A stretch of DNA of 34,975 nt from Chthoniobacter flavus (GCA_945860355.1 CAMARB010000018.1:1-34975), one strand, 5' to 3'; numbered from the stretch's first letter, positions 1 through 34,975 are shown. Notes: generated by a model from the sequence alone, not told the origin. Numbers and translations: made by a program.

Positions 1-78
1 GCCAACTGGCCAACTCACCGCGTCCAAGAGCTGACACCCCTCGCGTGGCAGGCGGCCAAGGCGAGTGCCGCGGCCTAA
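1..78 (+). CDS. IS66-family transposase (TnpC), C-terminal fragment
   Basis: The window opens inside an open frame of 25 codons that ends in TAA at 76-78. The last residues, including THRVQELTPLAW, fit the IS66 C-terminal element, where the family typically shows a HPxxRIDELLPWxW pattern. IS66 TnpC is a DDE transposase that cuts and joins the element ends. Only the tail is visible, so whether the gene is intact cannot be judged. The stop lies 69 bases before a GCTTAC element end, which is normal spacing for this family. Identification rests on a short motif plus the terminus, so it is moderate. Confidence 0.5.
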   Translation, partial: ANWPTHRVQELTPLAWQAAKASAAA

Positions 79-147
79 CCACAAGCCGGCATCCACTCCG
101 AGCACCGCTGAGTCAACAACTCGGTGAATGGGTTGCCCGGATGCTTA
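1..147 (+). mobile_element. Right end of an IS66-like insertion sequence
   Basis: After the transposase stop the sequence runs to GCTTAC at 142-147. Read inward on the minus strand this is GTAAGCATCCGGGCAACCC, matching the GTAAGC-type inverted repeats of IS66 elements. The 8 bases that follow (CTTTGAGG, 148-155) would be the target duplication, whose other copy lies outside the window. The sequence from 148 onward resembles 9900-9950, which suggests the element landed in a copy of the dispersed repeat described below. Confidence 0.5.
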
Positions 148-523
148 CCTTTGAGGTGGGGCGAAGGAGGAGGGTGAGGGCGAAGCGGACGGGCAAGCTG
201 TGCGGCTGATAGGCCCCCGGTTTTACCGCGGGGAGGCGCAGGAGGCGCAGGGGACAGACAAAAATGGCGCTAAGATAAGGGCTGTTTGGGACGTTTTGAG
301 GCGGCGGTGTTTCGACGAAGGTAAATAAACGCCCGTCCTATGCGGTTTCCCGCTTAAAGATGTTTTTGGAAACATGGGAGCGGCAGGCATCTTGCCTGCC
401 TGCCCTGGGGAGCCCGGAGAACTGGGGTAGGCTGTTAGGGACAGACAAAATGTCAATCTGGTGGCAACCCGGTTTTGCTGCCGCTTTTCAAGCGGCTCTC
501 TGAACCGATTATATTGGTCGTCA
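148..523. repeat. Cluster of GGGACAG-type dispersed repeats
   Basis: This gene-free stretch holds three copies of the GGGACAG family: a degenerate one near 188-232 (GGACGGGCAAGCTGTG), one at 250-264 (GGGGACAGACAAAAA) and one from 437 (TAGGGACAGACAAAATGTC). A hairpin at 382-400 (GGCAGGC ATCTT GCCTGCC) precedes the third copy. A second stem at 480-496 (GCCGCTT GAA AAGCGGC on the minus strand) could serve as a weak terminator for the gene ending at 524. The segment 437-625 is repeated with divergence at 17871-18056. Confidence 0.6.
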
Positions 524-976
524 TTATTGAATACCCTCCTGTCCATGACCGCCCGCATCGACCTCGCGACTTAGCAAATCAAAGAAATTACTTTCTTCGA
601 TTAACTTCCCCGACCCATCGGAAAGCATTGCCGCTCTCACCATGCGACCGCGATCGTCATAAGACAGTAGAGACACACCGATAACTTGCCCTTCCCCGTG
701 TCGCGCGACAGATTTTCCCGGGAAATAAATATAGTAGCACTTCCTACTCCCAATCATTGCAGATGCTACGTGAACGCGATTCCCGCCTCCCTGAAATGTT
801 CCGCCACGTTTGACGGCATCCTCAAAGAGAGTCAGGTTAATTTCGTGGAGCCGATTAAGCTCCACAGCCCAATCACTCATTTTTGACTTTTTAAAGAAAA
901 GAGTGAAAACAGCCAATCCAACACACCCTGCGACAAAAGCTGCTACGGCCCACATGCTTTTACTCACGACAGTCAT
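524..976 (-). CDS. Small membrane-anchored hypothetical protein
   Basis: No family is recognised. From the ATG at 976 the protein has 150 residues: a short N-terminus, one hydrophobic segment at about residues 8-28 (AVAAFVAGCVGLAVFTLFF) followed by KKSK, then a soluble domain probably outside the cytoplasm. An upstream in-frame ATG at 1078 would add 34 residues that hide the membrane segment, so 976 is preferred. The last 30 residues, from DGSGKLI to the stop, are also encoded in frame at 17962-18054, where the rest of the gene is missing, so this is one of at least two related genes. It lies 3' of the lipoprotein group on the same strand, about 200 bases from the nearest gene. The coding call is moderate. 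Confidence 0.5.
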   Translation of the reverse strand: MTVVSKSMWAVAAFVAGCVGLAVFTLFFKKSKMSDWAVELNRLHEINLTLFEDAVKRGGTFQGGGNRVHVASAMIGSRKCYYIYFPGKSVARHGEGQVIGVSLLSYDDRGRMVRAAMLSDGSGKLIEESNFFDLLSREVDAGGHGQEGIQ

Positions 977-1172
977 ACGATTGGGGATACGGGGATTGAT
1001 CACAAAACGGCTTGGCTTAGAAAACGCCAGTAGAGACGGTGCTTTTATTGAAAAGCCATAGGAAAACGGCGGTTGCACAGTTTAATCTAAAAGATACACA
1101 TTTTGTTAGGCCCCGCCGCCGCCATGTTTTCTGCGGCTCTCTTATAAACTGCTCGAAGTGAGCTCCGAACTT

Positions 1173-1679
1173 TTATGGCACATGAATCGGATTCGGAAAA
1201 TTCCGTGTGAAGTTGTCGCTCATCGAAATCAAAAGAATCTTGGTTATTGGATGAGGCTGACTTAAGAGCCATCGTCTTAATACGTCGACAATCAACTCCA
1301 CCCGCCGATTGTCGGAGTCGACAAGGCTTTTGATGTCTCTTCCGATGATGTTATGTTTTGCGCTGTCTCTGACCCCCGTGAGGCCAATTGTTTTAAGCCC
1401 CTCCTCGTTTGCGTACGTAAGCCATTGGATCAAATTTTCAGTCAGCTCCTTGTCAGACATGTAGTCCGCCAGGATACAAAGAAACTGCGATCCGTTATCC
1501 AACGTGATGGGGCCTTTGTTAAATGGATCCGGGTGTTGATTCAGGATCGGAAATTTTTTCATGAGCCGACGATAGCCAGGAAAAAAAGACATTCCGGGCC
1601 TCCCGTGGTAGATGAAAAGACCGCAGAATCCGACTGCCTCTTCGAATAGGTCCCCGCGTTTCGCTGTGATGGTCGTCAT
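1173..1679 (-). CDS. Hypothetical protein, possibly macro-domain-like
   Basis: 168 residues from an ATG at 1679. The N-terminus (ITAKRGDLFEEAV) looks like the first strand and loop of macro domains, which bind ADP-ribose. A central stretch (FLCILADYMSDKEL) and ANEEGLKTIGLTGVRD (about 89-104) fit the later strand-helix-strand part of that fold. The glycine-rich ADP-ribose loop of classical macro domains is not evident, so the assignment is a fold-level guess. It starts 58 bases after the stop of the lipoprotein gene at 1738-2985 on the same strand and may be cotranscribed. A 61-residue ORF in another frame (1087-1272) overlaps its 3' end; a frameshift near the C-terminus is possible but not shown. 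Confidence 0.5.
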   Translation of the reverse strand: MTTITAKRGDLFEEAVGFCGLFIYHGRPGMSFFPGYRRLMKKFPILNQHPDPFNKGPITLDNGSQFLCILADYMSDKELTENLIQWLTYANEEGLKTIGLTGVRDSAKHNIIGRDIKSLVDSDNRRVELIVDVLRRWLLSQPHPITKILLISMSDNFTRNFPNPIHVP

Positions 1680-1737
1680 GGTTTGTTTTCGGTTGTGGAT
1701 TGTATAGGCGCTCGCGCGGGATGGGCTTTTGTCTCGG

Positions 1738-2985
1738 CTAGAAGGGCAGGCGCTCCGATGAGGGTTCGTCCGATGCAGTCTTGGCCCAAGCGGGGAGTTC
1801 TAAACTGCTATCCCCTCGGCTCCCGAGCTTTTTACCCGAGGCAATATCATACATCTCAACGACGGAGGAACCGTCCATCGCTCGGCTCTTGAGAATCACG
1901 GTGAATCCGTCTGGGCCAAAGAATCCCCAGTTTTCAATGAACGGGTTTTTGGCCACGAAGTTTTGGATCACGGTTTGATTCCTAAAAATCCTGAGATGGG
2001 GGTTCATCCAGCGCCCGTCCTGAATCTCTTTGCCCCAAGTCCACCCGCAGAGTCCGTTGCGCCCGACCACCGGCAGTTTGGCGCCACCTTTGAGCGTCCA
2101 CGATTCGGTGGCGCCGTCCCCGAGGGTTGCAATGACGTTCCCAACGCCCGCTGGGAGCCCTTTGGTTTGTTCGATCCTGAGTTTCACCGCCGGGGCCCCG
2201 GTTTCTTGGGGCAACGGGATGGGTTGACCCGGGCCGGTCCTCAAGAGGGAGCCTCGGTCCGTGTTGAGCGCCGACGGGATTGCGGGGCTGCCCAGTTCAA
2301 CCCGGGATCCGGGCCGGTTGGGCTGTGCGCGTGGTGAATCCTCCGTTTGGGCCTGGCTCTTTGCAGCGGACTTCATCCCGGAGTTGCCCCCGAGATGCTC
2401 CTCAAGAAATTGGGTCGTTTGCCGGGCCGCCTTCAGGCTCGCCTCCGCTTCCTCGAGGATCTCCCGGCTGCTGCGCAGCGCCGTGCCGCCTCCGTGGATC
2501 GAGTTCATTTCGCGCAGGAGCACGCCTCTCTCGGCCACCTCCTCCACGCTGGCAACCCGCTTCAGGAGCTCGTCCCGTTGGCGTTTGAGCTCGTCGATCT
2601 TTGCCTGAGCCAGGTTCTTCACTTCTTCCACTGAAAACCCCCGCTTGGTTTTTTGCAGTCGCTCGGTCTTTTCCTCGAGGGTCCGCGCTTCGGTGATGAG
2701 TTGATCGCGCACGGTCTTGAGCTTCGGATCGTAGCTTGAAAGGAAGTCCTCCTTCTTGCGGCGCATCTCTTTTTTGTTCCCGGAATCACAACCCGAAAAC
2801 AACGCGAGACAGCAAAGCGCGGCGCAACCCATCAGCCACCCGGGATCCACGGAGTGGCGGGGAGCGGATCGGCTCGCGACAGGGCGCGGTTCAGCCCCGT
2901 CCGCCCGGGGCAGACCCCCGCCGGTTTCACTTTTGACCGGAGGCTGGCTGCCCGGGAGCGGAGGGTTCCCATGAGATTTCGCCAT
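1738..2985 (-). CDS. Coiled-coil lipoprotein with C-terminal beta-rich domain
   Basis: Predicted lipoprotein. The lipobox LALFSGC ends at Cys66 counted from the ATG at 2985. The hydrophobic signal starts at an internal ATG at 2832, so the true start may be 2832 or a GTG at 2850; the first 50 residues of the long form are Pro/Arg-rich and atypical of a signal peptide. After the Cys comes a charged heptad-like coiled coil (about 70-190, rich in E, K, R, L), then a low-complexity linker. A C-terminal domain of about 150 residues follows with aromatic strands (GLCGWTWGKE, WGFFGPDGFTVIL). Function is unknown. The long form starts 11 bases after the preceding lipoprotein gene, so the two are probably one operon and the products could work together at a membrane. 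Confidence 0.7.
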   Translation of the reverse strand: MAKSHGNPPLPGSQPPVKSETGGGLPRADGAEPRPVASRSAPRHSVDPGWLMGCAALCCLALFSGCDSGNKKEMRRKKEDFLSSYDPKLKTVRDQLITEARTLEEKTERLQKTKRGFSVEEVKNLAQAKIDELKRQRDELLKRVASVEEVAERGVLLREMNSIHGGGTALRSSREILEEAEASLKAARQTTQFLEEHLGGNSGMKSAAKSQAQTEDSPRAQPNRPGSRVELGSPAIPSALNTDRGSLLRTGPGQPIPLPQETGAPAVKLRIEQTKGLPAGVGNVIATLGDGATESWTLKGGAKLPVVGRNGLCGWTWGKEIQDGRWMNPHLRIFRNQTVIQNFVAKNPFIENWGFFGPDGFTVILKSRAMDGSSVVEMYDIASGKKLGSRGDSSLELPAWAKTASDEPSSERLPF

Positions 2986-2996
2986 GGCGCGTTTTT

Positions 2997-3620
2997 TTAC
3001 CGGAAGGTGTGCTCGAGCTCGCCCACATCAAAGAGTGCCTTGGCGCGGTGGGACTGCGCCCTCAAACCCTCGATCAACTTTTCGATGGTCTCTTTGCGTT
3101 GCTCGATCGTCCCGCGAACGCTCAGTTCGTCGTTGAGTCCGCCGGTTGCCTTGTAGGCGGCAATCTCGGCGTGCAGCAGTTTGATCTGCTCCTTTTGTTG
3201 CTCGTAGAGGACCCCGTAATCCCGCAGGGCGGCTTCCGCCTGAGGCTGGCGCTCGGCGAGGAACTTGAGGTTCTTCGCATACATTTCCGCCTGGCGCTGA
3301 TGAATGGCTGCTTTGTCCGCGGCGCCCTCGGCCCGGAGCCGCGAGCCGGTTGTTTCGGCGTCGTCCCTCAACCGCTCCAAGCCGCTCCGCAGCGTTTTAA
3401 TGCGCACGAGCTTCTCCTTGTAGTCGGCGTATTGCTCCTGGGAGAGCTTGAGCGCCACCTCCCCCTCGCCTGCCGCCTTCACGAGCCGGTCCTCTGATTT
3501 CTCCTTCAAGACCTCCAAGGCTTTCTGCGCCTTTTCGGAGCAGCCTAAAACAGCACAGAGGAGAAGGATCCCCGCTCCGTGCACAAACATTCGCGGATAA
3601 AGAAACTGGGCTTTGTTCAT
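2997..3620 (-). CDS. Coiled-coil lipoprotein
   Basis: 207 residues. It has an N-terminal signal with lipobox LLCAVLGC, so the mature protein should begin at Cys27 and be lipid-anchored. Almost all of the rest is predicted helical coiled coil (about 30-195), rich in Glu, Lys, Arg, Ala and Leu with very few aromatic residues. No enzymatic motif is seen. It heads the minus-strand group; the next gene, also a coiled-coil lipoprotein, begins 11 bases downstream. An alternative start is the ATG at residue 11. No strong ribosome binding site is visible upstream of 3620. Confidence 0.75.
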   Translation of the reverse strand: MNKAQFLYPRMFVHGAGILLLCAVLGCSEKAQKALEVLKEKSEDRLVKAAGEGEVALKLSQEQYADYKEKLVRIKTLRSGLERLRDDAETTGSRLRAEGAADKAAIHQRQAEMYAKNLKFLAERQPQAEAALRDYGVLYEQQKEQIKLLHAEIAAYKATGGLNDELSVRGTIEQRKETIEKLIEGLRAQSHRAKALFDVGELEHTFR

Positions 3621-4001
3621 ATTGAAATAAGGGGCGTGGTGACTACCGGTTTGCGCCGGAAGGACCGGCGCAACGCCGGGCCGCTCTCTCCTGAGCGCGA
3701 GGGCGCTCGGTGAGTGCGGAGACTTCGAGGGACGGAAGGAATGTCAGGGGGCGCCGGCGGCTTTGGGCGGCGCGGACCGCTGATGGAAGGGCGAGTTTCA
3801 TTTCGGGACCGATCTTGATCCAGGGGGGCGGACATCCGTGGGGGGAGTGTGCGGAATCCGCAAAAAAAACACGCCAAGGCGCTGGCGGCGGCTTGGAGGA
3901 TCGAATCGCCCGGCGAGGCGAAATGTTTTTGACTCGGTCTACGGATGTCCGGGTGCCCCCGGTAGGATGGGAGCCGAAACCTGATGAATCCCGAATCGCG
4001 C
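3621..4001. other. Intergenic region with a split inverted repeat
   Basis: No gene is supported here, although open frames run through it on both strands. The 11-base sequence CGGACATCCGT at 3829-3839 is repeated in inverse orientation as ACGGATGTCCG at 3941-3951, with G-runs flanking the first copy and a C-run following the second. The region should carry the promoter of the lipoprotein genes (minus) and of the small gene at 4002 (plus), but no convincing -35/-10 pair was found. Confidence 0.35.
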
Positions 4002-4309
4002 ATGACCCCACAAAAGCCTTCTCAACCCTCCAGGCGGCCCCGGATCTGGATTCACCCCGGCAAAGGCTACCTAAAGATCTGCGACGACGCGGTGGGCGGT
4101 CGGAACATTGGAATCATCGATCCCGACGGCTGGATCAACGCCAAGTCGGGAACGAACTCACCGTCATCCAAAAGGAGGCCTCTTTTGTCCCGAGCCAGAC
4201 GGGAGCCACCCGGATCAACAGCGGCTCAGGCTACGGCGGCTGGGCCGATTGCGGGAGCGTCGAAGGCGCCAAGGACTGGCTGCGCCAACGTCAGGGCTCA
4301 CGCATCTAA
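4002..4309 (+). pseudogene. Frameshifted small gene related to the N-terminus of the GIY-YIG protein at 6805
   Basis: A coding signal starts at an ATG at 4002 (a second ATG lies at 3984) and runs in one frame to about 4145, giving RIWIHPGKGYLKI and GIIDPDGWINAK. It then continues convincingly in another frame (NELTVIQKEASFV, then GSVEGAKDWLRQR) to TAG/TAA-type termination at 4307-4309. One base lost, or two gained, near 4140-4150 would join them into a protein of about 100 residues. The pieces line up with residues 14-112 of the protein at 6805-7791: K.Y[LI]KI, then GII, then SV..A.D[WY]L. Function is unknown. It could be an assembly error rather than a dead gene. Confidence 0.45.
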
Positions 4310-4625
4310 AATTGAGCTTCGCGGAGGAAAAGTTCTCAGAGCGCGTGGCAAAGCGGAGGCATTGTTCCCGGAGGGAACAGAGAGAGTAGCCGGGGGTGGA
4401 GCGCAGCGACACCCCCGGAACGCGGTCCAAAAAACAGCCCACCCCGCAGAGGGGTGGCAGAGGATTTGTTCCCCGGGTGGTCTCTGGCACTCCCTGCCGG
4501 GGTGCGGTCCCTGGGGGGCGGCCTTCCGGCGGTGTCGCTTCGCTCAACCGTCGGCTACTTTCCGGGATGCCTCCGGCATCGGATCAAGCCCCGCGGCGGG
4601 TTCCTCGCGCTTTTTTAGATGCGTG
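4310..4625. repeat. Repeat element with long inverted repeat
   Basis: A 34-base arm at 4385-4418 (beginning AGTAGCCGGGGGTGGAGCG) is matched by its inverse at 4526-4559 with five differences by eye. Between the arms lie GC-rich shorter palindromic pieces. Translated frames in the region are low-complexity Arg/Pro/Gly and are not credible genes. The layout fits a dispersed non-autonomous element downstream of the frameshifted gene, ending about 110 bases before the DUF2779 gene. Confidence 0.5.
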
Positions 4626-4733
4626 AGCCATGGGCACCAACGCTTTGACGTGGTTGACCTCGCAGGGGGGCGCATCGCTCCCGTCCGACTCCGCTTTTAA
4701 CCCGGCACCCAAGACCCCGTCACAGCCTCACCA

Positions 4734-6665
4734 ATGAAGCCTCTCACAAAATCGCAGTTCAAACTGGGCCTCAACTGCATCCAGAAGCTGCGGCATTACC
4801 GCGCCGGGCTGCCGTCCGCGTTTGCCGAAAACGATCTGATGCGCTTGCTCTCGGAGGGCGGCGCGGCCGTCGAGGCGCTCCAACGCGCCATCGAGCCGCC
4901 GGACTGGGTCGGGGCGGCCGGCGGCGCCTCCGTGGTCGAAGCGTCATTCCAACAGATCCGCCTCGCAGCGGCCCAGCCTAGGCCCGGCGGGAGCCGCCTC
5001 TCCGAGGTGACCCTCGCACACGGGGATTTTCTCGCCCGGATCGATCTGTTGCGCGTGTTTCCGGATCGGATCGAGCTCGTCGAGATCAAGTCCAAGTCAT
5101 GGAAGGGATCGGTCTCCAGTGGGCGCCTTGAGGGGATTGTCCACGAGGATGGGAAAAAAGTGTGTGCCGCTTGGGCGCCGTATCTTCAGGACCTCGCATT
5201 TCAGCATGAGCTGCTGCGGCGCTGGCTGACCCAACACGCGGCGGAATTAGGGCTCCCGAGCGAGATCCCCGTCGTGCCCAAGCTCATTCTCGTGAATGCG
5301 GAGGGCGTGGCCACGGCGGCGGATTGCCTCGGCAATTTTCGCACCCGTTATGAGGAGTTCCGAGGCGGCGTTCGCGCCCGCGTTGATTACGATGGGGCGG
5401 GTGTGAGTTGCACCGAGTTGCTTTTGGAGGTGGACGCGTCGGAGCCAGTCCGGTTGATGGCCGTAAACGCGCAAGCGAAGGAGAAGAAATTCGCGGGCCT
5501 GGGGGTTGCCGAATGTATGGAGCGTATGCTGGCCATGGTTCGCGACGATGATTGGCCGGATGCCATGGAGAGCCTGGGCGGCCGCTGCAAGCGGTGTGAA
5601 TACCGCGTGGCGGGCCCGGCTGGCTCCGGGCTGAGCCGCTGCTGGGAGGGCGACGTGGACGCGATTCCGCATCACATCCTCAAACTCGCGCGACTCCGCG
5701 ATGATCAGGTCGTTCACGCCATCGGTTCGGGCGCGCCGAGGGACGCCAAAATCACACACCTGCGTGAGGACCAATTGATTGCCTCGCAGAAGCCGCAATG
5801 GCGCTGTGTGAACAGCGGCGCACACGAGGTGCATCCCGAGTTTCTCCGCGATCGGATAAGAATTCTGAAAGCCCCGGACGATGGCCCTGTGTATTTCTTG
5901 GACTTCGAGACCGCGCGTTATCCCGTGCCCTACCGCGCGGGAGGGCGCGCCAATGAACTCATCCCGTTTCAGTTTGAGGGGCATTCTCTTCCCAGTCGGG
6001 ACGCGGCGCTGACGGACCGGGTGCGGTTGGAGGGTTTTCTCGATCTGGAAAGCTTGGATCCGCGCCGCGCATTCGTGCGCGCATTGAGCGCGCAGTTCGG
6101 CAGCCACGGCTCGATTTACCATTGGAGTCATTTCGAGCAGGACGTGCTCGAGAAGATTGCGCTCTCGCTGAAGGCGGACCCAGCGCCCGAGCCCGGTGAC
6201 AACGGGTTGGTCTGGGAATGTGAACAGCTCAAGGACCGGTTGGTGGACCTCTGCGAGATCGCAAGTTTGAACCTGACTGTCCCGGAGACCCACGGCAGTT
6301 ATTCCATCAAACGCTTCCTGCCGGTGATCTGGAAGGACGCCACGCTGCGCAACGCGTTCGCGCCCGGGCAGGCCCCGGGCGATTCCAACCACTACGCGCA
6401 TCCCGAGGACCCCTATCAATCGCTTCCCGGACTCCCGCGCGATTTTCTAGAGCGGTTGGGGCCGGAGGCCGTCGCCTCGCTGGCGGGGGAGGGCGGCGAG
6501 ACCGACGCGATCACCAACGGCGGGCTGGCCATGGTTTATTATCACTATGTCCGGCTCTTTGGCGGACACGATCAGCCGGAGATCCATGCGCAGTTCCGGC
6601 AATACTGCCAGTTGGATTCCGCCGCCATGGTGATGGCGTATGATTACATGCGGCGGGTGCGGTAG
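4734..6665 (+). CDS. DUF2779-family protein: Cas4/RecB-like nuclease fused to RNase H-like domain
   Basis: 643 residues from an ATG at 4734. The N-terminal half resembles PD-(D/E)xK nucleases of the RecB/Cas4 type: Asp104 in ARIDLL, then Glu117-x-Lys119 in VEIKS. Cys15 near the N-terminus plus Cys285, Cys288 and Cys303 give the one-plus-three cysteine layout known from Fe-S-containing Cas4 and AddB nucleases. The C-terminal half is DUF2779, an RNase H/DEDD-like fold: YFLDFET with Asp390 and Glu392, a later DRLVDLCEI block, and YCQLDSAAM near the end. The biological role of the family is not established; a DNA or RNA nuclease is inferred. The gene opens an accessory block with two GIY-YIG genes and a WYL regulator. 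The product is full length with no visible defect. Confidence 0.8.
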   Translation: MKPLTKSQFKLGLNCIQKLRHYRAGLPSAFAENDLMRLLSEGGAAVEALQRAIEPPDWVGAAGGASVVEASFQQIRLAAAQPRPGGSRLSEVTLAHGDFLARIDLLRVFPDRIELVEIKSKSWKGSVSSGRLEGIVHEDGKKVCAAWAPYLQDLAFQHELLRRWLTQHAAELGLPSEIPVVPKLILVNAEGVATAADCLGNFRTRYEEFRGGVRARVDYDGAGVSCTELLLEVDASEPVRLMAVNAQAKEKKFAGLGVAECMERMLAMVRDDDWPDAMESLGGRCKRCEYRVAGPAGSGLSRCWEGDVDAIPHHILKLARLRDDQVVHAIGSGAPRDAKITHLREDQLIASQKPQWRCVNSGAHEVHPEFLRDRIRILKAPDDGPVYFLDFETARYPVPYRAGGRANELIPFQFEGHSLPSRDAALTDRVRLEGFLDLESLDPRRAFVRALSAQFGSHGSIYHWSHFEQDVLEKIALSLKADPAPEPGDNGLVWECEQLKDRLVDLCEIASLNLTVPETHGSYSIKRFLPVIWKDATLRNAFAPGQAPGDSNHYAHPEDPYQSLPGLPRDFLERLGPEAVASLAGEGGETDAITNGGLAMVYYHYVRLFGGHDQPEIHAQFRQYCQLDSAAMVMAYDYMRRVR

Positions 6666-6804
6666 CGCGCCGGGGGGGGGGCTTGCCGGGGGAAACGTCT
6701 CTCTCGCCGCCCTTGCTGGGCCTGTCGCGGAACCGGCGGATTAGGGGTTTGCCAACTCCGGAGCAGGGGGCTATCCAGCGCTCTGTAAAAGAGAAAGAGA
6801 CACA

Positions 6805-7791
6805 ATGACAAATCACTCTGTTCAGGGAGCTAGCAACTCGGGGAGAACGATCTACCTCACTACAAGGAAGAGCTACATCAAGATCACTGAGCAATGTGGT
6901 GACCGCGAAAACAATGGGATCATCACGAATAAAACGTCCGTGTGGCTTTCTCTGAAGGAAAGCGAAGAGTCTGCGAGCTACCTGATCGGGGAGATCGCGA
7001 GCCTAGGCGGCGATTTCACGGGGCACCCGAGTTATCGAGCTTCCACCAATGGTCAAGCCATTGACGAGACAGGAGTCCATTACGCCGGCGGAGTGCAATT
7101 TTTGAGCGTTGGTGATGCGATCGATTACCTGGCTCAATACTTCAATGTGGTGTGGTGTGGCGGTGCCTCGGTGCCCACGGGTGCCCCCGCGGGCAAGCGG
7201 AAGCAAAACACCGGCTCTGCGTTAAGCCCATGCAACTGGCCCAAGACACTTTCCGACGCCAGTGATTTGTTCAGGAACCACGCTTCAGGAGCCTCCCACG
7301 CCCCCGACCCGGCTTCATTCAACGATTTCTACGAGAAGTTGCGTTCTGTTTTTAAGCAACGGGGGCTGCTTGCCGAGATTCGGGGCGCTGATGCACACGT
7401 AGGGAAAAATTGGCTGAATCATCCCGGCGTTTATATCGTCAGAGCCTCCGAGAATCCGACCCCCGACGGATTTTACTCCTCGATATTGTACGTCGGAATG
7501 ACGGGGAAGTTATCCAGGAGGAGCATTTCGATGCCGGGCCGCCTGAGTTTGAGGCCGCAGCGCTTGGACCCGTATCGTTTTTCGGCTGCAGGCTTCTCCT
7601 ACGGCTACAACCGGAGCACCGAGGAATACGGCACCCATATTCCAGCCGCGCAGTTTGAAGTGGATTGTTTCCTTTTTGACGCGACCGCCGCAGCGGCGCC
7701 CGCCTTCTTGGAGGCTCTGATTTTGCAGGCCTACGCGTTGTGCGCCACAGATCATTCCCTGCGGCTTCCGCCAGCGAACAACGCATTCTAA
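6805..7791 (+). CDS. GIY-YIG nuclease-like protein with novel N-terminal domain
   Basis: 328 residues from an ATG at 6805. The C-terminal part has the GIY-YIG signature: G208-V-Y210 in HPGVYIV, Y229-V-G231 in ILYVGMTG, Arg238/239, and a candidate metal-binding Glu303 in FLEALILQAY. This fold cuts DNA with one metal ion. The N-terminal 110 residues (IYLTTRKSYIKI, GIIT, FLSVGDAIDYL) form a separate unit that recurs in the frameshifted gene at 4002-4309; its function is unknown. Residues 120-170 look like a linker. It lies 139 bases after the DUF2779 gene on the same strand, so cotranscription is possible. Its stop overlaps that of the convergent GIY-YIG gene by 4 bases. Confidence 0.65.
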   Translation: MTNHSVQGASNSGRTIYLTTRKSYIKITEQCGDRENNGIITNKTSVWLSLKESEESASYLIGEIASLGGDFTGHPSYRASTNGQAIDETGVHYAGGVQFLSVGDAIDYLAQYFNVVWCGGASVPTGAPAGKRKQNTGSALSPCNWPKTLSDASDLFRNHASGASHAPDPASFNDFYEKLRSVFKQRGLLAEIRGADAHVGKNWLNHPGVYIVRASENPTPDGFYSSILYVGMTGKLSRRSISMPGRLSLRPQRLDPYRFSAAGFSYGYNRSTEEYGTHIPAAQFEVDCFLFDATAAAAPAFLEALILQAYALCATDHSLRLPPANNAF

Positions 7792-8276
7792 GCGTTTCCA
7801 CCGCTCGCCCCCTTCAAGCGAGCTGATTGGGCGGGCTGAAGTGCGAACGATTGCACCTGGTTGTTCCAAGTCGGCCGGTACTCGCGGATGAGACTTTGTT
7901 CGATGGCCTCGATGAGATTGAGATCGAGGCCTTCGTGGCTCGCGTCGAGTCCGGTTGTTTTGGCATAAACCGTGACCTTCCGGCCGGCCTTCAGATCGCT
8001 GAGAATCCCGTCGCGCACATCGGTCATGACGCCGTTTTTGTGGTAGGTCAGCGGACGGATGTAGCCCTGCACGCTCTTCCCCACATAGCGGCAGATGTCG
8101 TCCGCGAAGATGACGTACACCAGCGGGCGCCGCTCGGTGATTTTGACAGGCGTTTCGACAAAGACGCTGTCGTCGGATGCGAGTTCGTAGGAGCCGATGA
8201 ACACAAAGCCGTGTTCTCTGCGAAACGTGTCGATGAGAGGGGTGGGTTCGGTGCGGGTGGGTGCGGTGCGGGTCAT
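7788..8276 (-). CDS. Small GIY-YIG domain protein
   Basis: 162 residues. A compact GIY-YIG domain: L52-V-Y54 in PLVYVIF, Y64-V-G66 in CRYVGKS, Arg74 in GYIRPL, and Glu127 in IEQSLIREYRPTWNN, which matches the usual E....I....P..N ending of this superfamily. No DNA-binding domain is fused to it. It may act as a nuclease or depend on a partner. It converges on the larger GIY-YIG gene and shares 4 bases at the 3' ends. Upstream, 8277-8650 separates it from the WYL regulator gene on the same strand. The first 14 residues repeat a TRTxPT pattern, and the start could lie slightly further downstream. Confidence 0.7.
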   Translation of the reverse strand: MTRTAPTRTEPTPLIDTFRREHGFVFIGSYELASDDSVFVETPVKITERRPLVYVIFADDICRYVGKSVQGYIRPLTYHKNGVMTDVRDGILSDLKAGRKVTVYAKTTGLDASHEGLDLNLIEAIEQSLIREYRPTWNNQVQSFALQPAQSARLKGASGGNA

Positions 8277-8650
8277 GGCGGGACTTTACAAGAGCCACTC
8301 GGACATCGGTGGGGTGTGTCTCAAAAAAAGTTCAGCGCGTTGTTTGAGCTCGCGCTTTTGCGGCTGAACTCCGGGCCGGATCACCGCGCCTGCCCAGAGG
8401 GCGGCCGTCGTGAGACGCCGGATCCGTCCACAGGCGCCCCGTCGGGCCCCGCTGATTGCAGGAAGCTGGAGCCCTCCCGGCCCGCTGCGCGGCGCGGTGG
8501 CTGGTATCAACCCGAAAACGGAAGCCCCAGCCGAACGGCAGCGCACGCGAAACCACAATGCCTTCGGGTTCCGCAATTTCCAAAAATCCCTCCGCGCTCC
8601 CCGCGTCTCCGCGTGGGAAATTTCCGTCTCTGAAACTTCGGAGTTCGGGG
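8277..8650. repeat. Intergenic region with CTCCGCG-type repeat
   Basis: No credible gene. The part nearest the regulator (about 8565-8645) is a copy of a dispersed repeat with the core CTCCCCGCGTCTCCGCGTG. Similar copies lie at about 10045-10115, 24475-24520 (inverse) and 24885-24945. The preceding 60 bases (around 8513-8570) also resemble those before the copy at 10045. The rest, 8283-8500, is GC-rich; a minus-strand open frame passes through it but has no recognisable content. Confidence 0.5.
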
Positions 8651-9721
8651 TCACCCGTTGCGTTTGGCCATTTTGCGGCCTTCCGCGGCGACGGCCAACC
8701 GCAGCTCCCGGGGACTCAGGACTTCGCAGTCGGCGCCGAACCCCAAGATCCAGCGGGTGACATCGTTGAGGTCACTCAGCTCGAAGCGCACCTGCACTTC
8801 GCCGTGGGGCAGGGGCGTGATTTTCTGGGTCGGATGCCAGTTGCGTTCGATGACGTGGTGCGCGCCTTCCGCGGTGATCCGGAGTTCCACCGCGATTTGT
8901 CCCTGGCCTGTCCACACCCCGAACGACGTCCCGAGATGGGAGGTGGCGTCAAATTGCGCCGGTCGTTCGATGGGGGTTTGCGTGACCACGGGATTGCGGA
9001 ACCGGGCAAGGATATAGGTGCGCACATTGTCTTTCTCGAGGTCGCGCGCGACCAGGACCCAGCGCGATGCGACGCACGCCAAATGGTAAGGCGCGAGCCT
9101 CCGAAGTTGGTGGTCTGGCTGGCCCTTCGCCTGATACTCCACCCGCAGCTCGCAGCAGTTGATCAGGGTGTCCATGACGGCGCGGAACACCTCGGGATCC
9201 GCGATCCCCGCCCCGGGCGTGCGCACCGAGAGGTAATCGGACATGTTTCCCTCAAGACTGAGTCCGTTTTCTTTGAGGAACCCGTCGAAGAGCTTGTCGT
9301 AGGCGCTAGCGAGGTGTTCGCCGAACGCAACGCCTTTGAACACCGCAAGCGACTGACGCGCCACGGTCAGAGCGATCCGCTCGTCCCGGGAAAGGTTCGG
9401 GCCGACAGGGAAAACGACGCCGAGCTTCGTGTAAATGTAGGTGCCGGTGGGTCGGTCGTATTCAACCGGGAGCTCGAGTCTGTCCTTCATGTATCGCAGA
9501 TCCCGGTGAATGGTTTTGTCCGAGCATTCGAATATTTTGGAAAGACTTGCGCAGTTGATTCGCTGGTGGTTGCCACGGTTTCCCCGGTTGAGCTGTTCGT
9601 GGATTTGCAGCATCCGCCAGAGGGCCGGTTTGTAGGATTTCGCGGCGGCCGTTTGCTTGAGGGGTGTTTTGACAGGGGCGGGTTTGCGGCGGGATGTGGG
9701 TTTACGACGGGATGTGGGCAT
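8651..9721 (-). CDS. WYL-domain transcriptional regulator
   Basis: 356 residues. After a basic, repetitive leader (TSRRKP twice) there is a DeoR-like winged helix (about 30-100; SKIFECSDKTIHRDLRYMKD is the recognition part). A helical linker (RDERIALTVARQSLAVF) follows, then a WYL domain (LRRLAPYHL, RWVLVARDL) and a C-terminal WCX-like extension (LGFGADCEVLSPRELR). WYL regulators usually sense nucleotide-type ligands, and several control phage-defence loci (for example CapW and BrxR). Here it sits beside nuclease genes, so it may regulate that block; this is inferred from position only. The start is the ATG at 9721. Confidence 0.85.
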   Translation of the reverse strand: MPTSRRKPTSRRKPAPVKTPLKQTAAAKSYKPALWRMLQIHEQLNRGNRGNHQRINCASLSKIFECSDKTIHRDLRYMKDRLELPVEYDRPTGTYIYTKLGVVFPVGPNLSRDERIALTVARQSLAVFKGVAFGEHLASAYDKLFDGFLKENGLSLEGNMSDYLSVRTPGAGIADPEVFRAVMDTLINCCELRVEYQAKGQPDHQLRRLAPYHLACVASRWVLVARDLEKDNVRTYILARFRNPVVTQTPIERPAQFDATSHLGTSFGVWTGQGQIAVELRITAEGAHHVIERNWHPTQKITPLPHGEVQVRFELSDLNDVTRWILGFGADCEVLSPRELRLAVAAEGRKMAKRNG

Positions 9722-10149
9722 GGGAATGGGCGATTTCCCCGCACACTAGGACATTTGAATGTCCGTGTTAAGGCGAATCGTCCGCCGAGCGGTTGTCCTC
9801 TGAATGCCCCGGGGGGAATCCAGCCCCGTCAGCGGCGCGAAGGGAGCACAGGCTTCCAGCCTGTGACCTGTGACAATCACAGCCAGGATGGCTGTGCTCC
9901 TTTGAGGGGGGCGAAGGGGGGAGGGGGGCGAAAGGGACGGACAAGTTGAGGCGCGCTCCCGGCCTTCAACACGTTTGAGCTCAAAAACGGAAGTTCCAGC
10001 GGAGCGACTGAAACGGCCAAAGCGCAACACCCTGGCATTCAGTGAGTTCTAAAAAGTTCTCCGCGTTCCCCGCGGCTCCGCGTGAAAATCATCTCTCCCT
10101 GAAACTCCGGAGTTCGGTTTGAGGCAACAGCGAGAGAGGCGCGCCGGGC
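9722..10149. repeat. Repeat-filled intergenic region, including a two-hairpin REP
   Basis: No gene. From 9839 to 9904 there are two short stems, CACAGGC TTCCA GCCTGTG and CACAGCC AGGAT GGCTGTG. A G-rich stretch follows (CTTTGAGG at 9900) and then a GGGACGGACAAG box at 9934. A closely similar two-hairpin unit occurs at 18136-18202. A CTCCGCG-type repeat follows at about 10045-10115. The order hairpins, G-rich stretch, GGGACxG box is shared with the sequence next to the IS66 end at 148-195, which lacks the hairpins. Confidence 0.65.
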
Positions 10150-10557
10150 TCAGTCAAACGGGTTGAGGACGTGAAGCCCGGACGTTTCGAAGTCCGACCG
10201 ATTGCGGGTGATGATCGTCAGGTCGTGGGCAAGAGCGGAGGCGGCGATCAGACTGTCTTTAACGGGCATTGAAAGCCCTTGAGCCTTGAGCCGGGCGAGC
10301 AGTGCGGCCCACACCGAGGCGGTGCGCGCGTCCCAATCGAGGACGCGGATCGTTTTTACGCCCGTCTTGAACCAGGCTTGGAGACGGGCGCGACGCGGTC
10401 CCGCAGGGAGAAGCAGAATGCCGTATTCAATCTCCCCTAACACCACCGGATTCACGCACAGAGCCGGCTCGTTTTGAACCAGCCACTCCGACACCCGCGG
10501 GTTGGGATCGGGACGCATGACTTCACTCAGGACGTTTGCGTCCACGACGAACCTCAT
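10150..10557 (-). CDS. vapC: VapC-type PIN-domain toxin (FitB-like)
   Basis: 135 residues from the ATG at 10557. PIN ribonucleases hold Mg2+ with conserved acidic residues; here these are Asp6 (VVDANVLSE), Glu42 (GEIEYG), Asp101 (MPVKDSLIAA) and Asp122 (NRSDF), so the site looks complete. The expected action is endonucleolytic cleavage of an RNA, often a tRNA, when released from the antitoxin. The start overlaps the antitoxin stop by four bases (ATGA), consistent with translational coupling. The 10623 start of the longer frame would add 22 residues read from the antitoxin gene and is rejected. Confidence 0.85.
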   Translation of the reverse strand: MRFVVDANVLSEVMRPDPNPRVSEWLVQNEPALCVNPVVLGEIEYGILLLPAGPRRARLQAWFKTGVKTIRVLDWDARTASVWAALLARLKAQGLSMPVKDSLIAASALAHDLTIITRNRSDFETSGLHVLNPFD

Positions 10558-10784
10558 AACGCGTTGGTGGATTCGGAGGGGATGTTTTGGAACCAGTCCG
10601 GCTCGGGACAGGACTGGAGCCATTGGACGAAGCCCTCATTTGGGGCCGGGGCGACCTTTTTGAGGAGGTAAACCCCCGCCTCAATCCGCTCCAACGAGAA
10701 CTGTTGGCCGGGCTGGATGCGGTCCTCCCTGCGGAATTCAGCGGGCAAAACGATCTGCCCCTTGGTGGAGACGACAGTGAGCAT
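10554..10784 (-). CDS. vapB: AbrB/MazE-fold antitoxin of the VapBC pair
   Basis: 76 residues. The N-terminal VVSTKGQIVLPAEFRRE is a standard swapped-hairpin AbrB DNA-binding motif, used for dimerisation and autorepression. The C-terminal part (NEGFVQWLQSCPEPDWFQ) is the likely toxin-binding tail. It precedes vapC with a 4-base overlap. A perfect TTGACA lies upstream on the minus strand at 10818-10813, about 30 bases before the start codon; the matching -10 is unclear. Confidence 0.85.
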   Translation of the reverse strand: MLTVVSTKGQIVLPAEFRREDRIQPGQQFSLERIEAGVYLLKKVAPAPNEGFVQWLQSCPEPDWFQNIPSESTNAL

Positions 10785-11007
10785 GGCGTAAGAGGTAACC
10801 TTCCGCCGGCCGTGTCAACCGTGCCCACCGAGAAAAGCCGCGGGGGGCGCCGCAGTCGGCGGGGTCGCGTTTTCTCGGGGGAGCGGGTTTGCCTGTCCCC
10901 TTCGGCTCCTCCCATCTTATCGGGGCAAACCGAACGACTGCGGGCACACACACAAAGGCCTTGAGGCGTGGGTTGCCGCTCACCCCATTTTCGTCCATCT
11001 TCACCCT
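10785..11007. other. Intergenic region between vapBC and the small coupled ORF
   Basis: No gene. It contains the TTGACA box of vapB (10813-10818, minus), an inverted pair CGAGAAAA (about 10829) and TTTTCTCG (about 10870) around a GC-rich core, and a GCCTGTCCCC box at 10891-10900 that belongs to the dispersed GGGACAG/CTGTCCC family. Confidence 0.4.
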
Positions 11008-11211
11008 GTGGCCGCTCCAAAACACTGTGAGATGTGGCGTAAGTCCCGCATCGCCGCTCGAATACTGAGGCGGAAACAAACTTCCCGCCCGCTCTCGGCG
11101 CGAGACATTCGATGGGCCAACGTGCTTGCCGACGATCCCGCGGTCACGAATCGGCTCATCGCTCAAGCAACCTCATGGCTGGAGGCGACCCATGCAACAA
11201 CTGCCCTTTGA
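11008..11211 (+). CDS. Small hypothetical protein upstream of the nucleotidyltransferase
   Basis: 67 residues from a GTG at 11008, or 59 from an ATG at 11032. It is basic and helical in look (RKSRIAARILRRKQ, then NVLADDPAVTNRLIAQATSWLEA). No family recognised. Its stop overlaps the start of the next gene by 20 bases, and the next gene's ribosome binding site (GGAGG, 11181-11185) lies inside it, so the two are likely coupled. By analogy with other nucleotidyltransferase toxin modules it could be a partner or antitoxin, but nothing in the sequence proves that. Confidence 0.45.
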   Translation: MAAPKHCEMWRKSRIAARILRRKQTSRPLSARDIRWANVLADDPAVTNRLIAQATSWLEATHATTAL

Positions 11212-11878
11212 TCGACCCTGGGAACCGGAGTTAAACTGGGACTGCAACGCGGGGCGGGTCGTCGATGCGCTGCTCAAAGAGCTGCTTTCCGAGGGGGGAG
11301 ATTGGTTGGTTAACATTTTCGGTTCCGCACCGTTGCAAATAGCCTACGCCAGCAACTTTTTGAGCGCCGATGTGGACGCTTCTGTCGCGTGGAACAAAGA
11401 GCCCGAGTTTGACCGCGCGATCAGCAGGGCCGGTTTAGCGAGAGGCGCATCCCCGGTGTATGTGCAGCACTGCAAGGAGGCCGCATTTCGCACGAGTCCA
11501 AAGTGGAAAGACCGCGCATGCGTTCACAGGCGCGACTCAGTGACGCTTCGATTCGCTCATCCCATCGACATTCTCATCGGGAAAATCCATCGGCTGGAAC
11601 CAAAAGACCTGAAGGCATTCGAGCTTGTTCGCGCAATCACCGGAGAACCCACGGAAACCGCCCTCCTCCAAGAGTTGAGGGACGCCCCTGATCTGTTCAG
11701 CCTCGCGTATATGCCTGCGGAGGGGGAAAGAGCGTTCTCCGAAAACGTCTCGATTCTATGGCCTCTTTTTTTTGGTCGAGAGATCGACGTTGAGCGGGAA
11801 ATCACCGCCCCCGCCCGCGCCATCCTAAAAAGCAACTACGACCAAGGCGCCGACTTTAAATCAGGCCTTCGCATGTGA
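11192..11878 (+). CDS. DUF6036-like nucleotidyltransferase-fold protein
   Basis: 228 residues from the ATG at 11192, preceded by GGAGG at a suitable distance; this decides the start over a longer frame from 11126. The fold signature is GS at 44-45 (IFGSAPLQIAYA), followed by Asp60-x-Asp62 (LSADVDASV) as possible metal ligands, and a later HPIDILIGKIHRLEPKDLKAF block typical of DUF6036 and AbiEii-like nucleotidyltransferases. Such proteins may add nucleotides to RNA or protein targets, often as toxins; the activity here is inferred. It is translationally linked to the small ORF at 11008-11211. Confidence 0.6.
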   Translation: MQQLPFDRPWEPELNWDCNAGRVVDALLKELLSEGGDWLVNIFGSAPLQIAYASNFLSADVDASVAWNKEPEFDRAISRAGLARGASPVYVQHCKEAAFRTSPKWKDRACVHRRDSVTLRFAHPIDILIGKIHRLEPKDLKAFELVRAITGEPTETALLQELRDAPDLFSLAYMPAEGERAFSENVSILWPLFFGREIDVEREITAPARAILKSNYDQGADFKSGLRM

Positions 11879-12108
11879 ACGGCTGTTTTCGCGGCCGGCG
11901 AATCTGCAGGGGAGAGACAAAGTGTGCGACTGGTAGCCACCCGTTTTCCTGCGCATTTTCCATAGAAGCCCTGTCCCCATCAGCCGCAAAAACGTCCCCG
12001 CCGCTCTCGCTTAATTTGCACCCTCTCTGGCCGAAGAATGGGGTCCACCTCAAAGTTCACTGATTCGAGGCGTGGGACAGTTGGTTGCCTCATGCTTGTG
12101 ATGAGCTG
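11879..12108. repeat. Intergenic region with a 70-base GGGACAG element
   Basis: Bases 11909-11978 form a 70-base unit that starts GGGGAGAG and ends CTGTCCCC, giving imperfect inverted ends. A second 70-base unit with matching internal sequence lies at 16173-16242 (GGGGACAG to CCGTCCCC). Both are preceded by GCGAATCTGCA. Another GGGACAG lies at about 12074. No gene is supported. Confidence 0.6.
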
Positions 12109-13347
12109 TCAGGGGCGCCGGGACTCCAGCATCTTGAGGTTGACCTCGGCGAAGGCTATACCCATGAGGGCAAACGTCTTCGCGCAGCCGAGGTAGTGGT
12201 AGCCGGCATTCGATGCGCCGCGTTTCCACAAGGCGACTTCCGCAGGCGAGATGAGTTTGGCCTCGAACGATTTCACATACTCGCGTTTCTGCTCGTCGGT
12301 CATGTGGCCGTCGGCGTTTGGGTGGTCCTTGTGTTGCGAGTCGAGGAAGTAGCGCATTTGGATCACCTTATCCCTTTTGCCGTTGATGGCGCCGAGTTCC
12401 TCGGACCAAAACGGCGCGGTCGGCACGGCGGCGACGTTGCCTTTGAATTCCGGCAGCAGCGACGGAGCCGTCATGGCTTCGCGGAATGCCACGACGTCGG
12501 CGTCCGCCTTTGCCCCGCCGACACCCATCACGCCGATGACGAATGGCATCTTCGGCACATTGATATCCTTGCGCACGTCGCGGATGAAGTGTGCGAGCAG
12601 ATCCGAGTAAAGGGCGAAGCGGTCCGGCTTGTTTTGGTCCGGATAGACGTGGCCATCGACCATGTCATTCCAGCCTTGGAGCCAGACAAAGCCCGCGACC
12701 TCGAATCCCTGCGCGGCATAGTATCTCGGGTATACGCGCTTCGGGTCTGCGAGCACCTTTTTCACATGCTCGATCATCAGGCGGTAGTAGTGACCGGTCT
12801 CCTTGGTCTTCTCGATTTTCCACTGCTCGAAATTCTGCGGGATGCCGTGTCCCGTCTGTTTGGGATAGTTCTCTTTCTGAAACGAACTCAACTCATACGG
12901 CCCCGCGCTCGGCGGCCGGAAATCCGTGTGCAGGCTCTTGCCGCCCCACGCCGCCTTGATAATGAGAACCGGCTCGTCAAACACCGCATCCATCGTGAGG
13001 CCAAACGTGAACTCCGGGCCGATTTTATCGCCGGGCTTTGTGGAGTCCTGGCCGTAAAGTGAGCCATAGCCCGCCGTGAGTTTGCCGTTGAGTTCGAAGT
13101 TCTTTTCGTCGGCGCCGGTCAGATACGAAATCCACGCCCCAGCGCACACGGTCGGCTTTCCATGGGCACCGCGCATTTTCTTCAGCAACGGCCTGATGGC
13201 GGGATCCTCGCCGATGTAATCGAAGGTGGCAATACTCGCAGGCCCTTCCATGTTGGACTGCCCCGCTAGGATGAAGATCTTGAGCGGCTTCGCTTGCGCA
13301 GGAAAAACGGAAGCTATGAGTACGCTGAGGATGAGTGTGAGTTTCAT
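12109..13347 (-). CDS. Secreted sialate O-acetylesterase family (SASA) esterase
   Basis: 412 residues with a cleavable signal peptide (MKLTLILSVLIASVFPAQA). The SGNH-type catalytic serine is Ser31 in AGQSNMEG, the hallmark of the SASA domain. WLQGWNDM (in the middle) and GYHYLGCAKTFALMG near the C-terminus match conserved blocks, the latter probably holding the catalytic histidine region. Family members remove acetyl groups from sialic acids or plant polysaccharides in the periplasm or outside the cell; the substrate here is unknown. It follows the PDZ/HEAT gene with 45 bases between, same strand, so the two are probably one operon. In Verrucomicrobiota and Planctomycetota such esterases are common in glycan-degrading sets. 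Confidence 0.85.
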   Translation of the reverse strand: MKLTLILSVLIASVFPAQAKPLKIFILAGQSNMEGPASIATFDYIGEDPAIRPLLKKMRGAHGKPTVCAGAWISYLTGADEKNFELNGKLTAGYGSLYGQDSTKPGDKIGPEFTFGLTMDAVFDEPVLIIKAAWGGKSLHTDFRPPSAGPYELSSFQKENYPKQTGHGIPQNFEQWKIEKTKETGHYYRLMIEHVKKVLADPKRVYPRYYAAQGFEVAGFVWLQGWNDMVDGHVYPDQNKPDRFALYSDLLAHFIRDVRKDINVPKMPFVIGVMGVGGAKADADVVAFREAMTAPSLLPEFKGNVAAVPTAPFWSEELGAINGKRDKVIQMRYFLDSQHKDHPNADGHMTDEQKREYVKSFEAKLISPAEVALWKRGASNAGYHYLGCAKTFALMGIAFAEVNLKMLESRRP

Positions 13348-13392
13348 AGAGTGCTCTGCCTATTGGGTTCGCGATGGCGGAGTCGGGGTGTC

Positions 13393-15792
13393 CTATTTCA
13401 GTCGGACGAGTTCCGGCGTTTCGGTCGAGGCTTTGATGGCGGCGATTGTTTCGCGGACGCTCTTGGCTTTCATCAGCATCATTTCCTTTGGGAAATCCTT
13501 TTCGTCCTTTTCGAAATAGTTGCCGATCTTTGTCAGCTCGGGGATGACGGCATTCGCATGGGTGCCGTAGGTAAGCAGGATTTTCATCAGATCCGGGGTC
13601 CGCACCTGGCTGTCCCACGGGTTTTGGTCGCGGGTGTATTTCACGCAGGCGGCGATTCCTTCCGCGATCCGATGTTTTGCCAAAAGCTTGAGGCCTTCCA
13701 CGCGGATGCCGTCGGCAAACATTTCGCCGCTCGGCGCGGGCGTGACGATGGCTTCGAGGATGGCGGGCAGGAGAGGCTTGAGCTCGTCGTAGCTGAGTTG
13801 CTCGTAAATGCCGCCGACTTCGCCGCGCGCGCGTCCGTCCTGATTGCGGAGGCCGGCGGCGACGGCTTTGCGGAGGAGGTCGCGATCCACGCCGTCGAGC
13901 GATCTTTTGAGCAACCCGCCGAAAAGCGCAGAGCAAAGGTAACGCTGCTCCATCCCGCGAGGGTCTTGCGCGGAGGGCCCGAGGGCCAGGCGCTCAAGGA
14001 GTTCCGGGACGGCGACCATGGCGGGTTTGCCGATTTTGGCGAGGGCGTCGGCAGCCTGAATGCGCAGCCAGAGGTCTTCGTGACGGAGCGCTTTTTGAAG
14101 TGCGGGGACTGCGGATCCGGCGGCACCGCGCAGCGAGCCGAGGCCCTGGCAGGCGCCATAGCGGGCGTCGAGGTCGGGCGATTCGAGCATTTTCAGCAGC
14201 GCGGGAATGGCGCCGCTCTTTTTGCGTTCGAGGCCCATCGCAGCACGCTCCCGCACGGTGGGCGACCAACTGGCCAGGCGCGTGAGCAGTTGTTCCTCGC
14301 TGAGCGCATCGTAGGCACTTTTGCGGTCTTTGTTGTTCCAGCCGCGCCCGTCGAGGATGAGCGATTGCGCGTCGGCGGCGGTGAGTTGCGGGACTACGGC
14401 GGGTCGTTTGCCGGTGAGGTAGATTTTTCTGAGCGGCGTGGCGTGAGCGAGCAGGTAAGCGCCGGTACAATCCCAGCCGGCGTAACTGTCGTTGTCGGGC
14501 TCTGGCGGGCCTTGGTGCTCGAAGCCGCCGTCCCAGCGACGCGCGAGGTCGAAGTACCAGCCGCCAAATTCCTGCATCCACGCGCCGGTGGCCTGCGGGC
14601 CGGATTGCGCGATGCCGGGCATGGCCCAGAGCAGGCTGAAGAAGTTTCCCGTGTGGCCGGTGTCGCGCTCCGCGCCGTGGGACGCGATACACATGCGGGA
14701 GAAAAACTCCGCGCCTTTTGCCTCGCCGAGCAGGCTGAAAAGGACGGCGACCATTCCGCACTTGCCGTTGTCTTCATGCGTCTCCGTCCACGGCGCGTGG
14801 TCGCCGTAGGGAATCGCGCCTTTGCCAATGTAGAAGCGCAGCAGCCGCAGGCTGCGCTCGATGGCGAGGTCGAGCGCCGGGTCCTTCACACCGGCGGCCC
14901 GGGCGAGCACGAGCGAAATGGTGAGCGGAATGCCGGGGGAGTTCACCATGCCGTAGCTGCCGAGGCGACCGTCGGGAATCGCGAACCCGTGTCCCCACGA
15001 TCCGACGGCGCTCTGGCCCTTGGAGGCTTCCAGAGCGAGGCGCTTCAAGCCGGGCATGACCGATCGGTCGCCGCTCGCGATGACGTATTCGGAAAGCAGC
15101 ATCATCACGTAGCCGTAATACCAAGACTGCATAGCGCCTGCCGAGAAGTGCGCCGCCCACTGCGCTTCCTTTTTGACGAGCCGTAAATGCGCTGGGTCGC
15201 CGCTGGAAAGCAGCGCGAGCGCGTTGAGCGAACGGGGAATCGGGTCGAGATTTTCCCCGTAGCCCGGCGCCGCAAGTTTGGCAGCGAGCAACTTGCATCC
15301 CTGCTCGAAAACGCGTTTCGACTTCGGGCAAGCGAAAGGCGAGGTGGCTCTGTAATTGCCGAGCACCGCGAGCTTCATCACGACCTCCTCCGACTTGCCC
15401 GCCCGCCAACGAGTAAGTGCCAGCCTTCCACCACCCGCGTCCGATTCAGCCGCCGAGAGCGCCTTTCCCAACTCCGTGCGCGGGTCGTAGGAAAACGGCT
15501 TGCCGCCCACGCCGAGCAACACATCGCCGACTGCGAGAATACGATCGGCGGGCGAGCCGCTTTCGACTTTGGTGATGGCGATCTGGCGGGCGTCGGTGGT
15601 CACCATCGTATCGCAAAACATCCAGCCACGGGCTCCAGTGGCACCGAGATTCCAGTCGTGCTTCGCGCGCGCGGGAATCGCGTCGCCTTTTGTGAAGTCG
15701 GGCATCGTCATCGGCTCGCCCGTTCCATCGGCAAAAGCCGTGAAGGGCGCGGCGAGGATAGCTACGAGCGCGAGGAGCGAGGGTTTAGTCAT
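13393..15792 (-). CDS. Secreted DUF6288-type protein with PDZ and HEAT repeats
   Basis: 799 residues from the ATG at 15792, which has AGAAAGG upstream and begins a clear signal peptide (MTKPSLLALVAILAAPFTAFA). The longer frame from 15984 lacks these and is rejected. After the signal comes a PDZ-like domain (about 50-150: ITKVESGSPADRILAVGDVLLGV), which binds peptide ends. A long helical region with Trp/Gly-rich motifs (SWGHGFAIPDGRLGSYG, YAGWDCTGAYLL) is typical of alpha/alpha barrels, and two or more HEAT repeats follow near 520-640. The function of the family is unknown. It precedes the sialate O-acetylesterase gene and probably shares its transcript. Confidence 0.75.
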   Translation of the reverse strand: MTKPSLLALVAILAAPFTAFADGTGEPMTMPDFTKGDAIPARAKHDWNLGATGARGWMFCDTMVTTDARQIAITKVESGSPADRILAVGDVLLGVGGKPFSYDPRTELGKALSAAESDAGGGRLALTRWRAGKSEEVVMKLAVLGNYRATSPFACPKSKRVFEQGCKLLAAKLAAPGYGENLDPIPRSLNALALLSSGDPAHLRLVKKEAQWAAHFSAGAMQSWYYGYVMMLLSEYVIASGDRSVMPGLKRLALEASKGQSAVGSWGHGFAIPDGRLGSYGMVNSPGIPLTISLVLARAAGVKDPALDLAIERSLRLLRFYIGKGAIPYGDHAPWTETHEDNGKCGMVAVLFSLLGEAKGAEFFSRMCIASHGAERDTGHTGNFFSLLWAMPGIAQSGPQATGAWMQEFGGWYFDLARRWDGGFEHQGPPEPDNDSYAGWDCTGAYLLAHATPLRKIYLTGKRPAVVPQLTAADAQSLILDGRGWNNKDRKSAYDALSEEQLLTRLASWSPTVRERAAMGLERKKSGAIPALLKMLESPDLDARYGACQGLGSLRGAAGSAVPALQKALRHEDLWLRIQAADALAKIGKPAMVAVPELLERLALGPSAQDPRGMEQRYLCSALFGGLLKRSLDGVDRDLLRKAVAAGLRNQDGRARGEVGGIYEQLSYDELKPLLPAILEAIVTPAPSGEMFADGIRVEGLKLLAKHRIAEGIAACVKYTRDQNPWDSQVRTPDLMKILLTYGTHANAVIPELTKIGNYFEKDEKDFPKEMMLMKAKSVRETIAAIKASTETPELVRLK

Positions 15793-15999
15793 TTTGCCTT
15801 TCTGAGTTGTTTGAGTTCCGCCATCGCATCGCGGAAGTTTGGGGGCGTCACCTTGTAAATGAGGAAATCCCTTTTTGCCTACGTGTAATTTCAAGGAATT
15901 CGCTTTTTCGGCCGGATCACCGGAAACGGTTGGAGAGCGGATTGGGGCCAGAGGAGAGAGTAGGCGGCTGTTAGGGATAGACAAAATGTCAATCTAATA
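15793..15999. repeat. Upstream region of the PDZ/HEAT gene with a GGGATAG repeat end
   Basis: It contains the promoter side of the gene starting at 15792 and, at 15966-15995, GGCTGTTAGGGATAGACAAA followed by ATGTCAATCT. That is the same block as at 431-459 and 17864-17893. The repeat ends abruptly at about 15995, where the coding-like remnant at 16000 begins. Confidence 0.45.
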
Positions 16000-16197
16000 T
16001 CCGCAAATTCCTGCTGGTCGTGGGCATGGGACGAACAAGCCAAGTTGGACACGGCAACAAGGGAGATCCGCGCGAAGGCGGCTAAACTTGGGGCAAATGG
16101 AATTATTTTGAAGGGAGTTGGCTCCCAGGCAATCAGTGCAACAGGTATGCATTTCGGAGGAGCGAATCTGCAGGGGACAGACAAACTGTGCGACTAA
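16000..16197 (+). pseudogene. Gene remnant, C-terminal part of a small secreted-type protein
   Basis: An open frame without a start codon runs from about 16000 to TAA at 16195-16197. It reads SWAWDEQAKLDTATREIR and then KAAKLGANGIILKGVGSQ, which looks like real protein. The AAKLGANGIIL type of motif occurs in small bacterial lipoproteins and envelope proteins of unknown role. The 5' part is missing: just upstream is the GGGATAG repeat end. The last eight codons lie inside the 70-base repeat element at 16173, so the present C-terminus (GTDKLCD) may be supplied by the repeat. Decay is likely. Confidence 0.4.
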
Positions 16198-16242
16198 TAG
16201 CTACCCGGTTTCCTGCGCATTTTCCGTAGAAGCCCCGTCCCC
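16173..16242 (+). repeat. 70-base GGGACAG element
   Basis: Starts GGGGACAG and ends CCGTCCCC; the internal sequence parallels 11909-11978 with few changes. Both copies share the preceding GCGAATCTGCA. The inverted ends and constant length suggest a discrete non-autonomous unit. Confidence 0.6.
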
Positions 16243-16655
16243 ATCGGCTCCTCCGCTGAGCATCGGCATGATCCGCGCCCTGCATCATGGGCTGAGAATC
16301 CCTGCGGAGGTCCTGCTCCGTTAAATTCCTGCCTGAGGAGCGCCCAAAGCCGAGGCAAACTCATCGGCAGAGAATCTGCAGGAATCTGCCGGGCACAAAA
16401 TCTCCGGCCTCGGACCGGATTCCAGCGCAGGCGGACACCACCTCCCCAGGAATGGCCGGATTCAGCCGCCGGATGGCCTCGCGCTCATCCTCCCTCTCCC
16501 CCTGGGAGAGGGCCGGGGTGAGGGGTTGAGCGAAGCGAGTTTGCGGCACGTCGCCGTAGGTCTCCCTCTCCCTCTGGGAGAGGGCCGGGGTGAGGGGTTG
16601 AGCGAAGCGAAACTGCATTCGAGGGCGGCCTCTTCGACATGGGATTCGTTGAGGC
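16243..16655. repeat. Repeat region 3' of the rhuM remnant
   Basis: Two direct copies of a 48-base unit lie at 16491-16538 and 16563-16610, 72 bases apart. Each contains the palindromic TCCCTCTCC...GGGAGAGGG hairpin followed by CCGGGGTGAGGGGTTGAGCG. A related copy lies 5' of rhuM at 17772-17797. A further shared block, starting ACAAAATCTCCGGCCTCGGA, occurs at 16396 and 18077. No gene is supported. Confidence 0.65.
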
Positions 16656-17707
16656 TCATTTCCTCGATGGCTTGGGTTTCTTCGGTTTCGGCAATTTCTT
16701 CAATTCCGAGGCCGCCTTCTCGAAATCCAGATCCACCGTGCGCGGCTGCGAATCGAGAAATGCCCGGTAGCGTTCGTATTCCAGCTCGGCTTTCATCTTT
16801 GCTTGCTCGGTGGAGATCTTCCCCGCGTGATCCAGCAGCTCGTGCTCGGAGAGCTTCAGGAACTCGTCCAGCTTCGCGATCCAATCCCGCATGGTCATGA
16901 CCTTGCGTTGCAATGCCCGCAGCTCGGCAAATTCGATGTAGGCGGTCACGATCCGGTTCAGCGTGTCGAGTTCCTCGCCATCGAGGTAGTTCTTGGCGAT
17001 GGACACATCCTCCTTGCGGATGATGCCGCCGGGCCGCGTGGTTTGCAGGCCCATGAAGGGCTTTCCCGCATCCACCCGCGCGTGGATGACTTCCGCCGCC
17101 GTCTGCCCGTGTGCTGCCCAAAATGCACCTTGTTTTGCACCGTGGCGAAGAACTGCTGCGACATTTCGGTGTTTGGCGTGTAGTCCACGCTCGTCGCGTA
17201 GATATCCAAGACTTTCTGGTAAAAGCGCCGCTCCGAGGAGCGGATGTCGCGGATGCGCTCCAGTTGCTCGTCGAAGTAGTCCTTCTGGCCCTTGCCTGGC
17301 GGATTCTTGAGCCGCTCGTCGTCCATGGTGAAACCCTTCACCAGATACTCGTTCAAGCGCCCGATGGCCCACTGCCGGAACTGTGTGCCCCGATGGCTGC
17401 GCACGCGGAAACCGACTGCGAGGATGGTATCCAGGTTGTAGTGCTCGATCTCCCGCGCCACTTCCCGTTTGCCCTCGGTTCGAACTATCCGGAATTTCCG
17501 GATAGTTGCCTCCCGTGCCAGTTCTCGCTCGTCGAAAATGTTCACCAGATGCTCGTTGATCGTCCGCACATCCTTCTCGAAAAGCTCGGCAATCAGTGCC
17601 TGCGTCAGCCACAGGGTGTCATGATCAAACCGGCATTGGATGCGGGTCCGGCCATCCTCCGTCTGGTAGAGGATAATTTCGGACTGGGGCAAAGGTTCGT
17701 CGCTCAT
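16656..17707 (-). pseudogene. rhuM: rhuM-family gene broken by a frameshift
   Basis: RhuM proteins are about 330-350 residues, associated with genomic islands and of unclear biochemistry. From the ATG at 17707 (AGGAG upstream) the first 195 residues match: EIILYQTEDGRTRIQ, LTQALIAELF, INEHLVNIF, FRVRSHRGTQFRQWA. The frame then leaves the family at a TTTTGGG run (17124-17118), and homology resumes in another frame (AAHGQTAAEVIHARVDAGKP, LSEHELLDHAGKIS) to the stop at 16656. Relatives usually read NKLHWA at this point, so an extra TT (or one missing base) fits. It may be a dead gene, a sequencing error, or programmed slippage. Repeats of the CCCTCTCC type flank it on both sides. Confidence 0.7.
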
Positions 17708-18258
17708 GGGTTCAGGCTCCTTTCGATGTGCTTTGAACCCACAAGGATTTCTTGCGGGTTGCACGCCCCTCCTCTCCCTTTGGGAGAGGCCGGGTGAGGG
17801 GCACCGCAGGCGTTAGCCGGGTTCAACCGCCGGATAGCCTCGCGCTTCTCCCTCTCACCGTAACGGCTGTTAGGGACGGGCAAAATGTCAATCTGGTGAC
17901 AACCTGGTTTTCCTGCCGCTTTTCAACGGGGTCCCTGAACCAATTCTATTGGTTCCCTCGATTAACTTCCCTCCTGTCTATGACCGCCGGCATCGACCTC
18001 GCGATTTAGCACAACAAAGAACTCACTCTTTCCGATTAACTTCCCCGACCCATCGTAGAAGCACAGGGGGCCGACAAAATCTCCGGCCTCGGACCGGATT
18101 GCAGCGCAGGCGGGACACCGCGGCGGCGGGAGGGAGAAGGGAGCACAGGCTTCCAGCCTGTGACGTGTGACAAGCCACAGCCAGGATGGCTGTGCCCCTT
18201 TGTGGTTGCGCCTCCTGACCCGTCCCGACCCGGTCGACGAACGAAAGCGCCGGCCCAG
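17708..18258. repeat. Repeat-rich intergenic region upstream of rhuM
   Basis: Contains, in order: a CCCTCTCC hairpin repeat at 17772-17797; a GGGACGG element from 17873 to 17935; the paralogous gene fragment at 17962-18066; a block shared with 16396; and the two-hairpin REP at 18136-18202, which parallels 9839-9904. No intact gene lies here. Confidence 0.65.
17962..18066 (-). pseudogene. C-terminal remnant paralogous to the gene at 524-976
   Basis: On the minus strand an open stretch encodes LCFYDGSGKLIGKSEFF and then VVLNREVDAGG, ending GHRQEGS and TAA at 17964-17962. The intact gene at 524-976 ends with the matching DGSGKLIEESNFFDLL and SREVDAGGHGQEGIQ. The similarity covers about 30 residues, keeps the reading frame despite base changes, and stops upstream of about 18055. 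The DNA 3' of both stops is also related (the GGGACAG element), so a gene end plus its trailing repeat was duplicated or retained. Confidence 0.55.
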
Positions 18259-19134
18259 CTACGCGATGATCTCCGTGCCGATGCCGGTGTTGGTGAAGAT
18301 CTCCAGGAGCAGCGAGTGCGGGGTGCGGCCGTCGATGAAATGCACCTTGCTCACGCCTTGTTGCAGGGCGTGCACGGCGGACTCCACCTTGGGGATCATT
18401 CCCCCGGTGATGATCTCCTCCTCCAGGAGCTGCTCGATTTTTTCCCGGTTCACCGACGGGATGAGCGATTCTTTGTCCGTTGGATCACGCATGATGCCGG
18501 GCACGTCGCTCAAATAAATGAACTTGGCCGCGCGGAGCCGGCCCGCGATGGTCCCCGCCGCGATGTCGGCGTTGATATTGAGCACCACCCCGTCCTCGTC
18601 CCGGGCAAGGGGCGAGATGACCGGGACTTTCTCCTCGGTCACGGCCTTTTGAATGGCGGCCAGATCCATGTCCAACACCTCCCCCACAAACCCCAGGTCG
18701 ATCCCGGTGGCTTTGCCCTCGGTTTGCGGCGGCAGCTTTTTGCCCTTGAGAAAGCTCTTCCCGTGAACGCCCACGGCCTGGCCGCCAAACGCGTTGAGCT
18801 GCCGGACGATGTCCGGGTTGATGAGGTTGTCGAGCACGTCCTCCACGATCCCGATCGACTGCGCGTCGGTGACCCGCAGCCCGTTGACGAACTTGGGTTT
18901 GAGCCCCGCGTCGCGCATCCGGGAGGTGATCGCCTTGCCGCCCCCGTGGATGAGCACCGGGTTGATTCCGACCGCCTCCAGAAACACGACGTCCTTGAGG
19001 AACCGCTCCACCACGTTCTCGTCTTCCATGGCGCTGCCGCCGTACTTGATGACAAAGAGTGCGCCCCGGAATTTCTGGATAAACGGGAGGGCTTCGATGA
19101 GGGCTTCGGCGCGGAGAGTGGGTGATTGAGCCAT
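18259..19134 (-). CDS. argB: Acetylglutamate kinase
   Basis: 291 residues from the ATG at 19134; an in-frame TTG at 19140 is less likely. ArgB phosphorylates N-acetylglutamate with ATP, the second step of arginine synthesis, in the cytosol. Family motifs: FVIKYGGSAM, PVLIHGGGKAI for substrate and phosphate binding, NINADIAAGTIAG and LSDVPGI toward the ATP side, and GGMIPKVESAVHAL near the end. Length is normal. It is the last gene of argC-argJ-argB on the minus strand, 120 bases after argJ. The N-terminal helix (AEALIEALPFIQKFRG) is of the kind linked to arginine-sensitive hexameric kinases, so feedback inhibition is plausible. Confidence 0.97.
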   Translation of the reverse strand: MAQSPTLRAEALIEALPFIQKFRGALFVIKYGGSAMEDENVVERFLKDVVFLEAVGINPVLIHGGGKAITSRMRDAGLKPKFVNGLRVTDAQSIGIVEDVLDNLINPDIVRQLNAFGGQAVGVHGKSFLKGKKLPPQTEGKATGIDLGFVGEVLDMDLAAIQKAVTEEKVPVISPLARDEDGVVLNINADIAAGTIAGRLRAAKFIYLSDVPGIMRDPTDKESLIPSVNREKIEQLLEEEIITGGMIPKVESAVHALQQGVSKVHFIDGRTPHSLLLEIFTNTGIGTEIIA

Positions 19135-19254
19135 GGACAAAAAGGGGACGGGGGGAGGGTTCGGAGGCGCCTCGTCCCGCGGAAGGCAGGATGCGGCGGC
19201 GGTTGCGGGGTGGTGAAAGCCAGTGCGTCCGGAAAACGACCGGCAGGGCCCGGT

Positions 19255-20463
19255 TTACTCGCCCATGTTGAGCGTCACGTAATCGGTGCTCAGGTCGGTG
19301 GTGTAGACCGTGTATTCGGCCGAACCCAGATGCAGGTCGATGGTGATGGTGAACCGTTTGGCGGCCACGATCTCCTGAAGCTTGGAGAAGGGGGTGCTGC
19401 TGGCGACCCCGCCTTTCACCGCCACCACGCCGTCGTAGTAGATGTCCACGAGTTCCTCCCGCATCTTCGCGCCGGAATAACCGATGGCGTCCATGATCCG
19501 CCCCCAGTTGGGGTCGCCGCCGAACCACGCGCATTTGGTGAGCGTGGATTTCGCCACCGCCTCCGCCGCGCGCCGGGCGTCGCTGAAGCTGGCGGCGCCG
19601 TTCACGTGCACCTCGACAAACTTGGTGACGCCTTCGCCGTCTTCCACGATGAGCCGGGCCAGGCTTTGGGTCACGTGATCCAGGGCGCGCTGGAACGTGT
19701 CGAGCTGGGGGGAGGGCGACACCAACGTGGGGTTTTCGGCCTGGCCGTTGGCGAGAATGATCACGCTGTCGTTGGTGCTCATATCGCCGTCGATGGTGAT
19801 CCGGTTGAAGGATTGTTCCACGGACACGCTGAGCGCCTGCTGGAGCACCTGTTTTTCGATCACGGCGTCGGTGGTGACGAAACAGAGCATCGTGGCCATG
19901 TTGGGGTCGATCATCCCGGCGCCTTTGGCGATGCCCCCGATGCGCACCCTCTTGCCGTCGATCTCGAACTCCACGGCGATGGACTTGGCGTAGGTGTCGC
20001 TGGTCATGATGGCCTCCGCGGCCGCCTGGCTGCCCTCCGGCCCGAGCGCCTCGGGCATCTGCGCGATGGTGGCCTCCATTTTCTCAATGGGCAGCGGCAC
20101 CCCGATCCGGCCCGTGGAACACACCATCACCTGCTTGTCCTTGAGCCCCAGCGCCGCGGCGGCCGCCCGGGTCATGCGTTTGGCGGTCTCAATCCCGCCG
20201 ACCCCCGTGCAGGCGTTGGCGTTGCCGGAGTTGGCCACGATGGCGCGCACGTCCGGCGCACGCAGGTTGACCGCGGAAATACGGACCGGGGCGGCCTTGA
20301 CCTTGTTCGTCGTGAACGTTCCCCCGGCCACGGTCGGGTAGGGTGAATAAATCAGCGCGATGTCGGGCCGGCCGGTGTTGCTGGCTTTGATACCGCAGTA
20401 GGCGCTGCCTGCGAGAAAACCTCGGGGTGCGGTCACGCCGCCGGAAATCTGTTGGTAAGACAT
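19255..20463 (-). CDS. argJ: Bifunctional glutamate N-acetyltransferase / ornithine acetyltransferase
   Basis: 402 residues from the ATG at 20463. ArgJ moves the acetyl group from N-acetylornithine to glutamate, recycling it; some forms also use acetyl-CoA. The self-cleavage motif is present: KGAGMIDPNMATMLCF with Thr191 as the new N-terminal nucleophile of the beta chain. VANSGNANACTG and the CSTGRIGVPLP block are conserved. Presence of ArgJ indicates the acetyl-cycling version of the pathway. It lies between argC and argB, 74 bases after argC. A longer open frame upstream overlaps argC and is not part of the gene. Confidence 0.97.
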   Translation of the reverse strand: MSYQQISGGVTAPRGFLAGSAYCGIKASNTGRPDIALIYSPYPTVAGGTFTTNKVKAAPVRISAVNLRAPDVRAIVANSGNANACTGVGGIETAKRMTRAAAAALGLKDKQVMVCSTGRIGVPLPIEKMEATIAQMPEALGPEGSQAAAEAIMTSDTYAKSIAVEFEIDGKRVRIGGIAKGAGMIDPNMATMLCFVTTDAVIEKQVLQQALSVSVEQSFNRITIDGDMSTNDSVIILANGQAENPTLVSPSPQLDTFQRALDHVTQSLARLIVEDGEGVTKFVEVHVNGAASFSDARRAAEAVAKSTLTKCAWFGGDPNWGRIMDAIGYSGAKMREELVDIYYDGVVAVKGGVASSTPFSKLQEIVAAKRFTITIDLHLGSAEYTVYTTDLSTDYVTLNMGE

Positions 20464-20537
20464 GGGGAAAAAACGGGCTTCAATTTCACGAGGCCGCGCC
20501 GTGAAAAACAAGGCGGATTCGGGACAAGGGGGTGAAA

Positions 20538-21575
20538 CTACAGCAAAGCGGTTGTCTCTGGCCAGCCGCACATGATGTTGAGGGATTGAACGGCCTGGCC
20601 CGCGGCGCCTTTGACGAGGTTGTCCTCGGCGCTGAGTATCACCACGCGCCCCGTGCGGGGGTCGATCCGCCAGGCGATATCGCAGAAATTGGTGCCGGTG
20701 ACGTGTTTGGTGTCCACAAACAGCGGCTCCCGGGCGAGCCGCACGAAGGGCTCGTTTGCGTAGGCCTCGGCGAGGGTCTCCCCGATCTGGGCCGGGGCCG
20801 CGCCCGGCGCCAGCGAGGCGACGATGGTGGTGTGGATCCCGCGCGTGACGGGGATGAGATGCGGCTGGAAACTCACCGTGACAGGCTCTCCCCAGGCCAG
20901 CCCCAGCTCCTGCTCGATCTCGGCCAGATGCCGGTGTTTGGGCACGCCGTATGCCCGGACGCTCTCGTTGCATTCGGCGTAGAGATACTCCGTCTTGGCC
21001 GTGCGCCCGGCGCCGCTCACGCCGCTCATGCTGTTGATGATCACCGTGGCCGGGTCCACCAGGCGCGCCCGGAGCAGGGGATGCAGCGGCAGAATGATGC
21101 TCGTGGGATAACACCCGGGCGAGGCCACCAGCTGCGCGGTGCGGATTTTTTCGCGGTAGATCTCCGGCATCCCGTACACGCTCAACGCGGCCAGCTCGGG
21201 GGCGTGATGGGTTTCGCCGTAGAACTCCTCGTAAACCGCCGGGTTTTTGATCCGGAAATCCGCGCTCAGATCGATCACGCGCAGTCCGGCCGCGACCAGG
21301 GGTTTGGCGAATTCCGTGGCCACGCCGTGGGGCAGGGCGAGGAACACCACGGTCGCGCCGCTGCCCACGATGGCTTCAATGGACGACTCCACAAAAAGCA
21401 GGTCGGCGTAACGCTGCCCGCGGAACCGGGGATACACGGCGTCCAATCGCTGGCCGGCCTGTTGCCGCGAGGTGAGCGCCACCAAATCCACCCCGGGATG
21501 GTGGATCAACAGGCGGACGAGCTCTTCCCCGGAGTAACCGCTGGCTCCGACGACGGCAATTTTCACGGAATTCAT
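20538..21575 (-). CDS. argC: N-acetyl-gamma-glutamyl-phosphate reductase
   Basis: 345 residues from the ATG at 21575. ArgC reduces N-acetylglutamyl phosphate to the semialdehyde with NADPH, the third step of arginine synthesis. The Rossmann motif VVGASGYSGEEL starts at residue 8. The catalytic cysteine is Cys155 in ASPGCYPTS. The substrate region (SGVSGAGRTAK) and the C-terminal GTNFCDI are conserved. It is the first gene of the argC-argJ-argB set and diverges from a tRNA-Pro gene. A possible -10 (CATAAT) ends only 8 bases before the start codon, so the mRNA may be leaderless or nearly so. Confidence 0.97.
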   Translation of the reverse strand: MNSVKIAVVGASGYSGEELVRLLIHHPGVDLVALTSRQQAGQRLDAVYPRFRGQRYADLLFVESSIEAIVGSGATVVFLALPHGVATEFAKPLVAAGLRVIDLSADFRIKNPAVYEEFYGETHHAPELAALSVYGMPEIYREKIRTAQLVASPGCYPTSIILPLHPLLRARLVDPATVIINSMSGVSGAGRTAKTEYLYAECNESVRAYGVPKHRHLAEIEQELGLAWGEPVTVSFQPHLIPVTRGIHTTIVASLAPGAAPAQIGETLAEAYANEPFVRLAREPLFVDTKHVTGTNFCDIAWRIDPRTGRVVILSAEDNLVKGAAGQAVQSLNIMCGWPETTALL

Positions 21576-21583
21576 CGGGGCGG

Positions 21584-21611
21584 ATTATGGGCGGAGCGCG
21601 CACTTTGCAAA
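21584..21611 (-). promoter_or_regulatory. Candidate argC promoter
   Basis: On the minus strand TTTGCA (21611-21606) and CATAAT (21589-21584) are spaced by 16 bases. The -10 differs from consensus at one base. Transcription would start at or just before the argC ATG at 21575. Supported by position only. Confidence 0.35.
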
Positions 21612-21676
21612 CCGCAAACACGCGGGGGCGGACCACAAGAGGGCTCCGGAGCGGGAGTTTTTTCCGGAAAAGGCAC

Positions 21677-21705
21677 TTGCCAACGCGGGCATCTCGGCCA
21701 ACATT
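21677..21705 (+). promoter_or_regulatory. Candidate tRNA-Pro promoter
   Basis: TTGCCA at 21677-21682 and AACATT at 21700-21705 are separated by exactly 17 bases, placing the start of transcription about 10 bases before the tRNA. The region diverges from argC. Confidence 0.4.
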
Positions 21706-21721
21706 CACGCCCTCTCAAAAA

Positions 21722-21795
21722 CGGGCCGTAGCACAGCTTGGTAGTGCGCTTGAATGGGGTTCAAGAGGTCGCGAGTTCGAATCTCGCCGGCCCGA
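21722..21795 (+). tRNA. tRNA-Pro (anticodon GGG)
   Basis: A full cloverleaf can be folded: acceptor CGGGCCG with CGGCCCG; D arm GCAC...GTGC with AGCTTGGTA loop; anticodon stem CTTGA/TCAAG with loop ATGGGGT, so positions 34-36 are GGG and position 37 is G; T arm GCGAG TTCGAAT CTCGC. The discriminator base is A. GGG reads the proline codon CCC. The 3' CCA is not encoded and must be added after transcription. A T-run follows directly. Confidence 0.95.
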
Positions 21796-21856
21796 TTTTT
21801 TGAGTTCTCCCGCCGGATCGCCCCGGGCCCGCGCAACAGGAACTGCGGGTCTTTCT

Positions 21857-24460
21857 CTACTGGCCGGCCTGGAAATCGCCGATCCTCACGAAGTGCAACA
21901 CGGGTTCGCCGCGCTCCCGCGACAGCTCCAGGTCGACCCGGAACTCCGCCACCCAGTCGTTGGCTTCCTCGGGATCCACGAGCATCTGTTGCACCCGCCA
22001 GGTCTTGGGTTCCACATACGTGTGCCGCGCGTTGCGCGCCTCGGGATCCAGCCGAATCCTGCCCCGAACCGCCGCGTGCGCCTCCAAAGCCTGCCGCAGA
22101 TCCGCCGGCGACTGCGCCATGCCCTCCGGCTGGGGGCCCAGGCTCGCCAGCGCCTCCTCCGGATCCCCGTTTACCGCCGCCCGCAGGAAGAGGAAAATCC
22201 GATGCCGGACGGCCGCCGTGAAGGACTTGGTGTTGCGGGTGACATCGCGAGCCGCCTCCTCCGCGCCCGGCATGGGCAGGGCCTGGGGTTGTTCGGCGGG
22301 CGCGGCGTCCGGGTTGCGCATTTTCTCCCATTGCTCGAGCAAACTGGAGTCCACCTGGCGGATCATGCTGGCGAGATAAAGTTCCATCTCCCAGATCGCC
22401 TCGTTTTTGGCCGAGTCGGGCACCGTCTGAGCCAGCACCTTGTGCACGCTCGACACGTGCCGTAGCAGCAAACCTTCCGCCCGTTGGAGCTCGTAGACTT
22501 TGATGTAGTCCGCAAACGACCGGAACTCCTCGAACATCTCCCGCACGATGGATTTGGGGCGGATGTTTTCCTGGCCCACCCACGGGTGCCGGTCCGCAAA
22601 CGCGTTGAATGTGGAGTAGATGAAGTCGCGGTTGGGCTTGGGATACTCGAGTTTCTCGAGTTCCTCCATGCGGGCGTCGTAGTCGAGGCCCTGCATTTTC
22701 ATCTCCGCCAGGGCCTGGGATTTCACCTTGTCGAGTTGCTTGCGCAGGATGACCTCCGGGTTTTCGAGGATCGCCTCGACGAGACTGAGCACCACCAGCG
22801 CGTAATCCGGGGCCTGGGGATCGATCTGGGGCAGGGTGTCGTGCACGTACAACGAGAGCGCCTGGTTCATGGAGAAATCCTCCTGCAGATCCACGTTCAC
22901 CCGGACCCGCGCGCCTTCGGGCGTGCGCGGGATGACCTCGACGATCCGGTGTTCCACCAGGGCCCGGAACAACTGCCAGGCCCGCTTGGTCAGCGCTTTT
23001 TTTGAGGCCGCGGATTCATGGCTGGAGCGGATCAACTCGCGCATTGCCTGGCCGCCGTCGGTCTTGCGGCCGAGCACGTTGAGGAGCATCCCGTGCGAGA
23101 CTTGGAACTGGCTGGTCAACCGTTCCGGCGCGGCCGCGATGAGCCGGGTGAACGTCTGTTTGTCCCAGTTCACAAAGTTCTTCTCCGGCGGCTTGCGCTT
23201 CACGAATTTCTTGCCCCCGCTCGCCTGCTTTTTCTCCAGCTGCAGGTTTTCAATCGCGTGTTCGGGCGCCTGGGCCACCACCCAGCCGCAGTCGTCGAAT
23301 CCTTTCCTCCCGGCGCGTCCGGCGATTTGATGAAAATCCCGGGCACTGAGGATCCCGGTTTTTTGGCCGCTGAACTTGCAGAGCTGGGTGAAAAGCACGC
23401 AACGGATCGGGACGTTGATGCCCACGCCGAGGGTGTCGGTGCCGCAGATGACCTTGAGCAGGCCTTTCTGGGCGAGTTGCTCGACGAGGACGCGGTATTT
23501 GGGCAGCAACCCCGCGTGATGCAGGCCGATCCCGTGCCTCAGCCATTTCCGGATCTCGGGTCCGTATGGGCTGCTAAACGCGAAGCCTTCCATGGCCTCG
23601 GCGATGGCGGCCTTTTCCTCGCGGGAGCACACGTTGATGCTCATGAAATCCTGGGCGCTCTGGGCGGCCTCGAGCTGGGTGAAATGCACCACATAGACGG
23701 GGCATTTCCCTTGGCTGACCAATCCCTCCAGAGCCTGGGCGAGCGGCACCTCCGAGTAGGCGAACTCAAGGGGCACCGGGCGATCCTGCGAACGCACGGT
23801 GAGCGTGGTGCGGCCGGTGAGCCGGGTGAGTTCACCCTCAAAGAACTGGGTGTCGCCCAGCGTGGCGGACATGAGCAGGAACCGGCTTTGGGGCAGGGTG
23901 AGCAGCGGCACCTGCCAGGCCACGCCGCGTTCGCGGTCGGAGTAATAATGGAACTCGTCCATGATCACGTCGTGGACCTGGGCGTCGGCGCCCTCGCGCA
24001 GGGCGATGTTGGCGAGGATCTCCGCCGTGCAACAGAGAATGGGCGCGCCGTGGTTGACCGTGGCGTCGCCGGTGCTCAGCCCGACGTTTTCCGGGCCGAA
24101 CTCGCGGCATAACGCGAGCCATTTTTCGTTCACCAAAGCCTTAATCGGGCAGGTGTAAACCGAGCGCCGTCCTTGGGCCAGGGACTGGAAATGGAGCGCG
24201 GTGGCGACGAGGGATTTGCCCGAGCCGGTCGGGGTGTTGAGGATGACGTTTTTGCCATCGAAAAGTTCGAGGATGGCGGCCTCCTGGGCGGGATAGAGCT
24301 GGAGTCGGCGCGCTTCGAGGAAATCCAGGAACATCCCCAGCAGCGTGTCGTTGTCGCGCCCGGGCTGGCTTGCGAGCAAATCGCTCAAGGACGCGGGAGA
24401 CGGGGATGAGGTTGGGGAATGCACCCGCGCACCTTCGCCCGGGCTACCGCCCCAGGGCAA
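21857..24460 (-). CDS. Ski2/Lhr-like DEAD/DEAH-box helicase with DUF3516 domain
   Basis: 867 residues if started at the TTG at 24460; a GTG at 24424 with GAAGG upstream is an equally good start and would remove 12 residues. It is an SF2 helicase: Walker A TPTGSGKS (76-83), DEFH (168-171), SAT (198-200), and motif [13 protein letters not shown]. The C-terminal half (from about 430) corresponds to DUF3516, found in bacterial Ski2-like helicases of unknown but presumably RNA-related role. The gene is the last of two adjacent DEFH helicase genes on the minus strand and ends 61 bases past the divergent-side tRNA gene. Its sequence shows no defect. Confidence 0.88.
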
Positions 24461-24948
24461 CCCTTGGAAAGGCGATGTTCACGCGGAGACGCGGAGAACG
24501 CGGAGGGTTTTTTGGAAGTGACTGAATACCGGGGCTCCGGGTTTGTTCCAAAACTGCGCCGGAAACGCTGGCCGCTCCTGATGAAAATGCCTTCCTTGCA
24601 GGCTTCGCATCAGACTTCCGCTGTGGTGTGGGGAAATGTTTCAAGCTCGGCTCATCCAATGCGCAGAGCGCTTTTTGGAAGTCAGGGCATGCCTGTTTCA
24701 TTGTGATTACCGCATCCCCCGGGCTGGATTCCGGGGACCTTCGGCCCGCAGGCGACAGCGCGCGGTTTCCCGCAACGGAGCGCCCCGCGTTTCGTTGCCT
24801 CTCGCTTTTTTCGCCTTAAAAAACATGTCCGAGCAGAATGACTCCGAGTAGGGAAGCGCAACGCCCGGGCTTTCCGTCATTTTAAAAAGCCCTCCGCGAT
24901 CTCCGCGTCTCCGCGTGAAAATGCTCTCTCTCTGAACTCCTCCCAGCG
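24461..24948. repeat. Repeat-filled gap between the two helicase genes
   Basis: No gene. The edges hold inverse copies of the CTCCGCG-type repeat: about 24475-24520 (ACGCGGAGACGCGGAGAACG) and about 24885-24945 (CTCCGCGTCTCCGCGTGAAA). The middle, including CGCTTTTTGGAAGTCAGGGC at 24669, resembles the first edge (TTTTTTGGAAGTGACTGA at 24510). The two inverted outer copies suggest a composite or twice-inserted repeat. Confidence 0.55.
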
Positions 24949-27531
24949 CTAACGCCACTCGTGGCGCGGGTATTTGCGCTGCAGCTCCTGTTTGATCTTC
25001 GGATAGGACTCCTTCCAGAAAGTGGCCAGGTTCTGGGTGATCTGGATCGGGCGATGGTTGGGCGCCAACACCTGGATCACCAACGGCATTCGCCCCCCGG
25101 CGATCCGCAAATCCCCGGTCACGCCGTAAAGATCCTGGATCCGCACGGCGATGGTCGGTTGCGTATTGGACGCATACTGGATTTTGCATTTCCGGCCGTT
25201 GGGCAGGTCGAGCCGTTCCGGGGCGTATTGCTCGAGCAGCCGCTGCTGGGGCTCCGAGAGCCAGGAACGCACCGCCGGCCAAACGGCCCGCTCCTTGATG
25301 TCTTTGTAGGTGGTGGCGCCCTGGCAGATTTCCTCCACTAAAAGCTGGCGATCCTCCGGGTGGAGTTTGGGTAGTTCATATTCCGGGCACCAGTCCGCCA
25401 GTTGGTTGAGCCGCAGGATCCATTGTTCCACGGCGTTGTCCCAGTTCTTGAGCGGGCACGCGCCGGACGCCACCTCGCGCGCCAGCAGGGCGGCGGCCTG
25501 GTCGGGCGGCACTTTGTCGGAGGAACCCGAGCGCAACACCAGGTCGTGAAACCGCGTGGTGCTCCGGGCAACCACCCGGCGTTGGGTGGAGTCGAACGCG
25601 ACCTCGGTCTCCTCGCGGAACCCCTCGGGAAACAGCTCGCGCAGCCATTCCTCGCGGATCCCGGTGGCCAGGGTGAGTAGGGTTTCCACATCGCCCCGGA
25701 TCTCGATCTCGCGGACCTCGCAGGCAACCAGCAGCGGGGAGTCGTGGACCACGCTTTCCCGGGCCAACACGCCTTTGCGCTGGTGCACGAGTTGGCAGCG
25801 CAACGTGCCGTTGTCGCACCGCAACGCCACCTGGTCGGGGAACCCCGCCAGCACGCACCGGGCGATGGCTTCGCTGGAGGTGTCCCGGCCCCGCACGTCG
25901 AGCCCCTCGTTTTTTGCGATGAAAACAAACTGTTCAGCCAAGGCGGCCGCCTCGCGCGCGGCGAGTCCGTTGATGCCCAGGGGCCGGCAGCGTTGCGGGT
26001 TGAAATTGTTTTGCTCGGCGAACCGGTGCGCCCGCATGAGCACAAAAAAGTCCGAGTCGACGCATTCCCCGAGCGCCCGTTCGCGGTCCGCCTCCATCTG
26101 TTTGCCCTCGGCCCGCCGCATGAGATTGCGTCCCTGGGTGAGCGCGGCCACCAGGGCGATGTCCGGCACGCAGCCCAGCTCGTGGGCGGCGAGCAGCATC
26201 CGGGCGTACCGGGGATGCGCTGGGAACGCCAGCATCCGACGGCCGAGCGAGGTGATGGCGCCCCCGGCGTCGAGTGCGCCGAGATCGGAGAGCAGGGTGA
26301 GCGCGCGGTCCAGGGACCGGGGTTCCGGCGCCTCCAGCCAGCGGAACCCGGCCACATCCTGCACGCCGCTGGCTTTGAGCGTGAGCACCACCTCGGCCAG
26401 GTCCAGGCGGCGGATCTCGGGCAGCTCCTGGTGAGCACGGTCGCCGTGTTCGCGCTCCGTCCAGAGCCGGATGCAATGGCCCGGGGCGGTGCGTCCGGCG
26501 CGCCCGGCGCGTTGATCGGCCGAGGCGCGGCTGATTCTCTCCACCAGCAGGGTGTTGATCCCGCGGTAGGGATCGAACCGAGAGATCTTGGCCTGGCCGG
26601 CGTCGATGACCACGCGCACGCCGTCGATGGTGAGCGAGGTCTCGGCCACGTTGGTGGAGACGATCACCTTGCGCCGCTCATACCGGGCCACCGCCGCGTC
26701 CTGGTCCGCCGCGGACAACTCGCCGTGCAGCGCGAAGCTCAGAAACTGGCCGCCGAGCCGGGACGCCTTGATGGATTGCAGGGTGCGGTTGATCTCGTAG
26801 GCGCCCGGCATGAAAACCAGCACATCGCCCACCGTGTGGTCGGCGAGCCGTTCGAGTTCCTGGGCGGCGGCGTCCCACACGGGGAAATCGCCCAGAGACT
26901 TTTGCAGATACTCGATTTCCACCGGGAAGTTCCGTCCGGCCGACGTGAGCCGGTCGCACGGGGCCATGTATTTCTGGAGTGCGCCGGCGTCGAGTGTGGC
27001 CGACATGACCACCAGCTTGAGGTCGGGCCGGAGGTTTTCCTGGAGGTCCAGCGCCCGGGCCAGGGTGATGTCGCCGTAGAGATGGCGCTCGTGGAATTCG
27101 TCGAAAATGATCGCCCCAATGCCCGACAGGCTCGGGTCGGCCAGCATCTGCCGCAGGAGAATACCCTCCGTGACAAACCGGATCCGGGTGCGCGCGGAGC
27201 AGACCCTGTCGAGCCGGATCTGGTAGCCGACCTCGTCGCCGAGCCGGCCGTTGCGTTCCGAGGCGACCCGGGCGGCCAACATCCGCGTGGCCAGGCGCCG
27301 GGGTTGCAGCACCACAATCTCCCCGTTCTCGATCACGCCCGAATCGAGCAGGATCTGCGGGACCTGGGTGGATTTGCCCGAGCCGGTGGGCGCTTCGAGC
27401 ACCAGCCGGGAACCGGCCCGGAGCGAGCGGATAAGGGCGTCTTCGAGTTGAAAAATGGGGAGGTCGCGGCGGTTCAAAACGCGGGATAAAGTGGGTCGGG
27501 GTTGGCGGGCGGGGGGCGTAAAATGCACCAT
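24949..27531 (-). CDS. hrpB: ATP-dependent RNA helicase HrpB
   Basis: 860 residues from the ATG at 27531. A DExH-box SF2 helicase: Walker A APTGSGKS (47-54), DEFHER (144-149), SAT, STNVAETSLTIDGV and the DQRAGRAGRTAPG motif VI. HA2/OB-type domains follow, and a C-terminal HrpB signature (VLAPNHRPIQITQNLATFW, then SYPKIKQELQRKYPRHEW) ends the protein. HrpB enzymes remodel RNA in the cytoplasm; the exact target is not settled. Length matches the family (about 820-860). It diverges from the pseudouridine synthase gene with 31 bases between their starts. Confidence 0.95.
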   Translation of the reverse strand: MVHFTPPARQPRPTLSRVLNRRDLPIFQLEDALIRSLRAGSRLVLEAPTGSGKSTQVPQILLDSGVIENGEIVVLQPRRLATRMLAARVASERNGRLGDEVGYQIRLDRVCSARTRIRFVTEGILLRQMLADPSLSGIGAIIFDEFHERHLYGDITLARALDLQENLRPDLKLVVMSATLDAGALQKYMAPCDRLTSAGRNFPVEIEYLQKSLGDFPVWDAAAQELERLADHTVGDVLVFMPGAYEINRTLQSIKASRLGGQFLSFALHGELSAADQDAAVARYERRKVIVSTNVAETSLTIDGVRVVIDAGQAKISRFDPYRGINTLLVERISRASADQRAGRAGRTAPGHCIRLWTEREHGDRAHQELPEIRRLDLAEVVLTLKASGVQDVAGFRWLEAPEPRSLDRALTLLSDLGALDAGGAITSLGRRMLAFPAHPRYARMLLAAHELGCVPDIALVAALTQGRNLMRRAEGKQMEADRERALGECVDSDFFVLMRAHRFAEQNNFNPQRCRPLGINGLAAREAAALAEQFVFIAKNEGLDVRGRDTSSEAIARCVLAGFPDQVALRCDNGTLRCQLVHQRKGVLARESVVHDSPLLVACEVREIEIRGDVETLLTLATGIREEWLRELFPEGFREETEVAFDSTQRRVVARSTTRFHDLVLRSGSSDKVPPDQAAALLAREVASGACPLKNWDNAVEQWILRLNQLADWCPEYELPKLHPEDRQLLVEEICQGATTYKDIKERAVWPAVRSWLSEPQQRLLEQYAPERLDLPNGRKCKIQYASNTQPTIAVRIQDLYGVTGDLRIAGGRMPLVIQVLAPNHRPIQITQNLATFWKESYPKIKQELQRKYPRHEWR

Positions 27532-27562
27532 CCTTTGCGGCCTGTGAATCCTCTTTGATTCC

Positions 27563-28213
27563 GTGCAAGGTGCCCGGGTGCTTGTCGCTTTTCACAAACC
27601 CTTTGGAGTCCTCTCCCAGTTCACCGGAGACGGCTCGGCCCATCGCACCCTGGCGGAGTTCGGTTTCCCCAAGGGGCTGTATCCCATCGGTCGGTTGGAT
27701 GCCGAGAGCGAGGGGCTTCTGCTTCTGGCCGATGAACCCGCCCTCAACGCGCGGCTCCTGCATCCCACCCAGGGCCATTGGCGGCGGTACTGGGCGCTGG
27801 TGGAACGCCTGCCCGGCCCGGAGGCGCTCGGAAAATTGGAGCGGGGTCTGGTGATCGGCGGCCATCGCACCCTGCCGTGCCGGGCCTGGCTGCTGGAGCC
27901 CCAGCCCGAGGTACCCCCGCGCGAGCCGCCGGTCCGGTACCGCAAGAATGTACAGGACGTGTGGATCGCCTTGGAACTGGTGGAGGGCAAGAACCATCAG
28001 GTCCGTCGGATGACCGCCGCCGTGGGGCATCCCACGCTGCGGCTGCTCCGGGAACGGATCGGGGAGTTCCGCCTGGGTGATCTCGCCGCGGGCCAGTGGC
28101 GCGAGGTGACGCCCTCCGAGCGCCGCCTCATCTTCGGGGAGGGTGCCGCGCCGCGGGATTTGCCGGGGACGCGTTCCCCCGGGGCGGTTCCACGGCGTCC
28201 GGGCCGGGCTTAG
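27563..28213 (+). CDS. rluE: RsuA/RluE-family 23S rRNA pseudouridine synthase
   Basis: 216 residues from a GTG at 27563. Enzymes of this family isomerise a uridine in rRNA to pseudouridine. The catalytic aspartate is Asp46 in PIGRLDAESEGLLLL; the KPFGVLSQF start and the GKNHQVRRMTAAVGHPTLRLLR block are typical of RluE. There is no S4 domain, as in E. coli RluE. The last 25 residues (Pro/Arg-rich) extend beyond the usual end. The stop overlaps the convergent ABC ATPase gene by 4 bases. Confidence 0.9.
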   Translation: MQGARVLVAFHKPFGVLSQFTGDGSAHRTLAEFGFPKGLYPIGRLDAESEGLLLLADEPALNARLLHPTQGHWRRYWALVERLPGPEALGKLERGLVIGGHRTLPCRAWLLEPQPEVPPREPPVRYRKNVQDVWIALELVEGKNHQVRRMTAAVGHPTLRLLRERIGEFRLGDLAAGQWREVTPSERRLIFGEGAAPRDLPGTRSPGAVPRRPGRA

Positions 28214-28947
28214 TGCCGGAGCACCCGGGAAAGGAAACGCCGGCACTCGGCGGTTTGTGGAGTGGCGAAAAGCGCGTCGGCCGGGCCGTGCTCGAGAATC
28301 TTGCCGTTGGCCAGAAAAGCCACCTCATCGGCGACCTCCCGGGCGAAACCCATTTCATGGGTGACCAGCACGAAATGGCGGCCTTCGGCTTTGAGTTCCT
28401 CAATGGCGTCGAGCACCTCCGCCGTCATCTCCGGGTCCAGCGCGGAGGTCGGTTCGTCCAGAAGCAGGAGCCGCGGTTTGTGCGCCAGGGCGCGCGCGAT
28501 GGCCACCCGCTGTTTTTGGCCGCCGGAGAGTTCGGCGGGTTTTTTGTGGGCGTGATCCGCGAGCCCAAACCGCGCGAGGGTGGTTTGCGCCACGTCCCGG
28601 GCGTCCTGCGGGGACTGGCTGTGGGCTTGGACCAGGGGCAGGGTGAGGTTCTCCAGCGCGGTGAGATGCGGGAAGAGGTTGAACGCCTGGAAAACGATGC
28701 CCAGCTGGCGGCGGTATCGGAGCAGGGCGGGTTCGCCCCCCGCGAAATCCACGGGTTCGCCGTCGAGCGCGACCGTCCCGGAATCGGGCGTCTCCAACCC
28801 GGCCAGGATCCGGAGCAGGGTGGATTTTCCGCCGCCGGACGGCCCGATGAGCACGAGGCTGCGCAGCGGGGGGAACTCGGCGGTGATCGCGTCGAGGACG
28901 GTTTTTCCGGCAAACGCTTTGCTGAGGGCGCGGAGGCTGAGGTTCAA
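28210..28947 (-). CDS. ABC transporter ATP-binding protein, polar amino acid type
   Basis: 245 residues from a TTG at 28947; no better start is seen. Walker A GPSGGGKST (35-43), Q-loop FQAFNLFPHLTALENL, signature LSGGQKQR, Walker B LLLLDEPTSALDP and the switch VTHEMGFA. The Q-loop region and HEMGFA are characteristic of GlnQ/HisP-type importers of polar amino acids. It should sit on the inner face of the membrane with a permease pair, but no permease or binding protein gene is next to it; upstream is the hypothetical gene at 29024. The substrate is therefore unknown. Confidence 0.88.
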   Translation of the reverse strand: MNLSLRALSKAFAGKTVLDAITAEFPPLRSLVLIGPSGGGKSTLLRILAGLETPDSGTVALDGEPVDFAGGEPALLRYRRQLGIVFQAFNLFPHLTALENLTLPLVQAHSQSPQDARDVAQTTLARFGLADHAHKKPAELSGGQKQRVAIARALAHKPRLLLLDEPTSALDPEMTAEVLDAIEELKAEGRHFVLVTHEMGFAREVADEVAFLANGKILEHGPADALFATPQTAECRRFLSRVLRH

Positions 28948-29023
28948 AGTGGTGCGGCTGAGGAACAGCGGTTTTGTTTCCGGGGCAAGCCAAACCCTCA
29001 GGGGTGGGGGGGCGGGGGCGGCG

Positions 29024-29506
29024 TTATCGCACAGCCAAACTCAGGCAATGGGAAATCAGCACGGTCCACTCCTGTGACTGCAGCGCCAGCAGATCGGGAG
29101 TCGGCTCCCGTTGTTGCGAACAGCGCTCGGTGAACTTCACCGGATCGAATCCGGGCATTTTTCCAAGAGGCTCGATGCGGCCGGCCCGCCGGAACCAATA
29201 GCAGGCGTTGCCGAAATCGCCCTCGCGCCGGTGCATCATCCCGTGCCAGTAGGAACCGAGGTCCGATTCGTCGTCCTGAAAAATCTGGTGCGCCGGGGAG
29301 AGGGCGTCCACGGCGTAAAAAAGGCCGCCCCGTACGCGTTCCACTGCCGCCGCCCCCCCGGACGGTTGGTTGTTCAAAAGTTCTCCGGCGGTCAGGTCCC
29401 GGATCTTGGCCACGAGCGGTCCGCGGTTCTCCGTGCCGGGACAAATCTCCCGCAGTATCGGGTATTCCCCGAGAAACGGTTCCAAATAAGCGGGCAACAC
29501 ATCCAT
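29024..29506 (-). CDS. Conserved hypothetical protein
   Basis: 160 residues from the ATG at 29506; the longer frame from 29608 adds a poorly conserved-looking Arg/Pro leader. It has the striking blocks GLFYAVDAL, then GSYWHGMMHRREGDF followed by GNACYWFRRAG, reminiscent of a widespread family of unknown function in Verrucomicrobiota, Planctomycetota and Acidobacteriota. The clustered His, Arg, Asp and Trp residues suggest a ligand-binding or catalytic site, but no reaction is known. It is 76 bases upstream of the ABC ATPase gene on the same strand. Confidence 0.7.
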   Translation of the reverse strand: MDVLPAYLEPFLGEYPILREICPGTENRGPLVAKIRDLTAGELLNNQPSGGAAAVERVRGGLFYAVDALSPAHQIFQDDESDLGSYWHGMMHRREGDFGNACYWFRRAGRIEPLGKMPGFDPVKFTERCSQQREPTPDLLALQSQEWTVLISHCLSLAVR

Positions 29507-29649
29507 GCCGGGACAAAACGCCAAGCGGGGCGGAGGCGTCAAGGAACGGGAGGGAGGGAGATCTTCACGGCTGATCCCTCGGCGGCGTTGCCGGAACACG
29601 AGGCGCACCCCAGGCTCGCTTGTCCGAACCCGCCCGGCCGGTGGTTTTC

Positions 29650-29670
29650 TGAGGAAAAAGCCTGTCCCGC
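29650..29670 (-). repeat. AAAGCCTGTCCC box 5' of the relBE-like pair
   Basis: GAGGAAAAAGCCTGTCCCG, one of the CTGTCCC-type boxes. Similar boxes occur at 30406, 32574 and 33324, so each accessory module in this part of the window is bordered by one. Confidence 0.55.
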
Positions 29671-29724
29671 GGTGCTGATTCTGGATGCGGCAAGGCTGCC
29701 CAAGGACCGTGGGAAGTCGGATTT

Positions 29725-29748
29725 TGACGTCATGACGTCGTGACGTTA
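29725..29748 (+). promoter_or_regulatory. Operator-like triple TGACGT repeat
   Basis: Three consecutive 8-base units TGACGTCA, TGACGTCG and TGACGTTA. The first two form a perfect 14-base palindrome, GACGTCATGACGTC (29726-29739). It ends 11 bases before the antitoxin start, the usual place for an antitoxin autorepression site. Confidence 0.6.
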
Positions 29749-29759
29749 CCTTTCAGGCC

Positions 29760-29981
29760 ATGAAGCGAGCCACCATCTATCTCGAAGAGGAGCTGCATCG
29801 CGCCCTCAAACTCAAATCGCTCGAAGCCGATCAATCCATTTCGCATTTGGTCAATGACGCCATTCGAACCACTCTGGCCGAGGACTTGGAGGATTTGTCG
29901 GATGTGGAGGAGCGGCAGAGGGAAAAGACCCTTTCGTACGAGGATTTCCTGAAGGAGTTAAAAAGCCGTGGCCAAATTTGA
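29760..29981 (+). CDS. Ribbon-helix-helix antitoxin, RelB/CopG-like
   Basis: 73 residues. The N-terminal MKRATIYLEEELHRALKLKS and ISHLVNDAIRTTL make a ribbon-helix-helix DNA-binding domain; the acidic tail (EDLEDLSDVEERQREK) would wrap the toxin. The gene precedes and overlaps the RelE/ParE-like toxin gene by 14 bases. Three TGACGT units lie just upstream and are a probable binding site for the dimer. Confidence 0.85.
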   Translation: MKRATIYLEEELHRALKLKSLEADQSISHLVNDAIRTTLAEDLEDLSDVEERQREKTLSYEDFLKELKSRGQI

Positions 29982-30225
29982 TTTGGTCTTCAAGGAATCC
30001 GTCTCCAAGGACTTCAGGCAGATTCCCAGGCAGGATGTTCAACGCATTTTGGAGAGGCTCGAGTCGCTGAGGGTCGAGCCGCGCCCGCCGGGAAGTTTAA
30101 AGCTTTCAGGGAAAGAGTATTACCGGCTGCGCCAGGGAAATTGCCGGATCCTGTATGAGATTCAGGACACCGTGCTTGTCGTCCTTGTGATCAAGGTCGG
30201 GCACAGGCGTGAGGTATACAGGTGA
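29968..30225 (+). CDS. RelE/ParE-family toxin
   Basis: 85 residues from a GTG at 29968 inside the antitoxin gene. The fold signature is clear: LVFKESVSKDFRQIP, then SGKEYYRLRQGNCRILYEI and a C-terminal VIKVGHRREVYR. RelE-type members cleave mRNA in the ribosome, and the basic residues Arg/Lys/His and the final Tyr are of that kind; ParE-type members inhibit gyrase. RelE is favoured by the R-L-R, R-I-L-Y-E and H-R-R-E-V-Y pattern, but the target cannot be fixed from sequence. Confidence 0.85.
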   Translation: MAKFDLVFKESVSKDFRQIPRQDVQRILERLESLRVEPRPPGSLKLSGKEYYRLRQGNCRILYEIQDTVLVVLVIKVGHRREVYR

Positions 30226-30541
30226 GCGAAATCCTCCGGTCAAACCCCGGAAGAAGCCCTCTCCTGGGCTGGCTCCGGCATCGCTCGGCGTAGACGGCTC
30301 TGGGAAACGCGTGTCAGGACTTGAGGGAACACCCGTGACGCCCCGAGTGTCGGGACCCACCCCGCTTCGATTGCCTCCGCGCACCCGGTTACTGGTTGTC
30401 TGCATAAAAAGCCTGTCCCTCTTCGTGCTCTTCGTGACCAGCTTTGCGGTGAATCAGCCCCCTTAATCCCCGCACGAAACGCGGCGATTCTTGCCCCTGC
30501 GTCGATTGGAGGTCATATTCGCCGCAAAATCCGCGGCCAAA
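30226..30541. other. Gap between relBE and fic, with CTGTCCC box
   Basis: No gene. It holds GGTTGTCTG (30394) followed by AAAAAGCCTGTCCC (30406-30419), then CTCTTCGTGCTCTTCGTG, a piece resembling common dispersed repeats. A GGAGG at about 30507 precedes an in-frame stretch without a good start codon. Confidence 0.45.
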
Positions 30542-31711
30542 ATGCGATACATTCACGAACATCCGGCTTGGCCCAAGTTCCATTGGAACGAGGCCAAGCT
30601 CTCCCCTCTGTTGGCCGATGTCCGCCATCGGCAGGGGCGGTTGCTCGGAAAAATGGAGGCTCTCGGGTTCCGGCTCCGCTCCGAGGCAACCCTCACGACC
30701 CTGACCGCCGACGTCGTCAAATCCAGCGCCATTGAAGGGGAGCTTTTGGATGCCGGACAGGTCCGCTCCTCGATCGCGCGCCGTCTTGGTCTGGAGGAGG
30801 GGGGCTTGCTGCGTTCGAGTCGGGAGGTGGAGGGCGTGGTCGAGATGATGCTCGATGCCACCCAAAACCACACCGAACCACTCACCGCTGAACGTTTGTT
30901 CGGCTGGCACGCCTCGTTGTTTCCGACCGGACGCAGCGGTCTGCGGCCGATCACGGTGGGCGGCTGGCGGACCGGTGAGGCCGGCCCCATGCAGGTGGTT
31001 TCTGGCCCGATCGGCAAGGAGCGGGTCCATTTTGAAGCCCCGCCGGCGGAGCGGGTGGATCGGGAAATGGCCGCTTTCATTGGCTGGTTTGGAAACAGCC
31101 CCGGTCTTGATCCGGTTATCAGGGCGGGAGTTGCCCAGTTCTGGTTTGTGACGATCCATCCCTTCGCGGATGGAAACGGCCGCATTGGCCGAGCGATAGC
31201 GGACATGGCGCTCGCGCAGGCGGATGGAACTCCCGAGCGGTTTTACAGCCTGTCGGCCCAGATCGAGGCCGAGAGAAAGCAGTACTACGAGATCTTGGAA
31301 GCGAGCCAGAGGGGGGGGATCGATCTCACGTTGTGGCTTGAGTGGTTTTTGGAATGCTTGCGCCGGGCAGTGGACGGAGCGGAAATCAACCTCGGGAGCA
31401 TTTTGCGGAAAGCGAGGCTTTGGGAGCAGGTGAACCAAGCGCCGGTCAACGATCGGCAGCGCACGGTGATCAATCGGTTGTTGGATGGATTCGAGGGGAA
31501 GCTTTCCTCTTCGAAATACTCGAAACTGGCAAAGTGCTCCGCAGACACCGCCCTCAGGGACATCAAGATTCTGCTGGATCGGGGAGTTCTCGTGCAGGAA
31601 GAGGGCGGTGGACGAAGCACGAGCTATCGCCTTGCTGAACCGGGCTTTTTCCACGGGCAACGCGATCAACCCTCCGAAATCAATCTCACCCCGCCCCAAT
31701 CTCTGGGGTAG
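30542..31711 (+). CDS. Fic family protein with DUF4172 domain
   Basis: 389 residues from the ATG at 30542; the frame extends 17 codons further to a TTG, but the DUF4172 domain normally starts with the Y-I-x-x-H-P pattern seen here. Fic enzymes transfer AMP or another nucleotide part to proteins. The active motif HPFADGNGRIGR (206-217) is complete. An inhibitory motif of the form S-x-x-x-E-G is present at Ser61-Gly66, in front of the Fic core, so the enzyme is probably self-inhibited (class II). A winged-helix region at about 298-360 (TVINRLLDGFEGKLSSSKYS) may bind DNA. It stands alone among the TA modules with no small antitoxin needed. Confidence 0.9.
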   Translation: MRYIHEHPAWPKFHWNEAKLSPLLADVRHRQGRLLGKMEALGFRLRSEATLTTLTADVVKSSAIEGELLDAGQVRSSIARRLGLEEGGLLRSSREVEGVVEMMLDATQNHTEPLTAERLFGWHASLFPTGRSGLRPITVGGWRTGEAGPMQVVSGPIGKERVHFEAPPAERVDREMAAFIGWFGNSPGLDPVIRAGVAQFWFVTIHPFADGNGRIGRAIADMALAQADGTPERFYSLSAQIEAERKQYYEILEASQRGGIDLTLWLEWFLECLRRAVDGAEINLGSILRKARLWEQVNQAPVNDRQRTVINRLLDGFEGKLSSSKYSKLAKCSADTALRDIKILLDRGVLVQEEGGGRSTSYRLAEPGFFHGQRDQPSEINLTPPQSLG

Positions 31712-31759
31712 CACGGGCGGCGTTGCCCACGGGCGGCGTTGCCCACGGGGGGCGTTGCC
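31712..31759 (+). repeat. Three tandem 16-base units
   Basis: CACGGGCGGCGTTGCC occurs at 31712-31727 and 31728-31743, and with one change at 31744-31759, directly 3' of the fic stop. It runs into TGTCCCC, a CTGTCCC-type box. Confidence 0.8.
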
Positions 31760-31813
31760 TGTCCCCAACGCCGCCGCGCGTGTCCCCTGCGCCCCCTCAA
31801 GCGCAACCCCACT

Positions 31814-31915
31814 GTGCGCATCACGATTCACGAGAGCGCCAAGCGCAAACTCTCCACGCTGGTTGCCCAGATCCGCGCCGAGGCCGGAGGGCGCGGACTC
31901 GACGAAGGCATCTGA
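31814..31915 (+). other. Possible 33-codon ORF or gene fragment
   Basis: From a GTG at 31814 to TGA at 31913-31915: VRITIHESAKRKLSTL then VAQIRAEAGGRGLDEGI. It reads like real protein (alternating basic and hydrophobic helix), but it is short and its upstream part is not open in a recognisable way. It could be the tail of a lost gene, ending 19 bases before the vapB at 31935. Confidence 0.25.
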
Positions 31916-31918
31916 TTG

Positions 31919-31936
31919 ATGCATCTATAGATGCAT
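31919..31936 (+). promoter_or_regulatory. Perfect 18-base palindrome overlapping the antitoxin start
   Basis: ATGCATCTATAGATGCAT is fully self-complementary and its last two bases are the first two of the vapB start codon (31935). It is a likely autorepression site. No ribosome binding site fits between it and the start, so a leaderless transcript is possible. Confidence 0.6.
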
Positions 31937-32150
31937 GAGAACCACGCTCAACATCGACGAACCGCTTCTGGCCCTCGCTGGTGAGTACACGGGAGAAAAA
32001 GAGAAAACCGCCTTGGTGCGGATGGGCTTGGAGGCTCTGGTCCAGAGAGAAGCCGCGCGTCGGCTGGCTGCAATGGGGGGGCAGATGCCTTCTCTCGAAA
32101 TCCCTTCCCGCACCCGCCCCGAAGAAAGTCCACAGAATGATCCTCGCTGA
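31935..32150 (+). CDS. vapB: VapB-type antitoxin
   Basis: 71 residues. MRTTLNIDEPLLALAGEYTG and KTALVRMGLEALVQREAARR match the VapB (DUF2191-like) ribbon-helix-helix antitoxins that start with a RTTL[ND]ID pattern. The remaining tail (LEIPSRTRPEESP) is the likely toxin-binding part. It overlaps vapC by 14 bases. A perfect palindrome covers its start codon. Confidence 0.88.
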   Translation: MRTTLNIDEPLLALAGEYTGEKEKTALVRMGLEALVQREAARRLAAMGGQMPSLEIPSRTRPEESPQNDPR

Positions 32151-32550
32151 CACGTCCGTGTGGATTTTTCACTTCCGTTACGGACTCCCGCATTTTTCCC
32201 AAATTCTGCAGAACAGCCAGGTTGCGACCCATCCCGTTGTGCTGGGGGAGCTTGCCACGGGAAATCTTCTGGATCGTCCCAAAACTCTCGCCGCCTTGAA
32301 CTGTCTGCCCAAGACCGCCACGGGCACCCATTCCGAATGCCTTCATTTTATTGAAATGCATCGCCTCTACGGACGCGGGATCGGCTGGAACGATATCCAA
32401 TTGTTGGTTGCCGCGCGATTATCCGGGGGGCTCCTCTGGACGAGGGATGCGCGACTGGAGAAGGCCGCCAAGGAACTGGCGGTTGCGTATATTCCTCCGT
32501 CGGCCCCGGAGGGTTTTTCCGGCGGCGCGCTGAGTGGAACGGGCGGTTGA
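32137..32550 (+). CDS. vapC: VapC-type PIN toxin
   Basis: 137 residues from the ATG at 32137. The acidic PIN residues are in place: Asp5 (ILADTSVWI), Glu38 (LGELATG), Asp86 (GWNDIQLLVAA) and Asp104 (WTRDARL). It is expected to be a Mg2+-dependent RNase held in check by the product of the upstream vapB. The last residues (SGGALSGTGG) look like read-through into non-conserved DNA. A CTGTCCC-type box follows at 32574. Confidence 0.9.
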   Translation: MILADTSVWIFHFRYGLPHFSQILQNSQVATHPVVLGELATGNLLDRPKTLAALNCLPKTATGTHSECLHFIEMHRLYGRGIGWNDIQLLVAARLSGGLLWTRDARLEKAAKELAVAYIPPSAPEGFSGGALSGTGG

Positions 32551-32566
32551 ACAAGCCAACGATCCA

Positions 32567-32620
32567 CGATGCGGAGAAAGCCTGTCCCCTGCGTGGTCGT
32601 CCCCCGTGTTGTCTGGAACG
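32567..32620 (-). repeat. AAAGCCTGTCCC ... GTTGTCTG repeat copy
   Basis: GCGGAGAAAGCCTGTCCCCT at 32571, with GTGTTGTCTGG at 32606. The same two boxes in the same order and at similar spacing occur at 33321-33366. Confidence 0.65.
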
Positions 32621-32624
32621 GGTG

Positions 32625-32653
32625 TTGCCGATCTGGCAAACACGCATTACGCT
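32625..32653 (+). promoter_or_regulatory. Candidate promoter with inverted repeat
   Basis: TTGCCG at 32625-32630 and TACGCT at 32648-32653 are 17 bases apart; the -35 lies within TTGCC GATCT GGCAA (32625-32639), an inverted repeat. Only six bases separate the -10 from the ATG at 32660, which implies a leaderless mRNA. The inverted repeat may be the operator. Confidence 0.45.
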
Positions 32654-32659
32654 TGTTCC

Positions 32660-32899
32660 ATGAAAACGCTGACCGTCAAGGTGACCGACCAGATCTTTGC
32701 CGAGATCAGCAGGGCGGCGGAAGTTCGCAACGTGGCAAAGTCCGAGATTGTCCGCGAACTGTTGGCTCGGGGAACCCCCAAAGCGCAGTCCCTTTGGAGT
32801 CGAATGGCAGACCTCGTCATCGATGACGAGCAGGCGCCTGCGGATCTGTCTTCGAACAAAAATTATCTCTCGGGTTATGGCTCGAACCGTCCTGATTGA
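32660..32899 (+). CDS. CopG-type ribbon-helix-helix antitoxin
   Basis: 79 residues from the ATG at 32660. MKTLTVKVTDQIFAEISRAA is the DNA-binding strand plus first helix; VAKSEIVRELLARG is the second helix. The tail (DLVIDDEQAPADLSSN) probably binds the toxin. It overlaps the following PIN toxin gene by 23 bases. The longer frame from 32534 runs through a repeat and is rejected. Confidence 0.85.
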   Translation: MKTLTVKVTDQIFAEISRAAEVRNVAKSEIVRELLARGTPKAQSLWSRMADLVIDDEQAPADLSSNKNYLSGYGSNRPD

Positions 32900-33293
32900 C
32901 ACAGGGGCGCTGATCGCCGTCCTCAGCAAACGTGACCAACACCATGACTGGGCCCGTTCCAATTTCGAATCCCTGACGTCTCCCTGTCTGACTTGCGAGG
33001 CTGTGCTTTCCGAATGTTTCTTCCTCTTGGGGCGCACCCCCTCGGGCAAGAAAGTTTTTTCCTCCTTGCTGGAGCGCGGCATTGTCGCGGTCGACTTTTC
33101 TTTCCGAGATCAACTCGGGGATACGCTGCGCCTGATTCAACAGTATCGTGAAATGCCGATGAGTTTTGCCGATGCCTGCATGGTGCGAATGTCCGAGCTG
33201 CACCCCGACTCGGCTGTGTTCACGACAGACACCGACTTCAAGACGTACCGAAGGAATGGTCGGCAAGCGATCCCGCTTCTCGCTCCTTGGTAG
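32877..33293 (+). CDS. vapC: VapC-type PIN toxin
   Basis: 138 residues from the ATG at 32877. PIN acidic residues: Asp8 (LIDTGALIA), Glu46 (LSECFFLL), Asp99 (FADACMVRM) and Asp118 or Asp120 (TTDTDF). It belongs to the subgroup in which the second acidic block reads T-C-E-A-V-L-S-E. Its antitoxin is the CopG-type protein just upstream rather than a VapB. A CTGTCCC-type repeat lies directly downstream. Confidence 0.9.
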   Translation: MARTVLIDTGALIAVLSKRDQHHDWARSNFESLTSPCLTCEAVLSECFFLLGRTPSGKKVFSSLLERGIVAVDFSFRDQLGDTLRLIQQYREMPMSFADACMVRMSELHPDSAVFTTDTDFKTYRRNGRQAIPLLAPW

Positions 33294-33317
33294 GCGTAAA
33301 AAACGCGTCGGGGTGGG

Positions 33318-33370
33318 ATTGAGGAGAAAGCCTGTCCCGTGCGGGGCTTCCCCAGGTTGTCTGTCCCCCG
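33318..33370 (-). repeat. AAAGCCTGTCCC ... GTTGTCTGTCCCC repeat copy
   Basis: GAGGAGAAAGCCTGTCCCGT at 33321 and GGTTGTCTGTCCCCC at 33356. On the minus strand this reads GGGGGACAGACAACC ... GGGACAGGCTTT, linking the CTGTCCC boxes of this block to the GGGACAGACAAA boxes of the first 18 kb. Confidence 0.7.
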
Positions 33371-33423
33371 GATCCCCTCCGATGCTCTGGCGTGCAAATT
33401 CAGGCTATTTTCCAAATTTGAAC

Positions 33424-34020
33424 ATGAACCCCTCCGCAGGTATGGTCGCCTGCAGCCGTAGCAAAAGTATGCTCTTCACACTCAAGATTACTCTCCTGGG
33501 CACCAACCCCGCCATTTGGCGGCGCGTAGAGGTGCTTGATTGCATCACTCTCGAAGATCTCCACAACCTCGTGCAATGCGTAATGGGGTGGGAGAATTGT
33601 CATCTACATCAGTTTTTTTCTGGCAAAGAGCGCTTCGGGGAGCCGTCGCCCAACAACGACGACTATAACTTAAAAGACGAAAGCCAATTTATGCTGGGAG
33701 AAGTCCTCAAGCGTAAGGGAGCAAAACTGAAGTACGAATACGATTTTGGAGACAGCTGGCTGCATGAGATCGAGCTTGAGTCTAAGATCCCATCGACAGA
33801 GGAACACACCTATCCCGTTTGCCTTGGTGGCGCGCGCAACTGTCCCCCAGAGGACATTGGAGGAGTCTGGGGATACGCCGAGTTGGTCGAGTCAGTCCTC
33901 AATCCCCGACACCCTAGACGCAGGCATTTTGAGGAGTGGCTGGAGGGAACTTATGACCCGGATGGATTTGATCTAAAAAAAATCAACAAAGCACTTGGGA
34001 GGATGAAATACAGATCGTGA
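33424..34020 (+). CDS. Plasmid pRiA4b ORF-3-like protein
   Basis: 198 residues from the ATG at 33424; ATGs at 33442 and 33469 are alternatives, and the conserved domain starts at the latter (MLFTLKITL). The family pattern is clear: NPAIWRRVEV, LHNLVQCVMGWENCHLHQF, YEYDFGDSWLHEIELE, and CLGGARNCPPEDIGGVWGY. The conserved His, Cys and Asp residues look like a metal site, but no activity is known. Members are common on plasmids and in accessory regions. It stands alone here, after a VapC gene and a repeat. Base composition is lower in GC than in neighbouring core genes, which agrees with transfer. Confidence 0.85.
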   Translation: MNPSAGMVACSRSKSMLFTLKITLLGTNPAIWRRVEVLDCITLEDLHNLVQCVMGWENCHLHQFFSGKERFGEPSPNNDDYNLKDESQFMLGEVLKRKGAKLKYEYDFGDSWLHEIELESKIPSTEEHTYPVCLGGARNCPPEDIGGVWGYAELVESVLNPRHPRRRHFEEWLEGTYDPDGFDLKKINKALGRMKYRS

Positions 34021-34163
34021 GCATCCAATCTGAACCGCTTTGATGCAAAAGTCATCGAGGGCCCACCTACGGCAGCTGCCGCGACTGCAGGAAGCCCGCA
34101 GGTGACAGGCGCGCCATGCAACCCAGAACATCCGAATTATTTCAGTGAGGAGGGCCAGAGAAA

Positions 34164-34415
34164 ATGAAGAAGCCATCTATTTCCAATTCTAGCCAATTCG
34201 ATCAATACTTCGATGAAGGAGGCGATATTGCCTATTATATCGTTCCGGCTTCAATCAAACGCCCGGGCTTGGAGCAAAAACGCGTGAATATTGATTTTCC
34301 GGTCTGGGTAATCAAATCGTTGGACTTGGAGGCAACGCGTGTAGGCGTCAGCCGCCAATCTCTTATTAAGATGTGGATTACGGAAAAGCTTGAGGACAAA
34401 GTGCACGCTTCATAA
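34164..34415 (+). CDS. BrnA/CopG-like antitoxin, apparently orphan
   Basis: 83 residues with GAGGAGG 12 bases upstream of the ATG. The C-terminal half (RVNIDFPVWVIKSLDLEA, then GVSRQSLIKMWITEKL) is the ribbon-helix-helix domain typical of BrnA and related antitoxins; the N-terminal half has FDEGGDIAYYI. BrnA normally follows a BrnT ribonuclease gene, but the 143 bases upstream hold no such gene and nothing toxin-like follows. It may neutralise a toxin encoded elsewhere or be a remnant. AT-richer than its surroundings. Confidence 0.75.
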   Translation: MKKPSISNSSQFDQYFDEGGDIAYYIVPASIKRPGLEQKRVNIDFPVWVIKSLDLEATRVGVSRQSLIKMWITEKLEDKVHAS

Positions 34416-34466
34416 CTCCGATGGCTGCGAAAAGGTCCTCCGAAATAGAGGGGAGCCCATAGCAGA

Positions 34467-34498
34467 GCCAATAGGGACAGCAGGGCCAATAGGGACAG
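34467..34498 (+). repeat. Direct repeat with GGGACAG box
   Basis: GCCAATAGGGACAG at 34467-34480 and again at 34485-34498 (18-base period), just upstream of a small ORF. Members of the GGGACAG family by core. Confidence 0.7.
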
Positions 34499-34505
34499 AG
34501 CTTTT

Positions 34506-34589
34506 ATGGGAAACCGCGCCGAGTCCGCTCAGCCGGAGGAGCAAATCGAAGCAAGCTTGGAGCGCCTGAATCCGAAACCGAAATCATGA
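34506..34589 (+). CDS. Possible 27-residue peptide coupled to the next gene
   Basis: ATG at 34506, then GNRAESAQPEEQIEASLER and LNPKPKS, TGA at 34587-34589 overlapping the next start in ATGA. Hydrophilic. It could be a leader, or the tail of a lost nucleotidyltransferase subunit that normally precedes an HI0074-type gene. No ribosome binding site is evident. Confidence 0.3.
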   Translation: MGNRAESAQPEEQIEASLERLNPKPKS

Positions 34590-34900
34590 AACTGGAACTC
34601 AGTAGCTTGGAAAGCGCGACAGCCTCCCTGCATCGGTCCATTAATGCCGCAAACACTTTTGACGCGACCATCCCACCCGAGCTCAAGGAGACGGTGCGGA
34701 GCGGCATTATTCAGAACTTCGAGGTCGCTTATGAGCTGTCCTGGAAGATGATGAAGCGCTGGCTTGAGACGAACATCAGCGCCCAATCCGTCGATGGCGT
34801 CACCCGCCGCGAGCTGTTCCGACAGGCTGCGGAGAACCGGGGGATGTGCCGTGGAGCGTTAAAAGTTGCGGATGATTGGCTCGCGACGGGGATAATATGA
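34586..34900 (+). CDS. HI0074-like nucleotidyltransferase substrate-binding protein, C-terminally truncated
   Basis: 104 residues. LKETVRSGIIQNFEVAYE, LSWKMMKRWLETN and TRRELFRQAAEN are strong family motifs of the helical partner of small (MNT-type) nucleotidyltransferases. Full members have about 130-140 residues and go on with a R-N-x-T-S-H-T-Y block, which here is replaced by unrelated residues (GALKVADDWLATG) before TGA at 34898. No nucleotidyltransferase gene precedes it in the window. It is probably a decaying or altered member. An ATG overlapping the stop (34897) opens a frame leaving the window. Confidence 0.65.
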   Translation: MKLELSSLESATASLHRSINAANTFDATIPPELKETVRSGIIQNFEVAYELSWKMMKRWLETNISAQSVDGVTRRELFRQAAENRGMCRGALKVADDWLATGII

Positions 34901-34975
34901 TTGCTGCTAAACGGTCAACTGCGGGGGGGGATTTCCGAATCCGGTGGCGTGGAGGCCGTCTCCTGCGGAGCAGGA
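34901..34975 (+). repeat. Start of a hairpin repeat at the window edge
   Basis: TCCTGC GGA GCAGGA at 34961-34975 is a perfect 6-base stem, preceded by GGAGGCCGTC, and is likely the left half of a REP-like unit cut by the window end. An open frame starting ATGATTGCTGC at 34897 passes through it but is not recognised. Confidence 0.4.

Follow-up and report, generated by a model that had tools for sequence, protein, structure and literature searches.

Positions 4734-9721 of the 34,975-nucleotide Chthoniobacter flavus contig analysed here (the window; contig 18 of the 276 in a genome bin that is 86.5% complete) carry, by ORF calls, a block of four genes coding for a 643-residue DUF2779 protein, two GIY-YIG proteins and a WYL-WCX regulator. 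The reading that we favour, with a probability of roughly one half, is that this block is an AAA-less variant of a recurring anti-foreign-DNA cassette, which comprises a WYL regulator, a tandem-AAA ATPase, a DUF2779 protein and at least one nuclease of the GIY-YIG or PD-(D/E)xK type. Established directly are which genes are present, that the catalytic residues are conserved, how DUF2779 folds (as a predicted model) and that the parts recur together; that the block is active in defence we infer.

Organisation of the nuclease block

The features of the region are as follows.

3984-4309, + strand: short gene, apparently frameshifted and in two frames, with weak likeness to the N-terminal domain (NTD) of GIY328
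4292-4632, no strand: MITE-like element of 341 bp with inverted ends of about 20 nt, GCTCACGCATCTAAAA (inverted repeats I1 and I5)
4734-6665, + strand: DUF2779 protein, 643 aa (PF11074, E 7.7e-16)
4734-5681, + strand: N-terminal half of the DUF2779 protein, predicted Cas4/RecB-like PD-(D/E)xK nuclease (conserved residues, Cas4 structural match)
5874-6665, + strand: C-terminal half of the DUF2779 protein, predicted RNase H-like DEDD 3'-5' exonuclease (PF11074, acidic residues, VIA-align)
6805-7791, + strand: GIY328, 328 aa, with a GIY-YIG motif and without a Pfam match
7788-8276, - strand: GIY162, 162 aa, with an Eco29kI-like C-terminus (RE_Eco29kI, E 2.3e-4, below cutoff)
8651-9721, - strand: HTH-WYL-WCX transcriptional regulator of the AAA-linked clade (Pfam and tree)
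10150-10623, - strand: VapC-like PIN toxin (PIN, E 5.6e-14)
10554-10784, - strand: AbrB/MazE-like antitoxin (lp_hng_hel_AbrB, E 4.3e-8)

The four genes form two convergent pairs rather than a single operon, using both strands and with gaps of 139 and 375 nt; the two GIY-YIG genes meet tail to tail with a 4-nt overlap. A first-pass annotation of this DNA had described a protein with Cas4/RecB-like and RNase H-like halves, two GIY-YIG genes meeting in this way, a WYL regulator, and flanking repeats and toxin-antitoxin genes, and all of these were borne out: the first by the PF11074 match, an AlphaFold model and VIA-align, the rest by the features listed above. It placed the block start at 4002, but 4002-4300 contains no clean ORF and looks like the frameshifted short gene.

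That short gene scored 15-16.5 bits against an HMM of the GIY328 NTD (E 0.003-0.008, search size 8,395), while the best of 2,000 shuffles reached 5.5 bits; by sequence, a relationship is suggestive only. Its stop codon falls inside the end of the inserted MITE-like element, which sits between it and the DUF2779 gene. The end sequence of this element has 43 matches in its own genome with at most one mismatch, against 0 for a reversed control, and several of these are paired 329-342 nt apart; members of the family lie on contigs C68, C115, C12, C19 and C72 of this genome. The VapBC-like pair at 10150-10784 is probably independent of the nuclease block. An imperfect hairpin with 27-nt arms lies upstream of the WYL gene (9840-9903), and a further accessory-type gene, of the RhuM family (PF13310, E 1e-42), is found near the block at 16656-17612.

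We found no CRISPR array-like repeats in 3000-12100, and no cas matches among seven proteins other than WYL/Cas3c cross-hits. A type II restriction-modification reading was dropped because none of the ten main proteins encoded in 1.2-13.3 kb matched a DNA methyltransferase. In PADLOC-DB 2.0.0 the DUF2779 protein and GIY328 had no match, GIY162 gave a weak type II enzyme match and the WYL match was generic.

The DUF2779 protein is predicted to join a Cas4-like nuclease to a DEDD exonuclease

The PF11074 match covers residues 387-524 and scores 58.9 bits against a cutoff of 23.3. Alignment of 61 long-form DUF2779 homologues shows that, in the N-terminal half, E91, D104, E117-x-K119 and the cysteines C15, C285, C288 and C303 are invariant or at least 90% conserved, which supplies both the PD-(D/E)xK residues and the four cysteines for an Fe-S cluster that characterise Cas4/RecB-like nucleases. 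In the C-terminal half, D390, E392, D505 and D628 are invariant, giving the D, E, D, D set of a DEDD 3'-5' exonuclease in an RNase H-like fold. The AlphaFold model has a mean pLDDT of 86.3 and a pTM of 0.89. Foldseek alone returned no PDB match to it with E <= 0.001; with VIA-align, residues 381-643 matched DEDD exonuclease domains with Z up to 15.4 (about 11-12 for TREX1, ExoI and Pol III epsilon) and residues 1-316 matched Cas4 (7mi4_A) with Z 11.2. We conclude that the protein is, as modelled, a Cas4-like domain followed by a DEDD exonuclease, with catalytic residues intact.

This architecture agrees with the 2014 classification of PF11074, which makes it family F.17 of the RNase H-like superfamily, grouped with presumed 3'-5' exonucleases, and already records the joining of a DUF83-like PD-(D/E)xK domain to the RNase H-like domain (PMC3985635). 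The window protein has the same C-terminal domain and the same combination; what is new here is the neighbourhood tie to WYL, GIY-YIG and AAA genes. No defence role for DUF2779 appeared in the literature searched, as far as its accessible text extends.

The two GIY-YIG proteins

GIY328 had no Pfam, PHROG, PADLOC or NCBIfam match. Its NTD spans residues 15-118 (6847-7158) and its C-terminal nuclease 7324-7788, where the GVY...YVG motif (G208-Y210...Y229-G231) is accompanied by R253, E303 and N325; the protein therefore has the GIY and YIG motifs and the catalytic R, E and N by which such nucleases are recognised. These residues are kept in a full-length relative (L081) and are also visible in a C-terminal relative in genome G492. 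Structure prediction of GIY328 alone was unusable (pLDDT 32). The motif residues are present in GIY162 as well. This protein scored 21.5 bits against RE_Eco29kI, short of the cutoff of 30.8 and so of an Eco29kI-type assignment, and matched the phage endonuclease family phrog_1111 with E 2.4e-9. Relatives 55% identical to it occur in three genomes of the same family, and relatives of it have other settings, in a conjugative element and in IS66 surroundings. Viral contigs contained no relative of either protein, and plasmids none of GIY328.

The NTD also occurs, in two genomes, in proteins of 258-259 aa with another C-terminus, encoded just upstream of an FtsH-like gene (L003, L005/L082). T4SS-like genes of one family adjoin DUF2779 (L070/L098) and a GIY162 relative (L074) in different genomes, which suggests that relatives of both may travel as conjugative-element cargo. 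A link between GIY162 and WYL genes through genomes G054 and G100 was dropped, as the WYL proteins there are only distant matches (25-29%), encoded within or next to conjugative-element or other accessory regions.

Among known enzymes, Eco29kI and CMoRE share with these proteins the GIY-YIG motif with R, E and N. CMoRE, a GIY-YIG domain joined to a sensing domain, restricts modified phage DNA alone (PMC12923530); its sensor is C-terminal, whereas the GIY328 NTD is N-terminal and has no Pfam match. A further difference is that the genes of the block gave no methyltransferase match.

The WYL regulator belongs to a clade linked to a tandem-AAA ATPase

The WYL protein matched WCX (E 2.3e-20) and WYL (E 1.8e-11) above cutoff and HTH_11 below it, and its PDB matches include BrxR, CapW and PafBC. 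It has the HTH, WYL and WCX domains of BrxR and CapW, regulators that control defence loci (PMC9122601, PMC9122588), and shares with them a place beside nuclease genes in defence islands. It differs in that its clade, a separate one from Verrucomicrobiota, is linked to a tandem-AAA ATPase, and in having neither BREX nor CBASS alongside. In a maximum-likelihood tree it falls in a 100/100 clade with exactly three other WYL proteins, L093, L183 and L185 (those of the Opitutus MAG locus L093 and of genomes G264 and G381). All three are from Verrucomicrobiota, and each has a gene for the same tandem-AAA ATPase adjacent or at most 3 kb away. The window protein is separate in the tree from the order-wide WYL lineage, in which the same genome has a second WYL copy. 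Across the class (384 genomes), close relatives at E 1e-70 were found only in G264; G381 just misses this threshold.

In both G264 and G381 the tandem-AAA ATPase (about 715 aa; 51% identity between the two) is encoded immediately after the WYL gene. The next genes in G381 encode two proteins: one of 153 aa, a GIY-YIG protein resembling the C-terminus of GIY328, and one of 377 aa that ends in the GIY328 NTD. In L093, a WYL gene (product 56% identical to the window's), an AAA gene, a GIY-YIG-motif gene and DUF2779 lie within 9 kb, the full content being an OGG-like glycosylase, WYL, radical-SAM, AAA, GIY-YIG-motif and DUF2779 proteins together with proteins of 716 and 376 aa. The first part of the 376-aa protein is PD-(D/E)xK-like by eye and its end resembles the GIY328 NTD by alignment; an NTD HMM built without the L093 sequence matched it with only E 0.023, and it had no Pfam or PADLOC match. 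It is likely to be a PD-(D/E)xK nuclease with an NTD-like end. The OGG-like glycosylase gene (PF21790) is divergent from the WYL gene both in L093 (373-1002) and in L185 (14363-15010), with 47% identity.

Sets of AAA, WYL and short-form DUF2779 genes are found in G430 and on Rhodoferax, Diaphorobacter and Sphingobium plasmids, and a Planktothrix plasmid has the same AAA family with DUF2779 and no WYL gene seen. The sets on proteobacterial plasmids have the same tandem-AAA family as the Verrucomicrobiota loci, together with WYL and DUF2779 genes; they differ in the short DUF2779 (about 500 aa), in another WYL clade and, in Rhodoferax, in PDC-M27A/B/C following the tandem-AAA set, so that the Rhodoferax set may belong to the PDC-M27 candidate system. 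On the plasmids and in G430, the loci in which the tandem-AAA gene adjoins short-form DUF2779 are L086, L087, L088, L091 and L193, with WYL in all but L091. In PADLOC-DB the AAA protein matches generic AAA models only, such as IetA.

The window has a WYL gene of the AAA-linked clade with DUF2779 and an NTD/GIY-YIG nuclease, either of which, beside such a WYL gene, would be one mark of the cassette; the other hallmark, a tandem-AAA ATPase gene in the locus, is lacking. Since no homologue was found in the window by tblastn, nor in the 86.5%-complete genome at E 1e-40, the window copy would be a variant that does without the AAA protein or else one in decay.

Do the genes belong together?

One rival account is that the four genes (DUF2779, WYL and two stray GIY-YIG genes) gathered separately in an accessory hot spot, along with the MITE-like element and the toxin-antitoxin pair, and do no joint work. 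Among up to 147 genomes of the same order, relatives of DUF2779 occur in 8, of GIY328 in 5 and of GIY162 in 4, while WYL genes are common (89/147). No other of the 147 genomes has the three rare genes together, and the four genes in this exact order were seen nowhere else; taken alone, the block therefore looks accidental. The genes use both strands, they share the stretch with a mobile element, a frameshifted gene and the toxin-antitoxin pair, and the relatives of GIY162 have other neighbours. The first-pass annotation had named homologues in unrelated contexts with no co-occurrence as the outcome that would tell against a cassette. This describes the exact rare genes, which are never together elsewhere in the 147 genomes, but not the gene types, which do co-occur: a WYL or GIY-YIG gene stands beside DUF2779 in other loci, all are present in the one Opitutus locus, and a WYL gene meets parts of GIY328 in G381. 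These meetings in L093 and G381, the position of the window WYL in the AAA-linked clade outside the order-wide lineage, and a strong local enrichment of WYL genes around DUF2779 count against a chance gathering, which we consider unlikely.

The enrichment was measured as follows. Scanning 85,000 genomes with a long-form DUF2779 profile, we obtained 80 loci, spread over many phyla. In 50 of these genomes, with 90 WYL genes in 205 Mb, the DUF2779 loci make up 0.84 Mb (0.41%), and 12 WYL genes, assigned to these loci by hand from coordinates, were seen near long-form DUF2779 against 0.37 expected, an enrichment of about 33 times. A WYL gene lay within reach of DUF2779 at no more than 19 of the 82 distinct loci; 8 of 20 such WYL genes were the immediate neighbour, and some gaps are as short as -4, 9, 9, 10 and 18 nt. 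These near-zero intergenic distances argue for coupling of WYL and DUF2779 genes. In a tally of Pfam neighbours, WYL/WCX rank first upstream of DUF2779 and LEM-3 GIY-YIG is among the commonest downstream; PDDEXK_4, BrxL, Z1, HipA and CBASS-type families are also frequent.

A GIY-YIG gene lies at most two genes from DUF2779 in 9 of the 80 loci (eight with Pfam support, four of these below the curated cutoff, and L093 by motif only), and the family involved varies from locus to locus. Of the four LEM-3-type GIY-YIG genes in the 50 genomes, three are inside DUF2779 loci, in two independent places. These statistics use PF22945 alone, PF01541 being too broad (UvrC and others) and scoring divergent GIY-YIG partners weakly. 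Within DUF2779 loci WYL and AAA genes co-occur (6/7, P 0.0006), whereas co-occurrence of WYL with GIY-YIG is not significant (Fisher P 0.37), so that these two may accompany DUF2779 independently of each other. The WYL and GIY-YIG enrichment fits a specific link and the general pull of defence islands alike. As to the defence or mobile-element cassette first proposed, a putative role of this kind is well supported by the neighbourhood (BrxL, PDC-M27, HipA, AbiE-like, McrBC, Z1 and conjugative plasmids). The tandem-AAA ATPase that recurs with this WYL clade was not part of that proposal and is missing from the window.

In two IMG/VR contigs, L174 (1460-7974) and L176, DUF2779 lies directly downstream of SbcD-/SbcC-like genes; we dropped an SbcCD link as a general feature, these being two near-identical contigs only.

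A possible relic or repair module

The missing AAA gene, and the frameshifted short gene and MITE-like element directly upstream of DUF2779, would also fit a once-complete cassette that lost its AAA gene and has been decaying since the insertion, with no function left or with single-protein restriction by a GIY-YIG protein. We regard such a relic as rather improbable, as none of the four main ORFs is truncated and the catalytic residues are conserved. A DNA-repair or end-processing module, in which a damage-responsive WYL protein controls nucleases acting on damaged chromosomal DNA and defence is not the purpose, would account for the match of the window WYL to PafBC, which with SiwR is described as acting in the DNA-damage response (PMC10693628), for the OGG-like glycosylase gene flanking WYL in L093 and L185, and for the SbcCD-like genes adjoining DUF2779 in L174 and L176. 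The SbcCD-like genes are, however, limited to those two contigs and one AAA locus, and the patchy spread of DUF2779 (8/147 genomes), with copies carried by plasmids and conjugative elements and with BrxL, PDC-M27, AbiE-like and HipA genes as neighbours, is unlike that of housekeeping repair, so that we judge this account improbable indeed.

Proposed mechanism and implications

If the block is a variant of an anti-foreign-DNA cassette, the WYL regulator would hold the nuclease genes down and release them on binding a ligand, a nucleic acid or a nucleotide, that arises in infection or from DNA damage. The GIY-YIG proteins would then make the first cut in incoming DNA, one of them (GIY328) being steered to its target by an exchangeable NTD, and the DUF2779 protein would degrade what had been cut: its DEDD domain would work from 3' ends, while the Cas4-like Fe-S domain attacked the other strand. 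Where the cassette is complete, the AAA ATPase would serve to remodel or translocate the target.

WYL-controlled nuclease loci are already known (PMC9122601, PMC9122588); the link of DUF2779 to WYL, GIY-YIG and AAA genes is new. More tentatively, and with the odds somewhat against it, these loci might represent a distinct anti-foreign-DNA system that is not in PADLOC-DB 2.0.0, with a WYL, tandem-AAA and DUF2779 core and interchangeable front-end nucleases that share an undescribed NTD of about 100 residues on GIY-YIG or PD-(D/E)xK domains, the window variant working without the AAA motor. That the NTD turns up with different nucleases hints at a targeting module that can be swapped. Through WYL, GIY-YIG and tandem-AAA, DUF2779, a family of many phyla with no role assigned in the accessible text of the literature searched, gains a concrete and testable gene set.
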